Shown one piece after another: positions 1 through 64,000 of a stretch of DNA of 64,000 nucleotides. A program made the translations under genes and the position numbers. Under the pieces are notes generated by a model that saw only the letters and a program-made list of their open reading frames with translations, was not told the origin of the DNA and ran no database searches. This DNA is from Stigmatella aurantiaca. Lineage in GTDB: Bacteria > Myxococcota > Myxococcia > Myxococcales > Myxococcaceae. Position 1 is the stretch's first letter; every line of letters begins with the position of its first letter. Location: positions 124,001-188,000 of the forward strand of contig NZ_FOAP01000011.1 of assembly GCF_900109545.1 (NCBI RefSeq), read 5' to 3'.

Positions 1-1
1 C

Positions 2-652
2 GACCGCTTCCCCAACATCTACTCCACCTGCAAGGCCTTCAACATCGACATGGCCGTGCAGCCCATCCCCGTGGTGCCCGCGGCCCACTACATGTGCGGC
101 GGCGTGGTGACGGATCTGCACGGCCGCACCTCCGTACCCGGCCTGTACGCGGTGGGCGAGGTGGCCCACACCGGGCTGCATGGGGCCAACCGGCTCGCCT
201 CCAACTCGCTGCTGGAGGGGCTCGTCTTCGGGCACCGGGCCGCCGTGACCACCGCCGATGAGGTCCGCGCCCTCACCTCCTCCCCCCAGGAGGCCCCCGA
301 GTGGGATGCCGGCAGCGCGGTGGACTCGGACGAGAGCGTCGTCGTCACCCACAACTGGGATGAGATCCGCCGGCTCATGTGGAACTACGTGGGCATCGTC
401 CGCACGGACAAGCGGTTGATGCGCGCCCGGCGCCGGTTGGACCTGCTGCGCGAGGAGATCCGCGACTACTACTGGCGCTTCAAGGTGACGCCGGACGTCA
501 TCGAGCTGCGCAACATCGCCGACGTGGCCCACCTCATCGTCGACTGCGCCAGCCGCCGCAAGGAGAGCCGCGGCCTGCACTTCACGCTCGACTACCCCAA
601 CACGGATGACCACCACGGGCTGCGCGACACGGTGGTCTCCCGCGGGCCCTGA
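2..652 (+). CDS. nadB: L-aspartate oxidase NadB, C-terminal part (5' end outside window)
   Basis: The reading frame is open from the left edge, so the N-terminal half with the FAD-binding Rossmann fold lies outside the window. The visible part carries the family's hallmark run GLYAVGEVAHTGLHGANRLA followed by SNSLLEGLVFG, which forms the FAD and active-site region of NadB and of succinate dehydrogenase/fumarate reductase flavoproteins. The helical C-terminal domain follows. NadB is a cytosolic flavoenzyme that oxidises L-aspartate to iminoaspartate, the first step of NAD synthesis. The next gene starts 6 bp after the stop, so nadB, the rhomboid gene and the LOG gene probably share a transcript. 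The identification is secure from the motif, although the length cannot be judged. Confidence 0.93.
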   Translation, partial: DRFPNIYSTCKAFNIDMAVQPIPVVPAAHYMCGGVVTDLHGRTSVPGLYAVGEVAHTGLHGANRLASNSLLEGLVFGHRAAVTTADEVRALTSSPQEAPEWDAGSAVDSDESVVVTHNWDEIRRLMWNYVGIVRTDKRLMRARRRLDLLREEIRDYYWRFKVTPDVIELRNIADVAHLIVDCASRRKESRGLHFTLDYPNTDDHHGLRDTVVSRGP

Positions 653-658
653 GGACCG

Positions 659-1369
659 ATGGCGCGCAAGCCTCGCATCCTGGATACCCCCAGCCCCGCC
701 CCCGCCTCGGCCCCCGAGCCCCCGCCCCGGCGGTGGACGCCGGTGTGCACGGCCGTGCTCGCCCTCTCGGTGGTGATGTTCTTCCTGGATGGGTTCCTGC
801 TGCGCCGGGGGCTGATTCCCGGCGGCGAGTGGCTGGAGCGGGTGGGCAAGCCGCTCGCCCTCTACGGCCCCCTGGTCCAGCACGGCCAGCCCTGGCGCGT
901 CATCACCTATGCCTTCGAGCACGGCGGCCCCATCCACCTGCTCTTCAACATGTCGGCGGCCTTCACGCTCGGCCCCAGCCTGGAGCGGGCCATTGGCCCG
1001 TGGCGCTTCCTGGGGCTCTCGCTGGTGACGTGCGTGGGCTCGGCCGCCTTCGCGCTGCTGTTCGACTTCGAGCAGCCCACCGTGGGCGCCTCGGGCATGA
1101 TTCTGGGCTGGCTGGGCGCGCTGCTGCCCATCTCCCCGGGCTACACGCGGCGGCAGCTGGGCATGTGGCTGCTGCAGATTGCCCTCATCAGCCTCATTCC
1201 GGGCGTGAGCTGGGCGGGGCACCTGGGCGGTGTCCTCTTTGGCCTGCCCTGCGGCCTAGCGCTGAAGATGGGCAAGGCCGTCTACGCGCGCGCCCTGCCC
1301 CTGCTGCTCTTCATCGCCGCCGTGGTGGCCCTGTTCGCGGCCTACCCGGAGCGGCGCGGAGGTTTCTGA
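659..1369 (+). CDS. rhomboid-family intramembrane serine protease
   Basis: This 236-residue integral membrane protein has a short proline-rich cytoplasmic N-terminus and about six hydrophobic segments. The rhomboid catalytic dyad is visible: Ser145 in the GASG motif and His188 in AGHLGG. The HGGPIHLLFNM segment around residues 87-97 matches the conserved first-helix region with its HxxxN pattern. Rhomboids cleave other membrane proteins within or near their transmembrane helices. The gene sits 6 bp after nadB and ends 1 bp before the LOG gene, so it is operonic, but its neighbours do not indicate a substrate. Family assignment is firm and the biological role is unknown. Confidence 0.93.
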   Translation: MARKPRILDTPSPAPASAPEPPPRRWTPVCTAVLALSVVMFFLDGFLLRRGLIPGGEWLERVGKPLALYGPLVQHGQPWRVITYAFEHGGPIHLLFNMSAAFTLGPSLERAIGPWRFLGLSLVTCVGSAAFALLFDFEQPTVGASGMILGWLGALLPISPGYTRRQLGMWLLQIALISLIPGVSWAGHLGGVLFGLPCGLALKMGKAVYARALPLLLFIAAVVALFAAYPERRGGF

Positions 1370-1370
1370 C

Positions 1371-1964
<594 letters not shown>

Positions 1965-1968
1965 GCCC

Positions 1969-2598
1969 TCAGCGCGCGTGCACCCGCAGCTCGGCGTGGC
2001 CCAGCGTGGAGGCCAGGCGCAGGTGGACGTGGCTCGCCGTGGGCGGAATCACCGGCGTGCCGTCCGTGAGCACCTTCGGGAAGCGGACCCGGTAGGCAAT
2101 CCAGAACACCCCCATGTAGGGGTAGAACGAGCGCATGGACAGGTTCGAGCGGCCCAGGCGCTCGATGGAGGCCGGCTCCACCTCCATGGAGGGCGTCAAC
2201 AGCACCATGCGCCAGATGGTGTTCTTCCGGCCGAAGTCCTCGAAGCGGTAGTCGTTGACGTGGACGCCGAGCCAGAACTCGTGGAACTCGGCCTCCTCGG
2301 CGCGCTCCTTGGCCAGCAGCTCCTCCACGCGGGGCTTGGGCAGGTACTGGAACTGGGCCAGGCGCTGCACGCGCGCTTCCCGGAAAGCCAGCGTCTGGAA
2401 CGTGGCCCCGGCGAACATCCGCGTGTCGAACCCGTCGTAGATCTCCGCCCGGTCCGAGTACTGCAGAAAGAGCTCCTGGTAGGCCTGCTCGGCCCGGCGG
2501 TCCGACAGCTGGGGGGCCGGGTCTCCAATGGTGGGAGGCGTGGTGGTACAGCTGGCCAGCAGCCCCAGCAGCCCCGAAATCAGCAGGCACCTCTTCAC
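1969..2598 (-). CDS. hypothetical lipoprotein
   Basis: The N-terminus is a short lipoprotein signal peptide ending in LLASC, with Cys17 as the expected lipidated residue. The rest is about 190 residues without a family I recognise. It is acidic and aromatic-rich with a predicted alpha/beta mix. The start codon overlaps the pyrE stop by 4 bp, so it is the last gene of the bactofilin/PadC/pyrE operon and is probably translationally coupled to pyrE. It converges on the LOG gene. It should face the periplasm or the inner side of the outer membrane. I assign no function. Confidence 0.8.
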   Translation of the reverse strand: MKRCLLISGLLGLLASCTTTPPTIGDPAPQLSDRRAEQAYQELFLQYSDRAEIYDGFDTRMFAGATFQTLAFREARVQRLAQFQYLPKPRVEELLAKERAEEAEFHEFWLGVHVNDYRFEDFGRKNTIWRMVLLTPSMEVEPASIERLGRSNLSMRSFYPYMGVFWIAYRVRFPKVLTDGTPVIPPTASHVHLRLASTLGHAELRVHAR

Positions 2599-3161
2599 GG
2601 GATGAAGTCCTTGCGCGTGTAGAGCGAGAAGAGCCGGTGGCCCGCGGCCTCCACGGCCTCGCGTCCACCCTCGAGCCGGTCCACCAGCGCGAAGGCGCCC
2701 AGCACGTTGAGCCCCTCGGCCTGGGCCCGCTCAATCGCCTTGAGGGTGGAGCCGCCCGTCGTCACCACGTCCTCGACGATGGCCACCGGCGCGTGCTGGC
2801 CGAGCGCCGCCAGCCCTTCGATCCACTGCCCCGTGCCGTGCCCCTTGGGCTCCTTGCGGACGATGAAGGCCTCGATGGGAGAGCCCGCCAGGTAGCTGGT
2901 GAGGCTCACCGCCGAGGCGAGAGGGTCCGCGCCCAGCGTCAGCCCGCCCACCCCCACCGCCAGCGAGGCCTCGCGCAGGATGACATCCAGCAGCAACCGG
3001 CCGATGAGGAAGTGGCCCTCGGCCATGAGCGCCGTGCGCTTGCAGTCGATGTAGAAGTCCGACTCCTTGCCGGAGGAGAGCACCACGCGGCGCCGCTCGA
3101 AGGAGCGCTCGGTCAGCAGTTCCAACAACCGCGCATGGTCACGTGCCAGGGGCGTCGCCAT
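2595..3161 (-). CDS. pyrE: orotate phosphoribosyltransferase PyrE
   Basis: The product is a 188-residue cytosolic enzyme of pyrimidine synthesis that joins orotate and PRPP to make orotidine 5'-monophosphate. The PRPP-binding signature VAIVEDVVTTGGS is present in the second half, and the substrate-loop region GKESDFYIDCKRTAL is near the N-terminus. Length fits the family. Two adjacent starts exist: GTG at 3164, overlapping the padC stop as GTGA, and ATG at 3161, overlapping it as TGATG. I chose ATG. A housekeeping enzyme at the end of a cytoskeletal operon implies shared transcription rather than shared function. Confidence 0.93.
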   Translation of the reverse strand: MATPLARDHARLLELLTERSFERRRVVLSSGKESDFYIDCKRTALMAEGHFLIGRLLLDVILREASLAVGVGGLTLGADPLASAVSLTSYLAGSPIEAFIVRKEPKGHGTGQWIEGLAALGQHAPVAIVEDVVTTGGSTLKAIERAQAEGLNVLGAFALVDRLEGGREAVEAAGHRLFSLYTRKDFIP

Positions 3162-4099
3162 CACAGGTTCTCCAGGTACTCCACCAGCTCGGACGAGTAC
3201 CGCAGTTGCATCAGCAGCTCCGCCCGGCGTGCCTCATCCAACGAGAGGAACACGTCGGCGAGCAGGGACAGATCCTGGTTGAGGGCGCCCAGCCGCTGGG
3301 CGGCGTCCGCGGCCAGCTCGTCCGCGTCCACTTCCTCCTCCATCGACTCCGGCGCCAGCGAGTCGTCGGACTCCAGCGCCTTCTCCAGCATGTCCCGCGC
3401 CGCGGCGCTCAGGCGCCCCGCGGACTCCAGCGACTCGCGCTTGGCCTCCAGCTCCTCGCGGTCCACGGGGTTGGCGTGAATGGCCGCCGCCAGGGCGATG
3501 AGCAGCGCGTCCTCGTCCGACAGCGCCTCGTGGACGCGCGCCTGGACCCGGTCCCGCTTGAGGAAGCGCAGGGCCGCCACGCGCCGGAAGCCGCAGATGA
3601 TCTGGTAGCGATCCTGCCCCACGGCGCGCACGTCCACCGGGAACAGCTGCCCCAGCCGGGCGATGTCCGTGGCCAGCGCGGAGATCTCCCCGGGCGGACG
3701 GATGCGGAAGGTGGCGTCCTCCTCCAGCTGCTCCAGCGGCAGCGAGGCCAGCACCATCCGGTCCAGCGAAGGCGGCGGCCGCAGCTCGGCCGCGGGCTCC
3801 GGGGAGGGCTCCTCCCGAGGCTCGTCGGCGGGCTCGGCCTGCGCGGACGGAGCCTCGGCGGCGGGCTCCTCCGGCGTGCCTTGCGGCTCCCCGCCATGCG
3901 AAGCCTCCGCCTCGCCCGGAGCGGACTCGCCGGAGGCAGCCGTGTCCGGGGACGGCTCCGTCCCCCCTTCGGGCAAAGCGCCCTGCCCCGGCTCCTCGGG
4001 GTGAGCGGATGCCCCCTCCTGCGGCGGAGGGGCCGAAGACTGCTCCTGTGGCATCTCCGGCTGCCCGTCCTCTCCGTCGACCCTGTTCTCGGCGTCCAT
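3161..4099 (-). CDS. padC: PadC-like protein with ParB/Srx (CTP-binding) domain
   Basis: The 312-residue product has an acidic proline/glutamate-rich N-terminal half that looks disordered. A ParB/Srx-like domain follows at about residues 125-215, including the nucleotide-binding box CGFRRVAAL, and a helical C-terminal tail completes it. There is no helix-turn-helix DNA-binding domain like that of true ParB. In M. xanthus, PadC is encoded directly after bacNOP, binds CTP through this domain and links ParA to bactofilin scaffolds. The same order here makes the assignment strong. ATG at 4099 has an upstream AGGGG at good spacing. A GTG at 4141 in the same frame is the alternative and would add 14 residues. 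Confidence 0.85.
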
Positions 4100-4166
4100 C
4101 GGTACCCCTGGCTCGGCCCGGCACCGTGCCGCGCACGTCACCGGGGCGGCACGGCGAAAGCCCGCC

Positions 4167-4799
4167 CTAGCGGGCCTTCTTCTTCACCACGACCTTTTTC
4201 TTCGCACCCGCTCCCACCACGGGAGGCACGGGCGCGGACACCTCGGTGCGCGCCGCGGCCGCGGCGGCAGGCGGCGGCGGCGGCAGCGGCTTGGACGCGG
4301 GCTTCGCCGGAGGCGGCGGGGGCACGGGACGCGACGGGGGCGTGGGGGCCGCCGTGCGCGCGGGCACCGCCGGGCGGGCGGGCACCGTGGCCACCGCACG
4401 CGTGGTGGGGCGGGCCACCGCCGGGCGCGAGGCGGGCACGCGGCCCGGCTCCACTTCGCCCATGTCCACCCGGCCCCGGAAGCTGGCGCCGTCCACGATG
4501 ATGACGCGCGGAGAGTGGATGTCCCCCACCATGCGGCCCTCGCGGGTGAGCTCCACGCTCTCGGTGGCGTTGATGTTGCCCACCACCACGCCGCTGATGA
4601 TGGCGTTGCGCACGGCCACGTTGGCCTTCACCACGCCCGTGGTCTCCACGATGAGGGTCTTGCTGAGCGTCAGCTCGCCCTCGACCCGTCCCCGGACGGT
4701 GAGGTCCTCATCGCCGGTGAGCCTGCCGCTGATGAGGATGGAGGGCCCCACCACCGTGTTGTCCCCGGACGCGCCGGTCAGATCCTTCGCCGTCGCCAC
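4167..4799 (-). CDS. bacP: bactofilin with proline-rich C-terminal extension (BacP-like)
   Basis: The 210-residue product has a bactofilin beta-helix core at about residues 15-118, recognisable by repeating [19 protein letters not shown]-like turns and the ending [15 protein letters not shown]. About 85 residues rich in Ala and Pro follow, and the chain finishes with a basic tail, [11 protein letters not shown]. Bactofilins form nucleotide-independent filaments. M. xanthus BacP is the long paralogue of the bacNOP set and acts in polar scaffolding. The start is GTG, 3 bp after the bacO stop. The basic tail suggests contact with membrane, nucleic acid or an acidic partner such as the neighbouring PadC, which is inference. 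Confidence 0.88.
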
Positions 4800-4802
4800 G
4801 CG

Positions 4803-5126
4803 TCACCGCTCCTTCTGGTCCATGTCGACGTTGCCCTTGAACGAGGCCCCGTCGGCAATGAGGATGCGGGGGGCCTTGATGTCGCCCACCACGCGGCAGT
4901 CCGTCTTCAGCTCGACCTTGTCGCTGGCGACGATGTTGCCCGTCACCCGGCCGGCGATCTCCACGTTCTGCGTCTCGATGTCCGCCTCGACGACGCCGCT
5001 GCCCTCCACGTAGAGGCTCTCCTTGAGGGAGATCTTCCCCTTCACCGTGCCCTGGATGACCAGGTCTTCGTCGCCGGAGATCTCCCCGTCGATGACGATG
5101 CTCGAGCCAATGACCGTATTCGCCAT
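4803..5126 (-). CDS. bacO: bactofilin (BacO-like)
   Basis: This 107-residue protein is almost entirely a bactofilin core. It starts with NTVIGSSIVIDGEISGDEDL, contains the repeating hydrophobic/glycine register of a right-handed beta-helix, and ends with KAPRILIADGASFKGNVDM. It lacks the long C-terminal extension of the next gene. It is the middle of three tandem bactofilin paralogues on the minus strand, in the order known for M. xanthus bacN-bacO-bacP. It probably co-polymerises with its neighbours in the cytoplasm. There is a 48-bp gap to the upstream bactofilin and a 3-bp gap to the downstream one. Confidence 0.88.
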   Translation of the reverse strand: MANTVIGSSIVIDGEISGDEDLVIQGTVKGKISLKESLYVEGSGVVEADIETQNVEIAGRVTGNIVASDKVELKTDCRVVGDIKAPRILIADGASFKGNVDMDQKER

Positions 5127-5174
5127 GAGTGTTGCACCCCTCCGAAGGGTTGTGCTGCGTCCCGCGACGGGACG

Positions 5175-5564
5175 CTAGATGTCGTCCGGCAGCTTCACTT
5201 CCATCTCGATGGAGCCATTGAACACCGCCCCATCCTCGATGACGATGCGCGGCGCCTTGATGTCGCCGGCCACCTTCGCCGAGGTGTTGATGGACACCCG
5301 CGTCGAGGCGTCGATGTTGCCGCTTGCCTCGCCGTTGATGGTCAGCTCCTCGGCGCGGATGTCCGCCTGAACCTTGCCGGTTCCCTCGATGGTCAGGTGG
5401 TTCTTCAGGGCGATCTGCCCCTCCACCCGCCCCTCGATGACGAGATCGCCGCCGCCGGTGAGGCTGCCCTTGATGACGATGCCCTTGCCGATGATGCCCG
5501 TTTCGCCCTGTGCCATGCGGTGGTGACCCTCGGGAGCGCCATTCGCGTAGAAGACGGCCGTCAT
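5175..5564 (-). CDS. bacN: bactofilin (BacN-like)
   Basis: The product is a 129-residue bactofilin whose core begins at IIGKGIVIKGSLTGGGDL and ends at IKAPRIVIEDGAVFNGSIEM. ATG at 5564 lies 4 bp after the stop of the upstream hydrolase gene and would add a 16-residue leader. An in-frame ATG at 5516 starts right at the core, as many bactofilins do. Neither has a clear Shine-Dalgarno sequence, so the start is uncertain. It is first of the three tandem bactofilins and, with padC, matches the M. xanthus bacNOP-padC cluster for scaffolding the ParABS chromosome-segregation machinery. Confidence 0.87.
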   Translation of the reverse strand: MTAVFYANGAPEGHHRMAQGETGIIGKGIVIKGSLTGGGDLVIEGRVEGQIALKNHLTIEGTGKVQADIRAEELTINGEASGNIDASTRVSINTSAKVAGDIKAPRIVIEDGAVFNGSIEMEVKLPDDI

Positions 5565-5568
5565 TATG

Positions 5569-6405
5569 TCAGAGATGGGCGGAGATCCAGCCGGAGATAT
5601 CCCGGAACACCTCTTCGCGCCCCAGCTCGTTGAGCGGCTCGTGCAACATGCCGGGATACTCCTTGAACTTCTTGTCGGACGCGCCCACCGCCTCGAAGAA
5701 GCCGCGGGCCCCCGCCGGGGCCGCCACGCCGTCGTTGGATCCGCAGAAGATGAAAATGGGTGCTGTCACGCGATTGGCCTGGGCCTGGGCCTCGGTCTGG
5801 GCCTTGCTGGACTCGACGAACCAGCGCGGGGTGACGGTGTCGATGTAGAGGGGGTCCTCGCGCGTCATGCGCACCACCTCCGGGTCCCGGCTGAGGTCCT
5901 CCGGCTTGAGCCCGCTCTTGATGCGCAGCGCGGGCACCACCCAGTTGCCCACGTGCGCCCCGGCCCGCTTGGCCACGGGGGCCTCCAGCGCCAGCTTGAA
6001 GTAGGGGGCTGACAGCACCGCGCCCGCCACGCCCCCGGCGCCCTGCTCCAGGAAGTGGGCCACCATCAGCCCGCCGTGGCTGTGGCCGAGCAGGAAGCGC
6101 TTCTGGGTCCCCGCCGCCTTGCCCACCCGCTCCCAGGCCAGGGCCAGGTCATCCAGGTACTCCGGCCACCGCACACAGTGGCCCCGGCGCCCCTCGGCGC
6201 GGCCATGGCCGCGGTAGTCGAAGCCGTGCACGGCGAAGCCGCTGGCCACCAGCGCGTCCGTGACGAAGCGGTAGCGCTGCATGTGGTCGCCGTAGCCGTG
6301 CACCAGCAGCACGTGCGCGCGGGGGGCGTCCTCCGGGACATCCAGCGTCCAGAGCAACCGGAGCTGGTCCTTCGCGCTGAAGAAGCCCTCGTCGTGGCGT
6401 GCCAT
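5569..6405 (-). CDS. alpha/beta hydrolase (monoacylglycerol lipase / lysophospholipase-like)
   Basis: This 278-residue protein has no signal peptide and a serine-hydrolase fold. It shows the HGYGDH oxyanion-region motif near residue 36, the FDYRGHGRAEG strand-loop typical of monoglyceride lipase and lysophospholipase families, and the nucleophile elbow GHSHGG with Ser109. The likely acid Asp is in CGSNDGV and the likely His in MLHEPLNE near the C-terminus. It probably cleaves acyl-glycerol or lysophospholipid esters, but the substrate cannot be read from sequence. It is immediately upstream of and co-directional with the bactofilin genes, with a 4-bp gap, so it is the first gene of that operon. 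Confidence 0.88.
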   Translation of the reverse strand: MARHDEGFFSAKDQLRLLWTLDVPEDAPRAHVLLVHGYGDHMQRYRFVTDALVASGFAVHGFDYRGHGRAEGRRGHCVRWPEYLDDLALAWERVGKAAGTQKRFLLGHSHGGLMVAHFLEQGAGGVAGAVLSAPYFKLALEAPVAKRAGAHVGNWVVPALRIKSGLKPEDLSRDPEVVRMTREDPLYIDTVTPRWFVESSKAQTEAQAQANRVTAPIFIFCGSNDGVAAPAGARGFFEAVGASDKKFKEYPGMLHEPLNELGREEVFRDISGWISAHL

Positions 6406-6417
6406 CGGGCCCGGAAC

Positions 6418-8304
6418 TTAGCGGCCCGGCGGCTCCGTGGACAGTATCTTCAGCTTCCGCTCCAGCCCCTGACGCTGCGCCGGCAGCTCGGCGGCCTCGG
6501 GGTCCAGCGTCAGTACCTCCAGGGCGCGGCGCCAGGCCTCCGCCGCGTCCGTGGGCCGGGAGGCCGCCCGGTACGCATCCCCCAGGTGCTCGAGGATGAC
6601 GGGCTCCTCGGGCTCCAGCTGGGTGGCGCGCTCCAGGGTCTCCACCGCGCGCTGGTACTCCTTGCGCCGGAAGTAGACCCACCCGAGCGAGTCGAGGAAG
6701 GCCCCGGTGTCCGGGCGCAGCGCCAGCGCGCGCAGCACCAGCCGCTCCGCCTCCTGGACGTCGTGCCCATGCAGCACCAGCATGTAGCCCAGGAAGTTCA
6801 GCGCCGAGGCGTTGTCCGGGTTGATGCGCAGCACGGCCCGCATCTGCGCGAGTGCCCCCTCCACCTGGCCCTGCTGCTCATAGGCCCCCCCCAGCGCGTA
6901 CAGGAGCGCCTCGTCCCGGGGGCGCTGGGCGAGCGCCTCGCGCAGCACCGCCACCCCCTCGGCCGGGCGCCCCTGGCGCTGCCGGGTGGCGGCGAGCGCC
7001 TCGTACAGCTCGGCGGAGGGGGTGCGCGCCAGGGCCTCCTTCAGCAGGGCCTCGGCCTGCGCGGGCGCCCCGCCCCGCTCCACCGCCCGGGCATACTGCA
7101 CCCAGAGGGCCGCGTCCTCCGGGCCGTCCTTCAGGGCCTGCTGGTAGAGCGCCAGCGCCTGGGCATGCGCCCCCACCCGGGAGAGGCACCCCGCGCGGCG
7201 CATGCGCACCTCCTCGAAGAGCTCGGAAGTCTCCGGCACCTCGCCATAGGCCGCCGCGGCCTCGGCGTAGCGGCGCCGGCGCTCGTGGACGAGCCCCGCA
7301 TAATAGGAGATGCGCGGCTCCAGGGATGTGCCCCGGCGGGCCGTGTCCAGCACCTCCGCCGCGGCGGCCGTCTCGCGCGAGGCGAGGAAGGCGAACGCCA
7401 CCCGCACCGTCAGCTCCGGATCGTCCGACAGGGACAGCAGCCGGTCGAAGTACGCCCGGGCCCGGGTGGCCGAGCCCTGCTTGAGGGCCACCCGCCCCGC
7501 CGACAGCAGCACCTCCCGGTTGTCCGCATCCTGTTCGAGGGAGCGGGAGAATGCCTCCTCGGCACTCGCGAGCTGCCCCGCGGCCTCGTACAGCCGGGCC
7601 AGCGCCACCCAGGCCTCCCCATCGCCCGGGTCCCTCTCGGTAGCGCGCACCAGCAGGCGCTCCGCCCGGGAGCGGTCGCCCCGCTCGGCCAGGGCGAGCC
7701 CCAGGCGGCGGTAGCCCGAGGCCTCCCCGGGCAGCGCCGTGGCCAGCGCCTCCACCACCTTCACCGCCTCGTCCGGCTCGCGCGTCTCCAGGTACGCCTG
7801 GGCCAGCGCCCAGTAGGCCTCGGGCTCCCGGGGCCGCAGCCCCACCGCGCGGCGCAGGTGCATCCGCGCGCGCGTGTAGCGCTTGCCCTCCAGGAGGATG
7901 CGCCCGAGCAACACGTGCGCCGGGTAGTACCGGGGCGAGCGCTCCACCGCCCGGCGCAGCTCGCGCTCGGCCTTGGCCAGCTCACCCAGCCGGGCGTACT
8001 CCTCGCCCAGTTGGGTGAGGAGGTAGGGATTGCCCTCGTCCGTGGCCAGCGCCAGCCGCAGCTCATCCACCGCGGCCCCGTGCGCCCCGGAGTGGTGCAG
8101 GCGCCGGGACTGGAGAAAGTGCGCGTAGCTGGCCGGGGAGGCATACCGCTCCTGCCCCTCCCGGGCGTTGATGGCCTCGCGCATCGCCTCCCGGTCCACG
8201 GAGGGGCGCCGCCCGGGCGCCGCGGACGCGGACATGGACAGGCCCACCAGGACCCACAGCGGCACGGCTCGGTGAAGGCGAAGGGGGCGCACGCGGAAAC
8301 CCAT
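6418..8304 (-). CDS. secreted/periplasmic tetratricopeptide-repeat protein
   Basis: The 628-residue product has a hydrophobic export signal at about residues 10-30. It is then built almost entirely of 34-residue TPR units, for example the run AEAWRRALEVL near the C-terminus. There is no catalytic domain. ATG at 8304 is chosen because the frame upstream of it overlaps the kinase gene and has non-coding composition. Such TPR proteins scaffold envelope complexes or act in secretion and polysaccharide export. The gene is 12 bp from the downstream hydrolase and may be transcribed with it. No specific role can be assigned. Confidence 0.82.
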   Translation of the reverse strand: MGFRVRPLRLHRAVPLWVLVGLSMSASAAPGRRPSVDREAMREAINAREGQERYASPASYAHFLQSRRLHHSGAHGAAVDELRLALATDEGNPYLLTQLGEEYARLGELAKAERELRRAVERSPRYYPAHVLLGRILLEGKRYTRARMHLRRAVGLRPREPEAYWALAQAYLETREPDEAVKVVEALATALPGEASGYRRLGLALAERGDRSRAERLLVRATERDPGDGEAWVALARLYEAAGQLASAEEAFSRSLEQDADNREVLLSAGRVALKQGSATRARAYFDRLLSLSDDPELTVRVAFAFLASRETAAAAEVLDTARRGTSLEPRISYYAGLVHERRRRYAEAAAAYGEVPETSELFEEVRMRRAGCLSRVGAHAQALALYQQALKDGPEDAALWVQYARAVERGGAPAQAEALLKEALARTPSAELYEALAATRQRQGRPAEGVAVLREALAQRPRDEALLYALGGAYEQQGQVEGALAQMRAVLRINPDNASALNFLGYMLVLHGHDVQEAERLVLRALALRPDTGAFLDSLGWVYFRRKEYQRAVETLERATQLEPEEPVILEHLGDAYRAASRPTDAAEAWRRALEVLTLDPEAAELPAQRQGLERKLKILSTEPPGR

Positions 8305-8341
8305 TCTAGCGCGCCGCCCTCCGCCTGGCACGGGCGAGCCC

Positions 8342-10819
8342 TTAGACGAGCGGCGCGCCGAGCTTGTCCAGGATGCGGTCCACCGGGTCGCTGTCCTGGC
8401 TGACGTCCGCCACCGCCGGCTGGTAGGCCAGCCCGGAGGACGTCTGCAGCTCGGGCAGCAGCCGCTGGATGACGGTCCGGGCGGACTCGGCATCACACTC
8501 GGGCAGCATGACGCAGAACACCCCGGAGCCCATGTGGGCCACGGCGTCCAGGGGGCGCAGCCGCTTGCGCAGCACATCCGCCGCCCCCCGGGGCACGTCC
8601 GTCTGGGGGCGCTCGGGCCGCAGCACCGCCACGCTCATGGGGCGGTGGTAGCGCCGCACCTTGGCCACCTCCACCTCCAGCTTCGCCATCAGCCCGCGCT
8701 TGTCGTACAAGTTGGTGCCCGGATCGCTGCCGGAGCGGAGCGTCACCGCGGCTGCCCGCTCGGGCTCCCGCTCGGCCACGGACTTCAGCGCGCGCTCGGT
8801 GCGGTTGAGCAGCTCCATGGCGTTGAAGGGCTTGCTCATGTAGTCCACGGCGCCCAGGTTGAGCGCGCGGACCTTCTCGGCCACCCCCTGGTGCGCCGAC
8901 AGGAGGATGACGGGGATGTGCGCCGTGTCCGAGGAGGACTTGAGCGCCACCGTGGCCTCCAGCCCGTCCAGCTTGGGCAGGAACACGTCCATCACCACCA
9001 GCTCCGGGCGCATGGAGCGTGCCCGGGCCAGGCCCTCCTGGCCGTCGCGCGCCACCTCCACCCGGTAGCGCGAGCGCAGCACCTCGGCAAGCACCGCGGC
9101 GATCTCCGCCTCGTCCTCCACCACCAGCACGCGCGGCTGCACGGGCTCCACCTTGGCCTGCGCCTGGGCCTTGCGCGGCGCCTCCTGCGCCATGGGCAGC
9201 GTGAAGACGAAGGTGCAGCCGCCCTCCGGCGGGCTCTCCGCCCAGATCTCCCCGCCGTGCAGCTCCACGAACTCCTTGCAGATGGCCAGCCCCAGCCCCG
9301 TGCCCTTCGGGCCGTGCCGGTACCGGTCGAACACCAGGTGCAGCTCGTCCGGGGGAATGCCCGAGCCGTCGTCCTGCACGGTAATTTTCACCGCGTCCCC
9401 ATCCGGCCGCGTCAGGCGCAGGGCGCGCACCGTCACCTTCCCCGAGTCCTTCGCGTGGTGGATGGCGTTGGTGATGAGGTTCTGCAGCACCTCGTGCAGC
9501 TTCACCTCGTCGCCGATGAGCATCAGGCTCTCGGGCGCCTCGGCGCGCAGCGTCACCCCGCGCTGGGAGGCCAGGATGTTCAGCTCGTGCGTGCTCTCCT
9601 TGCACAGCACCGCCATGTCCAGCCGCCGGGGCTCGATGGACAGCCGCGCCGCCTCGCCCTTGCCCTTCTCCAGCAGCGACTCGACGAGCCCGAGAATCTT
9701 GCGGCCCTGGCGGATCATCGCCTCGGTGGACTGCTTCTGCTCGGCGTTGATGGGGCTCTCCAGGAGCAGCCGGCCATGGCCCAGCAGCACCTGGAGCGGG
9801 GCGCGCAGATCGTGGCTGCACACCGCGATGATTTCGTCCTTGAGCCGGTTGAGCTCCTTGAGACGGCGGTTCGCGTCCGTCAGCTCGCGGTAGCGCTCCA
9901 CGTACGCCAGCTCCAAGTCCTCGCGCTTGCGCTTGACGGCGGTGTGCAGGCGGGAGTTGCGGATGGCGTTGGCGAGCACACCGGCGACGGCCTGCGCGAA
10001 CTGCTGCTCATCCGGGCCGAAGGTGGAGTCCGGACGCGAGTGGCGCAGGAAGAGCGCCCCCAGCAAGTCATCCTGGCAGATGAGCGGCTGCACCAGGATG
10101 GAGTTCACCCCCAGGGGCAGGATGCTGGGGCGCACATCGGCCATCAGCGGATCATTCTCCGCCTTCTCGATGAGCACCGCCTGGCGCGTCTCCAGGGCCC
10201 GGCGCAGCTCCGGGTAGCGGGCGATCTCAATCTCCAGGTGGACCAGGGAGGGGTTCTCCTGGGTGGCCACCACCGTGCCCGTGCGCGCGTGCGAGCCCTC
10301 CACCAGCACCACCGAGCAGCGGTCCGAGCCGGTGACGCGGCCCACCTTGTCCACGGCGATGTGGAGAATTTCCTCCATCTCCAGCGAGCTGGTGGCCGCC
10401 TGGGTGATTTCCAGCAACATCCCCATGCGCAGCCGGGTGCGCTCCTCGCTCTCGCGCAGGCGCCCGGCGCGCACCGCCGCCTCCACCCGGGGCACCATCT
10501 CCTCGGAGCCCCGGATGAAGCCATCCACCGCCAGCTTCTTCAGCGTCTCGCTGGAGCGCGAGCGCGACACGTCCGCCAGCACGGGCACATGCCGCAGCTG
10601 GGCGATGCTCCGGATGCCCTCCAGCGTCTCCGCGGCCTGCTTGGCCGCCGTGGCCAGCAAGATGACCTCGGGCTGGAGGCTGGTGGCCGCCTGCGGCACG
10701 CCCTCCACATCCTCGGCGGCGGCACATTCGAAGCCGCTCTCGGACAGCCGCGCCAGCAGGGACTCCCGCGCCGTGCGGGCGCCCACCACCAGGACACGGC
10801 CGCGCTGCTCTGGTGACAT
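8342..10819 (-). CDS. hybrid sensor histidine kinase: pseudo-receiver, GAF, HisKA/HATPase, receiver, degenerate GGDEF
   Basis: The 825-residue cytosolic protein starts with a receiver-like domain lacking the acidic pocket: VVGAR replaces the usual paired Asp, and the phospho-Asp strand reads LLATAA. A GAF domain follows at about residues 140-290. Next comes a dimerisation domain with the H-box SHDLRAPL, then an ATPase domain with the G boxes DDGSGIPPDE and GTGLGLAICKE. A complete receiver comes next (VVEDEAE, VVMDVFLP, MSKPF). The last 130 residues resemble a diguanylate cyclase, but MGSGVF replaces GGDEF. An in-frame TTG at 10831 with an upstream GAGG is an alternative start. Input signal and output are unknown. 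Confidence 0.88.
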   Translation of the reverse strand: MSPEQRGRVLVVGARTARESLLARLSESGFECAAAEDVEGVPQAATSLQPEVILLATAAKQAAETLEGIRSIAQLRHVPVLADVSRSRSSETLKKLAVDGFIRGSEEMVPRVEAAVRAGRLRESEERTRLRMGMLLEITQAATSSLEMEEILHIAVDKVGRVTGSDRCSVVLVEGSHARTGTVVATQENPSLVHLEIEIARYPELRRALETRQAVLIEKAENDPLMADVRPSILPLGVNSILVQPLICQDDLLGALFLRHSRPDSTFGPDEQQFAQAVAGVLANAIRNSRLHTAVKRKREDLELAYVERYRELTDANRRLKELNRLKDEIIAVCSHDLRAPLQVLLGHGRLLLESPINAEQKQSTEAMIRQGRKILGLVESLLEKGKGEAARLSIEPRRLDMAVLCKESTHELNILASQRGVTLRAEAPESLMLIGDEVKLHEVLQNLITNAIHHAKDSGKVTVRALRLTRPDGDAVKITVQDDGSGIPPDELHLVFDRYRHGPKGTGLGLAICKEFVELHGGEIWAESPPEGGCTFVFTLPMAQEAPRKAQAQAKVEPVQPRVLVVEDEAEIAAVLAEVLRSRYRVEVARDGQEGLARARSMRPELVVMDVFLPKLDGLEATVALKSSSDTAHIPVILLSAHQGVAEKVRALNLGAVDYMSKPFNAMELLNRTERALKSVAEREPERAAAVTLRSGSDPGTNLYDKRGLMAKLEVEVAKVRRYHRPMSVAVLRPERPQTDVPRGAADVLRKRLRPLDAVAHMGSGVFCVMLPECDAESARTVIQRLLPELQTSSGLAYQPAVADVSQDSDPVDRILDKLGAPLV

Positions 10820-10994
10820 CCCGGAGCTCAAAGCGTGCCTCGACAGCGGGAGCCGTCAGCGGCTCCGCGAGGGAGTGGATCCAAGCCGTTCAGTGCGTGA
10901 ACCTTCATGGGGTTGTGTCGAATCATGCCGTTGAATCCGCCCGCGAACCAGCAGACCCGCCTGCGGACGACTCACCAAAATTGAGAGGGTTGCC

Positions 10995-13109
10995 ATGCAG
11001 CGTATACTCGCCCCCGTGCATTCCCCTCGAATCTTCCCGCCGGGCCGTTTCTGGCGCGCCTCGGCCTTGACCGCGTGCTTCGCTACGTCCCTGGCTCACG
11101 CGCAGGGGACGGACTCGTGGAGTACGTTTCCTTCCACTTCCACACCTGCGGCCGGAGCAGCGTCCGAGGCGCCTAGCGCCCCCTCGCCCGCCCCCACGGC
11201 GGAGGCCACCACCGTCTCCACCCAGGAGCGGATCCTCCCGGGAGGCGAGCCGCACACGCCCGCCACCCTGCACAACGGATGGATCGACGCCCGGAACCTC
11301 CGCCACACCGCCAGTGCCGTGGGCGGCGTGGGGCTCCTGCGCGTGGCGGGGGCGGATCCCGGCACGCCCCGCCTGCTGCGCTTCTCGCTCACGGGCGAGT
11401 TCTTCCAGAACGGCGACTTCCCGGTCCAGGGGGCCTCCCACACGCGCACCTCCGGCAGCTTCGCGCTCGCCTACGCGCCGTTCGAGTTCCTGGAGGTGTT
11501 CACCGCCTACACCGTCACGGCGAACACCAACTCGCGCGCCTCGCCCCAGCTCATCCAGTCGCTGGGGGACCTCACCCTGGGCGCCCGCGGCACGAAGCAG
11601 TGGCTCCCGGGCCTGTGGGCGGGCGCCGACCTGCGGCTGCTGACGTTCTCGGGGGTGGGCAACCAGGACGTGGACCGGTACGCCTTCGGCTTCGCGCCGC
11701 GGCTCATCGCCACCTATGACGTCCCGCAGATCCGCCCCGAGTTCCCGCTGCTGCGCGTCCACGGCAACCTCGGCTTCCTCTTCGACGGGACGGGGGACCT
11801 GGCGGGCCCCAGCACGCTCAATGCCTCCGAGGAGTACGGGCTGGGCGTCAACCGCTACCACCGCTTCAGCCTCGGGCTCGGTGTGGAGGCCCCCCTGCGC
11901 GCCTTCACCCCGTTCCTGGAGTTCAACCTGGCCTCCCCGCTGGGCGTGGAGGACGGGGGCCTCATCGCCCCGGATGGACGGACCGTCTCCGCGCTCAGCG
12001 CGGCCCAGAAGACGTTCGGCCTGGGCGCCAAGGTCACCGCCCTCAAGGACGTCACCTTCAGCGTGGGGGCGGAGTTCGGCCTCTCGCGCACGGTGGGCCT
12101 GGGCGTCCCGGCGACCCCTCCGGTGAACGTCTTCCTGGGGGCCTCCTACACGGTGGACCCGTTCCACCGCGCGGGCGCCACCCGGGTCATCGAGACCGTG
12201 CGGGAGAAGCCCGTGGCGGTGTCCATGGTCCCCCGGACGGTGCAGGTGTCCGGGGTGGTGATAGACGCCAAGACGCGCCAGCCGCTGCCGGGCGTGCTCG
12301 TGCTGGTGCCGGGCTCTGGCCTGCCGCCGGTGGCGACGGAGCCACAGACGGGGCGCTTCCTGTCCTATCCGCTGCCGAGCGGCATCACCGTGCGGCTTGC
12401 CCTCCAGAAGGAGGGCTACAAACACGTCGAGCGCGACCTGACGCTCACCCCCGATGCCCTTCCCGTCGTGGAGGTGTCGCTGGAGGCCATGGCCCGGCCG
12501 GCCACCCTCACCCTCTCCACCACCGTCCAGAAGAAGCCGGTGGCGGCCGCCCTGCGGCTGAAGGGCCCGAAGGCGCAGGAGCTCTCCACGTCCGCCTCCG
12601 CCCCCACGAAGCTGGAGGTGCCCCCGGGGCACTACCGGGTAGAGGTCATCGCCCCGAGCTACCTGGCGCAGACGCGCGACATGGACGTGGCCGAGGGCGG
12701 CGCGCTGGAGCTCTCCTTCGACCTGAAGCCCCTGCCCGGCAAGCCGCTGGTGACGGTGACGCCGAGCAAGCTGGAGTTGCAGCAGCCGGTCCAGTTCGTC
12801 CCGGGCAAGGCCGTCCTCCAGGAGGCCAGCCAGCCCCTGCTGGCCGAGGTGCTGGACGCCATCGTGCGCCACGGCCTTCAGCGCGTGCGCATCGAGAGCC
12901 ACACGGACAATCAGGGCAACCCGGACGTCAACCTGAAGCTCTCCCAGGAGCGGGCGCAGGCGGTGGCCACATTCCTGACCCGGTCGGGGCTCGACGCGGC
13001 GCGCCTGGAGGTGCAGGGCTTCGGGGATACCCGCCCCATCGCTCCCAACCTCACGCCCCGCGGCAAGGATCTCAACCGGCGGGTCGAGTTCATCATCCTG
13101 GAGCGGTGA
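10995..13109 (+). CDS. OmpA-family outer-membrane protein with carboxypeptidase-regulatory-like domain
   Basis: The 704-residue protein has a signal peptide ending near AHAQG at residue 37. About 330 residues with alternating beta strands follow, consistent with an outer-membrane barrel. A carboxypeptidase-regulatory-like beta domain (VSGVVIDAKTRQPLPGVLV) comes next, then a PEGA-like module, and a C-terminal OmpA peptidoglycan-binding domain with SHTDNQGNPDVNLKLSQERA and NRRVEFII. The start has GAGAGGG upstream at good spacing. It likely ties the outer membrane to peptidoglycan. It is divergent from the kinase gene, and 36 bp separate it from the downstream lipoprotein gene. Confidence 0.9.
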   Translation: MQRILAPVHSPRIFPPGRFWRASALTACFATSLAHAQGTDSWSTFPSTSTPAAGAASEAPSAPSPAPTAEATTVSTQERILPGGEPHTPATLHNGWIDARNLRHTASAVGGVGLLRVAGADPGTPRLLRFSLTGEFFQNGDFPVQGASHTRTSGSFALAYAPFEFLEVFTAYTVTANTNSRASPQLIQSLGDLTLGARGTKQWLPGLWAGADLRLLTFSGVGNQDVDRYAFGFAPRLIATYDVPQIRPEFPLLRVHGNLGFLFDGTGDLAGPSTLNASEEYGLGVNRYHRFSLGLGVEAPLRAFTPFLEFNLASPLGVEDGGLIAPDGRTVSALSAAQKTFGLGAKVTALKDVTFSVGAEFGLSRTVGLGVPATPPVNVFLGASYTVDPFHRAGATRVIETVREKPVAVSMVPRTVQVSGVVIDAKTRQPLPGVLVLVPGSGLPPVATEPQTGRFLSYPLPSGITVRLALQKEGYKHVERDLTLTPDALPVVEVSLEAMARPATLTLSTTVQKKPVAAALRLKGPKAQELSTSASAPTKLEVPPGHYRVEVIAPSYLAQTRDMDVAEGGALELSFDLKPLPGKPLVTVTPSKLELQQPVQFVPGKAVLQEASQPLLAEVLDAIVRHGLQRVRIESHTDNQGNPDVNLKLSQERAQAVATFLTRSGLDAARLEVQGFGDTRPIAPNLTPRGKDLNRRVEFIILER

Positions 13110-13145
13110 TGCCACAAAGGCGCCGCGCGGGTAGAGTCGGTGCCC

Positions 13146-14756
13146 ATGACGGACCTCCCCCGCTTGGCGCTCCTGCGCACCGCCCTCCTGTCCCTTCCTG
13201 TCCTCGCCACCGCCTGCGGTGGCAATGACAAACCCCCGGTCAAGGATCCCCCTCAGGCCACGCTGTCGGTGACCGAGACCAACGTCGTCGGCACCAAGGT
13301 GACGGTGCAGGTGGGGGCCACCGGCTGTGACCAGCTCGAAAGCCTGTCCATCTACGACGGGGACACCTACATCAAGACGGTGGCCTACAGCGGTGGGGGC
13401 CTGGTCCCCGTGGACATCCAGCGCAACGAGTTCAAGTACACGAAGGGCATCGCGGGGTACTTCTCGCTCCGCGCCAAGGTGGTGTGTACCGACAAGCTGG
13501 AGAACTACTCCCAGCCCCAGCCGGTCACCTTCTTCCCCGTGGAGGAGGTGTATGACGCCCCCGCCCCGGGCACCCAGGTGGTGCCCAACAATTTCATCGC
13601 CGAGGGCAGCGGCGGCACCGTCAGCTTCATCGGGTGCGCCTCCGATGCGACGGGAATCCCCTACCTCTTCCGGGTCACCAAGACCGGCACCGTCATCACC
13701 GACAAGTCCGTGCGGATGCCGTTCGTGTGCAACAACGACACGGCCATCACCTCCATCAATCCGGTCTCGGGCAAGCGGTGGATCTGGACGCCCGACGGGG
13801 GCGCCATCGCCTTCGACCGGAACTTGAACGTCTCCGGCCGGACGGACTACCGCCTGGACCTGTTGGCGGTGGGCCAGGACGGAGATGCGATCATCTATGA
13901 CTTGGGCATGGGCGGGGAACAGAAGGCCGTGTACCGCATTGGGCACCAGACTCCCACTGCACCGGTGACCTACAAGTGGCGGTTCCTGGATTTGACGGGG
14001 TTTGCCATCACCACGCCCGTGACCACCACGGATGGCGTCGTCCTGGTGGCCTCCATCACGAACCAGGGCGCCCCCAGCGGCCGGGCCCGGGTCGTGGTGA
14101 CGAAGATCAGCTATGGGGCGCAGAATGGCTCGGGCGGCGGAGGCAACGTGGGGATGTACCTCATGAAGGAATTCGCCAGCGGGGAGATCACCCCAACGGT
14201 GAGCCCCCCGGCGACCTTCAGCGTGGACGGCACCCTGCTGTACATGGCCTTCAGCCTCCAGGGGGCCGCCACCGAGCTGCTCGCCTGCAAGACGCAGTCG
14301 GACGGGTGCGAGGGCACCTCGCAGTTCTGGACGCAGCCGCCCGTGCTGCCCCGGCAGATCGTCGCCACCGTGCCCTTCGCCAACAACTCCCGCCTGGCGG
14401 CCATCGCGCCCCAGCACGTGTTCATCCTCGATGCGAGCACCGGCACCGTGCTGAACAAGGACCAGGCCCCCCTCACCCCGGAGGGCGCGCTGGTGGTGAA
14501 CCAGGTGCAATCGGGCGGCGGGGGCCAGTTCCCCGAGGCGTTCTTCGTGCTGAACAGCGCGGCGAACGCGCCCTACCCCGCGCCCCTGGAGATCGTCGCC
14601 ACGGAGAAGGCGGCCAACGGTGAGCTGTTCCGCTACCGGCTCAACGCCGGGAGCATGGGCGCCTCGGTGGACGACGACGGCACGCTGTGGCTGCGCGTGG
14701 GCACGAAGCTCGTCCGCCCGCTGCCCCTGAGCGACTACCGGCAGGCGCGGCAGTAG
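13146..14756 (+). CDS. hypothetical secreted lipoprotein
   Basis: This 536-residue protein has a lipoprotein signal ending in VLATAC, followed by a short Pro/Lys linker and a beta-rich body of about 500 residues without a recognised domain. Long beta segments with repeated Gly/Ser turns, such as GNVGMYLMKEFASGEIT, suggest a propeller or stacked beta fold on the cell surface. ATG at 13146 is preferred over an in-frame GTG at 13140. It lies 36 bp downstream of the OmpA-family gene and is probably co-transcribed. It converges with the MMPL gene, leaving 3 bp between the stops. Function unknown. Confidence 0.78.
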   Translation: MTDLPRLALLRTALLSLPVLATACGGNDKPPVKDPPQATLSVTETNVVGTKVTVQVGATGCDQLESLSIYDGDTYIKTVAYSGGGLVPVDIQRNEFKYTKGIAGYFSLRAKVVCTDKLENYSQPQPVTFFPVEEVYDAPAPGTQVVPNNFIAEGSGGTVSFIGCASDATGIPYLFRVTKTGTVITDKSVRMPFVCNNDTAITSINPVSGKRWIWTPDGGAIAFDRNLNVSGRTDYRLDLLAVGQDGDAIIYDLGMGGEQKAVYRIGHQTPTAPVTYKWRFLDLTGFAITTPVTTTDGVVLVASITNQGAPSGRARVVVTKISYGAQNGSGGGGNVGMYLMKEFASGEITPTVSPPATFSVDGTLLYMAFSLQGAATELLACKTQSDGCEGTSQFWTQPPVLPRQIVATVPFANNSRLAAIAPQHVFILDASTGTVLNKDQAPLTPEGALVVNQVQSGGGGQFPEAFFVLNSAANAPYPAPLEIVATEKAANGELFRYRLNAGSMGASVDDDGTLWLRVGTKLVRPLPLSDYRQARQ

Positions 14757-14759
14757 GGC

Positions 14760-17006
14760 TCAGCGGGGCGGCCCATCCGAGGGCCCATGCGCGTGCTGAG
14801 CCCATGACAGCCAGCGCGCCAGGGCCTTCGGTGCCCACCAGTTGAAGCTCCCGAACAGGCGCATCATCGCGGGCACGAGCAGGATGCGGACCAGCGTCGC
14901 ATCCAGCGCCACGGCGATGGCCATGCCCACCCCCATGGCCTTCACCACCACCACGTGGGCCAGCGAGAACGCGGCGAACACGGCCACCATGATGGCCGCC
15001 GCGCTGGTGATGAGCCCCCCGGTGCGCTCCAGCCCCTCGGCCACCGCCTGGGTGTTGTCGCGGGTCCGCTCCCACTCCTCGCGCATCCGGCTGAGCAGCA
15101 GCACCTCGTAGTCCATCGACAGGCCGAACAGGGCGCAGAAGAGCAGCACCGGCAGCGAGGGCTCGATGGGGCCGGGCTCGAAGCCCAAGAGGCCGCTCAG
15201 GTGCCCCTCCTGGAAGATCCACACCAGCGCGCCGAAGGAACCCGCGATCGACAGCAGGTTCATGAGCATCGCCTTGAGGGGCAGCACCACCGAGCCCAGC
15301 AGGACGAAGAGCACCACGCACATCAGCCCCATCACGAAGCCAATGGCCCGGGGGGTGTTCTCGCGCACGAAGTGCCCCGCGTCCACGTCGCTCGCCGTCT
15401 GCCCCGCCACGAGCAGCCGTCCATCCCCCACCGCCCGGTCCTTGCGGATCGTCTCGACGATGTCCCGGGCGGCCTGGCTGGAGGCGGAGGCCTCGGTGAG
15501 CACCCGCATGACCGTCACGCTGCCGTGCAGGTACGCATCCCGGGCCTGGCCGAACTCCTTGGGCAGCATGTCCTCGGGAAAGTCGGCCAGTTCCTGGTAC
15601 GCCTCCCGGTCCATGCTCTCCTTGAGGTTGACGATGCTGTCGACGCCGAGGACGCCTGGAATGCCCGCGAGCTGGCGGCTCTTGTCGTAGAGCGCCCCCA
15701 TGCGCTCGGCGGTGAAGGCGCTGCCCGAGGGGAACTGCACCACCACCAGCACACCGTTGGCGGCCTGCCGGGGAAAGAGCTGCCGCAGGGACTCGGCGCC
15801 GCGCCGCGCCTCGGTCTCCGCGGGCAGGGCGGTGATGTCGGTGGCGGCCAGCTGGAGCCGCAGGAAGGGCAAGCCCACCGCCACGAGGATGGCCAGCGTG
15901 GGCACCAGCACCAGCACCGGATGGCGCATCACCCAGGTGGCCACGCCCTTCCACAGCCCCTCCTTGGGCTCGAACAGGCGCGGGAAGGGAACGCGGCCCC
16001 GGTTCACCCGGAGGCCCAGCCAGGACAGCAGCGCGGGCAGCACCGTCAGCGCGAACAGCACCGCGAAGGCGACGACGAGCGCACCGCCAATGCCCATCGC
16101 GCTGAGGTACGAGCCCCGGTAGAACAGCAGCCCCGCGAGCCCCACGGCCACGGCCAGCCCCGAGAAGGCCACCGCGCGCCCCGCCGTGTCGAGCGTCCGC
16201 TCCAGCGCCGCCTGGGTGTCCAGCCCCCGCTCCAGCTCCGAGCGGAAGCGGCTGACGATGAAGAGCGAGTAGTCGATGGCCACCCCCATGCCAATGAGGG
16301 ACACGACGTTGAGGGTGTACTGGGCCATGTCGGTGACGTGCGAGAGCACGAACACGCCCGCCACGCCCGAGAGCACCGCGAGCCCGCCCACCACCAGCGG
16401 CAGGAGCGAGGCCACCCACGTGCGGAAGACGCGCAGCAGCACCAGCAGCGCCAGCGGAAAGGAGATGAGCTCGGCGCGCAGCAGGTCCTTCTCCAGGAGC
16501 CGGTTCAGCGCGTCGATGAAGGCGATGCGCCCGGTGACGGTGGCCTGGAGCGGCCCCGTGCTCAGCACCGCGCGGACCTCGGGAAACGCCCGGGTGGCCT
16601 CGCGGATGTCCCCCTTGAGCCGGACGAGCGCCAGGGTGTCATGCCCGGTGCCAGCCTGGAGCTGCGCGGCCACCGCCTTGGGCGCGCCCAGGGGCGAGAG
16701 CACCCCCTCCACCGTGGGCAGCTTCGCGGTGGCCTCCAGCGTGGCCTTCAGTGCCTCCTGGAACTCAGGGCTTGCGCTGCGCAGGGTGTCCGAATGGAAG
16801 ACGACGGCCAGGGTGGTGTCGGAGGAGCCCACCGTGGTGGCCGCCGCGAGCTGCTGGGCCTGCTCCGCCTCGGTGCCCTCAATGACGCCGGTGCTGAGGC
16901 GTCCGCCGTACACGAGGGCGGCCACCGCCAGGGCGAGGAACACGGCGCTCGCCACGAACACGAGCCCCCGGTGGTGATGGATGGCCCTCGCGAGCGCGCG
17001 AAACAT
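14760..17006 (-). CDS. MMPL/RND-family lipid exporter in the sterol operon
   Basis: The 748-residue inner-membrane protein has the duplicated RND topology: TM1, a large periplasmic loop, five TMs, then a second copy. Both halves carry the MMPL proton-relay signature, GVAIDYSLFIVSRFRSEL in the first and GLSMDYEVLLLSRMREEW in the second, each with an Asp-Tyr pair. Relatives export complex lipids, for example MmpL3, the hopanoid transporter HpnN and the RND-type sterol transporter BstA of Methylococcus. The gene follows the oxidosqualene cyclase by 36 bp on the same strand. A sterol or sterol-derived cargo is therefore a reasonable inference, though not shown. The stop is 3 bp from the convergent lipoprotein gene. 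Confidence 0.88.
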   Translation of the reverse strand: MFRALARAIHHHRGLVFVASAVFLALAVAALVYGGRLSTGVIEGTEAEQAQQLAAATTVGSSDTTLAVVFHSDTLRSASPEFQEALKATLEATAKLPTVEGVLSPLGAPKAVAAQLQAGTGHDTLALVRLKGDIREATRAFPEVRAVLSTGPLQATVTGRIAFIDALNRLLEKDLLRAELISFPLALLVLLRVFRTWVASLLPLVVGGLAVLSGVAGVFVLSHVTDMAQYTLNVVSLIGMGVAIDYSLFIVSRFRSELERGLDTQAALERTLDTAGRAVAFSGLAVAVGLAGLLFYRGSYLSAMGIGGALVVAFAVLFALTVLPALLSWLGLRVNRGRVPFPRLFEPKEGLWKGVATWVMRHPVLVLVPTLAILVAVGLPFLRLQLAATDITALPAETEARRGAESLRQLFPRQAANGVLVVVQFPSGSAFTAERMGALYDKSRQLAGIPGVLGVDSIVNLKESMDREAYQELADFPEDMLPKEFGQARDAYLHGSVTVMRVLTEASASSQAARDIVETIRKDRAVGDGRLLVAGQTASDVDAGHFVRENTPRAIGFVMGLMCVVLFVLLGSVVLPLKAMLMNLLSIAGSFGALVWIFQEGHLSGLLGFEPGPIEPSLPVLLFCALFGLSMDYEVLLLSRMREEWERTRDNTQAVAEGLERTGGLITSAAAIMVAVFAAFSLAHVVVVKAMGVGMAIAVALDATLVRILLVPAMMRLFGSFNWWAPKALARWLSWAQHAHGPSDGPPR

Positions 17007-17042
17007 GGCGGACGGACTCCTTCCCGGCGGTACGGCGGACGG

Positions 17043-18995
17043 TTACCGCTTGTCGCACACCGCGAGCGCCCAGACGGGGAAGATCCGCAGGTAGGCGTCG
17101 TAATGAATGGCGCACGTCCGGTTGAAGATGCCGGCAATGGGCTCCGGCGGCCAGCGGCCGTCCGCTTGCTGGCGGCCGCGCAGCCACTGGGCGCCCCGCC
17201 GGGCGGAGTCAGAGGCCTGCTCCCCCGCCGCCGCGAGCGTCAGCAGCGCCCAGGCGGTGTTGACGGCATGGCCCTCCTTGCCTTCGACCCAGCGCCCCTG
17301 GCGGCAGCTCTCGACCACCTCGCTCCAGGAGCCATCGGACCGCTGGTAGGAGCGCAGGAACGCCGTGGCCCGGCGAAGCGCGGGGTCCTCCGGCGAGGCC
17401 CCGGCGGCCAGCAGGCCATTCACCCCGAACCACGTCCCATACGTGAAGCAGACGCCCCAGGAGCCCACCCACGAGCCGTCCTCGCGCTGGATCTTCCGGA
17501 TGAACGCCGCGCCCCGGGCGATGGCCTCGTCCACGCGGGCATCCGGGCGCTGGATGTGCTTGCGCCACGCGGCCAGGGCCTGCACGCACGCGGAGGTACA
17601 CTCCACGTAGCTGATATCCACCATGATGGTGGAGAAGACATCCGAGGGGTTGAGCACCTCGAGCACCTGGGGGCCGCGCTGAAGCTCGTAGGTGGCCCAG
17701 CCGCCATCCTTGTTCTGCATGGACAGGATGAACCCCACGGCGTCCTGGAGCCGGGCCTCGGACACGCGGTTGAGCCCCAACGGCGCCAGGGCGAGACAGG
17801 CCTTGAGCCCCTCCGCCGTGCAGTCGCTGATGGGCCAGCCGTGCTCCCGCGTGCTGAAGGGCCAGCCGCCCTTGCTGGGGTGGCGGTAGAAGCGCGCGGG
17901 CTCGCGTGTGTCCTCGAGCACCTGGTTGGCCTCGATGAACCGGGCGGCCTCCGCCAGCATGGGCCGGGTGGCCTCCGAGGCGCCGGTGGCCACCACCGCC
18001 TGGACGGCGAAGGCCGTGTCCCACAACTCCGAGGAGTTGTAGCCGTTCATCTTGATGCCGTCGGCCGCCTCGTAGAAGTAGTCCGGCAACCGCTCCAGGT
18101 GGGCGCGCACCTCGGGCCCCTCCGGGTTGACGAAGTGCCACACCACCATGTTGAGCACTTTGTTGATGGGGCCGATGCAGATGTAGTGCGTCGCCTCATC
18201 CTCGGCGCGGATCTGCTCCAGCGCGAAGTCGAGCGCGCGCTCCCGGAGCTGCTTCCCCGCCACCCGCTCATAACCCAGCATGAGCTGGTTGGCGGCCTTG
18301 AGCCACACCGTGCGCGGCGTATAGACATCCGTCGGCGACACGCGCTCGCGCGCGGCGGTCCAGTCCACCTGCGCGTAATCCCCGTCGAAGATTTCCCGCC
18401 GGATCGAGGCGAGCAGCGGCGACTCGGGGGCCCGGGCCTTGCGCCCATAGAGCCAGCTCATGGGCAGGTACACCATGCGGCAGTGGCACCAGAGCCGGGA
18501 CGGATGGAAGGGCAGCGACTCGGGCAGGAGCCACAGCTCGGGGGGCACCGGCTGCAGGCCGCGGTACTCGTACAGCCCCAGGAGCGCGAGGATGATCTTC
18601 CCCCACGCGCCACTGGCCAGCGCGCCGCCCCGGGGCAGGAACCACTGCCGGGCCCTTCTCAGCCCCGTGTTGTCCTCCGCCACCCCCATGAGCCGGAGGG
18701 CCACGTAGTTGAGCACCGAGGTGAACACCTGGCTGGGCGACTCGACATCCAGTCCCCAGCCCCCATCGGCGTTCTGGTGGCGGCGCAGGTACGCCACGAG
18801 CCCCTCGCGCTGCGCAGACTCCGGGACGCGCCCCATCACGTGCAACCCGGCGACATAGATGGGGATGAGGAACTGCGGCCCGCCGTAGTCTCCGTACCAC
18901 GAGCCCTCCGCGTCCTGGGTCGAGGCCAGCACCTCCAACCCGCGCTGGAGGATGGGCTCGGACCGGGGGACGCGGACCTCGGGGGCGGCGCTCAT
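17043..18995 (-). CDS. oxidosqualene cyclase, cycloartenol-synthase type
   Basis: The 650-residue terpene cyclase has several QW repeats, such as QNKDGGWATYE and QREDGSWVGSWGVCFTYGTW. The catalytic motif is DCTAE (Asp391), which marks oxidosqualene cyclases; squalene-hopene cyclases have DxDD. Residues that separate cycloartenol from lanosterol synthases are all of the cycloartenol type: Tyr319 in KMNGYNSS (plant Tyr410), His385 (His477) and Ile389 (Ile481), the last two in HGWPISDCTAE. It should fold 2,3-oxidosqualene into cycloartenol at the membrane. ATG at 18995 overlaps the squalene synthase stop as ATGA, so I reject the longer reading from 19034. S. aurantiaca is known to make cycloartenol. 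Confidence 0.92.
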   Translation of the reverse strand: MSAAPEVRVPRSEPILQRGLEVLASTQDAEGSWYGDYGGPQFLIPIYVAGLHVMGRVPESAQREGLVAYLRRHQNADGGWGLDVESPSQVFTSVLNYVALRLMGVAEDNTGLRRARQWFLPRGGALASGAWGKIILALLGLYEYRGLQPVPPELWLLPESLPFHPSRLWCHCRMVYLPMSWLYGRKARAPESPLLASIRREIFDGDYAQVDWTAARERVSPTDVYTPRTVWLKAANQLMLGYERVAGKQLRERALDFALEQIRAEDEATHYICIGPINKVLNMVVWHFVNPEGPEVRAHLERLPDYFYEAADGIKMNGYNSSELWDTAFAVQAVVATGASEATRPMLAEAARFIEANQVLEDTREPARFYRHPSKGGWPFSTREHGWPISDCTAEGLKACLALAPLGLNRVSEARLQDAVGFILSMQNKDGGWATYELQRGPQVLEVLNPSDVFSTIMVDISYVECTSACVQALAAWRKHIQRPDARVDEAIARGAAFIRKIQREDGSWVGSWGVCFTYGTWFGVNGLLAAGASPEDPALRRATAFLRSYQRSDGSWSEVVESCRQGRWVEGKEGHAVNTAWALLTLAAAGEQASDSARRGAQWLRGRQQADGRWPPEPIAGIFNRTCAIHYDAYLRIFPVWALAVCDKR

Positions 18996-20041
18996 GACGT
19001 CAGGGCTTCCGGCTGGAGGTTCCCCGACAGGCATTGCTGGTAGATCGCCCGCAGCGCCGGAGCCGACGCGACGTTGCGCTGGGTGAGCAGGATGATCTCC
19101 TGCACGGAGGCGCGGCTGATCTTCACCGGCGTGGGCTCGAACACGGCCGGGTTGTTCTCCAGCCGGGAGAGCGTGAGCACGGCGAAGAACAGGGGCAGCA
19201 GACAGAACAGCCGCAGGCCCGGCTCCTCCACGGGCAGGCGCAGCGCATACTCCAGCGAGAGGTCCGCCTCGCGCCGGGCCACGGCGATGAGCTCGTTGTG
19301 CATCGCCACCGCCCGTCCCCGATTTTCAGGGTTCAAGAGCGTGGGGGCGGTGAGCCCATGCGCCGACATGAGGGTCTGGGGAAGCCAGCAATAGCCCCGC
19401 TCCAAATCCTCGCGGACATCCTTGAGGATGTTGATGAGCTGCAGGGCCCGCCCGAACGCGGGGGCCAGCGCCCGGAGCGCTTCTCCCTGGGGCGCGAGCT
19501 GAGGCGCAAACCCAATGAAAAGATCCGTCAGCATTTCTCCGACCGTGCCCGCCACGTAGTAGCAGTAGGTCAATGTAGCCTCCAGGTCCTTCAGGCCACT
19601 GGCGGGAGGGGCCAGCTCGAGCTGGCGGCTCACATCGCCCATGCCATCGGCCATGGCGCGCACGCAGCGCACGATGGGAGGCTGGGTCCACCGGGGCAGG
19701 GCCGCGAAGGTCTCCAGCACGGTGCCCGTGCGGCGCAGCAGCCGCGCCTCGGGCTCCGGGACGGAAGGCCTCAGCCAGTGCTCGACCTCGGCGATATAGC
19801 GCGGCACCTCGTGGCGCCACCCCTCGGGCAGCTCCACGAAGTGGGCGAAGCGCGAGAGGAGTTGCGCGCGCTGCGCGGCGCTGCAGGTCGCCTCGTCCTC
19901 GATCGTATCGACGATCCGGCAGAGAAGGTAACCCACGGTAACAACGAGATCCAACGGCTCGGGGAGAACCGGGATGTTGAGGGCGAAGGTCCGAGAGACC
20001 TCGGGCAGCGCCTCGCGGCAGAAGGCTTCAGGGTTGCTCAT
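18992..20041 (-). CDS. squalene synthase (squalene/phytoene synthase family)
   Basis: The 349-residue product has both Asp-rich substrate motifs: DTIEDEAT in LLCRIVDTIEDEAT and DVREDLERGYCWLP. The squalene-synthase segment YCYYVAGTVGEMLTDLF and the N-terminal EVSRTFALNIPVL are also present. The tail has a hydrophobic stretch (LFCLLPLFFAVLTL). The enzyme joins two farnesyl diphosphates head to head; next to an epoxidase and a cyclase, squalene is the expected product, though phytoene synthase activity cannot be excluded. ATG at 20041 is preferred because longer readings run into the divergent epoxidase gene. The stop overlaps the cyclase start by 4 bp. Confidence 0.9.
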   Translation of the reverse strand: MSNPEAFCREALPEVSRTFALNIPVLPEPLDLVVTVGYLLCRIVDTIEDEATCSAAQRAQLLSRFAHFVELPEGWRHEVPRYIAEVEHWLRPSVPEPEARLLRRTGTVLETFAALPRWTQPPIVRCVRAMADGMGDVSRQLELAPPASGLKDLEATLTYCYYVAGTVGEMLTDLFIGFAPQLAPQGEALRALAPAFGRALQLINILKDVREDLERGYCWLPQTLMSAHGLTAPTLLNPENRGRAVAMHNELIAVARREADLSLEYALRLPVEEPGLRLFCLLPLFFAVLTLSRLENNPAVFEPTPVKISRASVQEIILLTQRNVASAPALRAIYQQCLSGNLQPEALTS

Positions 20042-20049
20042 GATGTGCC

Positions 20050-20069
20050 GCCCGTGGAGAAGAACGGGC
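20050..20069. promoter_or_regulatory. dyad in the divergent squalene synthase / squalene epoxidase intergenic region
   Basis: The 58-bp region between the two divergent sterol genes holds an inverted repeat, GCCCGT - 8 bp - ACGGGC. Beside it is the palindromic GCTATAGC at 20078-20085, which offers a TATAGC -10-like hexamer on both strands. A clear -35 was not found for either direction. One regulator binding this dyad could control both arms of the sterol locus, which is inference. Confidence 0.35.
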
Positions 20070-20099
20070 AAAATTGCGCTATAGCAGTGAGCAGCGGCT

Positions 20100-21479
20100 A
20101 TGGGGAGCTTCTTGAATACGGACGTGGTCATCATCGGGGCAGGCCCGGCGGGCTGTGCAAGCGCGGCGGCATTGTCACAATTGGGCCATTCAGTTCTTCT
20201 TGTGGATGCGGGCCAAGACCGCGGCAAGCAGCTCGCCGGAGAGCTGCTCCACCCGCCAGGCGTGGAAGACTTGCGCACGCTGGGATTCGGGCCCGCGCTG
20301 GAGGCCTGCGCGGGCCAGCCCGTCCTGGGCTTCGCCGTCGTGGACACCCGGCGCGAGCAGCGCACCACGCAGCTGACCTACAACGGTTCGAGCCAGGGGC
20401 TGTCGCTGGAGCACGCGCGCTTCGTGTCGAGCCTGCTGGAGGCCGTCGAGCGGCTGCCGCGCGTCACCGTGTGGCGCAAGACGCGGCTCACCGAGCTGCA
20501 TCGCAACAATGCCGAGGGCGTGGAGTTCACGGTTGTCTGCGGTGGGGAACAGCGGCAGGTGCGCACACCTCTGCTGGTGGCGGCGGATGGGCGCAACTCC
20601 TTCGTCCGCAAGCTCCTGGGAATCCAGGAGCGGCACGAGCGGCTCTCCAGCATGGTGGGGGTGACGGTGGACGCGCGCGCCCTGCCCCACGCGGGCCATG
20701 GGCACATCTTCATCGGGGGCAATGCCCCGGTGCTCGCCTACGCCATCGAGGACGGCGTGGCGCGGGTGATGGTGGACATCCCCCTGGGCTCGACCGCGAA
20801 GCAACTGCATGCCTCCCCGGAGCTGCTCAACGGCGTGCCCCAGCCCCTGCGGGGCGCCATCCTGGAAGCGCTGGAGCGGGAAACCCCGCGTATGGCCTCG
20901 AATGACACGCGCCTGCCCCAGCGGGTGACGCAGGGCCGGGTGGTGCTCGTGGGAGATGCGGCGGGGTGCTGCCACCCGGTGAGTGCCAGTGGGATGGCCT
21001 CGGGCATCAGCGACGCCATGGCGCTCCAGCAGTCGCTGCGCGAGAGCCTCAACAACGTGCCGCGCGCCCTGCGCCGGTACGTGCAGCGCCGCCGGTCCGC
21101 CCAGCGCACGCGCATCGCCATGGCTTCTGCGCTCTATCAGGCGTTCTCCATCCAGCGCGAGGACATGGACGCGCTGCGGACGGGACTGCTCCGCTACTGG
21201 GAGGAGAGCACCACGGGCGGACGCAACTCCATGGAGCTGCTGTCCACGCGCGAGACGCGCATGTGGGTCATGGCGCGCGAGTACATGCGCGTGGTGGGCT
21301 ACGGCATCGGCGCGCTGACGTCGGAGGCCTTCAGCCACCAGCGCCGGGACTTCGAGACGCTCATGCGCGCGGGCACGGGCCTGGTGACGTCCGCGTTCCC
21401 CCACCTGCAGGGCTCGGCGCGGGGAGGCCTGGAGGACGCCTTCACGGCCTTCTCCGCCGGCCGGGAGTGGCGCCGGTGA
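20100..21479 (+). CDS. FAD-dependent squalene monooxygenase (squalene epoxidase)
   Basis: The 459-residue flavoprotein begins with the dinucleotide-binding motif VVIIGAGPAGCASAAAL. It has GELLHPPGVEDL, which matches the squalene-epoxidase GELLQPGG region. The second FAD motif, GDAAGCCHPVSASGMASG, corresponds to the GDA...HPLTGGGM box of the same family. It should insert oxygen into squalene to give 2,3-oxidosqualene, the substrate of the cyclase across the intergenic region. The C-terminal 100 residues are helical and amphipathic and may attach it to the membrane. It is divergent from squalene synthase and convergent with araH. Function rests on motifs plus context, since related FAD monooxygenases share much of the fold. 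Confidence 0.87.
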   Translation: MGSFLNTDVVIIGAGPAGCASAAALSQLGHSVLLVDAGQDRGKQLAGELLHPPGVEDLRTLGFGPALEACAGQPVLGFAVVDTRREQRTTQLTYNGSSQGLSLEHARFVSSLLEAVERLPRVTVWRKTRLTELHRNNAEGVEFTVVCGGEQRQVRTPLLVAADGRNSFVRKLLGIQERHERLSSMVGVTVDARALPHAGHGHIFIGGNAPVLAYAIEDGVARVMVDIPLGSTAKQLHASPELLNGVPQPLRGAILEALERETPRMASNDTRLPQRVTQGRVVLVGDAAGCCHPVSASGMASGISDAMALQQSLRESLNNVPRALRRYVQRRRSAQRTRIAMASALYQAFSIQREDMDALRTGLLRYWEESTTGGRNSMELLSTRETRMWVMAREYMRVVGYGIGALTSEAFSHQRRDFETLMRAGTGLVTSAFPHLQGSARGGLEDAFTAFSAGREWRR

Positions 21480-21498
21480 CGCGGGCGGCCCTGGCCGG

Positions 21499-22449
21499 TT
21501 AGAGCCGTCGGCCCGTGGCGCGGGTGCGCAGGTTGTCGAGCAGCACGGCGAGCAGGAGAATCACCCCGCGCACCACGTACTGGTAGAAGGCTTGGATGTT
21601 CATCAGGTTCATCACGTTCTCCGCGATGCCCATGATGAGCACGCCCACCAGCACGCCGGAGATCGCCGCGCGCCCGCCCGCCAGGGATACGCCGCCCAAG
21701 ACGCAGGCGGAGATGACCGACAGCTCCAGCCCCTGAGCCGCGTTCGGCTGGCCACTGGTGATGCGCGAGGACAGCAGAATCCCCGCCACCGCGCACAGCA
21801 GCCCCTGGAGCGTGAAGATCCAGATGCGGATGGTGCCCACGTTGACGCCCGCGAGGCGCGAGGCATCCGGGTTGCCACCAATGGCCAGCGTGTTGCGCCC
21901 GAACACGGTGCGGTTGAGCACGAAACCGAAGAGGCCGAAGCAGAGCACCATGACGAGTACCGGCACGGGGATGCCCAGCGGCGCCGTCAGCGCGATGTTG
22001 AAGTAAGCCTCATCGTCCACGCCCACCGCGCGGCCATCGGAGGCAATCAACGCCGAGCCGCGGACGATCTGCATCGTGGCCAACGTGGTGATGAGGGCAT
22101 TGATGCGCAGCTTGGCGATCACCACGCCGTTGATAGCGCCCACCACGACGCCGGCGGCCAGGGCCGCCAGGATGCCCAGGAACAGGTTCTCGGTGCTGTT
22201 GGACACCATCACCGCGACCATGCCGGCGAAGGCCACCGTGGAGCCCACGGACAGGTCGAAGTCCCGCGAGGCCAGACACAGCATCATCGTGCAGGCGACG
22301 ATGCCAATGGTCACCACGGACTGGAGCAGGCCGAGGATGTTCCGCTGCGTCATGAAGCTGGGCACGGTGAGGCACACGATGCCGAGGGCCAGCAGGAACA
22401 GGATGACGAGCCCCTGCTCTCCGAGCACGGCCCTTTTCAAGCGATCCAT
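21499..22449 (-). CDS. araH: L-arabinose-type sugar ABC transporter permease AraH
   Basis: This 316-residue protein has about nine to ten hydrophobic helices and the BPD_transp_2 pattern of RbsC/AraH permeases, including ASRDFDLSVGSTVAFAGM and the C-terminal NIQAFYQYVVRGVILLLAVL, which is close to E. coli AraH. It would form the inner-membrane channel with AraG. ATG at 22449 is chosen because GAGAGGA lies 6 bp upstream. A TTG at 22464 overlapping the araG stop is the alternative. Third gene of the araFGH transcript; it converges with the epoxidase gene. Confidence 0.87.
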   Translation of the reverse strand: MDRLKRAVLGEQGLVILFLLALGIVCLTVPSFMTQRNILGLLQSVVTIGIVACTMMLCLASRDFDLSVGSTVAFAGMVAVMVSNSTENLFLGILAALAAGVVVGAINGVVIAKLRINALITTLATMQIVRGSALIASDGRAVGVDDEAYFNIALTAPLGIPVPVLVMVLCFGLFGFVLNRTVFGRNTLAIGGNPDASRLAGVNVGTIRIWIFTLQGLLCAVAGILLSSRITSGQPNAAQGLELSVISACVLGGVSLAGGRAAISGVLVGVLIMGIAENVMNLMNIQAFYQYVVRGVILLLAVLLDNLRTRATGRRL

Positions 22450-22460
22450 TCCCAATCCTC

Positions 22461-23960
22461 TCAAGCCGCCGTCCGGTCAGGCAGCGCTGCCGCCAGGATC
22501 TTCTCCTCGGAGAAGCCGGGGCGTTGAAACTCCGCAGCGATGCGGCCGCCGCACATCACCGCGATGCGGTCGCTGATGCCCATCACCTCGGGCAGCTCGC
22601 TGGAGATGACGATGAGCGCGATGCCCTGCTCCGCCAGGCCGTAGAGCACCTCGTAGATTTCACTCTTGGCCCCCACGTCGATGCCGCGCGTGGGCTCATC
22701 CACGATGAAGACCTTGATGCCCTGCTCGGACAGCCAGCGTGACAGGATGACCTTCTGCTGGTTGCCGCCCGACAGGTTCTCGATGGCCTGCTCGCGCGAG
22801 GGCGTGCGCACCCCGAGCCGCTGGATGAAGCGATCGGCCATCTCCCCTTCCCTTCGCGTATTCAGGATGCCGAAGGGCGAGAAGTGGCGGCGCGAGGAGA
22901 TGGCGATGTTCGCCTCCACCGACTGCCCCTGGAGGATGCCGTCAGCCTTGCGGTCCTCCGGGCACAGCACCAGGCCCGCGCGCACCGCCTGCCGGGGGTG
23001 GTGGATCCGCACCGGAACCCCGTCGATGCGCACCTCTCCCGCGGCGCGCGGGTCCGCGCCATACAGCAGCCGCGCCAGCTCACTGCGGCCCGCGCCCACC
23101 AGCCCGAAGAGGCCCAGAATCTCCCCGGCGCGCACCTCGAAGCCCGTGGGGGCCGTCAGGCGCGAGCCCTCCAGCCCCGACACGGAGAGCCGCACCGCGC
23201 CCGGCGTCCGGGGCCGCCAGCCCCAGATGTCCTGAATCTCGCGGCCCACCATCTCGCGCACCAGCGTCTCGCGCGTCAGCCCCTCCAGGGTGTCGTGCTG
23301 GGCCACGAGCCGGCCATCCCGCAGCACGACGCAGCCATCACACAGGCGGAAGATCTCATCCAGCCGGTGCGAGACATAGAGGATGACCTTGCCGGCCGCG
23401 CGCAGCCGGTTCACCAGCCGGAAGAGCACCTCGCTCTCGTGCGCGGAGAGCGAGGAGGTGGGCTCATCCAGGGCGATGACCGAGGCGTCGAAGATGGCCG
23501 CCTTGGCGATCTCCACCATCTGCCGGGTGCCCAGGGACAGGTCAGCGACCTTGGCCCGGGGGTCCACCTCGATGCCCGCCTCGCGCAGCACCGCGCCGAC
23601 CTTGGCGAACAGCTCCCCGTAGCGGACGACCCCGAACCGGGACGGGAAGCGGCCCAGCATGAGGTTCTCGGCCACCGTCAGCTCCGGCACGAGCTGGAGC
23701 TCCTGGTGGACGACCGTCACCCCCGCGGCAATCGAATCGCGCGTGGAGGAAAAGCGGTGGGCCTTTCCCCCGATGCGCAGCTCCCCCGTGTCGGGGGTGT
23801 AATCCCCCCCGAGAATCTTGATGAGCGTGGACTTGCCCGCACCGTTCTCGCCCAGCAGGCCGATGACCCGCCCGGACGGCACCGAGAAGCTCAGCTCCTT
23901 GAGGGCCCGGACGCCGGGGAAGCTCTTGGTGATGTTCGTGAACTCGAGAAACGGTGCCAT
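22461..23960 (-). CDS. araG: L-arabinose-type sugar ABC transporter ATPase AraG
   Basis: The 499-residue product has two ABC ATPase domains in tandem, as in sugar importers of the CUT2 group. The first has Walker A GENGAGKST, the signature DLSLGTRQMVE and Walker B VIALDEPTSS. The second has a degenerate Walker A (GLVGAGRSEL), the intact signature NLSGGNQQKV and FIVDEPTRGIDVGAK. The central block VLCPEDRKADGI is typical of AraG. It powers sugar import together with AraH. GGGAGG precedes the ATG. It lies 22 bp after araF. Ribose or another pentose/hexose is an alternative substrate, but the binding protein favours arabinose. Confidence 0.88.
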   Translation of the reverse strand: MAPFLEFTNITKSFPGVRALKELSFSVPSGRVIGLLGENGAGKSTLIKILGGDYTPDTGELRIGGKAHRFSSTRDSIAAGVTVVHQELQLVPELTVAENLMLGRFPSRFGVVRYGELFAKVGAVLREAGIEVDPRAKVADLSLGTRQMVEIAKAAIFDASVIALDEPTSSLSAHESEVLFRLVNRLRAAGKVILYVSHRLDEIFRLCDGCVVLRDGRLVAQHDTLEGLTRETLVREMVGREIQDIWGWRPRTPGAVRLSVSGLEGSRLTAPTGFEVRAGEILGLFGLVGAGRSELARLLYGADPRAAGEVRIDGVPVRIHHPRQAVRAGLVLCPEDRKADGILQGQSVEANIAISSRRHFSPFGILNTRREGEMADRFIQRLGVRTPSREQAIENLSGGNQQKVILSRWLSEQGIKVFIVDEPTRGIDVGAKSEIYEVLYGLAEQGIALIVISSELPEVMGISDRIAVMCGGRIAAEFQRPGFSEEKILAAALPDRTAA

Positions 23961-23982
23961 GCGCCTCCCACCGGCCCCGGGC

Positions 23983-24969
23983 TTACTGGAGGCCCAGCTC
24001 CTTGCGCACCGCCTGATAGGACTCGCGGGTGGCGAGCTTGCCGGAGGTGAGGATGAGCTTCTCCGGCTCCTTGTTCGTCGTCACCCAGTTGTACATGTTG
24101 AGGGCCGTCTCGTAGCCGTGGCGCTTGGGCGAGATGATGATGCTGCCGTAGAAGCCCGTGGGGCTCGGCTTCTTGAACTCGTTGATGGCCGAGTCCGAGC
24201 CGCCGATGCCCACGGCGACCATGTCCGCGGCCTTCAGGCCCGCGGCCTCGGAGGCCCGGACGGCGCCGAGCACCGCCTCGTCATTGAGGCCGAAGGCCAC
24301 CCACTTCTTGAGGCCGGCGTTCTTGTTGAGCACCACGCTGGCGGCATTGAGCGCCGCCTCGGTGTCGGTCTTGCTCTGGGGCGCATCGAAGATGTTCGAG
24401 GCCACGAACCCGTTCTGCTTCAGCACGGCGATGGCGCCCTCGACGCGGTCCTTCGCGGTGGGAAGCTGATCATACGAGACGCGGATGGCGCCCACGTCCT
24501 TCATGTTCCAGCCGCGCGCTTTGATCTGCTCCACGATGGCCTGCCCCACCGCCTCGCCAATCTTGGTGGCGGAGATGCCCATGTGCGGCACGTTCTCCAG
24601 CGGCTTGCCCTTGCTGTTCACCAGCCGGTCATCCACCGTCATCAGCTTGAGCTGGTTGGAGGTGGCGCGCGCCACCAGGCCCGGCCCCAGCTTCACGTCC
24701 GGCGTGCAGATGATGACGCCCTGAGCGCCCTGCGCCCCCAGGTTGTCGATGGCGGACAGCGCCTTCTCACCGTCCTCGGCGCCAATCTTCACCAGGGTGA
24801 AGCCCTTCTCCTTCGCGGCCACATCCGCGAACTTCCACTCGTCCTGGAACCAGGGCTCCTCGGGCTGTTTGACGACGAAGCCAATCTTGACATCGGCCGC
24901 CGAGGAAACCGCCGACACCATGAGCACGGACATGGCACAGGCTCTGAACAAGTTCTTCACGAAGCGCAT
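23983..24969 (-). CDS. araF: L-arabinose-binding periplasmic protein AraF
   Basis: This 328-residue protein has a signal peptide of about 24 residues ending near SAVSSAA. The mature N-terminus KIGFVVKQPEEPWFQDEWKF is nearly the E. coli AraF sequence, and VDDRLVNSKGKPLENVPHM and TGFYGSIIISPKRHGYE also match. It delivers L-arabinose, and possibly galactose or fucose, to AraG/AraH. ATG at 24969 has GGAGA 6 bp upstream, so I reject the 14-residue extension to 25011. The gene is 76 bp after tlyA, and that gap holds a consensus TTGACA. No araBAD or araC is in the window. Confidence 0.9.
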   Translation of the reverse strand: MRFVKNLFRACAMSVLMVSAVSSAADVKIGFVVKQPEEPWFQDEWKFADVAAKEKGFTLVKIGAEDGEKALSAIDNLGAQGAQGVIICTPDVKLGPGLVARATSNQLKLMTVDDRLVNSKGKPLENVPHMGISATKIGEAVGQAIVEQIKARGWNMKDVGAIRVSYDQLPTAKDRVEGAIAVLKQNGFVASNIFDAPQSKTDTEAALNAASVVLNKNAGLKKWVAFGLNDEAVLGAVRASEAAGLKAADMVAVGIGGSDSAINEFKKPSPTGFYGSIIISPKRHGYETALNMYNWVTTNKEPEKLILTSGKLATRESYQAVRKELGLQ

Positions 24970-24989
24970 GTTTTCTCTCCAAGGCGGAA

Positions 24990-25017
24990 CGGCGGTGAGA
25001 CGGGCTGTCAACCGCCG
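24990..25017 (-). promoter_or_regulatory. hairpin and TTGACA upstream of araF
   Basis: The 76 bp between tlyA and araF hold an inverted repeat on the minus strand (CGGCGGT - 14 bp - ACCGCCG). Its loop begins with a perfect -35 hexamer, TTGACA, at 25006-25011. No good -10 hexamer follows at 16-18 bp, so the promoter is only suggested. The dyad could be an operator for sugar control or a weak terminator for tlyA, since no U-tract follows. Confidence 0.35.
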
Positions 25018-25045
25018 CCGGAGGGTAGTGCCTGAGAGGGATTAG

Positions 25046-25786
25046 TCAATCGCGGTGCGCGACGAGGAGCGCTTCCACGTTGCCCGCGGGCCCGGGCACG
25101 GGACAGTCCATCAGCCCGCGCACCGTGAGCCCCTGCTCCCGGGCAAAGGCCACCACCGCGTCGATGGAGGACTGGCGGGCTTCGGTGTCCCGCACCACGC
25201 CGCCCTTGCCGATGTTCTCCCGCCCCACCTCGAACTGAGGCTTCACCAGGGCCACGAGCAACCCGCCCTTCTCCAGGAACGGCAGCACGGAGGGCAGCAC
25301 CTGCGTGAGCGAGATGAAGCTCACGTCGATGACGATGACGCCCGCCTTCTCGGGCAGATCCTCGGCGGTGAGGTAGCGCGCGTTGACGCGCTCGCGCGAG
25401 CGCACCCGCGCATCGGTCCGCAGCTTCTCGTGGAGCTGGCCGTACCCCACGTCGATGGCGTGCACGCGCACGGCCCCTTCTTGGAGCAGGCAGTCGGTGA
25501 AGCCGCCGGTGCTGGCGCCAATGTCCGCGCCCACCTTGCCGCGCACGTCCAGCCCGAAGCGGTCGATGGCCGCCTTGAGCTTGAGGCCACCGCGCGAGAC
25601 GTAGGGCAGCACCTCGCCCTTGAGGCGCATCTCGGCCTCCACGGGTACCAGCGCCCCGGGCTTGTCCACGCGCTGGTCGCCCACCACCACCTGGCCGGCG
25701 AGGATGAGCGCCTGCGCCTTCGTGCGGGACTCGGCCAGCCCCCGCTCCACCACCAGCACGTCCAGGCGCTCCTTGCGAGGCTTCAT
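25046..25786 (-). CDS. tlyA: TlyA-family rRNA 2'-O-methyltransferase
   Basis: The 246-residue product has an N-terminal S4 RNA-binding domain (RLDVLVVERGLAESRTKAQA). An FtsJ/RrmJ-like methyltransferase domain follows, with the SAM motif VGADIGASTGGFTDCLLQ and the strand VIVIDVSFISL. TlyA methylates ribose 2'-OH groups in 16S and/or 23S rRNA in the cytoplasm; some members have been called hemolysins. The start overlaps the dxs stop by 4 bp and has GGAG at good spacing. Its place after ispA-dxs and xseAB is a common arrangement in bacteria. Confidence 0.9.
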   Translation of the reverse strand: MKPRKERLDVLVVERGLAESRTKAQALILAGQVVVGDQRVDKPGALVPVEAEMRLKGEVLPYVSRGGLKLKAAIDRFGLDVRGKVGADIGASTGGFTDCLLQEGAVRVHAIDVGYGQLHEKLRTDARVRSRERVNARYLTAEDLPEKAGVIVIDVSFISLTQVLPSVLPFLEKGGLLVALVKPQFEVGRENIGKGGVVRDTEARQSSIDAVVAFAREQGLTVRGLMDCPVPGPAGNVEALLVAHRD

Positions 25787-27534
25787 CGTCCCATCTCCAG
25801 CAGGGCCCTCCCGGCCTGCCGCATCCCCGCGGCATCCAGCCCCAGCTCCGAGCGCTGTGTCCGCGCGTCCCCATGCGGGACAAAGGCATCGGGCAGGCCC
25901 ATCAGCCGCACGCGCGGGGAAAGCCCCTGCGCGGCGTAGAGCTCCAGCACCGCGCTGCCCAGCCCGCCGCGAATCGTCCCCTCCTCCACCACCACCACGT
26001 GCCCGCACGCCGCGGCCTCCCGCAGGGCGGGCGCATCCAGCGGGCTCACCCAGCGCGCATCCAGCACGCTCCAGCCGGGCTCGCCTTGAGCGGCCTCCAG
26101 CGCGGCCAGGGCCAGCGGCCCCAGGGCCACCAGCGTGAGCCGCGGCGCCTCGGCCCGGCGCAACCAGCGGGCCCCCTGCACGGAGCCCGTCCCGGCCGCG
26201 TGCAGCTCCGGCGGCAGCGCGGGCAAGGTGCCCCGGGGAAAGCGGATGACGCTGGGCCCGGTCGCCGCGAGCGCGGTGGCCAGCATGGGCGCCACGTCCT
26301 CTCCCACCACCGGGGCCATCAAGGACAGCCCGGGCAGCGCCCGGAGGGACGAGACGTCGTACGTCCCCTGGTGCGTGGCGCCGTCCGCCCCCACGAGCCC
26401 CGCCCGGTCCACCGCGAAGACCACGGGCAGCCCGGGCAGGCACACGTCGTGGACCACCTGGTCGAACGCGCGCTGAAGGAAGGTGGAGTAGATGGCGCAC
26501 ACGGGCCGGGCCCCCGCCGCCGCGAGCCCCGCGCAGAAGGTGACGGCGTGCTGCTCGGCGATGCCCACGTCGTGCACGCGGTCCGGATAGCGGGCCTTCA
26601 GCCCCACCAGCGCGGAGCCCTCCAGCATGGCGGGCGTCACCACCACCACGCGGGGGTCCACGGCCATGGCGTCGTCCAGGGCGGCGGCGAAGGCCTCGCT
26701 GAAGGTGCGCTGGCCACCGCGCGAGCGCACGAGCTTCCCATCCCGCCACTCATAGGGCCCCATGGCGTGGCCGCGCGTCTGCGTGTCCGCCTCCGCGGGG
26801 GGAAAGCCGCGGCCCTTCTGGGTCATCGCGTGCACCACCACCGGCCGGGAGGACTGGCGCGCCTCGCGCAGCACCGGCAGCAGCGCCCCCAGGTCATGCC
26901 CATCCACCGGCCCCAGGTAGGTGAAGCCCAGGGCCTCGAAGAAGGCGCGGGCCTGCCGGGTGCGCAGGAGCGCCGGAATGGCGCCCACGTTGGCCGAGAT
27001 GGACATCTGGTTGTCGTTGAGCAGCACCACCAGCGGCAGGTGCGAGCCGCCCGCGTTGTTCAGCCCCTCGAAGGACAGCCCTCCGGTGAGCGCCCCGTCG
27101 CCCAGCACGGCCACCACGTGCCCGGCGCGGCCCAGCTGGCGCCGGCCCTGGAGCATGCCGAGCGCGGCGGAGACGGCGGTGCAGGAGTGGCCCGCGGCGA
27201 GCGCGTCCAGGGGGCTCTCGCGCGGATCCAGGAAGGGCGCGATGCCACCGGCCTGCCGGAGCGTGCCCATGCGCTCGCGCCGCCCCGTGAGCAGCTTGTG
27301 CGCATAGGCCTGGTGCCCCACATCGAAGAGCAGTGCGTCCTGGGGGGAGTGGAACACCCGGTGCAGGGCCACCACCAGCTCCACGGCCCCCAGGGAGGCC
27401 CCGAGGTGGCCGCCCACGCGGCCACACACGGTGATGATCTCCTCCCGGAGCTCCTCGCACAGTTGCGGCAGGCCGGACTCGGGAAGGCTCCGGACGTCCG
27501 CGGGCGAGAGAATTCGCGGGAGGAGCCCCGTCAC
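25783..27534 (-). CDS. dxs: 1-deoxy-D-xylulose-5-phosphate synthase, unusually short
   Basis: The 583-residue thiamine-diphosphate enzyme condenses pyruvate and glyceraldehyde 3-phosphate. Conserved landmarks include GGHLGASLG with the catalytic His, DVGHQAYAHKLLTGR, the ThDP motif GDGALTGGLSFEGLNNAG, GPVDGHD, and the transketolase centre VGADGATHQG. It is about 40 residues shorter than usual. The segment between SANVGAI and FFEALGF is only about a dozen residues, where E. coli DXS has a long flexible loop. GTG at 27534 overlaps the ispA stop as GTGA, so upstream in-frame sequence belongs to ispA. The product serves isoprenoids, thiamine and PLP. Confidence 0.9.
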   Translation of the reverse strand: MTGLLPRILSPADVRSLPESGLPQLCEELREEIITVCGRVGGHLGASLGAVELVVALHRVFHSPQDALLFDVGHQAYAHKLLTGRRERMGTLRQAGGIAPFLDPRESPLDALAAGHSCTAVSAALGMLQGRRQLGRAGHVVAVLGDGALTGGLSFEGLNNAGGSHLPLVVLLNDNQMSISANVGAIPALLRTRQARAFFEALGFTYLGPVDGHDLGALLPVLREARQSSRPVVVHAMTQKGRGFPPAEADTQTRGHAMGPYEWRDGKLVRSRGGQRTFSEAFAAALDDAMAVDPRVVVVTPAMLEGSALVGLKARYPDRVHDVGIAEQHAVTFCAGLAAAGARPVCAIYSTFLQRAFDQVVHDVCLPGLPVVFAVDRAGLVGADGATHQGTYDVSSLRALPGLSLMAPVVGEDVAPMLATALAATGPSVIRFPRGTLPALPPELHAAGTGSVQGARWLRRAEAPRLTLVALGPLALAALEAAQGEPGWSVLDARWVSPLDAPALREAAACGHVVVVEEGTIRGGLGSAVLELYAAQGLSPRVRLMGLPDAFVPHGDARTQRSELGLDAAGMRQAGRALLEMGR

Positions 27535-28424
27535 GACCTCCGCTCCACCACGTAGCGGGCGAGCGCCGCCAGCGGCCCCCCCGCCCCTTCCAGCGGCTCC
27601 ACGGCGGCCACGGCCTCGGCCACCTTGTCCGCGGCCATCTTCCGGGACGCCTCCATGCCCACCACCGCCGGGAAGGTGAAGCGGCCCGCGGCCGAGTCCG
27701 CCCCCACGGGCTTGCCCATCGTCTCGGCGGTCGCCGTCACGTCCAGGATGTCGTCGGCGATCTGGAAGGCCAGGCCGATGGCATCGCCATAGGTGGTCGC
27801 CCGGGCGAGCGCATCCGCGCTGCCCCCTGCGCCCAGCACGCCCATGCGGCAGGAGGCGCGCAGCAGCGCCCCGGTCTTCATCCGGTGCAGGCGCGTGAGG
27901 TAGTCCAGGTGCGCGGGCCGGTCCTCGGCCACATCCAGCACCTGTCCGCCCACCATGCCCGCCGCGCCCGCGGCCTGGGCCAGCTCGCCGCACAGCAGCC
28001 CGCGAACCGCCTCCGGCCCCGAGCCCAGCAGCGTGAAGGCCTCCGTGAGGAGCGCATCGCCCGCGAGCAGCGCCAGCCCCTCGCCATACACCTTGTGGTT
28101 GGTGGGGCGGCCCCGGCGCAGGTCGTCGTTGTCCATGGACGGCAGGTCGTCATGCACCAGCGAGTAGGTGTGGATGTACTCCACGGCGCACGCCGCGTCC
28201 TCGACCGGGCCCAGCGTGGTGCTCTGCCGGGAGGTGGCCTCGGCGAACGTCAGGCACAGCACCGGCCGCAGGCGCTTGCCGCCCGCCAGCAGCGAGTAGC
28301 GCATCGACTCCGCCAGGCGCGGGGGCGTTCCCGCGGGCTCCAGCCGGTCGGCGCGGGCCTTCAACAAGGCCTCGACGCGAGCCTGCTGGGTGGCGAGAAA
28401 GGACTCCAGGTCAAAGGTGCTCAT
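27531..28424 (-). CDS. ispA: polyprenyl diphosphate synthase, farnesyl type (IspA)
   Basis: The 297-residue cytosolic prenyltransferase has the first Asp-rich motif in LVHDDLPSMDNDDLRRGRPT and the second in FQIADDILDVT. Those features, the residues just before the first motif and the length all fit short-chain farnesyl or geranylgeranyl diphosphate synthases. It builds FPP from IPP and DMAPP. The start overlaps the response regulator stop as ATGA, and the stop overlaps dxs. FPP is the substrate of the squalene synthase about 8 kb away. Chain length is inferred. Confidence 0.9.
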   Translation of the reverse strand: MSTFDLESFLATQQARVEALLKARADRLEPAGTPPRLAESMRYSLLAGGKRLRPVLCLTFAEATSRQSTTLGPVEDAACAVEYIHTYSLVHDDLPSMDNDDLRRGRPTNHKVYGEGLALLAGDALLTEAFTLLGSGPEAVRGLLCGELAQAAGAAGMVGGQVLDVAEDRPAHLDYLTRLHRMKTGALLRASCRMGVLGAGGSADALARATTYGDAIGLAFQIADDILDVTATAETMGKPVGADSAAGRFTFPAVVGMEASRKMAADKVAEAVAAVEPLEGAGGPLAALARYVVERRS

Positions 28425-28834
28425 GAACGTTCACTCTCCTCGGGCTCGGGGGACGGTATCAGCTGACGGATGCGCAGGATGAGCTTGTTGAGGTCCAGGG
28501 GTTTGACGAAGTAGTCGGCGGCCCCCGCCTCGATGCCCCGCCGCCGGTCCTCCGGCTCGCCCCGCCCGCTGATGAAGACGACGGGGATGTCCCGGAAGCT
28601 CTCGTTCTTCTTCACCGCCTTGCACAGCTCGAACCCGTCGATCCAGGACATGTTCACGTCCAGGAGGATGAGGTGCGGGCGCCGCAGCTGCAGCGAGGAG
28701 ATCAACCTCAGGCCGTTGGCCGCGCTCGACACATCGAAGCCTTCCACTTCGAGCGCCATCGAGAGCAGCTCCCGCGTGTCGCGGTCGTCATCGACGATGA
28801 TGATTCTGGGATTCTCGGTGCTGGGCTTCTCCAT
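28421..28834 (-). CDS. single-domain response regulator
   Basis: This 137-residue protein is a stand-alone receiver domain. The acidic pocket is RIIIVDDDRDTREL, the phosphorylated Asp is in LILLDVNMSWIDGFE, the Thr/Ser switch position is FISGRG and the Lys is in YFVKPLD. It has no output domain, so it must act by protein contact or in a phosphorelay. ATG at 28834 is chosen; a TTG at 28861 would overlap xseB. It is wedged between xseB and ispA, an unusual insertion into a common gene order. Its cognate kinase is not evident, although the hybrid kinase at 8.3-10.8 kb is one candidate. Confidence 0.85.
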   Translation of the reverse strand: MEKPSTENPRIIIVDDDRDTRELLSMALEVEGFDVSSAANGLRLISSLQLRRPHLILLDVNMSWIDGFELCKAVKKNESFRDIPVVFISGRGEPEDRRRGIEAGAADYFVKPLDLNKLILRIRQLIPSPEPEESERS

Positions 28835-28857
28835 GGCGCTCCCAGGAGGGGCTTCCC

Positions 28858-29181
28858 TCAAAACGGAACATCGTCTTCGGGGGGACTCTTCGCCGCGGAG
28901 GACTTGGGGACCGCCGCGGAGACGGGACGGGCGGCGGCGGCCAGGGGGGCGACGGTGTCCCGCCCCTCCTCGTCCACCAGGAGCTGCTCGATGCGCTGCT
29001 CCGCCTCGTTGAGGAGCTTCTCGCCCCGGCGCACCAGGCGGATGCCCTCCTCGAAGGCCTTGAGGGACTCCTCCAGCGACAGCGAGCCGCCCTCCAGCTT
29101 CACCACCATCTCTTCCAGCCGGGACACCACATCCCCGTACTGCTCCGGTGCTGGCTCCTCCACCACCTTTGACTTCGCCAC
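28858..29181 (-). CDS. xseB: exodeoxyribonuclease VII small subunit XseB
   Basis: The 107-residue protein has the XseB helical core [20 protein letters not shown] with [16 protein letters not shown]. An Ala/Pro-rich tail makes it somewhat longer than the usual 80 residues. GTG at 29181 is chosen because GGAGGAG lies 6 bp upstream; a longer reading from a GTG at 29232 has no good ribosome site. It works with XseA in degrading single-stranded DNA in mismatch and recombination repair. xseA ends 84 bp upstream. Confidence 0.87.
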
Positions 29182-29265
29182 GTCCGACTCCTCCACCACC
29201 GTGAAGATTGGGCGCGGGACTCTAAAGGACACCCTTGCCCGGGGCCAGCCTGGACTGTACGCCCG

Positions 29266-31002
29266 TCAGCAGTCCGTGGGCCCCTTCACGGCGGTGACGG
29301 TGGCTTCGACTTCCTCGCAACTGCCGAGCGTCCGGGCGCCGTTGTTGGCGAACTTGATGCCCAGCAGCGTGCCCGGCTGCACATCGGAGATGGAACGCAC
29401 CACCGCCCCATCGCTCTTCCGGAAGGTGACGGCATAGCCCCGGGACATGACCTTCAGCGGGCTCAGCGCGTCGAGCTGCGCCGCCAGCCGCTGGAAGCGG
29501 GCCTGGGACTCGGAGAGCGCCTGGGCCTGGAGGGCAAGCAGGCGGGCCCTGCCGGCGGCCACCCGGGCGCGCTCCGCGGCCACCCGCAGGGTGGGCGAGG
29601 ACCGCTCCAGCCCCAGCCGTCCCTTGGCCAGCTCCGCCCGCCGGGAGGCCACGCCCTGCCGCAGCGCCTCCTGGAGCCGGGCCGACAGTTGCAGCAGGTG
29701 GGCCCGCTGTTCGCCCAGCCGGGCCTGGGGGCGGGCCCGCTGGAGCCGCTCTTGCAGCCCCCGGAGCCCCTCGCGCTTCATGCGCAGCGCGGGGCGCAGG
29801 GCGCGCATCATCTCCTCGAGCTGCTCGGACAGGTGCAGGCGCTCCTGGCCCAGGCGCCGGCGGGGGTCCACCAGCCGCCCGGCCAGGTGCCCCTGGCGCT
29901 CGCGCAGCTCCAGCAACCTCCGCTCCGCCGCCTGGCGCAGGCGCGCGGCATGGGTGTCCAGCGTCAGCTCCAGATCGCTGAGCACCGGGGCCAGCCGCTC
30001 CGCCGCGGCGCTCGGCGTGGGCGCCCGGTAGTCCGCCACGAAGTCCGAGATGGTGAAGTCGATCTCGTGCCCGATGGCCGACACCACCGGCACCGGCGAG
30101 GCGTGAATGGCCCGCGCCACGGCCTCCTCGTTGAACGTCCAGAGGTCCTCGACCGAGCCTCCGCCGCGGGTGACGACGATGACGTCCACGTCCGTGCGGC
30201 CCAGGCGCGCGATGGCCCGGGCCACCTCCGCCGCGGAGCCCTCGCCCTGCACGCGCGCATCACACACCAGCACGCTCATGCGCGGGTGGCGCGAGGACAG
30301 CACGCGCAGGAAGTCCTGGAGCGCCGCGCCCGTGCGGCTCGTCACCACGCCGATGCGCCGGGGCAGGAAAGGCAGCGGGCGGGGCGGACGGATGCGGCGG
30401 CTGCCGATGAGCCCCTCTGCCGCCAGGCGCTCCTTGAGCTGCTCGAAGGCCAGCGCGAGCGCACCCTCCCCCACCGGCTCCAGCTTCTGGACGATGAGGC
30501 TGTAGCGGCCCTGGGGCGCGTACACATCCACGCTGCCCTCGGCCACCACCTCCAGGCCATCCCGGAGGGCAAAGCGCATCCGGGCGGCCTGCGAGGCCCA
30601 CAGCTTGGCATCGATGGAGGCCTCCACGTCCTTCAAGGAGAAGTAGAGGTGGCCCCGCGCATTGGCGCCCCGGAAGCCGGAGACTTCTCCCCGGACGATG
30701 ACCCGCGGGTAGCGCGACTCGATGGTCTCCTTGAGCTGGCGCGTGAGCTCGCCCACCGACAGCACGGACCGCGCGGCACGAGGCGGGGCCCCGGGCAGCG
30801 AGGGCAGGAGCGTGGACGCCTCGGCCGCAAGCTCCGGAGGCTTCGCGGACGCAGGAGTCTTCCCCGGGAGCGTCGCCTGGGCCGCGGGCTCCTTGCTGGC
30901 GGGAGCCTGCACGGGCAAGGGCGCGAGGACGCCCCCGAACAGATCCCCCTGCCCCGCCTCCTCGGGAGGCCCGTCTCCCGCCGCACCCCGGCGCCGCTTC
31001 AT
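29266..31002 (-). CDS. xseA: exodeoxyribonuclease VII large subunit XseA
   Basis: This 578-residue protein has an OB-fold DNA-binding domain at about residues 85-175 (VSGFRGANARGHLYFSLKD). The catalytic core carries VVTSRTGAALQDFL, VTRGGGSVEDLWTFNEE and GHEIDFTISDFVADYRAPTP, all XseA hallmarks. A long coiled-coil region completes it. An extra N-terminal extension of about 75 residues, rich in Ala and Pro, is not usual for the family and may be disordered. The start overlaps the stop of the FHA/TPR gene by 4 bp, which couples the Tad-associated block to this DNA-repair gene. Confidence 0.92.
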   Translation of the reverse strand: MKRRRGAAGDGPPEEAGQGDLFGGVLAPLPVQAPASKEPAAQATLPGKTPASAKPPELAAEASTLLPSLPGAPPRAARSVLSVGELTRQLKETIESRYPRVIVRGEVSGFRGANARGHLYFSLKDVEASIDAKLWASQAARMRFALRDGLEVVAEGSVDVYAPQGRYSLIVQKLEPVGEGALALAFEQLKERLAAEGLIGSRRIRPPRPLPFLPRRIGVVTSRTGAALQDFLRVLSSRHPRMSVLVCDARVQGEGSAAEVARAIARLGRTDVDVIVVTRGGGSVEDLWTFNEEAVARAIHASPVPVVSAIGHEIDFTISDFVADYRAPTPSAAAERLAPVLSDLELTLDTHAARLRQAAERRLLELRERQGHLAGRLVDPRRRLGQERLHLSEQLEEMMRALRPALRMKREGLRGLQERLQRARPQARLGEQRAHLLQLSARLQEALRQGVASRRAELAKGRLGLERSSPTLRVAAERARVAAGRARLLALQAQALSESQARFQRLAAQLDALSPLKVMSRGYAVTFRKSDGAVVRSISDVQPGTLLGIKFANNGARTLGSCEEVEATVTAVKGPTDC

Positions 31003-32744
31003 CTGGAGATCTTCTCGAGCCAGGTCTTCGCCTTCCCGTGCGTCTCGTCATCCGCCGGCGTCATGGAGATGACCTCCTTGAACTTCGGGATGGCATCCTC
31101 GGGGTTGGCGTCCTTGAGGGCGTAGGCCTGCATGTAGATGTCCTTCGCCTTCATCCTCAGGTCGTTGAGCAGGTTGGTGGCCCCCACATGGCCGGGGTCG
31201 GCCTGGAGCGTCCGGCGCGCGTACTCCACGGCGCGCGCCCACTGACCCGACGTCTTCGCGCTCGAAGCGCTCTTGTAGAAGATGTTCGCCGCGCGCGTGC
31301 CGGCATTGCGCGCCATGGTGCTGGGCCCGCGGCCTTCGGTGATCTCCTTGTCGAGCGCCAGCAGGCGCGAGAGCCCCTTGGCGTCTAGGTCCTCCATCCG
31401 CTTGTAGAGGGAGCCGAACTCCGTCATGTCCTTGAGGATGGACTTGCACTTGGGCGTCTTGGAGACGCACGTGTTGATGAGCGCCACCGCGCCCGACAGG
31501 TCTCCATCGACAAAGCGGGTGACGCCCTGCTCCCAGGGCTTGCCGGGATTGGGCGGGGGCGGCGGCGGCGGCGGCCGGTCGCGGATCTCGATGAGCCGCA
31601 CGGCCTCCTCGTTGAGCAGCTTCGCGTCGCGGTGCGACTCGAAGGCCGCCAGCACATCGTCGGTGATGCGCTTGGCCTCATCGATCTGCTTCTGATCCAA
31701 CAGCTTGCGCGCCTCGCGGGCCTGCGCGTCCCCGGCGTCCCGGAGGCTGCGCTTGAGCAGGCTCACCTGCTCGAACATCTGCGTGTCCTGCGTCACCTTG
31801 GCCAGCTCGGCCTGGGCCACGCCCAGCTTCTTCTCCTTGAGCGCGGTGCTGGCCGCCGTGAGGTGCTTCTGGTTGGGAATCTCCTTCTCGGCCCGGTCCA
31901 GGTAGTCCTTCAGGCCGCCCATCTCGGGCTCCAGGGACTGGAGCTCCACGAGCTTGTCCCGGGCTTCGATCCAGCGGCCCTCGCGCACCAGGTTCTTCGC
32001 CTCCTGGAAGATGCCCCCGAGCTGGGCGCGGCGGTCCGCCTCGAGGCGGGCCTGGTTCTGGCGCTGGGTGGCGAGATTGCCCTGGCGGACCTGCAGGGCC
32101 ACGAGCCCCAGCACCGCCAGCAGGGCCACGCCTCCAATGGCCCCCATGAGGATCTTCTTCTTGCGCGCCTCGACGGGGTCCACCGGCTTGGGCGGCGTGG
32201 CCCGGGACGAGCGCACGCGCTCGGGACGGGAGGGCCCGGGCCCGGAGGCCCCGGCGGAGGGGCGCGGCCGCGCGGGCGCGGGCGCGAGGGGCACCATCAT
32301 CGTCGCGTTGGACATGTCCGAGAACGTCACCTCGGTGTCCCCCAGGGTGATGATGTCCCCGTTGCCCAGCGGCACCTCGTCGGTGATCTGCTCACCGTTG
32401 ACGAGGGTGCCGTTGCCGGAGCCCAGGTCGCTGACCTTCCACCCGCTGTCATCGCGGCGCAGCAGGATGTGGTTGCGCGAGACGGAGGAGTCCTGGATGC
32501 AGATGGCCGCTTCCTTGGAGCGCCCGACGACGTACTCCTCCTCCAGCAGCACGAACTCCTCGCCCTCCACGGGCCCGGCGGACACCACCAGCTTGGCGGC
32601 ACCCGAGGACGGGGAAGGCGTCCGGGCGGGCGCGGAGGTGCCCGCCCTGCGCGCGGGCCGCTGCGCCCCAGTCCCACCCGGAGCGCCGCCGGAGGAACTG
32701 CCAGAGGCCGAGGGCCTTCTGCGCGGCGGAGGAGAGTTCGACAT
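30999..32744 (-). CDS. FHA-domain membrane protein with TPR-like C-terminal region
   Basis: The 581-residue product begins with about 50 low-complexity residues. An FHA domain follows at about residues 55-140, with YVVGRSKEAAICIQ, SSVSRNHI and LGSGNGTLVNG, which has the residues that bind phosphothreonine. One transmembrane helix lies near residue 200 (LMGAIGGVALLAVLGLVAL). The last 350 residues are helical and repeat-like, probably periplasmic TPR units. It would let a Ser/Thr kinase signal inside the cell reach an envelope machine. The neighbours tadC, tadB and cpaB suggest the Tad apparatus. A 39-bp gap separates it from the second FHA gene. Confidence 0.85.
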   Translation of the reverse strand: MSNSPPPRRRPSASGSSSGGAPGGTGAQRPARRAGTSAPARTPSPSSGAAKLVVSAGPVEGEEFVLLEEEYVVGRSKEAAICIQDSSVSRNHILLRRDDSGWKVSDLGSGNGTLVNGEQITDEVPLGNGDIITLGDTEVTFSDMSNATMMVPLAPAPARPRPSAGASGPGPSRPERVRSSRATPPKPVDPVEARKKKILMGAIGGVALLAVLGLVALQVRQGNLATQRQNQARLEADRRAQLGGIFQEAKNLVREGRWIEARDKLVELQSLEPEMGGLKDYLDRAEKEIPNQKHLTAASTALKEKKLGVAQAELAKVTQDTQMFEQVSLLKRSLRDAGDAQAREARKLLDQKQIDEAKRITDDVLAAFESHRDAKLLNEEAVRLIEIRDRPPPPPPPPNPGKPWEQGVTRFVDGDLSGAVALINTCVSKTPKCKSILKDMTEFGSLYKRMEDLDAKGLSRLLALDKEITEGRGPSTMARNAGTRAANIFYKSASSAKTSGQWARAVEYARRTLQADPGHVGATNLLNDLRMKAKDIYMQAYALKDANPEDAIPKFKEVISMTPADDETHGKAKTWLEKISR

Positions 32745-32783
32745 GATGAGTCACCACTTCCTGCAAATACGGGGGGTACGAGC

Positions 32784-34328
32784 CTACATCGGCAGGCCGT
32801 ACTCGACAGCCTTCTCGATGGCGAGATTGTGGCAGCGATGCTCGGTGGTAGGGAAGCGCCTCTTGACTTCCTCCACGGTGAACACCGCCCGGTCGCCATC
32901 CCGGAACTGCACGCTTCGCTGGAAATCGAGCATCAGCTTGCGGCACTGCTGGTCCAGCTCGGCGCCCGTCTGCATGAGCGCATGGCGGACGTCCTGGTAC
33001 AGCTCCGGCTTCTCGTCCAGCGCCTCCAGGGTGAGCCACGCCGAACGGTAGGCCTTCCAGGCCTTGAAGAGGTTGTCCGAGCCCACATCCCTCAGCTCCC
33101 GGAAGCGCCTCCCCTGGCCCTCCTCTTTCCGGGCCTTGGCCAGGAGCTGCTCGGGGGGCAGCTCGGGCACGGGGATGACCTCCACATACACGTTCCAGAT
33201 GCGCCAGCCCTCGCGGCCCGGGGGGTTGAGCACGTTGTCGAAGACGATCTGGTTGCGCTCGCTGCGCTTGAGCAGCGGAATGGCGAGGAGCTGCTCGATC
33301 TCCCGCTCGGCGGCGGTGGCGGTATCGGGGGGCACCCAGCCCTGCTGAACGCCGTTGAGGCTGATGCTCACCTCCTCCTCGGAGATGAAGTTGGCCTGGT
33401 AGTGCAGCACCACCACCGCCCGGGTAGGCGAGACGAACTCGAACTCGAACGCCTTGAGGTCCGGGCGTGTCCACACCACCCCTTCGCCCAGCCCGAAGGA
33501 CTCGGTCAGGGGCCGGAGGCTCAGCACCGAGGGCTCTGGCCCCAGCGGCCGGGAGCTCCCCTCGGGCCGGAACACCGCCGCGAGCATGAAGGCAATCGTC
33601 CCCACGAGCAGCGCCGCGGCCCCGCCCGCGAGCACCTTGCCGCGGGGGGAGAGCTGGCCCCAGGCCAGCCGGAGCTGCCCGCCCAACGTCTTGCCCAGCT
33701 GCCGGCGGAGGCGGGCGCGCTCCGCGGCGGACATCTCCCCAGGCACCGGCTTCGCGGCCGGGCGCGCGGGCACCGGCACGGGAGGCCGCGCGGTGCGCAG
33801 CGGCAGGGGCATCTCGATGAGCGTGGGGGCATTGCCCGGAAGCCGGCGGGCGGGCTCGGGCTCCTCCGGAACCAGCACCTCCTCGGTGACGGTGCGGTGC
33901 GGCCCCGTGTCCTCCGCCTCGATGACACGCATCTCCTGCTCGGTCTGGGCGCGGGTCAGCCGGGCCGTGGGGCGCTCCGGCGGGGCCTTCGGGGCCTCGG
34001 GCGGGGGCACCACCACGGGCCGCTCGGGGGCCAGCGGGGTGAAGACGAACTCCACCGGCCCCACCACGAGCCGGTCCCCGCCCCGCAGCTCCTGCTCCTT
34101 CTGCTGGGGCAGCGGCTTGCCGTTGAGCAGGGTGCCGTTGGCGCTGCCCAGCTCCACCACGAAGTACTTACCGCCCCGCGCGAGGATGCGCAGGTGGCGG
34201 CGGGAGACACCGTGCTCGTGCAGGACGATCTCGTTCTCGGCGGCGCGGCCGATCCGAACCTCGTCCTCCTCGAAGGAGATCTCCTGCCCTTCCTGGGGCC
34301 CTCTCGCGATGAGCAGCCGGACCCCCAG
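32784..34328 (-). CDS. FHA-domain membrane protein with probable CTG start
   Basis: The 514-residue protein starts with an FHA domain at residues 1-95: VRIGRAAENEIVL, HGVSRRHLRIL and LGSANGTLLNG. A Pro-rich linker follows, then one transmembrane helix near residue 235 (GGAAALLVGTIAFMLAAVF) and a periplasmic domain of about 260 residues without a recognised family. No ATG, GTG or TTG exists between the tadC stop and the middle of the FHA domain (GTG at 34160). CTG at 34328 is preceded by GGAGGA with 6-bp spacing and gives a complete FHA domain, so I take it as the start. The gene begins 3 bp after tadC and probably serves the same machine. Confidence 0.78.
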   Translation of the reverse strand: MGVRLLIARGPQEGQEISFEEDEVRIGRAAENEIVLHEHGVSRRHLRILARGGKYFVVELGSANGTLLNGKPLPQQKEQELRGGDRLVVGPVEFVFTPLAPERPVVVPPPEAPKAPPERPTARLTRAQTEQEMRVIEAEDTGPHRTVTEEVLVPEEPEPARRLPGNAPTLIEMPLPLRTARPPVPVPARPAAKPVPGEMSAAERARLRRQLGKTLGGQLRLAWGQLSPRGKVLAGGAAALLVGTIAFMLAAVFRPEGSSRPLGPEPSVLSLRPLTESFGLGEGVVWTRPDLKAFEFEFVSPTRAVVVLHYQANFISEEEVSISLNGVQQGWVPPDTATAAEREIEQLLAIPLLKRSERNQIVFDNVLNPPGREGWRIWNVYVEVIPVPELPPEQLLAKARKEEGQGRRFRELRDVGSDNLFKAWKAYRSAWLTLEALDEKPELYQDVRHALMQTGAELDQQCRKLMLDFQRSVQFRDGDRAVFTVEEVKRRFPTTEHRCHNLAIEKAVEYGLPM

Positions 34329-34331
34329 GGC

Positions 34332-35222
34332 CTATCCTCCGACGTTGCCGAACATGAACTGGAAGACGATGGGCCCGAACAGCACCATGAACACCGTGGG
34401 GAAGATGCAGGCGATGAGCGGGAAGAGCATCTTCACCGGCGCCTCGCCCGCCAGCTTCTCGGCGCGCTGCGTGCGGTCGATGCGCATCTGCGTGGACTGG
34501 ATGCGCAGCACCTTGCCGAGGCTGGTGCCCATCTTGTCCGCCTGGATGAGCGCGGTGACGAAGGTGGTGAGCGGCGGCAGGTCCACCCGGAGGATCATCG
34601 CCTTGAGGGCCTCCTCGCGCGTCTTGCCCATCTTCAACTGCTTGAGGACGATCGCCATCTCCTCCTTGAGCGGGCCCGCCTTGCCCTTCTCCACCACCTT
34701 GGAGAGCGCCGCGGTGAAGTCCAACCCCGCCTCCACCGACAGCGTCAGCAGGTCCAGGTTGTAGGGCAGCGCCCGGGAGATGGCCAGGTGGCGCTTCTTC
34801 ACCTGATCGTTCACCCAGATCATCGGGTAGTACAGGCCGAACAAGGCGGCCGTGAGCGACCACGTCAGGTTCTGGGACAGGGCGCTGGCGGCGAACAGGC
34901 CGATGAGCAGCCCGATGACGAGGCCAATCTCCTGCAGGGCCATGATGTCCTCGGGCTTGTAGCCCTGAGGGTCGCCGGCCTTGATGAGGTTGCGGCGCAT
35001 CTTGGACTCGTAGCCCGGCCACATGATGCGCCGGTTCATCGCGCCCATCTTGCGGATGGCCACCGAGCCCGCGCCGCGCATGCCGCCCGCGGACTCCTCG
35101 GCGACCTCGGAGACGAAGCCCTGGAAGAAGTTGTTGTAGATGCCGATACCGAGAAAGCCCGCTGCCGCTGCGGCGAACATCGCCGCGCCGGCCAGCAGGA
35201 TGGAAGTGAAGATGTCCTGCAC
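34332..35222 (-). CDS. tadC: Tad pilus assembly inner-membrane protein TadC
   Basis: The 296-residue protein has a type II secretion F-domain (T2SSF) in the middle (ALPYNLDLLTLSVEAGLDFTAA, then KMGKTREEALKAM) and four hydrophobic segments, two before it and two at the C-terminus. TadC pairs with TadB as the inner-membrane platform for Tad pili. GTG at 35222 has a strong AAGGAGG at 5-bp spacing. It follows tadB by 10 bp and precedes the FHA gene by 3 bp. The partner ATPase TadA is not in the window. Confidence 0.9.
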   Translation of the reverse strand: MQDIFTSILLAGAAMFAAAAAGFLGIGIYNNFFQGFVSEVAEESAGGMRGAGSVAIRKMGAMNRRIMWPGYESKMRRNLIKAGDPQGYKPEDIMALQEIGLVIGLLIGLFAASALSQNLTWSLTAALFGLYYPMIWVNDQVKKRHLAISRALPYNLDLLTLSVEAGLDFTAALSKVVEKGKAGPLKEEMAIVLKQLKMGKTREEALKAMILRVDLPPLTTFVTALIQADKMGTSLGKVLRIQSTQMRIDRTQRAEKLAGEAPVKMLFPLIACIFPTVFMVLFGPIVFQFMFGNVGG

Positions 35223-35232
35223 GGCCGCCTCC

Positions 35233-36078
35233 TTAGATGTCGATGTTGACGATGCGGCGGATGATCAAGATGCCGAGGATTTCCATGATGGCGATGACGG
35301 TCACCAGCACGTAGCCGAACATGTGGTCCATCATCGGCTCCATCAGGTCGGGCCGCATCGAGTTGAGCACCAGGCCCAGGATCGCGGGCATGGACGCGAC
35401 GATCCACCCCTGCAGCTTGCCCTGGGAGGTGAGCGCGTCGATCTTCCCCTCCAGGCGGAAGCGCTCGCGGATCACCATGGAGATGGTCTCGAACATCTCC
35501 GCCATGTTGCCGCCCAGCTGGCGCGAGATGTTGGTGGACACCACGACCAGCTCCAGGTCGTCACTGCCCACGCGCTTGCCCATGTTGATGAGCCCCTCTT
35601 CCAGGGGCACGCCCAGCTTCACTTCCTTCACGAACAGGCCGAACTCCTGCGACAGCGGCGGCAGCGCCTCGCGCGCCACGTGCTCGATGGCCTGCGGGAA
35701 CGTGAGGCCCGCCTTGAAGGCGTTGGCCATGGCCTGCAGCGCGTCCACCAGCTGCACGTTGAACTTCTTGATGCGGCGCTTGCGGTAGTACTTCACCAGC
35801 AGCATCGGCAGGAAGAAGCCGAAGATGGTGGCCCCCACGCACATGATGGGGTTGAAGACGATGTAGGACAGAATGCCCAGAAGGCACATCGACGCGACGT
35901 TGAGGATCAACATCTGCCGCGGATCGATGAACAGGAACATGTCGCTCAAGTCGTTCATCGACTTGGCGACGTAGCGCTCCTGGTATTGCTCGTAGGCCTT
36001 CGCGAGCACGGTGAAGATCACCAGGCTGAAGAAGAAGACCGAGCCGGTGACGAGGAGGAGGACGATTCCTGGCAGCAT
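35233..36078 (-). CDS. tadB: Tad pilus assembly inner-membrane protein TadB
   Basis: The 281-residue product has an N-terminal transmembrane segment (GIVLLLVTGSVFFFSLVIF), a second pair near residues 60-95, a T2SSF domain (FNVQLVDALQAMANAFKAGL, then GRRVGSDDLELVV-like residues) and C-terminal hydrophobic helices. Architecture and pairing with TadC are typical of Flp/Tad systems such as the M. xanthus Kil apparatus. It lies 50 bp after cpaB, and the short gap is consistent with one transcript. Confidence 0.9.
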   Translation of the reverse strand: MLPGIVLLLVTGSVFFFSLVIFTVLAKAYEQYQERYVAKSMNDLSDMFLFIDPRQMLILNVASMCLLGILSYIVFNPIMCVGATIFGFFLPMLLVKYYRKRRIKKFNVQLVDALQAMANAFKAGLTFPQAIEHVAREALPPLSQEFGLFVKEVKLGVPLEEGLINMGKRVGSDDLELVVVSTNISRQLGGNMAEMFETISMVIRERFRLEGKIDALTSQGKLQGWIVASMPAILGLVLNSMRPDLMEPMMDHMFGYVLVTVIAIMEILGILIIRRIVNIDI

Positions 36079-36128
36079 GCGCGAACGTTCCCTCTAGCGG
36101 GCTGGACGCAAGGTGGTGGACCCGGTCA

Positions 36129-36941
36129 TCACGGCTGGGCGGTCGCGCTCTTCTCGCCCGCGCCCTTGATGATCTGGATGATTTCCCGGCGCTTCTGCTC
36201 CAGCACGCGGGTGCGCTCGCCGGACAGCAGCGTGCTGATGGTGGCGCGGCCGCGCTCCTCGATGAGGTCCACGTCGTCCTCGTTGCGCAAGGACAGCGTC
36301 AGGTTGCCCAGCTCCGAGGCCAGCACCAGGATCTCCGCCTCCTCCGGGATGACCAGCAGCGAGATGTTCGTGTAGTCGCGCTGGTTCTCCGGGATGAGGT
36401 TCACGTTGGTGGTACCGGTGATCTTCCCGGTGGCCAGCACGATGACGTTCTGCAGCAGCGTCACCGCCACGTTCTCGTCCGTCTGCGGATCGCGGAAGGT
36501 GCCGATGACGTCCACGTGATCGTTGGGCCGGATCCAGCCGCCCACGGAGGTGGTGGACTTGGCCTCGATGGTGACCGCGCGGCCCTTCTTCTGCACCTTG
36601 GTGGACAGGCGCTCGGCGGCCTTGGTCGTCTCGAACTGGCTCCAGAGCAGCGGATCGCCCGCCTGCAGCGGCACGAGCACCTTCTGGTTCACCACGTAGT
36701 TGGCCGAGTCCGGCTTCACCACGGAGGAGGTGACGAACTGCTCGGGCACCGAGCGCTGGGAGATCATCTCGAAGGAGATGACCGTGCCTTCGGGAATGTC
36801 CTGGGCGGCCACCACCACGGGGACCAGGTTCCAGCCGCGGCGCACGTCGGATTCCTTCTTCTTGATGGCCGAGTAGGCGACGATACCGGCCAGCAGGCCC
36901 AGCACGAGTGCGACAACAAGCGGGGTCTTTCCCTTCAGCAT
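36129..36941 (-). CDS. cpaB: Flp pilus assembly protein CpaB/RcpC
   Basis: The 270-residue protein has one N-terminal membrane anchor (PLVVALVLGLLAGIVAYSAI). A periplasmic SAF domain follows (LVPVVVAAQDIPEGTVISFEM), then a beta-rich RcpC/CpaB region with GDPLLWSQFE and the conserved GWIRPNDHVDVIGTF. CpaB/RcpC stabilises the outer-membrane secretin of Tad systems. The secretin gene is not nearby, which again indicates a split system. It is the first gene after the candidate promoter at 37010-37039. Confidence 0.9.
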   Translation of the reverse strand: MLKGKTPLVVALVLGLLAGIVAYSAIKKKESDVRRGWNLVPVVVAAQDIPEGTVISFEMISQRSVPEQFVTSSVVKPDSANYVVNQKVLVPLQAGDPLLWSQFETTKAAERLSTKVQKKGRAVTIEAKSTTSVGGWIRPNDHVDVIGTFRDPQTDENVAVTLLQNVIVLATGKITGTTNVNLIPENQRDYTNISLLVIPEEAEILVLASELGNLTLSLRNEDDVDLIEERGRATISTLLSGERTRVLEQKRREIIQIIKGAGEKSATAQP

Positions 36942-37009
36942 TGCTCGGAACCTCTGACTGGCGAGGGAGTCGGATGACGGGGACGCGGAGAGCGTCCAAA
37001 CCGGGTGGG

Positions 37010-37039
37010 ATGCTACCCGCCTGCTCTACTGAGTGTCAA
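37010..37039 (-). promoter_or_regulatory. candidate sigma-70 promoter of the cpaB-tadBC block
   Basis: On the minus strand a perfect -35 hexamer, TTGACA, is followed after 18 bp by TAGCAT as the -10, placing transcription start near 37003, about 60 nt before the cpaB ATG. The rest of the 200-bp gap (36942-37141) holds an inverted repeat, CCTCGA-CAT-TCGAGG, at 37068-37082. That lies about 30 bp upstream of the -35 and may be a regulator site. No gene is visible in the gap. Confidence 0.55.
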
Positions 37040-37141
37040 AACTGTCGCACTGGACGCCCGCGTAACTCCTCGACATTCGAGGCATCGACACCTCGCCTGC
37101 CCGCCTGGAGGGTCTGCCTGGTTGTCTGCTTGGCCGCCTAC

Positions 37142-37879
37142 TCAGGGAGGAGGCTCCACGGGAGCGGCGGGCAGATCGGGGTTGTAGAGGCCCCGCAGGA
37201 CGAGGGCCGCCCCGGTGTCGTCCCGGAGCACGGCGGGCTGTCCCCGCTCGAGCCCCACGAGCCGCAGCTCGAAGGCGGCGCCATCCGGGGAGACGTAGAC
37301 GAGCATCGACCCCGGAACGAGGGGCTCCGGCCGTGCCTCCGGCGAGGCGGTCCGCAGGGCCTGGAGGGGAACCTGCCGGAAGCCCTGGTTCCGCACCGGG
37401 ATCCTTGCCGTCCCAGCGTGCTCGAGCGCGGCGTGCCACGGCGCCTCGGCGGTGGGGACCTCCCCCCGTGTCTGGAGCTCCCCCACCATGGCCCGCTGCA
37501 CGCGCTGGCCCCACTGGATCAACGCGATGTTGAAGGCCGGTTCGGACGGAGGCTCCGGGGGGGAGCTTCCCGCGGCGCCGAGCACGGCGCTGACGCCTCC
37601 GCCGAGGATGAGCCAGGAGGCCATCAGGGGCGCGGAGCGGCCCCGGACGAGGGCCCACGCCAGCCGCGCCCCCCCTGCCCCCGCCAGGACCGAGCCGAGC
37701 AGCAGCACCGGCCGGGGTGGCGTCCCCAGGTGGTAGGGCACCCGCAGCGCGGAGAAGAGGTGCCGCCAGTCCGGATGGGCGGCGGCCACGGCCCCCGCGG
37801 CGAACCCGAAGAAGACGAGGGCGTGGAGCCACCGCAGCACGGCGGGGGAACGCCCGGAAGCCGCCGGAGGCCCGGTCAC
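37142..37879 (-). CDS. hypothetical membrane protein of the Tad-associated cluster
   Basis: The 245-residue product has two to three N-terminal transmembrane helices (LHALVFFGFAAGAVAAA, PVLLLGSVLAGAGGARLAWAL, ASWLILGGGVSAVLGAAG) and a soluble C-terminal domain of about 140 residues with a beta-rich end. I do not recognise the family. GTG at 37879 overlaps the stop of the Flp-like pilin gene as GTGA, so reading from farther upstream is rejected. It is the last gene of the second run and may help place or tune the pilin-like proteins, which is inference from position. Confidence 0.7.
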   Translation of the reverse strand: MTGPPAASGRSPAVLRWLHALVFFGFAAGAVAAAHPDWRHLFSALRVPYHLGTPPRPVLLLGSVLAGAGGARLAWALVRGRSAPLMASWLILGGGVSAVLGAAGSSPPEPPSEPAFNIALIQWGQRVQRAMVGELQTRGEVPTAEAPWHAALEHAGTARIPVRNQGFRQVPLQALRTASPEARPEPLVPGSMLVYVSPDGAAFELRLVGLERGQPAVLRDDTGAALVLRGLYNPDLPAAPVEPPP

Positions 37880-38109
37880 GGGAACGGCAGGTTCAGCACG
37901 AAGTAATAGGAGTCGTAATAGATCTGGTACGAGCGGAGGAACAGGTCGATGACGTTCATCTGCTGGTCCTCGCTCCACTTGATCTTGACCGAGGCGCCGA
38001 TGACGAGCGCCACGAGCAGGACCCAGTTGAGCATGGAGTACTCGAGCATGGCCTGGCCCCGCGCGCGGTGGCGGCGCAGGGAACGGCGCGGCGGCGTGGG
38101 GGACTTCAT
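37876..38109 (-). CDS. small Flp-like prepilin
   Basis: This 77-residue protein has a basic N-terminus rich in Arg and Ser/Pro, a cleavage motif RARG^QAMLEYSM, and one hydrophobic helix (MLNWVLLVALVIGASV). Gly-1, Glu+5 and Tyr+6 are the signature of Flp/Tad prepilins processed by a TadV-type peptidase. The mature form would be about 58 residues with an aromatic-rich C-terminus (four Tyr in 15 residues). It is a good candidate for the fibre subunit or a minor pilin. Its start overlaps the upstream gene by 4 bp and its stop overlaps the downstream gene, so both boundaries are well fixed. Confidence 0.75.
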   Translation of the reverse strand: MKSPTPPRRSLRRHRARGQAMLEYSMLNWVLLVALVIGASVKIKWSEDQQMNVIDLFLRSYQIYYDSYYFVLNLPFP

Positions 38110-38864
38110 GGGGCCTCCTCTTCCAGCCAGGGGAGCTGCGGGAACGCCTTGTCCACATACTCCAGACGCACCTGCGGTGTCTTCGCGTCCGGCAAGAGCA
38201 TGCGCGGCTTGGCATCCACGCCGTACTCCACGGCCTCCAGGGCGTGGGCGATGCGGGGAATCTCGATCTTGACCAGTTGGAGGATGGGAATCTCCCGGCT
38301 CAGCCAGGTGCGCTTGACCACTGTGCTCCGGTAGACGACCTCGATGGGAACGGCCGTCACCGTCCCCGCGGGCGTCATCAGGCGCGTCTCCGCCCCCGAG
38401 CGCACCACCGTCGCGGAAGGCCCGCCCGGGGCCGGCGCGGCCTGGGGACGCGGCGGGCGCTTGGCGAGCACCTGCTCGAGCGCCTCGGGGGAGTACTCCT
38501 GCGGCCGGTCGAAGCCCATCGCGGCGATGAGGCGGGTCACCCCTCCGGCATCGAAGGCCCCCCCCTGCCCGCGCGCCACCAGCATGCGGATCTGCGACAG
38601 GGGGGCGCGCATCGCCGAGTGGGTGCCCATCTCCATCTCGACCCAGAGCGCATCGCGCCCGAGCCGGTCCTTCTCCTCGCCCACCACCGCCAGGCGCCAG
38701 TAATGAACCCGGGCGCCCCCGCCATCGAGCCGGTACGTCACCCAGTCTCCCACCTGGGTGGTGCGCAGCCCCTTGGCCATGTGGTCCAGCAAGGACTTGC
38801 CGGGCATCGCGGCCGAGGCGGATGCCGCGCCGAGCAGAAACCCCATCAGCACCCAGGCCTTCAT
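38106..38864 (-). CDS. hypothetical secreted protein of the Tad-associated cluster
   Basis: The 252-residue product has a signal peptide (MKAWVLMGFLLGAASASA) followed by a beta-rich domain (VGDWVTYRLDGGGARVHYWRLAV), a Pro-rich linker near residue 140 and a second domain. It has no lipobox and no catalytic motif that I recognise. It is likely periplasmic. It overlaps both neighbours by 4 bp, so it is firmly part of the operon that runs from the sigma factor to 37142. Confidence 0.72.
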   Translation of the reverse strand: MKAWVLMGFLLGAASASAAMPGKSLLDHMAKGLRTTQVGDWVTYRLDGGGARVHYWRLAVVGEEKDRLGRDALWVEMEMGTHSAMRAPLSQIRMLVARGQGGAFDAGGVTRLIAAMGFDRPQEYSPEALEQVLAKRPPRPQAAPAPGGPSATVVRSGAETRLMTPAGTVTAVPIEVVYRSTVVKRTWLSREIPILQLVKIEIPRIAHALEAVEYGVDAKPRMLLPDAKTPQVRLEYVDKAFPQLPWLEEEAP

Positions 38865-39661
38865 GGCGCCCCCCCCGGGCGGGCCTGTGCCGCCTTCTGT
38901 TGCTGCTCCCAGGCCTGCCGGCTCTGGCGCACAGCCTCATCGTTGGGCACGGCATCCGGGCGGTCCGAGCCCAGCCACATCTGCAGCAGCGCGGTTGTCT
39001 CGCCATCCACCCGGCTGAGGGTGGTGACCACCTGCTCCCCGTTCCGGGCATGCTCCAGGGTGAAGCGCTCCTCGCCGCCCTGCTTGCTGCCCGTCTGGCG
39101 CACCAGCGCGAAGCCCTGCTGCGTCAACCCCTCGGACACCTGCCGGCGCACCTCGTCCAGCGCGCCCTTCACGAGCGAGGAGCGGCTGCGCGAGCCGCCC
39201 GGGTCATCCCGCGTGGTGATGTCCTGGCTGAACAGCGTGCCCTCCAGCTTCACCAGGCCGGGGGTGTCCTTGCGCGGGGCGCGGACCCACAGGTCCCTCA
39301 GCGCCGAGAAGCCCACCGTCTTGCCCAGGTGCCTGCGCAGCACCACGCCGCGCTGCAGCCCCTCGCGCGTGTAGAGCGCGGACACCACGGCCTCCTCGCG
39401 CAGGTCCCCTTCCACCACCGTGGGGTAGCCCAGGCCGCGCCAGTGCTTCTCGAAGTAGGTGGCCACCTTCTCCATCGAGTCGTCCGTGGTGAAGTAGGCC
39501 AGCCGGTAGTACTCGCCGGCGATGACGAGATCCTTGCCGATGCGGGTGTGCACGGCCCCCGGGTAGACGGGCAGCTCCTGCTCGGCGCCCGCGGTGAGCG
39601 CCACCAGCAACACCCCGAGGAGCCCCAGCCGGTGGAGCGTGCTACTCGCAGTTGACCACAT
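38861..39661 (-). CDS. hypothetical secreted protein of the Tad-associated cluster
   Basis: The 266-residue protein has a short hydrophobic export signal (LGLLGVLLVALTAGAEQ) and two similar-sized alpha/beta halves. The first contains YFTTDDSMEKVATYFEKHW, a pattern seen in periplasmic proteins of unknown function. ATG at 39661 overlaps the end of the upstream TadE-like gene by 20 bp; an ATG at 39673 is an alternative. No known domain. Location and co-transcription suggest a periplasmic accessory of the pilus. Confidence 0.7.
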   Translation of the reverse strand: MWSTASSTLHRLGLLGVLLVALTAGAEQELPVYPGAVHTRIGKDLVIAGEYYRLAYFTTDDSMEKVATYFEKHWRGLGYPTVVEGDLREEAVVSALYTREGLQRGVVLRRHLGKTVGFSALRDLWVRAPRKDTPGLVKLEGTLFSQDITTRDDPGGSRSRSSLVKGALDEVRRQVSEGLTQQGFALVRQTGSKQGGEERFTLEHARNGEQVVTTLSRVDGETTALLQMWLGSDRPDAVPNDEAVRQSRQAWEQQQKAAQARPGGAP

Positions 39662-40832
39662 TGAGGTTCTCATCCCCGCGGTGGGACACCCGGGGCGCGG
39701 AAGGGTCATCGGACTGCGCGTTCTTGCAGCCCATGAAGTAGTCCCCGCGGGCCTGGAAGAGCTTGATGTACTGCGAGCGCTCGTAGGGCTGATCCCGGAA
39801 GGGCGCGGTGTCGAAGCACTTGGGCCGGGGCCAGTCGAGCTGGGAGAACTTGTCCAGGTTGTTGAGCCCGCCCTCGGCATTGGCCGGGTAGGCCTCCACG
39901 CCCGTCTGGGGACCGATGCAGTCACGGCTCCACTCCTCGTCCTCCCCGGAGGGGGTGGGGCCGTAGTTGTGCGAGACGACGAAGGTGCCCAGGAACGCCG
40001 GGGCCACTTGGCGGATGAACTGCTCGACCTTGGCGAGGATCCCCACATGCTCGGTGAGCTCGTCGTGGACGCCCAGGAACACCATGCGGCTGACCTGCTG
40101 GTAGAGGCCATGGGGCATGTCCTCGCTGCCGCCCCGGTGCGCGCCCGCGCGCCGTCCCCGGATGACCGCGTCGCCGCCGTCCTCCATCGTCCAGGCATCC
40201 GCATACAGGGAGTAGCGGCTCCGGAGCGCCAGGCTGTCGAGCTGCTGGCCTCCGAACATGTCCGCCTGGAAGAAGCCGTTCGGCGTGCCCTCGTCCAAGT
40301 AGTTCTTGGGAAGGAGCACGTTGTTGAAGCGCATGCTCACGTCCGAGGTCACCCAGCCCTTGGTGTTGAAGTCCCACTCCCCCAGCATCCCATTGCCGGC
40401 GCGGTTCAGCGCGCCCACCACCTCGCTCGCCAACCCCTCGTCCGAGTTACCGAGCACCAGCCCCTTCTCGAAGAAGCCGATCTCCTCGTTGGCGAGCGTC
40501 CCCTGCACGTCGGCGTACCGGGCGACGAAGTTGCCCGGCAGGGCGTTGGGCTCCACGGAGTCCATGTCCTTGTAGCGCTCGAGCGCCTCGGCCATGGCCT
40601 CGCGCTGGGCCACCTCGAAGGCCTCGGCGTGCTTGGCCTTGGCGAAGTCGCTCAGGGTGTAGCTCGTCATCTCCCAGGCCGCGTAGCGCGCCAGCTCCTG
40701 GAGCTTGAGCTTCGCCCGCACCAGCTCGGTGAGGTACATGCTGAACATCAGGATCGCCACCAGCACCGGGACGATGAGGGCGAACTCGACCGTGGCCGCG
40801 CCGCGGCGGGCGGATGGGCGCAGGGGGCTCAA
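39642..40832 (-). CDS. large TadE-like pseudopilin
   Basis: This 396-residue protein starts with a prepilin-like leader and hydrophobic helix, RRG^AATVEFALIVPVLVA, with Glu at +5 as in TadE/TadF. About 350 residues of soluble domain follow, including several Cys (residues such as those in KCFDTAPF and FMGCKNA) that could form disulfides outside the membrane. TTG at 40832 overlaps the upstream stop as TTGA and starts just before the leader, so longer readings are rejected. Large pilin-like proteins are a feature of the M. xanthus Kil system. Whether it is cleaved is inference. Confidence 0.78.
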   Translation of the reverse strand: MSPLRPSARRGAATVEFALIVPVLVAILMFSMYLTELVRAKLKLQELARYAAWEMTSYTLSDFAKAKHAEAFEVAQREAMAEALERYKDMDSVEPNALPGNFVARYADVQGTLANEEIGFFEKGLVLGNSDEGLASEVVGALNRAGNGMLGEWDFNTKGWVTSDVSMRFNNVLLPKNYLDEGTPNGFFQADMFGGQQLDSLALRSRYSLYADAWTMEDGGDAVIRGRRAGAHRGGSEDMPHGLYQQVSRMVFLGVHDELTEHVGILAKVEQFIRQVAPAFLGTFVVSHNYGPTPSGEDEEWSRDCIGPQTGVEAYPANAEGGLNNLDKFSQLDWPRPKCFDTAPFRDQPYERSQYIKLFQARGDYFMGCKNAQSDDPSAPRVSHRGDENLNVVNCE

Positions 40833-42919
40833 TGGGTGATGACCTTCTGCGGCATGTCCTTCAAGACGCCGGGCAGCTTGTCCACCATCTGCCCCACGAA
40901 CGGCAGGGTGTGCCGCCCCTGGTAGACGGACGCGAGACGCGGGCGCCAGTACGGATTGAAGAAGTTGGGATGCTCGGCCCAGTTGCCAGGGCGGTGGTAG
41001 TACGTCTGCCCGCGGGCGACGACATTGAGCCCCTCGATGACGGACAGGAACTTCATCCGCTTGTTCTGCATCTCCAGCGTGGGCGTCGTGGCGCTGAAGC
41101 GCCACTGGACCTTGCCCTCGTCGTTCAGGAGCGCGGGCGCATTGGAGCCCGTGCCCGCGTAATCGGCGCCCCCCGCGTTCGTCACCTGCTCGGGCGTCTT
41201 GTGGAGGAGCACCCAGGTGGAGGGCTGGTTGAAGTCGTGCTTGTAGCGCTCGGCGGCATTCTCGGAGTCGGGCGCCCCGCCGCACGTGTCCCCATACTGG
41301 CCGGGCTCGAAGTGCATGAACGGCACGAGCCCCTTCCAGGGGTGGTTGCCATCCTCGGCGGGCATCACGTTGGCGGTGAAGACGTCCATCTTCGGGGCGA
41401 GCGGAGGGCAGCTTCCCGCCACCTCAATCACGCACACCTCCTCCCGGTGCACCCCCACCTCGGACTCGGGGCCACTCGGCTGGTACACCCGCTTCCAGGA
41501 ATCCCCCGTGGGCTGCATGGTGTGGTGGACGCGCCAGTGCACGCCCCCGTTCTCGTGGGAGCCCTCGGACTCGTTCATCGCCCAGATGCTGGTCTTCGTC
41601 GGGTGCTTGAACGGCAGGTAGTCGCTCTTGCCCTCCTTGTAGCCCTTGCGCGGATCGCCCCAGCACTCGCGGGGGTTGTCGTCGTCCTGGCAGGCCAGGG
41701 GGTTGCGCAGCCCCGGGAAGTTCGCCGGACCGAATTTGATCCAGTAGAGGTCATCGGAGCCCAGGTTGTCGCCCTGGGCCAGCGCGCCGAGCGTGGGATC
41801 GATGCCGTCGTTCCAATCCCGGATCGTGTTGCGCGGATCGTAGGGCTTGGTGGTCTTGCGGATCTTCGCGGCGTTGGGATTGTTGTAGGTGAGGAACCGG
41901 GTCTGCCCGTACTTGCCGAAGCTGAAGACGGGGGTGTCGATGTCCGAGTTGAGCAGGTCGCGGATGACGCCCAGGCCATCGGGCAGGGGGATGAGGTCGC
42001 CGAGCTTGCGGGAAGTGATGAAGCCCTCGGGGCAGGCGCCACCGTTCGCGTCACAGCCGTAGCGCGTGCCATTGGTGATGGTGGCCATGACGCGCTTGGC
42101 CCGCGCCTCTTTGTCCGAGTGCCGCCACTTGGTGGGATCGATGGGGGTGAAGGGATTGCGCCCCACCCCGCCCTTGTCCACGTCGAGGGGGCGGGTGCCC
42201 GCCTCGCGGAAGTGGGCCTGGTCGAACAGGCACAGGCTCATCGCGCCCGCGGCGAGCTGGCCCAGCTTCGGATCCACGTTCTTGTCGTTGGCGTAGATGA
42301 CCGTGTCGGTGGTCTGCGCCACGTGCGTGAGGGTGGAGGCCATCACCGACTGGGAGGCGAAGAACATCACCCCGTTGAGCACCCGGTGGGTCGGTATCAC
42401 GAAGCGCCCGATGAGCTTGTCGGGGTTCAACGTGCGCAGCACCGTCTGGAAGCCCTGGATGAGCGTCTTGAAGACGCCCATGAACTTGTCGATCACCGAG
42501 AGGACCATGCCCACGTAGGGCAGCTTCTTGAGGATGGGACAGGCCACCTTCCAGAAGACCCCATCGGCATCTCCTGAGCAGGGGTTGAGGGTCCGCATGA
42601 ACCCGTAGATGTCGGTGATGAAGGCCTCGGCGAAGTAGATGAGTGACAGCAGCGACTGCCACATCATGGCCGAGACGTAGTGGGAGACCTGGGTGCGGTT
42701 GGCGTAGGCGTAGAAGTTGAACGCGCGCGCCTCCATGGCCGCCATGGAGTAGGCGGCCGCGTCGGCCGTGTTCTGCAGCCGGACGCGCTCGTGCACGGTG
42801 TGGCCGATGTTCACGGTGGTGGCCACCGCGATGGCCAGCACCAGCACCATCAACGCGGCCATCACGAGGGCCTGGCCCTCCTGGCGCTGCATGCTCTGAC
42901 GAAGAACCCGGGTGAACAT
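40829..42919 (-). CDS. large TadG-like protein
   Basis: The 696-residue protein begins QEGQALVMAALMVLVLAIAV, the Tad/TadG N-terminal signature with a single hydrophobic helix; +5 after the Gly is Met rather than Glu, so prepilin-peptidase cleavage is doubtful. The conserved VHERVRLQNTADAAAYSMA segment follows, as in TadG. The remaining 600 residues are a large extracytoplasmic domain with multiple Cys. TadG proteins assist assembly or anchor the apparatus. It is 3 bp downstream of the second TadE-like gene and overlaps the next gene by 4 bp. Confidence 0.82.
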   Translation of the reverse strand: MFTRVLRQSMQRQEGQALVMAALMVLVLAIAVATTVNIGHTVHERVRLQNTADAAAYSMAAMEARAFNFYAYANRTQVSHYVSAMMWQSLLSLIYFAEAFITDIYGFMRTLNPCSGDADGVFWKVACPILKKLPYVGMVLSVIDKFMGVFKTLIQGFQTVLRTLNPDKLIGRFVIPTHRVLNGVMFFASQSVMASTLTHVAQTTDTVIYANDKNVDPKLGQLAAGAMSLCLFDQAHFREAGTRPLDVDKGGVGRNPFTPIDPTKWRHSDKEARAKRVMATITNGTRYGCDANGGACPEGFITSRKLGDLIPLPDGLGVIRDLLNSDIDTPVFSFGKYGQTRFLTYNNPNAAKIRKTTKPYDPRNTIRDWNDGIDPTLGALAQGDNLGSDDLYWIKFGPANFPGLRNPLACQDDDNPRECWGDPRKGYKEGKSDYLPFKHPTKTSIWAMNESEGSHENGGVHWRVHHTMQPTGDSWKRVYQPSGPESEVGVHREEVCVIEVAGSCPPLAPKMDVFTANVMPAEDGNHPWKGLVPFMHFEPGQYGDTCGGAPDSENAAERYKHDFNQPSTWVLLHKTPEQVTNAGGADYAGTGSNAPALLNDEGKVQWRFSATTPTLEMQNKRMKFLSVIEGLNVVARGQTYYHRPGNWAEHPNFFNPYWRPRLASVYQGRHTLPFVGQMVDKLPGVLKDMPQKVITH

Positions 42920-42922
42920 GGT

Positions 42923-43900
42923 CTACAGGCCCCAATCCGGGTTGAGGTGGAGGATCCACTTGCGGTGGAAGTTGGATTGCATGCGCAGGGTGTACGTGGC
43001 CGTGAGCGGCAGGAAGTAGCGCTTGCCCACCACGTTGGAGACGAGGGGAATGCTGCCGTTGGCCAGCCCCCAGAGGACCCACATCTCCGGGGGGTAGACG
43101 CTGTTGTAGCCCCGCTCGTGAGAAATCCCCCGGGCCATGCCCTTGAGGGCCTCGATGTCCGCGTTGGGGTTGAGCATGTTGGTCTTGGCCAGCGTGGGCC
43201 GGTCGATGGCGCCCGACAGGGCCACCCGGGCGTTGGAGGCGTACCAGGCGGTGAAGATGACCCAGTTGGCGAACGGCACGCGCAGTTCGTACCAGTAGCG
43301 CAGGCGGATCGTCAGCCGGGTGGCCTTGCGGTAGACCGTCTCGGCGTCATCCGGCTCGGGCAGGTTGAAGAACTTGCGGAGGTTGTCCTCCAGCGCCGGG
43401 ACTTCCGGGTAGCTGGCGGCCCCGTCGAAGTCCAGCTCCTTCCAGTTGTACCCCTCGCGCAGCTTCCAGATGGTGTCGATGGGGGTGAAGTACGCCGGGT
43501 TGATGGTGTCCACCCGGATCATCCCGAAGAGGTTCGAGCCGTTGAAGGACGCGGGCGGCTGCACCCCCGAGGCCCCCCACGCGAGCCTGCGCAGGGCCTC
43601 GTCGTAGAGCTGGTGCATGCCCCAGGTGGTGGCCAGCGTGGCCAGCGAGTCCGTGCGCCCCATCGTCGGCAGCAGGGCGACAATGGCCGCGTCGTGCATC
43701 CGCTCGTTGTTGCCGTTCCACACGCTGCCCGCGCGCGCCGCCTGATACGCGGCGTACTCCGTCATCAGCTTCGCGTGCTGGATCATCGTGAGCTGCACGA
43801 TGCCCAGGGTCATGAAGACCATGAGCGGCATGATCAGCGCAGCTTCCACCGCGGCCTGCCCCGACTCCCGACGCGACACCCCTGAAGACATAAGCCCCAT
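42923..43900 (-). CDS. large TadE-like pseudopilin
   Basis: This 325-residue protein has a prepilin-like start, RRESG^QAAVEAALIMPLMVF, with Gly-1 and Glu+5, and a hydrophobic helix. An extracytoplasmic domain of about 290 residues follows, rich in Trp and Tyr. The beginning matches TadE/TadG proteins while the rest is unlike any family I know. A second in-frame ATG lies at 43891. The 46-bp gap to the anti-sigma gene contains a GATAAT hexamer very near the start, but no convincing promoter. The gene is the first structural gene after the regulator pair. Confidence 0.8.
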   Translation of the reverse strand: MGLMSSGVSRRESGQAAVEAALIMPLMVFMTLGIVQLTMIQHAKLMTEYAAYQAARAGSVWNGNNERMHDAAIVALLPTMGRTDSLATLATTWGMHQLYDEALRRLAWGASGVQPPASFNGSNLFGMIRVDTINPAYFTPIDTIWKLREGYNWKELDFDGAASYPEVPALEDNLRKFFNLPEPDDAETVYRKATRLTIRLRYWYELRVPFANWVIFTAWYASNARVALSGAIDRPTLAKTNMLNPNADIEALKGMARGISHERGYNSVYPPEMWVLWGLANGSIPLVSNVVGKRYFLPLTATYTLRMQSNFHRKWILHLNPDWGL

Positions 43901-43946
43901 TATCCCGGGACCGGAACAGGAGTTGCATCGGTCATTTGGCCTGGAC

Positions 43947-45143
43947 TCATGGAGCGGGGACAGGGGGCGAGGCCTTGTCCGTGCCCGGCTGGGCAGGAGC
44001 CTCTTGAAGCAGGCGGCGGCGGGCCTGCAACCCGGCCGGGGAGCCAGGCGCCTCCTTCACGACCAGGGAGCACGCCTCGATGGCAGCCTCGCGGCGGCCC
44101 AGGGCGAACTCCGCGTCACAGAGGCGGGCCAGCAGGTTCCAGCGCTCCTCCCCCGTGGCCCCATCGGCCAGGGCCTCGCGCAGCAAGGAAGCTTCCAGGA
44201 CGCGCTTGCCGTCCTGGCGGGCCACGATGGCCTGCTGGGACATCTCGGTCTCGGCGGGGGCCCGCTTGGCGGGCGAGGGAGCCCCCGCGGAAGCCGGGGC
44301 CTTGGATGCGGAGGGCTTGGACTTGGACTGACGGGCCCGCCCCTCGCTCAAGCGCAGCGACGAGGACGGAGGGGCCTCATACGCCCCGTCATCATACGCC
44401 CCGTCCTTGTCGTAGGGAGCAGGCTCGGGCGCGGCGGCGGCGACAGGGGCCGGAGGCGGAGGAAGGGGCCCATTGTCACCCGCGGCCATCCCGAACGATT
44501 CACTCTCGGCGTTTTCCTCGGCCACGAGTTGCTTGGCCTTGGAGGCCGTGCCCCCCTTGCCCCCCAGCGCCCAGTCGGCTTTCTCCATCTTCTTCTTCCG
44601 CTCGGGGACATCCAGGGCCACCTCCCGCCGGGCGCCGCGGGAGATCTGTGGCATCTGCGGCTCCGCGGGGGCCCCGGGCGCGGGCGCGGGCGCGGCACTG
44701 GGCATGAGCAGGTCCGCGGGCGGCGGAGCGTCCTCGGCCATGGGGGCGGCCACCGTCTTCTGAACCTGGGCGAACTCGGGCTGGAGGTTCACCTGCTCGC
44801 TCACCCGGAGCGTGATGACGCCAAAGACGCACACCGAGGCGATGCCCATGACCGGGACCGTCAACCGCCGCCACAGGCTCTGCTTGGGCGAGGGGCCCTG
44901 GGCCATGCCGCGGGCGGACTGCTGGGCGTAGGCCAGCAGCGAGTCCAGGCCCGCCTCGGGCGCGGGCTCCATGCCGAGCTGTGAGAAGGCCGAGCGGACG
45001 CCCCGGATGCTGGCCAGGGCCTCGCTGCACCGGGGACACCCGTCCAGGTGGGACTGCACCGCGCGGGTCTCCTGGGGGGAGAGCTCGCCATAGGCGAAGT
45101 CGAGGAGCCGGTCCTCGTGGGCATGGGGGTTCTGGGGCTTCAT
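43947..45143 (-). CDS. anti-sigma factor with zinc-finger domain
   Basis: The 398-residue protein starts with a zf-HC2 anti-sigma domain (VQSHLDGCPRCSEAL, giving the HxxxCxxC zinc ligands). One transmembrane helix (VPVMGIASVCVFGVITL) lies near residue 100. A long low-complexity Ala/Pro region follows, then a helical C-terminal part (ARLCDAEFALGRREAAIEAC) that resembles a TPR-like repeat. It should hold the adjacent ECF sigma factor at the membrane. Its start overlaps the sigma stop as ATGA. The large periplasmic part could sense the state of the pilus machine, which is inference. Confidence 0.87.
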   Translation of the reverse strand: MKPQNPHAHEDRLLDFAYGELSPQETRAVQSHLDGCPRCSEALASIRGVRSAFSQLGMEPAPEAGLDSLLAYAQQSARGMAQGPSPKQSLWRRLTVPVMGIASVCVFGVITLRVSEQVNLQPEFAQVQKTVAAPMAEDAPPPADLLMPSAAPAPAPGAPAEPQMPQISRGARREVALDVPERKKKMEKADWALGGKGGTASKAKQLVAEENAESESFGMAAGDNGPLPPPPAPVAAAAPEPAPYDKDGAYDDGAYEAPPSSSLRLSEGRARQSKSKPSASKAPASAGAPSPAKRAPAETEMSQQAIVARQDGKRVLEASLLREALADGATGEERWNLLARLCDAEFALGRREAAIEACSLVVKEAPGSPAGLQARRRLLQEAPAQPGTDKASPPVPAP

Positions 45144-45790
45144 CCCGCCACCGTCTTTCCATCGTCGGCCAGATCCCCATCCACCCCCAGCTCCGTCAGC
45201 CGCCGGCGCAGCCCCTCCAGGGCGTAGCGCATCCGGCTCTTCACCGTGTTCTCGGAGACGCCCGTCACCTCCGCGATGTCCTTGAAGGCAATGCCGCTGT
45301 ACTCACGCAAGACGAAGACCTCGCGCTGCTCTTCCGGGAGGCTGGCCAAGGCCCGGGACAGCAAGGGCCGGACGCGCGCGTTGTAGGCGCCCCGCTCCGG
45401 GCCCATGCCCGTGTCCGGCAGGGCCTCGCCCAGGGTGCGGCCCTCCTCGGCGCCCGCCCCACTGCCCGCGGGAGCCTCCAGCGAGGCGGCTTGCCGGTAA
45501 CTCTCTTTGCGAGCGCTGTCCACGCAGAGGTTCCTCGCGATCGTGTAGAGCCAGGTCGTGAACTTGGCCCGCGGCTTGTAATCCCGGGCGTTGCGAACCA
45601 CCTTCAACCACGTCTCTTGCAACACATCCTCGGCCCGGGCGGGATGCCCGGTGAACCGGAGGATGAAGTTGAAGACCGGCATCCGGTGCCTGCGCACCAG
45701 TGCCTCGAACGCACGGGCGTCTCCCGCCTGGAACGCGAGCATCAGCCCCTCGTCTGAGGTTTCCGGTCCCAAGACTCCCTCGCAAGCCAC
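45140..45790 (-). CDS. ECF-family RNA polymerase sigma factor
   Basis: The 216-residue product has sigma region 2 (FNFILRFTGHPARAEDVLQETWLKV) and region 4 with a helix-turn-helix (SGIAFKDIAEVTGVSENTVKSR), as in RpoE-type ECF factors. Region 3 is missing, as expected. The start is GTG, preceded by AAGGAG at short spacing. It directs RNA polymerase to a dedicated promoter set and is controlled by the neighbouring anti-sigma factor. It heads a run of co-directional genes to 37142, so the Tad-like proteins are likely under its control. No clear autoregulatory ECF promoter was found in the 56 bp upstream. Confidence 0.9.
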   Translation of the reverse strand: MACEGVLGPETSDEGLMLAFQAGDARAFEALVRRHRMPVFNFILRFTGHPARAEDVLQETWLKVVRNARDYKPRAKFTTWLYTIARNLCVDSARKESYRQAASLEAPAGSGAGAEEGRTLGEALPDTGMGPERGAYNARVRPLLSRALASLPEEQREVFVLREYSGIAFKDIAEVTGVSENTVKSRMRYALEGLRRRLTELGVDGDLADDGKTVAG

Positions 45791-45846
45791 CGGCTCCTTC
45801 CCTTCCCTGCCACCGCTGTCTTCAACGGTTCAGGGGAGCGTTGGGT

Positions 45847-46254
45847 CTAGCCGGGCCGTGGCCTTCGGTAAGTAGCGAGAATGACAGGCAGCGCGACCGC
45901 TGTCACCAGCGCTGCTTGCGCCCATAACACGGTGGGCAGCGGGCGCTGCACATGAACGTAGAGAGACCGGCCGAGCGCCACGCCCAGGAGTACCCCCGTC
46001 AGGGTGCGCACCGCGTTGTGGCCCCCGGCGGGCCGGAAGCGCCCCACGGCCCAGTCCACCAAGGCCGGCAGCGTGAGGCCGAGCACCACCGGCACGTCCC
46101 ACTCCCAGTCCAGGGGCGCCCGGAACCCGAAGAGCCCCACCAGGACGGCGAGCAGGACGGGGTAGGTGCCCAGACAGCGGGCGCACAGGCGGATCCCTCC
46201 CACCCCGTAGGTGCGGTTGTACTCGTCTTCGCGGTGGTGGCTGAGCCAGAACAC
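45847..46254 (-). CDS. DUF2085-like small membrane protein
   Basis: This 135-residue protein has three to four hydrophobic helices and the N-terminal pattern SHHREDEYNRTYGVGGIRLCARCLGTYP. The spaced His, the Arg and the paired Cys (CARC) are characteristic of DUF2085-type membrane proteins and may bind metal. GTG at 46254 starts 1 bp after the OppF stop, and the upstream frame is a shadow of the ABC gene. It follows two oligopeptide-type ABC ATPase genes and has no known function. Confidence 0.75.
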   Translation of the reverse strand: MFWLSHHREDEYNRTYGVGGIRLCARCLGTYPVLLAVLVGLFGFRAPLDWEWDVPVVLGLTLPALVDWAVGRFRPAGGHNAVRTLTGVLLGVALGRSLYVHVQRPLPTVLWAQAALVTAVALPVILATYRRPRPG

Positions 46255-46255
46255 C

Positions 46256-47272
46256 TTAGAGACCTCCTGTCGTGGGGGGAGCCGCCGGTGCCGGGCGGGC
46301 CTCGGGCTCCGCCAGGAAGCACGCCGCCGTGTGGCCTCCCTCCAGGACATAGAGCGGAGGCGTCTCGCGGCGGCAGCGCTCGAAGGCATGGGGGCAGCGC
46401 GGGTGGAACGCACACCCGGGGGGCGGCGCCAGCGGCGAGGGCACATCGCCCTGGAGCAGGATGCGCTTTCGCGGGCGCTCGGGGTCAGGCACCGGCACGG
46501 CGGACAGCAAGGCCTGGGTGTACGGGTGGCGGGGGCGGCGGTACAGGTCCCCGGCGCGGGCCAGCTCGACGATCTTGCCCAGGTACATCACCGCCACGCG
46601 CGTGGAGATGTACTCCACGATCTTCAAGTCGTGCGCGATGAAGACGTAGGTGAGCTTCAGCTCGCGCTGCAGGTCCACCAGCAGGTTGATGATCTGCGCC
46701 TGGATGGACACGTCGAGCGCGCTGATGGGCTCGTCGGCGATGACCAGGTCCGGCCGCAGGGCGATGGAGCGCGCGATGCCAATGCGCTGACGCTGGCCGC
46801 CGGAGAACGCGTGGGGGTAGCGGTCCATCGCATCGCGCGGCAGCCCCATCAGATCCACCAGCGCGAGCACCTTCTCCTCGCGCTCCCGGCCCTGGGCCAG
46901 CCCGTGGATGGCGAACGGCTCGCCGATGAGCTCCCGCACCGTCAGGCGCGGGTTCAGCGAGGCATAGGGATCCTGGAAGATGAGCTGCATGCGCCGGCGC
47001 AAGGCGCGCATCCGCCCCGGCGGCAGGCCCGTCAGCTCCTCGCCCTCGAAGCGGATGGAGCCCGAGGTGGGCTCGATGAGCCGCAGCAGGCTCCGGCCCA
47101 GGGTGCTCTTGCCACAGCCGCTCTCCCCCACCAGCCCGAGCGTCTCGCCGCGCTCCACGTCGAAGCTCACACCGTCCACGGCCTTCACCGTGCCCTGCAC
47201 GCGGCCCAGCAGCCCTCCACGCACCGGGAAGTGCGTCTTCACCTCGCGCACCTGAAGCAGGGGGCCACTCAT
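46256..47272 (-). CDS. oligopeptide/dipeptide ABC transporter ATPase, OppF-like
   Basis: The 338-residue ATPase has Walker [13 protein letters not shown], the signature [14 protein letters not shown], Walker [15 protein letters not shown] and the OppF-type C-terminal domain with a Cys-rich stretch ([15 protein letters not shown]) that may hold an iron-sulfur centre. It pairs with the OppD-like protein encoded 4 bp upstream. The permease and binding-protein genes of the transporter are not in the window. Peptide uptake is the default role; nickel or other solutes are possible. Confidence 0.88.
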
Positions 47273-48261
47273 GGCGCGGGCACCGGGTTGTGGCAGGCGG
47301 CCGACTGGTCCTCCCGCTTGGGTTCCAGGGGCGGGTCCACCTGGGCGCAGATGGGGAGCGCCCGGTCACAGCGCTCCCGGAAGCGGCAGCCCCCCGGCAG
47401 GCGGCGCAGGCTGGGCACCATGCCGGGAATGGCCCTCAGGCGCCTGCGCTCCCCTCCCCCCTCCACGTCCTGAAAGGAGGGGATGGAGCGCAGCAGGCCC
47501 GCCGTGTACGGGTGGGCGGGCCGGGCAAAGAGCGCCTTCACCGGGGCCTGCTCCACCACGCGGCCGGCGTACATCACCACCACCGCGTCACAGCTCTCCG
47601 CCACCACGCCGAGATCATGGGTGATGAGCATCACCGCCATCCCGCGCTCGGCCTGCAGGCGCTTGAGCAGCTCGAGAATCTGCGCCTGGATGGTCACGTC
47701 CAGCGCCGTGGTGGGCTCGTCCGCGATGAGCAGCTCCGGGCCGCACGAAAGGGCCATGGCGATCATCACCCGCTGGCGCATGCCCCCCGAGAGCTGGTGC
47801 GGGTAGGCCTCCACGCGCTGCTCCGGCGCGGGGATGCCCACCTGGCGCAGCAGCTCCACGGCGCGCGCCCGCGCCTGCTTCCGGTCCAGCCCCTGGTGCA
47901 GCCGCAGGGGCTCGGCGATCTGCTCGCCTACCCGGTACACGGGGTTGAGCGACGTCATCGGCTCCTGGAAGACCATGGCCAGGCGGTTGCCCCGGACGCG
48001 GCGCATCTCCTCCTCGGAGAGGGCCAGCAGGTCCTGTCCCCGGAAGCGGATCTCCCCGCCCACCACCTGGCCCGGCGGGTCCGGCACCAGCCGCATCACG
48101 GACAGGGCGGTGACGCTCTTGCCGCAGCCACTCTCCCCCACCACCCCCAGGGTGCCCCCGGCGGGAATGGAGAAGGACACCGTGTCCACGGCCATCACCG
48201 GGCCCCCCTCCACGGAGAACCGGGTCTGCAGGCCTCGGACGTCGAGAAGGGGCTCGGGCAT
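47269..48261 (-). CDS. oligopeptide/dipeptide ABC transporter ATPase, OppD-like
   Basis: The 330-residue ATPase carries Walker [14 protein letters not shown], the signature [15 protein letters not shown], Walker [15 protein letters not shown] and the C-terminal oligo_HPY segment with the four-Cys-like cluster [14 protein letters not shown]. It forms a heterodimer with the OppF-like product of the next gene, whose start overlaps by 4 bp. The gene is about 40 bp downstream of an MshEN-domain gene on the same strand. No cognate permease is visible. Confidence 0.88.
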
Positions 48262-48300
48262 GGGCAGGGCTCGGAGCGGAGGAACAGCCCGGCGGCCCGC

Positions 48301-49260
48301 TTACTTCCGGACCAGCTCGTCCAGGAACTCCTGCTCCTGGATGACGCCCTTTTGGATGAGCAGGCGGATGAGGGCCGCCACCATCTGGGCCGGCATCACC
48401 TTCTGGGTGACGGTGAGCGGCTCCTCGCCCTTGGACAGGCGCTCGAGGTTGTCGAGCACCTGCAAGTCCTCCTCGGAGAAGTTCGGCGGGCGGTTGGGCT
48501 CCGGGGGTTTGACGTTCTTGGCGGCCCCTCCAAACACCACCACCGGCACCCGGGGCAGGCCCGGATCCTCCGGGGGGGGCGGGGGCGGCCGGTCCTTCGC
48601 GCGGGGCCCGGTGCCGAGCAGATCATCGATGAAGTCCGCGCTGGTCTCCTTGGGAGGAGGCGGCGGCCTGGCGGGAGTGGGCGACAGGACGGGCGGCGCG
48701 GCCCGGGGCGCGGGAGGACGGCCCTCGCCGGCCCACGCGCCCTGAACCGCGTCGGCGCCCCGCTCGATGCGCATGGGCCCGTCGCCATCCTCTTCCAGGG
48801 AGGTGGCCTGGATGATGTCCAGCCGCTCCCCCCGGGCCAGCACGAGCGCGTTGTCGATGTCGTCCGAGGCGGCGACGTACACGCGCAGCGGCTTGCGGAC
48901 CTGGAAGCGCAGCTCATCCACCAGCGCCACGTCCCGGGGGTCCTCCACGGCCACGTGCAGCCGCTCGGTCTTGCCTTCCCCCTCCAGGCGGAACGGGACG
49001 ATGCGGTGTTCGGACTGGAAGTCCACCGACAGCAGCGCCGTCACCTGCGGGGAAATCTCCGGCAGCTCCACGAAGGGCATGTCGAACTGGGTGGCCAGGC
49101 ACCGCGCGAGCTGCGCGGGCGTGATGAGGCCCATCGACACCATCACCGAGCCCAGCCGCTGGCCCTTGCCGTAGTTCCGCTTCTGGGCCATGGCGGTGCG
49201 CACCTGCGCCTCCGTCACGGCCCCGGACTCGACGAGCAGTTCGCCGATCTTCTTGCGCAT
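48301..49260 (-). CDS. stand-alone MshEN (GspE N-terminal) domain protein, likely c-di-GMP binding
   Basis: The 319-residue protein has an MshEN/T2SSE N-terminal domain of about 150 residues. It holds two copies of the cyclic-di-GMP motif, KIGELLVESGAVTEAQVRTA and RLGSVMVSMGLITPAQLARC; the second matches the RLGxxL...G consensus, with Arg and Gly intact. A long acidic, Pro-rich linker follows, then a C-terminal helical segment of about 60 residues. No ATPase domain is present, although this module normally precedes the T2SS/T4P ATPase. Next to a paralogue at 49270. It may act as a c-di-GMP adaptor for a type IV pilus-like machine (inference). Confidence 0.8.
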   Translation of the reverse strand: MRKKIGELLVESGAVTEAQVRTAMAQKRNYGKGQRLGSVMVSMGLITPAQLARCLATQFDMPFVELPEISPQVTALLSVDFQSEHRIVPFRLEGEGKTERLHVAVEDPRDVALVDELRFQVRKPLRVYVAASDDIDNALVLARGERLDIIQATSLEEDGDGPMRIERGADAVQGAWAGEGRPPAPRAAPPVLSPTPARPPPPPKETSADFIDDLLGTGPRAKDRPPPPPPEDPGLPRVPVVVFGGAAKNVKPPEPNRPPNFSEEDLQVLDNLERLSKGEEPLTVTQKVMPAQMVAALIRLLIQKGVIQEQEFLDELVRK

Positions 49261-49269
49261 GGGCAGAGC

Positions 49270-50022
49270 CTACCGCTTGACCTTGGCGATGTACTCCTCA
49301 CGCGTGAAGATGCCCTTCTCGATGAGCAACTCCACCATGGCCTTGAGCGCGGCGACCTCCTTGCGCTGCACCTCTTCCACCGTCTTCAGCAGCTCGGCGG
49401 GGCTGCCCGAGCTGGGGCGGACCGCCGGGGTCTCCGTCGAGGGCCGGGAGGGGGGCGCGGGCCGGGCCGCGGGCGCCGCCTGAGCCGCCGCGGCCGCGCC
49501 GTCCACGTCCTTCATGTTCTTCACCAGGGTGCGGCCCTGGGCGTCCATGACCTTGAAGTTGGTGTCCGCCTCTCCCAGCTCCCCGCCATCCTCGTACAGC
49601 CGGGCGAAGGCGCGCGCGATGGACGTGCGGCCCGCCACGTTGGGCACGATGCGGCAACGGGCGATGGCGCGCAGCTCGTCCAGGTGGCGCACGTTGAGCG
49701 GATCGGCCACCGCCACCACCAGCGTCTTGCCGTCATCCCGGAGCTGCAACGGCAGCACCGCGAAGTCGCGCGCCGTCTGCGCCGGAATCTTGGCGCGCAC
49801 GTGCGGAGGAATCATCTGCACCGCGTCCAGGTTCACCGCGGGGATGTTCAGCTGCTTGGACAGGGCCCGGACCAGGATGTCCTCGGACACCAGGCTCATG
49901 CGCACCAGGATCTCTCCCAGCTTGCCGCCCCACTTCGCCTGCTCCGCCAGCGCGGCCTTGAGCTGGCTCTCCTGGAGCACGTTCGCTTTGATCAGCAGTT
50001 CGCCAAGCTTGATCTGTGCCAT
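49270..50022 (-). CDS. stand-alone MshEN-domain protein, degenerate motif
   Basis: This 250-residue paralogue of the neighbouring protein has the MshEN domain (KLGELLIKANVLQESQLKAA and KLGEILVRMSLVSEDILVRA). In both motifs the Arg is Lys and the Gly of the loop is replaced (Ala-Asn or Met-Ser), so c-di-GMP binding is probably lost or weak. An Ala/Pro-rich linker and a C-terminal helix (VEEVQRKEVAALKAMVELLI) follow, as in the sister protein. ATG at 50022 starts right at the domain; a longer reading to 50058 is not supported. It begins in a 92-bp gap upstream shared with the lipoprotein gene end. Confidence 0.78.
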   Translation of the reverse strand: MAQIKLGELLIKANVLQESQLKAALAEQAKWGGKLGEILVRMSLVSEDILVRALSKQLNIPAVNLDAVQMIPPHVRAKIPAQTARDFAVLPLQLRDDGKTLVVAVADPLNVRHLDELRAIARCRIVPNVAGRTSIARAFARLYEDGGELGEADTNFKVMDAQGRTLVKNMKDVDGAAAAAQAAPAARPAPPSRPSTETPAVRPSSGSPAELLKTVEEVQRKEVAALKAMVELLIEKGIFTREEYIAKVKR

Positions 50023-50114
50023 GTCACATCCGGGGGGGAAGTCCTGGGTCCCCGTCAAGTCTCCATGTTAAACCCAGTTCGGGCTTTGCCGCGCATTTCC
50101 GGCCACGGCGGGCG

Positions 50115-50942
50115 TCACGCGCCGGGCGGTCCCCCCTCCGGGGAGGGAGGCGCGGGAGCAACCTCCCGGCCCCGCGCGTCCACCTCTACCACGCGCGCTC
50201 CCTCGGGCGGAGCCAGTTCGAAGAGGGTGAGATCCGGCGGCGCGTTGAGCGTCACATCGCTGTAGTTCAGCCGCAGCTCCGTCCGGGCCATCTCCGCCTT
50301 CAGCTCCACCTGGGTGGGGAAGACCTGATTTCCCTTCTGCTTGAAGTCCTCGAAGAACAAGTCGTAGCCCCGCCCGCCCCGCACCTCGCTGCGCACCACG
50401 CGGCGGTGCTTCGGGTGGATGTAGAGCGTCTGCGTCACCTCGCCCCGGTAGAGCGTGAGCACGTAGAGGCGCTGGTCCGCATCCAGCGCCAGCGTCTTGC
50501 GCTCGGCGGGGATGAACGGCACCTGTCCAAGCATCAAGGCCACCAGCTCCTCGCTCGGCAGCACCACCGGGAGGAACCGCGAGACGTTCTCGGGGCTCGC
50601 GGGCCCCTGGTAGAACACGTTGCCCTCCGTCTGGTAGAGCCCGAAGCGTTGGCCATCCGACACGAGCGCCGCCACCGGCCGGTTGAAGAAATCAGCACTC
50701 TCCAGGTGAACCAGGCTCGGCCGGGAGATGGCCACGAACAGGGACAGGGTGCCGTTGCCCTGGGGAGAGGCCACCCGGATTTTCGCATCCCCCTGGAGCG
50801 TCACCACGTTGGCCTGCGCCTGGGACGTCACCTGGAAGAGGGCCTCGGGATCCTCGATGCGCCCCTCGGGACCAAACTCGATGCGCTTGGGGCACCCCGA
50901 ACAAACGGCCACCAGGAAGATTGCTGCGGCTGCGCGGTTCAT
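50115..50942 (-). CDS. lipoprotein, DUF4292/LolB-like fold
   Basis: The 275-residue product has a lipoprotein signal ending in VCSGC (Cys17). About 210 residues of beta-rich sequence follow (GDAKIRVASPQGNGTLSLFVAISRPSLVHLES), with the order of strands typical of LolA/LolB-like DUF4292 proteins. These act in lipoprotein or lipid handling at the outer membrane. The tail is acidic and Pro-rich. It is divergent from exbB with 43 bp between the starts. Confidence 0.75.
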   Translation of the reverse strand: MNRAAAAIFLVAVCSGCPKRIEFGPEGRIEDPEALFQVTSQAQANVVTLQGDAKIRVASPQGNGTLSLFVAISRPSLVHLESADFFNRPVAALVSDGQRFGLYQTEGNVFYQGPASPENVSRFLPVVLPSEELVALMLGQVPFIPAERKTLALDADQRLYVLTLYRGEVTQTLYIHPKHRRVVRSEVRGGRGYDLFFEDFKQKGNQVFPTQVELKAEMARTELRLNYSDVTLNAPPDLTLFELAPPEGARVVEVDARGREVAPAPPSPEGGPPGA

Positions 50943-50985
50943 GGCTTAAGTCTCGGTCCTGGCCGAGCCTCCTGGCCACTTTTCC

Positions 50986-51687
50986 ATGAGCCTGACCGAA
51001 CTTCTCCACTATCTGCGCCTTGGCGGCGTCACCATGGCCATCCTCCTGCTCGCCTCCGTCGTGGCGCTGGGGGTCGCCATCGAGCGCATCATCGCCCTCT
51101 GGGGGGTGAGCGAGAACTCCCGCGTTCTCGGAGAAACCGTTCACAAGCACCTGCTCCGGGGAGACCTGGCCGCGGCGCGCACCGCCGCCGAGCGCTCGAA
51201 GGCCGCCGTGGCGGACATCTTCCTGGCCGGGTTCGACCGGCTGGAGCGCGCCCGGCTCACCGGGGGCGGCGTGGAGTCAGCCGTGGAGCGGGAGCGGGCC
51301 CAGGTGGGCTTGAGGCTGCGGCGCAACCTGTGGCTGCTGGCCACCATCGGCTCGCTCGCCCCCTTCGTGGGCCTGTTTGGCACCGTGGCCGGCATCATGC
51401 GCTCCTTCAAGGACCTGGGGCTGGACGTGGATGCCGGGGGCACCGGCGGCACCGCCACGGTGATGACGGGCATCTCCGAGGCGCTGATCGCCACCGCCGT
51501 GGGCATCCTCGTGGCCGTGATGGCGATGGTCTTCTACAACTACTTCCAGGCACGCCTGGCCCGGGTGCTCGTGGAGCTGCGCCTGCTGGGCGACGAGTTC
51601 GTGGAGCTGCTGCACGAGCGTCCCACCCTGCCCGCCGCCCCAGCCCTGCCCGAGCCCGCCCCCCGGGGCGATGCCACCCCCGTCTGA
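50986..51687 (+). CDS. exbB: ExbB/TolQ-family proton channel protein
   Basis: The 233-residue inner-membrane protein has three hydrophobic helices and the MotA/TolQ/ExbB domain (GSLAPFVGLFGTVAGIMRSF and GISEALIATAVGILVAVMA), which forms the proton path with an ExbD/TolR partner. It energises outer-membrane processes such as TonB-type uptake or Tol-Pal cell-envelope constriction. exbD starts 15 bp downstream. No tolA or tonB gene is adjacent, so ExbB and TolQ cannot be distinguished. Confidence 0.9.
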   Translation: MSLTELLHYLRLGGVTMAILLLASVVALGVAIERIIALWGVSENSRVLGETVHKHLLRGDLAAARTAAERSKAAVADIFLAGFDRLERARLTGGGVESAVERERAQVGLRLRRNLWLLATIGSLAPFVGLFGTVAGIMRSFKDLGLDVDAGGTGGTATVMTGISEALIATAVGILVAVMAMVFYNYFQARLARVLVELRLLGDEFVELLHERPTLPAAPALPEPAPRGDATPV

Positions 51688-51702
51688 GCCGAGGACCTCC
51701 GC

Positions 51703-52155
51703 ATGGCGATGGGAAAAATACCGGGCAACGATGATGAGGGCAGCGAGGGGGTCTTCGCGGAGATCAACATCACCCCGCTCACGGACCTCTTCCTGGTGCT
51801 GCTCATCATCTTCATGGTGACCAGCACCGTCATCGTGCAGCAGGGGCCTGGGGGCGGCGCCAAGGCGGGCCTCAAGGTGAACCTGCCCAAGGGTGGCGCC
51901 GCGGACGTCACCGCGCGCTCCACGGACCTGTCGGTGGCCGTGCTCGCCAACGGGCAGTACGTGCTGGGCGGCAACACCGTCACCGAGGACGAGCTGCGCG
52001 GGGCCTTCGACAAGGCCAAGGCCGACAACCCGGACACCGTCGTCATTGTCCAGGCGGACGAGGGCGTGTCCCACGGCACCGTCGTGCAGGTGATGGAGCT
52101 CGCCAAGCGGGCCGGCCTGGCCCAGCTCGCCATCGGCGTGCGCGAGGGCGAGTAA
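51703..52155 (+). CDS. exbD: ExbD/TolR-family protein
   Basis: The 150-residue protein has one N-terminal membrane helix after a short cytoplasmic segment (EINITPLTDLFLVLLIIFMV). It includes the proton-carrying Asp (NITPLTD) that is the mark of ExbD/TolR. A periplasmic domain follows. Together with ExbB it forms a motor complex. The start has a usable ribosome site (GAGG) upstream. Confidence 0.88.
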   Translation: MAMGKIPGNDDEGSEGVFAEINITPLTDLFLVLLIIFMVTSTVIVQQGPGGGAKAGLKVNLPKGGAADVTARSTDLSVAVLANGQYVLGGNTVTEDELRGAFDKAKADNPDTVVIVQADEGVSHGTVVQVMELAKRAGLAQLAIGVREGE

Positions 52156-52198
52156 GCGCCTCACACCGGGTAGGCAGCGACCCACGGGGCCAGGATTC

Positions 52199-52220
52199 CA
52201 GTGTTTACGGTGAAACACTG
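52199..52220. promoter_or_regulatory. 22-bp dyad upstream of DAHP synthase
   Basis: A perfect inverted repeat of 8-bp arms, CAGTGTTT - ACGGTG - AAACACTG, lies 51 bp before the DAHP synthase ATG. It is nested within a looser outer repeat, ATTCCA (52195-52200) and TGGAAT (52229-52234). This is a strong operator-like dyad, perhaps for an aromatic-responsive repressor; it resembles no regulator box I can name. It could also fold in RNA. Confidence 0.5.
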
Positions 52221-52270
52221 CAAATCCTTGGAATTCAGCCCGTTCTCTCGGCAAAGATGGGGGACCGCCT

Positions 52271-53350
52271 ATGACCGCTCGCACAGAAAATTTGAATGTC
52301 GTTGGTTTCGATCACATGCCGTCCCCCGCCGAGATCAAGGAGCGGGTGCCGCTGACCGAGCGCGCCGCCGAGGCCGTACTGGCCGGGCGCCGCTCGCTGA
52401 TGGACATCCTGAACCGCAAGGATCCGCGGGTGTTCGTCATCGTGGGCCCCTGCTCCATTCATGATCCAGAGGCAGGCCTCGACTACGCGCGCCGGCTGAA
52501 GCGGCTCGCCGACGATGTCCGGGAGTCGATCCAGGTGGTGATGCGCGTCTACTTCGAGAAGCCGCGCACCTCCACGGGCTGGAAGGGCTTCATCAATGAT
52601 CCGCGGATGGATGACTCCTTCCACATCGAGGAGGGCATGGAGCGGGGCCGCCGCTTCCTGAGGGACGTGGCCGAGCTGGGCCTGCCCGCGGCGACCGAGG
52701 CGTTGGATCCCATCGCGCCGCAGTACTACGGCGATTTGATCTCCTGGACGGCGATCGGCGCGCGCACCGCGGAGTCGCAGACGCACCGAGAGATGGCCTC
52801 GGGGCTGTCGACGCCCGTGGGCTTCAAGAACGGGACGGACGGCGCGCTGGACGCGGCCATCAACGGCATCCTCTCCGCCTCGCACCCCCACAGCTTCCTG
52901 GGGCTGAACGAGAAGGGCGAGGCGGCCATCATCCGCACGGGCGGCAACGCCTACAGCCACCTGGTGCTGCGCGGCGGCGGCGGGCGCCCCAACTACGACA
53001 CGGTGTCCATCGCCCTGGCCGAGCAGGCCCTCACCAAGGCCAAGCTGCCCTGCAACGTCGTGGTGGACTGCTCCCACGCCAACTCCTGGAAGAAGCCGGA
53101 GCTGCAGCCGCTGGTGATGCGCGATGTGGTGCATCAGATCCGCGACGGCAACCGCTCCGTGGTGGGCCTGATGGTCGAGAGCTTCCTGGAGGCCGGCAAC
53201 CAGCCCATCCCCGCGGACCTGTCGAAGCTGCGCTACGGCTGCTCGGTGACCGATGCGTGCGTGGACTGGGCCACCACCGAGGAGGCGCTGCGCGGCGCGC
53301 ACAAAGTGTTGCGCGAGGCCTTGTCCTCACGGCGCACGGACTGCCGCTAG
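52271..53350 (+). CDS. aroG: 3-deoxy-7-phosphoheptulonate (DAHP) synthase, class I
   Basis: The 359-residue protein is a class I AroF/G/H-type DAHP synthase. It has the N-terminal region PSPAEIKERVPLTE, the catalytic VGPCSIHDPEAGLDYARRL, KPRTSTGWKGFINDPRMDDS, GARTAESQTHREMASGLSTP and VVDCSHANS, all conserved. It condenses PEP and erythrose 4-phosphate, the first step of the shikimate pathway, in the cytosol. The dyad at 52199-52220 suggests regulated expression. The next gene encodes a PLP-dependent decarboxylase, 162 bp downstream. Confidence 0.94.
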   Translation: MTARTENLNVVGFDHMPSPAEIKERVPLTERAAEAVLAGRRSLMDILNRKDPRVFVIVGPCSIHDPEAGLDYARRLKRLADDVRESIQVVMRVYFEKPRTSTGWKGFINDPRMDDSFHIEEGMERGRRFLRDVAELGLPAATEALDPIAPQYYGDLISWTAIGARTAESQTHREMASGLSTPVGFKNGTDGALDAAINGILSASHPHSFLGLNEKGEAAIIRTGGNAYSHLVLRGGGGRPNYDTVSIALAEQALTKAKLPCNVVVDCSHANSWKKPELQPLVMRDVVHQIRDGNRSVVGLMVESFLEAGNQPIPADLSKLRYGCSVTDACVDWATTEEALRGAHKVLREALSSRRTDCR

Positions 53351-53512
53351 ACGAGCCGCCGAGGGTTTCTTTCCAGACATTGCTTCTGAGAAGTCTTTCT
53401 TCACCTTGTCTGATTTGTTTAGGGTGTGCCCGGGCACCGGGGGGGAACCGGATTCTTTGCACAGCACACCAGCCCATGGTGGCCCGTCACCCAAACCCTG
53501 TGGCGAGGATCC
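53351..53512 (+). promoter_or_regulatory. T-rich upstream region of the PLP decarboxylase gene
   Basis: This 162-bp gap is clearly lower in GC than its surroundings in its first half, with several T-rich tracts (for example TTGTCTGATTTGTTTAGGGT around 53407-53426). This suggests a promoter. A TTCTTC / TAGGGT pair at 17 bp is possible but weak. A perfect 12-bp palindrome, GTGCCCGGGCAC, at 53426-53437 follows and could be an operator. It cannot be a good terminator for DAHP synthase, as no U-tract follows. Confidence 0.4.
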
Positions 53513-55390
53513 ATGAAAGTCGAAAATTTCTCGAAGCACGTGGGCAAACAGCGCCGTCCGGTGTCCGAGGCCCCCAAGTGGTTCCAGGTCCGGAGCACCC
53601 TCAATGAGGCGTTTCCCTCTCCTTTCCGGACGGAGGGCCCGGACCCCCTCATGCTGGGGATGAACCAGGCCCTCTCGCTCCTCAACGGCCTCAAGCCTGA
53701 GCCGGGAGGAGCGGCCCATATCGGCTCCGCCTCGATGCACCCCAGCTATGAGCAGGCGGCCCATGCCCAGCTTGGCCAGACGGGCCTGCCGCTCTCCCAG
53801 GTGGTTTCCCAGTCCGCGCAGCTCTTCGAGGGCATGCCGCACTGGAATCACCCGCTGACCATGCCCAATGTCATTCCTCCCGCCAACCTGGCGGGCATCA
53901 TCTCCGCGATGATGACGCAGGTGTTCAGCCCCAACATCATCGAGGGCGAGTACTCCTGGAACGTGGAGAACTCGGAGCTGGAGTCGGCCGCCATGCTGTC
54001 GCATCTGATTGGCTGGCCCCATCCGAGCAACCTCGATGCCACGGAAGGCTCCGCCCCCGGCGGTCTGTATACCTTTGGAGGCTCGGGCTGTTACTTCTAT
54101 GCCATGAAGTATGCGTTGACGCGGGTGCTGGGGGCCGAGTCCCGGCACAAAGGCATCCGCACGGACGCGAAGATTCTCGTCTCCTATCAAGGGCACTACG
54201 CCAAGGAGAACTCCAGCGACTGGACGGGGCTGGGGATGGACAACGTGGTGCAAATCCGCACGGACCCGGTGACCAATGTCATGGACCTCCGGCACCTCGA
54301 GGAAGTGATGCGCACGTTCCATGATGCGCAGGTGCCCATCGCCGCCGTGGTCTGCACCATGGGCACCACGGATGCCTTCGCGGTGGATGACGTGAAGGCC
54401 GTGAGGGGGCTCGTCGAGAAGTACCCCAACCCGGCGCCCTTCGGAAAAACCTTCATCTATTGCGATGCCGTGATTGGCTGGTCCTGGCTGACCTTCGGGA
54501 GCTACGACTTCAAGGCCAACCCGCTGGGCTTCACCCCGCTGGTGCTCGAGCAGGCCCGGAAGAACTACGAAGCGGTCCAGCACATGAAGGAGGCCGACGC
54601 GGTGGGCTGCGACTTCCACAAGGTGGGCTGGTCGCCCTACAACTGCAGCATCATCGTCATGAGAGACTTCACGCAGTTCCAGGTTCTCATGCGCCGGGGC
54701 GGGTCCGCTTACCTGCAGGCCCGCACGCAGTACAACCCAGGCCTGTACACGCTGGAGGTGTCCCGCACCGGCGCGTACTCCATGGCGGGCTGGGCCACGC
54801 TGAAGTTCCTGGGCCGGGAGGGCTTCCAGTCCATCCTTGGCGGAGTGCTGGAGGTGCAAGAGGCGCTGCGCGAGCTGCTGGCGAATCACCCGGAGCTGGT
54901 CTGCGTGAACAACGCGGATACCGGCTTCGTCACCCTCTTCCGCGCCTACCCCGCGGGGGTGAATGCCCAGCAGCAATACGCGCGTGAGCTCACCGAGCCC
55001 CAGGCGCTCGAGGAGCTCAAGGCCCACAACGCCCTCCAGGAGCGGATCGCCGACACGCTGTGGCAATGGTTCCGGGACGGCCAGCAGCACGAGGGCGCCT
55101 ACGCTCCCTACATCAGCTACACGAGCGGGTTCCGGCCCACGGACTACAACCCGGACATGACCGTCGACGGGGCCGTCATCTACGCCCTCAAGGCCTTCCC
55201 CATGAACCTCAACGTCGGCCTGGAGTCCATGCAGACGCTGCTCAAGCTGGTGCTGGCCGCCCGGGACGAGGTGGCCAAGGAGGGCAAGCTCAACAAGCCC
55301 AAGCGGCGCACGGAGCGCCGGGCCGTCCTGACCCGGGGCACGGTGGAGGACCTGGTGAGCGGCGTTACCCGGCGCACCCACCAAGGGTAG
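53513..55390 (+). CDS. PLP-dependent group II decarboxylase family protein
   Basis: The 625-residue product has the group II amino-acid decarboxylase fold (tyrosine, DOPA and glutamate decarboxylases). The PLP Lys is Lys370 in DFHKVGWSPYNCS, the Asp contacting the pyridine is in YCDAVIGWSW (usually HVDAA), and the phosphate-loop region is TFGGSGCYFYAMK. The length matches bacterial tyrosine decarboxylases. The substrate is unknown; position after DAHP synthase suggests an aromatic amino acid. ATG at 53513 is taken as start because the 29 residues before it look non-coding. Convergent with the dioxygenase gene, 9 bp between the stops. Confidence 0.8.
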   Translation: MKVENFSKHVGKQRRPVSEAPKWFQVRSTLNEAFPSPFRTEGPDPLMLGMNQALSLLNGLKPEPGGAAHIGSASMHPSYEQAAHAQLGQTGLPLSQVVSQSAQLFEGMPHWNHPLTMPNVIPPANLAGIISAMMTQVFSPNIIEGEYSWNVENSELESAAMLSHLIGWPHPSNLDATEGSAPGGLYTFGGSGCYFYAMKYALTRVLGAESRHKGIRTDAKILVSYQGHYAKENSSDWTGLGMDNVVQIRTDPVTNVMDLRHLEEVMRTFHDAQVPIAAVVCTMGTTDAFAVDDVKAVRGLVEKYPNPAPFGKTFIYCDAVIGWSWLTFGSYDFKANPLGFTPLVLEQARKNYEAVQHMKEADAVGCDFHKVGWSPYNCSIIVMRDFTQFQVLMRRGGSAYLQARTQYNPGLYTLEVSRTGAYSMAGWATLKFLGREGFQSILGGVLEVQEALRELLANHPELVCVNNADTGFVTLFRAYPAGVNAQQQYARELTEPQALEELKAHNALQERIADTLWQWFRDGQQHEGAYAPYISYTSGFRPTDYNPDMTVDGAVIYALKAFPMNLNVGLESMQTLLKLVLAARDEVAKEGKLNKPKRRTERRAVLTRGTVEDLVSGVTRRTHQG

Positions 55391-55399
55391 CGCCCGGCC

Positions 55400-56152
55400 T
55401 CACGGGGCCGAGGGGCCCTGGAACGCCCTGGCGCGGAAGGTCAGCACCAGCGTGTCCCGGTGGCCCCGCTCCGCCAGCGGCTGGATGGGGGTGCTCTCGT
55501 GGATGACCCGCTCGTCATCCAGCAGCAGCGCGGACCAGGGCTCGGTCAGAGTGAAGCGGATGCCGCGCGGACCCTCGGCCTCGAACACGCGCGTCTCGCC
55601 ACCCTTGATGCCCTCGCGCCCCACCAGCAGCACGGCAACGAAGTCCACGCCATCCCGGTGGGCGCCCTCCGGCGTCGGCCGGCCAATGCCATCCGCCGTG
55701 TCGATGCGGAACTGGTGCGCCTCGACATACCAGGGCTGCGCGCCCTTCAGCTCCGAGCAGCACGCGGCGAGCCCTCGCAGCAGTTGCCGCCAGGGCTCCT
55801 GGGTGACGACCGCGGGGAGCATCGGCTCGAACCAGCGCTCCAGCCCGCCGTGCAGCGCGTTGTATTCGACGGGCTGCCAGTGTGCCCGGGGCGGCACGGC
55901 GGTGACGGCCTCTCCCTCCACGATGAAGCACGCGTGGCGGCGCGAGCGGTAGCGGCCCCCATCGCGCAGGTAGGTGTCGGCGGGCAGCGCGTCCCACGTG
56001 GGCCGCAATGCATCGAGCGCGGCGGCCGGGGTTCCCACCCGTTCACACAGGCCCTCGCGGCTGAGCACGGCGTAGCCGAGTTCCCGCAGGACCCGGATGA
56101 GCTGGGAGGGGGGCGTGACGGGCGGTGAGAGGTTCATGGGCGCGGCGGGCAC
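55400..56152 (-). CDS. 2-oxoglutarate/Fe(II)-dependent dioxygenase (amino-acid hydroxylase-like)
   Basis: The 250-residue protein has the double-stranded beta-helix iron site: HxD in GAHRDGVDFVAVLLV and the distal His in DDERVIHESTPI, followed by an Arg that can bind 2-oxoglutarate (RGHRDTLVLTFR). The sequence resembles the 2OG-Fe dioxygenase family that includes L-isoleucine 4-hydroxylase. It likely hydroxylates a free amino acid or small metabolite. GTG at 56152 has GGAG 7 bp upstream; ATG at 56137 is the alternative. It converges with the PLP decarboxylase; whether they share a pathway is inference. Confidence 0.78.
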   Translation of the reverse strand: MPAAPMNLSPPVTPPSQLIRVLRELGYAVLSREGLCERVGTPAAALDALRPTWDALPADTYLRDGGRYRSRRHACFIVEGEAVTAVPPRAHWQPVEYNALHGGLERWFEPMLPAVVTQEPWRQLLRGLAACCSELKGAQPWYVEAHQFRIDTADGIGRPTPEGAHRDGVDFVAVLLVGREGIKGGETRVFEAEGPRGIRFTLTEPWSALLLDDERVIHESTPIQPLAERGHRDTLVLTFRARAFQGPSAP

Positions 56153-56187
56153 CTTAGCGCTCCGGTCCGTGCCCTGGAAACGGCCGA

Positions 56188-56215
56188 GCCCCGCCTCCCC
56201 AAGAGGAAGCGGGGC
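56188..56215 (-). terminator. hairpin downstream of the acyl-CoA dehydrogenase gene
   Basis: Inverted arms GCCCCGC (56188-56194) and GCGGGGC (56209-56215) with three more pairs inside form a stable stem and a 6-nt loop, 22 bp past the acyl-CoA dehydrogenase stop. On the minus strand the stem is followed by a modest U-containing stretch. A terminator is the best reading, although the U-tract is weak. Confidence 0.5.
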
Positions 56216-56236
56216 CCGTTCAGGACCGCACCCGGA

Positions 56237-58081
56237 TTAAACCGCCGAGAAGGCGGCGTCCGGGATGTCCATCGGCGAGGCGTCCTCGAGCGCCATCAGC
56301 CGCGCGGACTGCTCCACGGTGGGAAGCACGTTGCGCGCGTACCACAGGGCGCTCCACTTCTTGCCCTCGTAGAAGGCCCGGTCCGGGTTGCTCTCGGAGA
56401 GGCCCGCCATGGACTTCTCCGCCAGCACCGCCGCGTCCAGCAGCAGCCAGCCCACGGCCACCTCGGACATCATCTGCAGGAAGCGGTTGGCCGACAGGGG
56501 GATGAGCTGCGTCTTGGCCGGGTCCTGCGACCAGCCCAGCAGCGCCATCGCGCTCGACATCAGCCCTTCCTGGGCCGCCGCCAGCGCCTTCACCTCGGTG
56601 CCGAACGTCTTGTGATCGCGGTTGGCCTCGATGAAGCCGCCCACGTCCTCCATGAACTGCTGGAAGTACGAGCCTCCGGCCTGGCCCAGCTTGCGGCCCA
56701 CCAGGTCCATGGCCTGGATGTGGTTGGTGCCCTCGTAAATGGAGAAGATCTTCGAGTCGCGGCAGTACTGCTCCACCGGGTAGTCCTTGCAGAAGCCCGC
56801 GCCGCCGTAGATCTGAATGGCCTGGGCGCACAGGCGGAAGGCCTGGTCCGAGCCATACGCCTTCACCAGCGGGGTGAGCACCTCCACCTGGCCGCGGTGG
56901 TAGGCCGCCCTGTCATCGTCCTTGCCCGCGAGCTGCCGCGCCTTGTCCGTGTGCATCGCCAGCTTGAAGATGAGCGCGCGGATGCCCTCCACGTGCGACT
57001 TCATCTCCAGCAGCATGCGGCGCACGTCCGGGTGCTCGATGATGGGCACGCGGGGCGAAGAGGGATCCTTCCACTTGGTGAAGTTGCCGCCCTGCTTGCG
57101 CTCCTTCGCATAGTCGAGCGCGTTGTAGTAGGCCGCCGAGGCCAGCGCCACGCCCTGGGTGCCCACGGCGATGCGCGCCCCGTTCATCAGCTTGAACATC
57201 TGGCTCATGCCGACGTGCTCGACGCTGCCCACGAGCTCGCCCACGCACGCGTCGTTCTCGCCAAAGTTGAGCACACACGTGGCCGAGCCATTGATGCCCA
57301 TCTTGTGCTCGATGGAGCCCAGCGTCACGTCGTTGGGCTGGCCCGGGGAGCCATCCGCATTGATGCGCAGCTTGGGGACGATGAACAGCGACAGGCCCTT
57401 GGTGCCCACCGAGGCCCCCTCCACGCGCGCCAGCACCAGGTGGATGATGTTCTCGGTGAGATCATGGTCTCCCGCGGAGATGAAGATCTTGGTTCCGCGG
57501 ATGTTGTAGGTGCCGTCCGCGTTGCGGCGGGCCGTCGACTTGGCCGCGCCCACGTCCGAGCCCGCCTGCGGCTCGGTGAGGCACATGGTGCCGCCCCAGG
57601 TGCCATTCTGCATCTTCTCCACGTACTGGTGCTTCTGCTCGGGGGTGCCGCACTCGGCCACCACCTCCGCCGCGCCGTAGGCCAGCCCCGGGTACATGTT
57701 GAAGGCGGTGTTGGCCCCGCAGAGCATCTCCTCCACGGCCATCTGCAGCATCATCGGCCCGCCCTGGCCGCCGTGGTCCGTGCTCACACCGACCGTCTTG
57801 AAGCCCTGCTCATAGAGCTGCTTCCAGGCTTCCTTGAAGCCCTTGGGCGTGAGGACCGAGCCGTTCTCCACCCGGCAGCCTTCCCGGTCCGCTGAGGCGT
57901 TCAGAGGCCCCAGCACATCCTTGGCGAAGCGGTAAGTGGCCTCGAGCACCGCCTTCGCCTCATCCGGGCCCCAGGCCTCGAAGGGTGCCTGGCCCAAGAG
58001 CTGGCCAACGCCAAATTGCTCGAAGAGGGTGAAGAAGATCTCTCGAAGGTCGGTCTTGTAGTGGTTGATTCCGGCGGACAT
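56237..58081 (-). CDS. long acyl-CoA dehydrogenase (DmdC-like)
   Basis: The 614-residue flavoenzyme is of the long type with N- and C-terminal extra domains, like DmdC and related acyl-CoA dehydrogenases, and not the 380-residue classic form. It has the FAD/substrate motif MCLTEPQAGSDVGA and the catalytic Glu in FSIYEGTNHIQAMDLVGRK. It introduces a double bond into an acyl-CoA; chain specificity is unknown. A sigma-70-like promoter and a palindromic operator lie upstream, suggesting control by a fatty-acid-type regulator. The MaoC genes next door would fit the following hydration step. Confidence 0.9.
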   Translation of the reverse strand: MSAGINHYKTDLREIFFTLFEQFGVGQLLGQAPFEAWGPDEAKAVLEATYRFAKDVLGPLNASADREGCRVENGSVLTPKGFKEAWKQLYEQGFKTVGVSTDHGGQGGPMMLQMAVEEMLCGANTAFNMYPGLAYGAAEVVAECGTPEQKHQYVEKMQNGTWGGTMCLTEPQAGSDVGAAKSTARRNADGTYNIRGTKIFISAGDHDLTENIIHLVLARVEGASVGTKGLSLFIVPKLRINADGSPGQPNDVTLGSIEHKMGINGSATCVLNFGENDACVGELVGSVEHVGMSQMFKLMNGARIAVGTQGVALASAAYYNALDYAKERKQGGNFTKWKDPSSPRVPIIEHPDVRRMLLEMKSHVEGIRALIFKLAMHTDKARQLAGKDDDRAAYHRGQVEVLTPLVKAYGSDQAFRLCAQAIQIYGGAGFCKDYPVEQYCRDSKIFSIYEGTNHIQAMDLVGRKLGQAGGSYFQQFMEDVGGFIEANRDHKTFGTEVKALAAAQEGLMSSAMALLGWSQDPAKTQLIPLSANRFLQMMSEVAVGWLLLDAAVLAEKSMAGLSESNPDRAFYEGKKWSALWYARNVLPTVEQSARLMALEDASPMDIPDAAFSAV

Positions 58082-58124
58082 GGCTTCTCCCCGTCATGAA
58101 GGGGCTCGCTGCTTGGCCATGTAC

Positions 58125-58134
58125 ACACATGTGT
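58125..58134. promoter_or_regulatory. palindromic operator in the acyl-CoA dehydrogenase 5' region
   Basis: The perfect 10-bp palindrome ACACATGTGT lies 44 bp before the acyl-CoA dehydrogenase start codon and about 17 nt after the predicted transcription start. It is the expected place for a repressor site. No regulator gene is adjacent, so the binding protein is unknown. Confidence 0.4.
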
Positions 58135-58158
58135 CAGCGGCGCCCTGGGACACCGGAA

Positions 58159-58186
58159 ACTTTACGTCGATTGATTCGAGAGTCAA
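58159..58186 (-). promoter_or_regulatory. candidate sigma-70 promoter of the acyl-CoA dehydrogenase gene
   Basis: On the minus strand TTGACT (58181-58186) is followed after 16 bp by TAAAGT (58159-58164). Both are close to the sigma-70 hexamers, with 5 of 6 and 4 of 6 matches. Transcription would start near 58151, leaving a 70-nt leader that carries the ACACATGTGT palindrome. Confidence 0.45.
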
Positions 58187-58209
58187 CCGGAAGTGACGCC
58201 TCGCGTTGA

Positions 58210-58228
58210 GGGGCGGTCAAACCGCCCC
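58210..58228 (-). terminator. rho-independent-like hairpin after the MaoC gene pair
   Basis: Perfect 8-bp arms, GGGGCGGT and ACCGCCCC, separated by CAA lie 20 bp past the stop of the 58249 gene. On the minus strand the stem is flanked by A and C rather than a clear U-tract. It separates the MaoC transcript from the acyl-CoA dehydrogenase promoter. Confidence 0.55.
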
Positions 58229-58248
58229 TTCCCGCCTGCTGGGGTCTG

Positions 58249-58896
58249 TCACTTCTTGTGCTTCTTGGTCCCCTCGGCGTCCGGGTTGGAGGCCTCGGTG
58301 GCCGTCTTCGCGGACTTCTTGGAGCCGGGCGCCTTCTTGGCCCCCGTCTCCTCGGCTGGTGCCGCCGGGGCGCTGTCCGGGGTGGCGCCGGGGGCGAGGA
58401 TGCTCTCGCGCGGCACCTCCACCACGATGGGGCTCTGGCCGGAGCGCTGCCGGTTCTCATCCTCCAGCGAGTAGAACAGCTGGATGGCCGCCTGCCCCTT
58501 CATGAGCAGCTCGCCGCGCTGGTTCTCCGCCCACAGGTCGATCTCGACGAAGTAGCGGCCGCCCGAGCCGTGCCGGTCGCTCACCCGGCCCTTGCAGACG
58601 ACGGTGTCGCCCGGCCACACCATCTTGATGAAGCGCACGCCGTAGCGGCGCAGCTGGCCGCCGCGGGCCCAGTCGCTGATGAGCTGGCCCAGCATGCCCA
58701 TGATGAGCATGCCGGGCGCATACACGGAGGGCATGCCCACGCTCTTGGCGTACACCTCGTCCACGTGCACGGGGTTGTAGTCGCCGCTGGCGCCCGCGTA
58801 GCGGGACAGCTGGACACGGTCCACCGGCGCCTTGGCGAGCGCCGGCAGCTCGTCGCCGACGCGGATGGCTTCGAAGTAGAGCTTGCGCGCGGGCAT
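58249..58896 (-). CDS. MaoC-like hydratase/dehydratase with basic tail
   Basis: The 215-residue protein has a MaoC hotdog fold with the catalytic motif YAGASGDYNPVHVDEVYAKS, where the Asp/His pair of the R-hydratase motif is visible. FIKMVWPGDTVVCKGRVSD follows, as in HadB-like dehydratases. An Ala/Lys-rich C-terminal tail of about 55 residues (KKAPGSKKSAK and KKHKK) is unusual. Its start overlaps the stop of the partner by 1 bp. It probably forms a heterodimer with the 58896 product and acts on R-3-hydroxyacyl-CoA/ACP. Confidence 0.85.
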   Translation of the reverse strand: MPARKLYFEAIRVGDELPALAKAPVDRVQLSRYAGASGDYNPVHVDEVYAKSVGMPSVYAPGMLIMGMLGQLISDWARGGQLRRYGVRFIKMVWPGDTVVCKGRVSDRHGSGGRYFVEIDLWAENQRGELLMKGQAAIQLFYSLEDENRQRSGQSPIVVEVPRESILAPGATPDSAPAAPAEETGAKKAPGSKKSAKTATEASNPDAEGTKKHKK

Positions 58897-59345
58897 CAGG
58901 CGTTCTCCTTGGCTGCGCGGACGATGAGGGTGCGGCGGGCGCGGAAGACGAGGTTTCCTTCCTCGTCCCGGCCCTCGTCCTCGATGACCGCGACGTCCAT
59001 CTTGCCCGCGGGCCCCGAGCGCTCGAGCACGTCGGCCACCTTGGTGGCCACGTAGATGCGGTCCCCGGCGAAGATGGGCCGCTCGTACTCGAAGCCCTGC
59101 TCGGCATGCAGCAGGCTCTTGATGCCCACCCCGAGCAGCTCGCGCAGGTCCGCCGCGGAGTGGAACGACGCGGGGAACGTGGGTGGCGCCACGATGGTGG
59201 GATACCCCGATGCCCGGGCGTACTCCTCGTCGTAGTAGATGGGGTTGTAATCGCCGAGCGCCTCGGCGAACCGCCGGATGGCACCCTTCTCGACCTCATT
59301 GAGCGTCGGCGGCGACAGACGGCCGATCGCATTCTTGTCCAACAT
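58896..59345 (-). CDS. MaoC-like hydratase/dehydratase (HadA-like)
   Basis: The 149-residue product has a hotdog fold of the FAS1-type dehydratase N-terminal domain (FAEALGDYNPIYYDEEYARASGYP), which matches HadA-type subunits. The catalytic Asp/His pair of active MaoC is absent at the equivalent position, where Tyr replaces His (NPIYYDE), so this is probably the non-catalytic half of a heterodimer with the next gene. The start is 17 bp after the stop of the DapB-like gene. Confidence 0.83.
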   Translation of the reverse strand: MLDKNAIGRLSPPTLNEVEKGAIRRFAEALGDYNPIYYDEEYARASGYPTIVAPPTFPASFHSAADLRELLGVGIKSLLHAEQGFEYERPIFAGDRIYVATKVADVLERSGPAGKMDVAVIEDEGRDEEGNLVFRARRTLIVRAAKENA

Positions 59346-59362
59346 TGCCCCTCCGTTGACTC

Positions 59363-60364
59363 TCAGCGGCCAGCTGGAAGTTCGAGCACGGTCAGCAGCC
59401 CGGCCTCCGCGGCCGTCAATCGTGGCGCGGCGTTCACCAGCGTATGCGCGGTGGCCCGGTCCCCCGCCACTCCCCCCGGGATCTCCACAACCAGCCGTGG
59501 ATCCGCGTCGATCTCGATGCGGTCCTTGGGCTCCTCGGCCCCCACGGCGATGGTCAGCTCCAACCTGACCCGCTCCTGTCCTTCCTCGAAGCCCACCACG
59601 GACTGGTACATGCCCGCCACGCGCCCCTGGCGCACGGCAAACGCCCCGCCGGAGATGTCCTCCTCGGCGAACACCGGGGCGACCTCCTCCTCGTAGTCGT
59701 CACAGTCCAGCCCCAGCCCCAGCGCGCAGAGCGCCGCCGACTCGAGCAGGCCCACGTGGCCAAGCTGCTCCTTGTCCACCAGCTCGAAGAACTCCTCCTC
59801 CGACAGCCCCGCGCCCACCTTGCGCTGCAGCGCCTCGCGGCGCGTGCGCGCATCCACCACCCGCGTCACGGTGACGCGCCGGACCGGGCCACACGCCTGC
59901 CCCACCGTCGCCACCAGCCGGTCCATCAGGAAGCCCGGGTTGACGCCCGTGCCCAGCACCGCCACGCCCGCCTCCTGCGCGGCCTGATCGAGCTGCTCGG
60001 CCAGCTCCGGATGCTTGAGGAAGGGAAACGCCAGCTCCTCGCAGGTGGACACCACCGGCAGGCCCAGCTTCAGCGCCTCCAGCAGCTGCGGCATGATGAC
60101 CGGCAGCCGGGAGCCCGTCGCGTGCAACAGCACCGTGCCCTTGCGCCGCCCCATGGCCTTCTCCAGCGACTCGGAGATCTTCAGCTTGCCGGCCGGCTGG
60201 CCGAGCACCTCCGAGAGAGGCCGGCCCACGAGCTGGGGATGGGTATCCACCGCGCCAATGAGCTCGACCTCCGAGGAGGCAAGCGCCGCCCGGGCGATCT
60301 CCTGCCCGATGAAGCCAAGCCCCATGATCACCACCGGGACAGGCCCTGTGGGCACTTTCGCCAT
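59363..60364 (-). CDS. NAD(P)-dependent oxidoreductase, DapB / 2,4-diaminopentanoate dehydrogenase-like
   Basis: The 333-residue protein begins with a Rossmann motif VVIMGLGFIGQEIARAAL and a DapB-like N-terminal domain, including LLHATGSRLPVIMPQLLEAL. Its C-terminal half matches the 2,4-diaminopentanoate dehydrogenase type rather than dihydrodipicolinate reductase. It would reductively or oxidatively handle an amine or hydroxy substrate with NAD(P). Genes downstream encode MaoC-like hydratases, so an acyl or amino-acid breakdown pathway is possible. The leader carries an attenuator-like hairpin with a U-tract. Substrate unknown. Confidence 0.82.
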   Translation of the reverse strand: MAKVPTGPVPVVIMGLGFIGQEIARAALASSEVELIGAVDTHPQLVGRPLSEVLGQPAGKLKISESLEKAMGRRKGTVLLHATGSRLPVIMPQLLEALKLGLPVVSTCEELAFPFLKHPELAEQLDQAAQEAGVAVLGTGVNPGFLMDRLVATVGQACGPVRRVTVTRVVDARTRREALQRKVGAGLSEEEFFELVDKEQLGHVGLLESAALCALGLGLDCDDYEEEVAPVFAEEDISGGAFAVRQGRVAGMYQSVVGFEEGQERVRLELTIAVGAEEPKDRIEIDADPRLVVEIPGGVAGDRATAHTLVNAAPRLTAAEAGLLTVLELPAGR

Positions 60365-60379
60365 CGGAGAACTCTCCAG

Positions 60380-60453
60380 AATTCAAGGGGTTAGGCTCAA
60401 AAAACGCGCCTTGGCGCACCATAAACCACCCCACTGGGGCAGGCAAGCGCCAG
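60380..60453 (-). promoter_or_regulatory. possible transcription attenuator in the leader of the DapB-like gene
   Basis: On the minus strand, GCGCC (60413-60417) and GGCGC (60406-60410) fold into a small hairpin followed by GTTTTTTG, a rare U-run in this genome, about 34 bp before the start codon. An upstream TGGCGC near 60448-60453 can pair with the same GCGCCA, giving a competing anti-terminator. The stem is short (4-5 bp), so this is a suggestion only. A small ORF starting MVRQGAFF overlaps the hairpin. No known riboswitch fold was recognised. Confidence 0.3.
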
Positions 60454-60572
60454 TTGGTTGATACGGACCTCCGGACAAAGGAGCCCTCCAATGATTTCCA
60501 CGGATTGAAGGCTGGGGGGACGCGGCAAAGCCCACGGCCTGGGGGGTCTGTCTGAGCCTGAGTGAAGACGTG

Positions 60573-60578
60573 TATAAA
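60573..60578 (+). promoter_or_regulatory. candidate -10 element of the HD-GYP gene
   Basis: TATAAA lies 43 bp before the HD-GYP start codon on the plus strand, close to the TATAAT consensus. No matching -35 was found, so an activator or an alternative sigma factor may be needed. The 256-bp gap 60365-60620 holds this, the leader of the divergent gene and no further gene. Confidence 0.4.
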
Positions 60579-60620
60579 GACGGCTCCAGGCACCCCCTCT
60601 CCCCTCGGAGCCCGTGAACA

Positions 60621-61724
60621 ATGGACCGCATCCTCGTGGTGGATGACGACGTGCGCATCCTCGCCGCGCTCTCCCGCATCTTCGTGGCAGAGGGGTATCA
60701 GGTCGTCACCCACAGCGATCCCGTCCAAGCGGCCCGGGAGGAGGGTTTTCAGGTCGTCCTCACGGACTTCATGATGCCCTACCTCAACGGCATCGAGCTG
60801 CTGAGCGCGCTCCGGGAGAAGAACCCGCGCGCGGTGCGGCTGATGCTCACGGCCGCCGCCGATTTCCGCACCGCCTCGGAGGCCGTCAACCGCGGGGAAG
60901 TCTACCGGCTGCTGGGCAAGCCGTGGACGTTGCCGGACCTGACGAGCAGCGTGCGCCAGGCGTTCGAGCACTACCGGCTGGTGGAGACCAACGCCCGGCT
61001 CACGCGCGAGGTGGCCGAGAAGAACGAGGAGCTGACCGTCATCAACCAGAGCCTGGAGCGCCACGTGGTGGAGCGCACCACGGGGCTGCTCGATGGGCTC
61101 ATCAGCGCCCTGGACTACCGCGACACGGAGACCCAGTGGCACTCGCGGCGCGTGTCGCTCTATGCCCGGCGGCTGGCGCAGGAGAGCGGCCTCACCGGGG
61201 TGGCGCTGGACATCGTCGAGCAGGGCGCGCTGCTGCATGACATCGGCAAGATTGGCGTGCGCGACTCCATCCTCCTCAAGCCGGGGCCGCTGACGCCCGA
61301 GGAATGGGAGGAGATGCGCAAGCACCCGGAGTTCGGCTACCGGATGCTGGCGAAGATTCCCTACCTGCACGACGCCTCGCTCATCGTCCTGCAACACCAG
61401 GAGCGCTGGGACGGCAAGGGCTATCCCGAGAAGCTCTCCGGCAAGTCCATCGTCATCGGCGCGCGCATCTTCGCCATCGTGGACACCCTGGATGCCATCA
61501 CCTCGGACCGGCCCTACCGCAAGGGCCGGCCGCTGCAGGTGGCCAAGGACGAGATTCAGCGCTGCGCGGGCACGCAGTTCGATCCGGTGCTCGCCGAGGC
61601 GTTCCTCCGGGTTCCCGACGAGGAGTGGCTGCGCATCCGCTCCGAAGTGGAAGCCATGGAGGCCAGTGAGCAGCGGCGCTTTGGCACCCCGCTCCAGGTG
61701 CCCGCGCTCGCCACCGGCACCTGA
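60621..61724 (+). CDS. response regulator with HD-GYP (c-di-GMP phosphodiesterase) output, RpfG-like
   Basis: The 367-residue cytosolic protein has a receiver domain at residues 1-120 (ILVVDDDVRILAAL, phospho-Asp in VVLTDFMMP, Lys in LLGKPW). A coiled linker (VAEKNEELTVINQSLERHV) and an HD-GYP domain follow, with HSRRVSLYARRLA, LLHDIGKIGVRD, HPEFGYRML and WDGKGYPEKL. The second of the paired metal-ligand histidines is Gln (HQERWDG). It should hydrolyse cyclic di-GMP when phosphorylated. Its kinase is not next to it. Convergent with the HEAT-cyclophilin gene, 8 bp apart. Confidence 0.9.
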   Translation: MDRILVVDDDVRILAALSRIFVAEGYQVVTHSDPVQAAREEGFQVVLTDFMMPYLNGIELLSALREKNPRAVRLMLTAAADFRTASEAVNRGEVYRLLGKPWTLPDLTSSVRQAFEHYRLVETNARLTREVAEKNEELTVINQSLERHVVERTTGLLDGLISALDYRDTETQWHSRRVSLYARRLAQESGLTGVALDIVEQGALLHDIGKIGVRDSILLKPGPLTPEEWEEMRKHPEFGYRMLAKIPYLHDASLIVLQHQERWDGKGYPEKLSGKSIVIGARIFAIVDTLDAITSDRPYRKGRPLQVAKDEIQRCAGTQFDPVLAEAFLRVPDEEWLRIRSEVEAMEASEQRRFGTPLQVPALATGT

Positions 61725-61732
61725 GCCCGCGC

Positions 61733-63796
61733 TCAGGGTTCTGTCCGCACCTCCAGGATGACGTCGCCTTCGAGCAAGGCATCCACCACCTCCATGCCCG
61801 CCGTCACCTCGCCGAAGGCGGTGTACCGGCCGTCCAGGTACGGCTGCGGCGCGTGGGTGAAGAAGAACTGGCTGCCCCCCGTGTCCTTGCCCGCCAGCGC
61901 CATGCCGATGACGCCCCGCCGGTAGGCCCGGCGCGTCATCTCGCAGCGGATGGAGTAGCCGGGACCGCCCTCCCCGTCCCCTCGTGGATCGCCCCCCTGC
62001 GCGACGAAATCGGGCACCACGCGGTGGAAGCTGATTCCCCGGAAGTACCCCTGCCGGGCCAGCGCATGGAGGTTGCCCGAGGTGAGGGGCGCCTGGGCAG
62101 CATCCAGCGCCACGGTGATGTCTCCCTTGCGGGTGCGGAAGATCAACATGGCGCCCGGGGGTGCGGCGGGTGGCCTGCGGGTCCCCGGCGGTGACTCCAC
62201 ACGCGCGGAGCGCACCGGCTGGCCCGTCAGCCCCGTGAGGGCCTCCGCCGCCACGCGGCGCACGTTGGCGTGGGGATGCGTCAGCCAGCCACGCAGCACG
62301 GGCTCGGCGGCCCTGCCCTCCAGCGCCACGAGCGCTCCCGCCACGGGCTCCGCCAGGTCCGGCTCCTGGGGCACCCGCGCCGCCAGCGCATGGACCTCCG
62401 GCAGTGCTTCGAGAACCTTCATCTTCCCCACCGTGGCCGCCGCCATGCCCGCCACCACCGCATCGTCCCCCTTCAAGAGGGCCCGCACGGGCGCCACGGC
62501 CTCGGGGACCGGGCGGGCGCCCACCGCGTCCAGGGCGGCCAGCCGCACCCTCGCGTCCGCATGGCTCAAGCCCGGCACCGCGCTCTGGGCGCCCTCGGGC
62601 ACCTGCGTCTGGGCCAGCTCGCGCAGGCCCAGCGCCCACCGCCGCGCCTCGGGAATCCGTCCCCCCCCGCAGGACAGCACCTGCGCGAGGGTCCCGGTTT
62701 GCCGGTCCATCGCCGCGGCGAGCCGGCAGTCGAGCCACGCCACATCCTCGGCCGCGGTCTCCGAGGCGGGCGGTCCTGCCTCTGCCAGCGCGCGGCGCAG
62801 TGCCTCCAGCACGGGCCGTCCTGCCCGGGGTAGCCCCTGCTGGGCCACCGCCAGGATCGCATGCGCGGACGCGGAGGCGCCCGAGGCCACGCGCTGGGCA
62901 TCCGGGCGCAAGGCCTCCAGCGCCTCCAGGGGCGGACACGCGGTGCTGCACGCCGAGGCCCACCGGCTCAGCGTCCGCGCCGCTTCCGCCGCCACGCGGG
63001 GCGTGGGGTCCTCCAGCAGACGCGCCAGGGCCGTCACCTCCTCCGGCCCCGCCCCCTCCCCGAAGCCCTTCGCACACAGGGCCCGGACGTCGGGCTCCGC
63101 ATCCGACAGGCAGTGCCGCAGCGGCGCCAACGCCTCGGGCCGCTTCACGTAAACCAGCAGGTAGGCCGCCCCGTAGCGCGCCTCCACGGGCTGCTCCGCC
63201 CCGAGCAACGCCTTCACGGGCTCCAGCGGCACCTCCGCGAGCGAAGCGCCCCGGCGCCCCGACACGCCCAGCGCGAGCGCGGCCCTCCCCGCCCGGCCGT
63301 GCGCCTCCTTCAGCCGCTCGATGAGCCGGTGAATCGCTCCCGGCGTCCCCAGCTTGCTGAAGGCCTCCAGCAGGGCCCGCTGGACTCCTTCCTCCGGTTC
63401 CTTCGCCTCGGCCTCGCGCAGCGCCTCCGTCATCCGGGCCTTCTGCTCCTCCGCCAAAGGCTCCCAGGAGAGGGCCAGCTCGCCCGCGGCGAAGGCGGCC
63501 TCCTCCCGGACGGACGGCTCGGCGGCGGCAAGCCCCGCGAGGATGACCTCCAGCGTGGTGGCATCCTGGATGCGCGCCAGGGCCCGCAGCGCACGGATCC
63601 GCACGGCGGTGCCGCGCGCCCCCCCGGCCCAGGCCACGAGCTGCCCGTCCCCCAGCGAGCGGCGATCCTCCCAGTCCTCCACCTGGGCCAGCGCCTCGCC
63701 GTCCCCAGCCCCCGGCGGCGCCACCGCACGGACACACGCCACGGGAAGGAGCAGCGCCACGACGCAAGCGCACAGCCGCGAGAGCAAGGGGAGCAT
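61733..63796 (-). CDS. lipoprotein with HEAT repeats fused to a cyclophilin-type peptidyl-prolyl isomerase
   Basis: The 687-residue protein has a lipoprotein signal (LLPLLS...LLLPVAC, Cys at about residue 21). About 500 residues of HEAT-like alpha repeats follow (for example EALPEVHALAARV and AEPVLRGWL), then a C-terminal cyclophilin domain of about 150 residues: ISFHRVVPDFVAQGGDPRGDG, IGMALAGKDTGGSQFFFTH and YTAFGEVTAGMEVVD. The PPIase active-site residues (FHR, QGGD, SQFFFT) are present. It would help fold or hold envelope proteins. ATG at 63796 is preferred over a TTG at 63814 that would precede the signal. Confidence 0.85.
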   Translation of the reverse strand: MLPLLSRLCACVVALLLPVACVRAVAPPGAGDGEALAQVEDWEDRRSLGDGQLVAWAGGARGTAVRIRALRALARIQDATTLEVILAGLAAAEPSVREEAAFAAGELALSWEPLAEEQKARMTEALREAEAKEPEEGVQRALLEAFSKLGTPGAIHRLIERLKEAHGRAGRAALALGVSGRRGASLAEVPLEPVKALLGAEQPVEARYGAAYLLVYVKRPEALAPLRHCLSDAEPDVRALCAKGFGEGAGPEEVTALARLLEDPTPRVAAEAARTLSRWASACSTACPPLEALEALRPDAQRVASGASASAHAILAVAQQGLPRAGRPVLEALRRALAEAGPPASETAAEDVAWLDCRLAAAMDRQTGTLAQVLSCGGGRIPEARRWALGLRELAQTQVPEGAQSAVPGLSHADARVRLAALDAVGARPVPEAVAPVRALLKGDDAVVAGMAAATVGKMKVLEALPEVHALAARVPQEPDLAEPVAGALVALEGRAAEPVLRGWLTHPHANVRRVAAEALTGLTGQPVRSARVESPPGTRRPPAAPPGAMLIFRTRKGDITVALDAAQAPLTSGNLHALARQGYFRGISFHRVVPDFVAQGGDPRGDGEGGPGYSIRCEMTRRAYRRGVIGMALAGKDTGGSQFFFTHAPQPYLDGRYTAFGEVTAGMEVVDALLEGDVILEVRTEP

Positions 63797-63913
63797 CCGC
63801 TGGACGTAGGCCAAAAGCCCGCTGAAATCCAGGGGTTAGGCCGCAAGCCGTTTGACTTGAGCGGGGCGTCCCCCGAAGATGGGCGACCGTCTTCCTGGCA
63901 AGGAGCGCTGGCC

Positions 63914-64000
63914 CTGAATTGCCCTGGTTGTGGCACCCAGGTCGCGGATGGCACGTCCATCTGCCCCAAGTGCGACTACATCATCGACGCATCCTTCCTG
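63914..64000 (+). CDS. zinc-ribbon protein, first residues only (probable CTG start)
   Basis: The last 87 bases encode LNCPGCGTQVADGTSICPKC and continue to the edge, with two CxxC pairs forming a zinc ribbon. AAGGAG lies 8 bp before CTG at 63914, and no ATG, GTG or TTG has equally good context; a TTG at 63857 in the same frame is the alternative. Many myxobacterial signalling proteins start with such a ribbon, but the body lies outside the window, so no function can be given. Confidence 0.55.
   Translation, partial: MNCPGCGTQVADGTSICPKCDYIIDASFL

Follow-up and report, generated by a model that had tools for sequence, protein, structure and literature searches.

The cyclase gene and its cassette

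The window, by which we mean the whole stretch of 64,000 nucleotides analysed here (part of contig 11, 124001-188000, of a host genome of 9.37 Mb in 61 contigs), contains an oxidosqualene cyclase gene together with genes for squalene supply and a transporter. In window coordinates, these features are:

14760-17006, minus strand: MmpL3-like RND transporter, candidate exporter of a sterol or other lipid (PF03176, 247 bits)
17043-18995, minus strand: oxidosqualene cyclase, predicted cycloartenol synthase, 650 amino acids (TIGR03463, 1007 bits; PF13243 and PF13249)
17811-17825, minus strand: DCTAE catalytic motif, residues 391-395 (translation; Asp present in all 106 aligned sequences)
17829-17831, minus strand: codon of Ile389, human V453 column (translation and alignment)
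17841-17843, minus strand: codon of His385, human C449 column (translation and alignment)
18039-18041, minus strand: codon of Tyr319, human T381 column (translation and alignment)
18992-20041, minus strand: squalene synthase-like gene (PF00494, 166 bits), overlapping the cyclase start (ATGA)
20100-21479, plus strand: squalene epoxidase-like FAD monooxygenase gene (PF08491, 96 bits, cut-off 20.1), divergent from the synthase gene

The open reading frame of the cyclase, counted from its first ATG, covers 17043-19034, and a second ATG lies at 18995. The latter appears to be the likelier start because it overlaps the stop codon of the upstream squalene synthase gene, and it yields the protein of 650 amino acids. 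With TIGR03463, the model for bacterial 2,3-oxidosqualene cyclases, the protein scores well above the cut-off of 851, and its 280 bits with the squalene-hopene cyclase model TIGR01507 fall below the cut-off of 431, which rules out a hopene cyclase at 17043-18995. It carries DCTAE in place of DxDD, the two motifs that mark oxidosqualene and hopene cyclases, respectively, and the DCTAE aspartate is Asp391. The first-pass annotation had placed the length of the protein nearer to that of hopene cyclases, but 650 amino acids is ordinary (TIGR03463 has 634 positions, and about 600-650 amino acids are given for bacterial enzymes in PMC4919349); as this is the usual length of bacterial oxidosqualene cyclases, it says nothing about hopene cyclases. 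A PF13243 search of all 61 contigs gave two matches, both within the cyclase gene, and no second squalene cyclase. Elsewhere in the family, two genomes hold hopene-cyclase-like frames of about 1020 amino acids with DADD or DPDD motifs (L167 in G092 and L168 in G079).

The squalene synthase-like protein passes PF00494, and its 116 bits with the squalene synthase model TIGR01559 lie below the cut-off of 286.75. For the protein encoded at 20100-21479, no NCBIfam squalene epoxidase model was among the best 25 of the 87 matches listed. The order of the cassette, an epoxidase gene diverging from a run of synthase, cyclase and transporter genes, is kept in three genomes of the same genus (G036, G037 and G038). 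The epoxidase (E<=1e-20) was present in five of five checked genomes with a cyclase, and at the same threshold it was not found in four of four checked genomes without one (G035, G039, G040 and G041). These four, of which G039, G040 and G041 belong to the same genus as the host, are without epoxidase, cyclase and transporter alike, and the cassette therefore seems to have been gained or lost as a block. The substrate of the cyclase could be supplied from within the cassette: the squalene synthase would form squalene, which the FAD enzyme would convert to 2,3-oxidosqualene.

About 6 kb from the cassette lies a farnesyl diphosphate synthase-like gene (27531-28424; NF045485, 307 bits, cut-off 275), a possible source of the precursor. 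The cassette is adjoined by genes for a sugar-type ABC transporter (21499-25011; permease, ATPase and binding protein), which also lie beside the cassette in G037 and, separated from it by some 2.9 kb of additional sequence, in G038; the stretch around the cassette in G036 holds none. Two Cystobacter-like loci, L043 (in G032) and L044 (in G034, which we take to be Cystobacter), carry other versions of these three enzymes, with 31-32% identity for the epoxidase, 40% for the synthase and 58-60% for the cyclase. In L043 the cyclase gene is directly preceded by a frame of 1197 amino acids (L043:5057-8650) that comprises a squalene epoxidase, a middle part with weak cyclase-type matches and a squalene synthase; in L044 and in L067, from a Polyangiaceae MAG, the epoxidase likewise continues to the synthase without a stop.

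The linked transporter and glycosyltransferase

The transporter gene begins 36 bases past the cyclase stop. The closest solved structures to its product are MmpL3 chains (262 bits), and because its 319 bits with NF052608, the model for the MmpL3 trehalose monomycolate exporter, lie below the cut-off of 1400, we label it only as MmpL3-like. HpnN is ruled out by two models (69 and 40 bits against cut-offs of 752 and 1100). The sterol transporter BstA of Methylococcus likewise belongs to the MMPL/RND proteins, and its gene has sterol genes as neighbours (PMC10942540), whereas the window protein is closest to MmpL3, and the BstA model NF045600 (cut-off 1400) is not among the six families that match it at E<=0.001, which rules out this identity as well.

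To describe how the transporter is distributed, we searched 96 genomes of the family with TIGR03463. At E<=0.001 there were matches in 83 of them, mostly short pieces, and 28 scored above the cut-off. Taking a match of at least 480 bits as a cyclase, and one of at least 819 bits as close with the rest as distant, we found a cyclase in 47 genomes (33 close and 14 distant) and none in the other 49. The transporter (E<=1e-100, with no more than 11 candidates considered in any genome) is present in 35 of the 96: all 33 with a close cyclase, two of the 14 with a distant one (G011 and G088) and none of the 49 without. In genus g19, the five of 27 genomes that have the cyclase are the same five that have the transporter. 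Fisher values for this co-occurrence are not literal, the genomes being non-independent by shared ancestry. The cyclase and transporter matches are 47-48 bases apart in seven genomes, 3.6-5.5 kb apart on the same strand in 19, and on separate contigs in seven. In two genomes the transporter match holds one TGA each (G057:C10:222831-225026 and G058:C6:473595-475817), and these genes are possibly broken.

In Corallococcus, Myxococcus, Citreicoccus and some MAGs, a gene of glycosyltransferase family GT21, the family of ceramide glucosyltransferases, lies between the epoxidase and transporter genes. The example at L040:13398-14597 passes PF13506 (GT21) with 85.9 bits, and its 118.5 bits with TIGR03472, the model for the hopanoid glycosyltransferase HpnI, stay below the cut-off of 310, for which we call it HpnI-like. 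At E<=1e-40, GT21 was found in 27 of the 96 family genomes, namely 25 of the 33 with a close cyclase, two of the 14 with a distant one (G047 and G087) and none of the 49 lacking a cyclase; in a 26th genome with a close cyclase, G021, a GT21 fragment stands at a contig end (seen in L054). In 23 of these 25 genomes the GT21 match adjoins that of the transporter, with spacings between a 22-base overlap and a 74-base gap; in the other two the matches are on separate contigs. The same threshold gave no GT21 in four Stigmatella-like (G000, G036, G037 and G038) and three Cystobacter-like genomes (G032, G033 and G034). Farther afield, a 48% relative lies 6.3 kb from the cyclase in a Myxococcales MAG (L082), and GT21 is also present in G103, which has no cyclase match, and in G111, where it lies on a contig other than that of the distant cyclase (AHV, L181).

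The linked transporter may move the sterol, and would then take it, or a derivative, across the inner membrane. A substantial possibility, though one we rate somewhat short of even, is that it exports another lipid, such as a ceramide glycolipid, and stands near the cyclase only through shared inheritance of a block. The family to which the adjoining GT21 belongs favours this alternative, as do genomes in our survey of 195 from the phylum. Transporters of 51-55% identity occur in G122, G151, G152, G153 and G155, none of which has an oxidosqualene cyclase match at E<=1e-100; PF13243 has no match in G122, G151 and G153, a weak one in G152 and one of 88.7 bits in G155. Weaker kin (37-41%) are found in G107 and G183-G186, with no cyclase among the matches listed. 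In G151 (L171), the transporter and glycosyltransferase matches are 29 bases apart and there is no squalene cyclase match, which argues against a sterol-only role; in some lineages the transporter-transferase pair thus acts, or once acted, on a different substrate.

Against export of another lipid stands the absence of the transporter from every cyclase-less genome of the family, including 22 of the 27 in genus g19. The Cystobacter-like genus speaks against it too: its epoxidase, synthase and cyclase are of another lineage, and a union of its cyclase with the Myxococcaceae core of the tree described below is rejected (p-AU 0.006), yet in L043 and L044 a transporter of 66-67% identity directly follows the cyclase, with 47 bases between the two matches, and falls inside the cassette clade (nine rows, 100/99). 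Outside the family, the transporter lies within 3 kb of a cyclase in G154 and G189, and since the G189 cyclase (L169) reads YQV, the transporter does not go with cycloartenol alone.

Proteins for the transport and regulation of bacterial sterols are described as little known in the available text of PMC12004948, and the linked transporter, together with the GT21 of sister genera, bears on the transport gap. In the open-licence literature, searched through titles and the beginnings of abstracts, we found nothing that links such a transporter or GT21 to myxobacterial sterol genes. The transporter gene that travels with the cyclase is the less expected part of the locus and more interesting than the cyclase itself.

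The product of the cyclase

Human lanosterol synthase (1w6k) belongs to the same family, shares DCTAE and scores 597 bits against the window cyclase. In their alignment, Tyr319, His385, Ile389 and Asp391 occupy the columns of human T381, C449, V453 and D455, so the human enzyme (732 residues) reads T/C/V where the window enzyme (650) reads Y/H/I. The three positions are presumably residues 410, 477 and 481 of the plant enzyme. The motif and the three residues had been named in the first-pass annotation, and both the translation from the 18995 start and the alignment place them exactly as it numbered them. The human numbering of the positions and their meaning follow PMC4919349, by which Y/H/I at 381, 449 and 453 is the residue set of a cycloartenol synthase. 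Found in a protein that passes TIGR03463, DCTAE with this triple is, on sequence grounds, not a chance motif.

Y/H/I is not special to the window cyclase. From the 122 relatives confirmed in one scan we retained 80, so that the sample leans towards the kin of the window, and from all loci we aligned matches of at least 560 amino acids after removing identical or contained ones and leaving near copies in. Of the 104 aligned bacterial cyclases, window included, 94 read Y/H/I (in this sample leaning to the window's relatives), the others being YQV (four), YNV (two), AHV (two), EQV and YNT (one each). In the same columns the human enzyme has TCV and 8j5z, a plant structure, FHL; all 106 sequences share the Asp. 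Kin of known producers share the triple: Stigmatella-like L034, Cystobacter-like L043 and L044, Methyloceanibacter L131 and the Crocinitomicaceae MAG L109.

A cycloartenol synthase of Stigmatella aurantiaca was reportedly described by Bode et al. in 2003. We take G037 to be S. aurantiaca DW4/3-1; its enzyme is 85% identical to the window cyclase and its gene order is the same. In S. aurantiaca, STAUR_5418 is the cyclase and STAUR_5420 the epoxidase (PMC4919349). The window cyclase is probably a direct orthologue of STAUR_5418, which belongs to a species other than the window host, and the product of the window enzyme is a prediction. Both Stigmatella and Cystobacter make cycloartenol, and among the strains tested Ile at human position 453 goes with cycloartenol and Val with lanosterol, the correlation for Ile being complete (PMC4919349). 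This residue rule is a correlation with few tested bacteria behind it. The bacterial cycloartenol synthases of Group 2c (Wei et al., 2016; PMC4919349) have the same residues, and the window cyclase shares a supported clade with Methyloceanibacter; nothing in the available text sets them apart in kind from the window cyclase. Myxococcaceae cyclases have also been described as monophyletic, vertically inherited and predicted cycloartenol synthases (PMC12004948). The cyclase finding is thus already known in kind, one further expected member of a published set, and the hope of the earlier annotation for a clean test of sterol evolution had been overtaken by the published cycloartenol of Stigmatella and the Ile rule (PMC4919349).

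The window enzyme very probably folds oxidosqualene to cycloartenol, and the bacterial cycloartenol formation put forward in the first-pass annotation is well supported by the full residue set and the same-genus orthologue. Asp391 would protonate the epoxide and so start the ring cascade, and Tyr319, His385 and Ile389 would favour deprotonation at C-19, with closure of the cyclopropane ring, over loss of a proton from C-8 or C-9. This mechanism of C-19 versus C-8 or C-9 deprotonation is known from studies of the plant and human enzymes. What we observe is the set of genes and its arrangement, the residues and the family membership; from these we infer a cyclase with cycloartenol as its main product, a substrate supply within the cassette and a transporter that would move the sterol or a derivative over the inner membrane, an explanation that we hold with considerable confidence as a whole.

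That lanosterol or parkeol is instead the main product, or that a mixture is formed, with second-shell residues outweighing the three, seems improbable. Strains of C. fuscus have earlier been reported with either lanosterol or cycloartenol (PMC4919349), and the rule itself is correlative; however, all three positions of the window cyclase show the residues of cycloartenol synthases, and cycloartenol is what the nearest of the tested genera produce. As to later steps, downstream genes are given as absent in Myxococcaceae except for a C-24 reductase homologue in Cystobacter (PMC12004948), and an ERG11 and an ERG25 homologue are listed for S. aurantiaca (PMC4919349). The C-14 reductase model PF01222 has no match in the host genome, but it has none in the control genomes either.

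A further point against the cycloartenol explanation is C. coralloides, in which squalene and no sterol-like molecules were found although epoxidase and cyclase, with the key residues, are conserved (PMC4919349). The linked transporter and GT21 offer a concrete way into this puzzle of genes without sterol. The cyclase of Myxococcaceae may belong to a cassette that makes and exports a modified sterol, with the GT21 of Corallococcus, Myxococcus and Citreicoccus adding a sugar before MmpL3-like transport, so that the sterol of these genera would be stored or exported as a glycoside, an idea that we put forward tentatively and consider rather unlikely. A glycosylated sterol would escape GC-MS of unhydrolysed cell extracts, so that glycosylation and export would account for the genes without detected free sterol in C. 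coralloides, and the lack of GT21 in the presumed Stigmatella and Cystobacter genomes would explain the free cycloartenol there. For C. coralloides, the available methods text of PMC4919349 describes cell pellets with the supernatant discarded and acetylated or silylated extracts, and no hydrolysis step. These data would be consistent with a sugar-bearing sterol and also with silent genes, the suggestion of the authors of that study (PMC4919349). If the sterol is indeed glycosylated, surveys of free sterols undercount sterol-making bacteria.

Tree placement and origin

The cyclases were placed in a 48-row IQ-TREE phylogeny under a mixture model, with the root placed on L176 and L181. The remaining 60 of 108 rows were left out, 58 of them cyclases picked by hand (mostly near kin of kept ones) and two hopene-cyclase-like, and the larger cyclase set was treed with FastTree. 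The window cyclase groups with L035 (100/99) and then with same-genus L034 (100/100). The Myxococcaceae set of eight rows (99/94) lies inside a bacteria-only clade of 34 rows (98/93), and the clade common to the window cyclase and Methyloceanibacter has 20 rows (100/96). The human and plant enzymes, the only two eukaryotic sequences included, fall on another branch (11 rows, 99/96) together with Bacteroidota, Methylothermaceae and a single Myxococcales MAG, where they are not sisters, with middling support. Forcing the core eight and the two eukaryotic rows together, groups that like all those in the AU test were named after seeing a tree, cost 123 log units and was rejected (p-AU 2.6e-6).

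The bacteria-only clade and the rejected union make a recent plant origin of the cyclase unlikely. Acquisition in recent times from a plant or other eukaryote, to which the plant-type residue set might point, is scarcely credible given that placement and given that Y/H/I is the common bacterial state in our sample. The first-pass annotation had allowed for an ancestral or a transferred enzyme, and recent transfer from plants drops out, judged against two eukaryotic sequences. Its interpretation as a whole holds in part: cycloartenol formation stands, the clean test and the argument from length do not.

The Cystobacter-like L043 cyclase, whose union with the core was rejected as given above, groups with a Polyangiaceae MAG (97/96). 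If L043 is Cystobacter, this placement would speak against the single vertical clade described in the available text of PMC12004948. Two cyclases that read Y/Q/V, L169 and L187, branch as the sister group of the Myxococcaceae Y/H/I clade (96/93); with a lanosterol-type residue where that clade has Ile, they may mark a change of product in nature.
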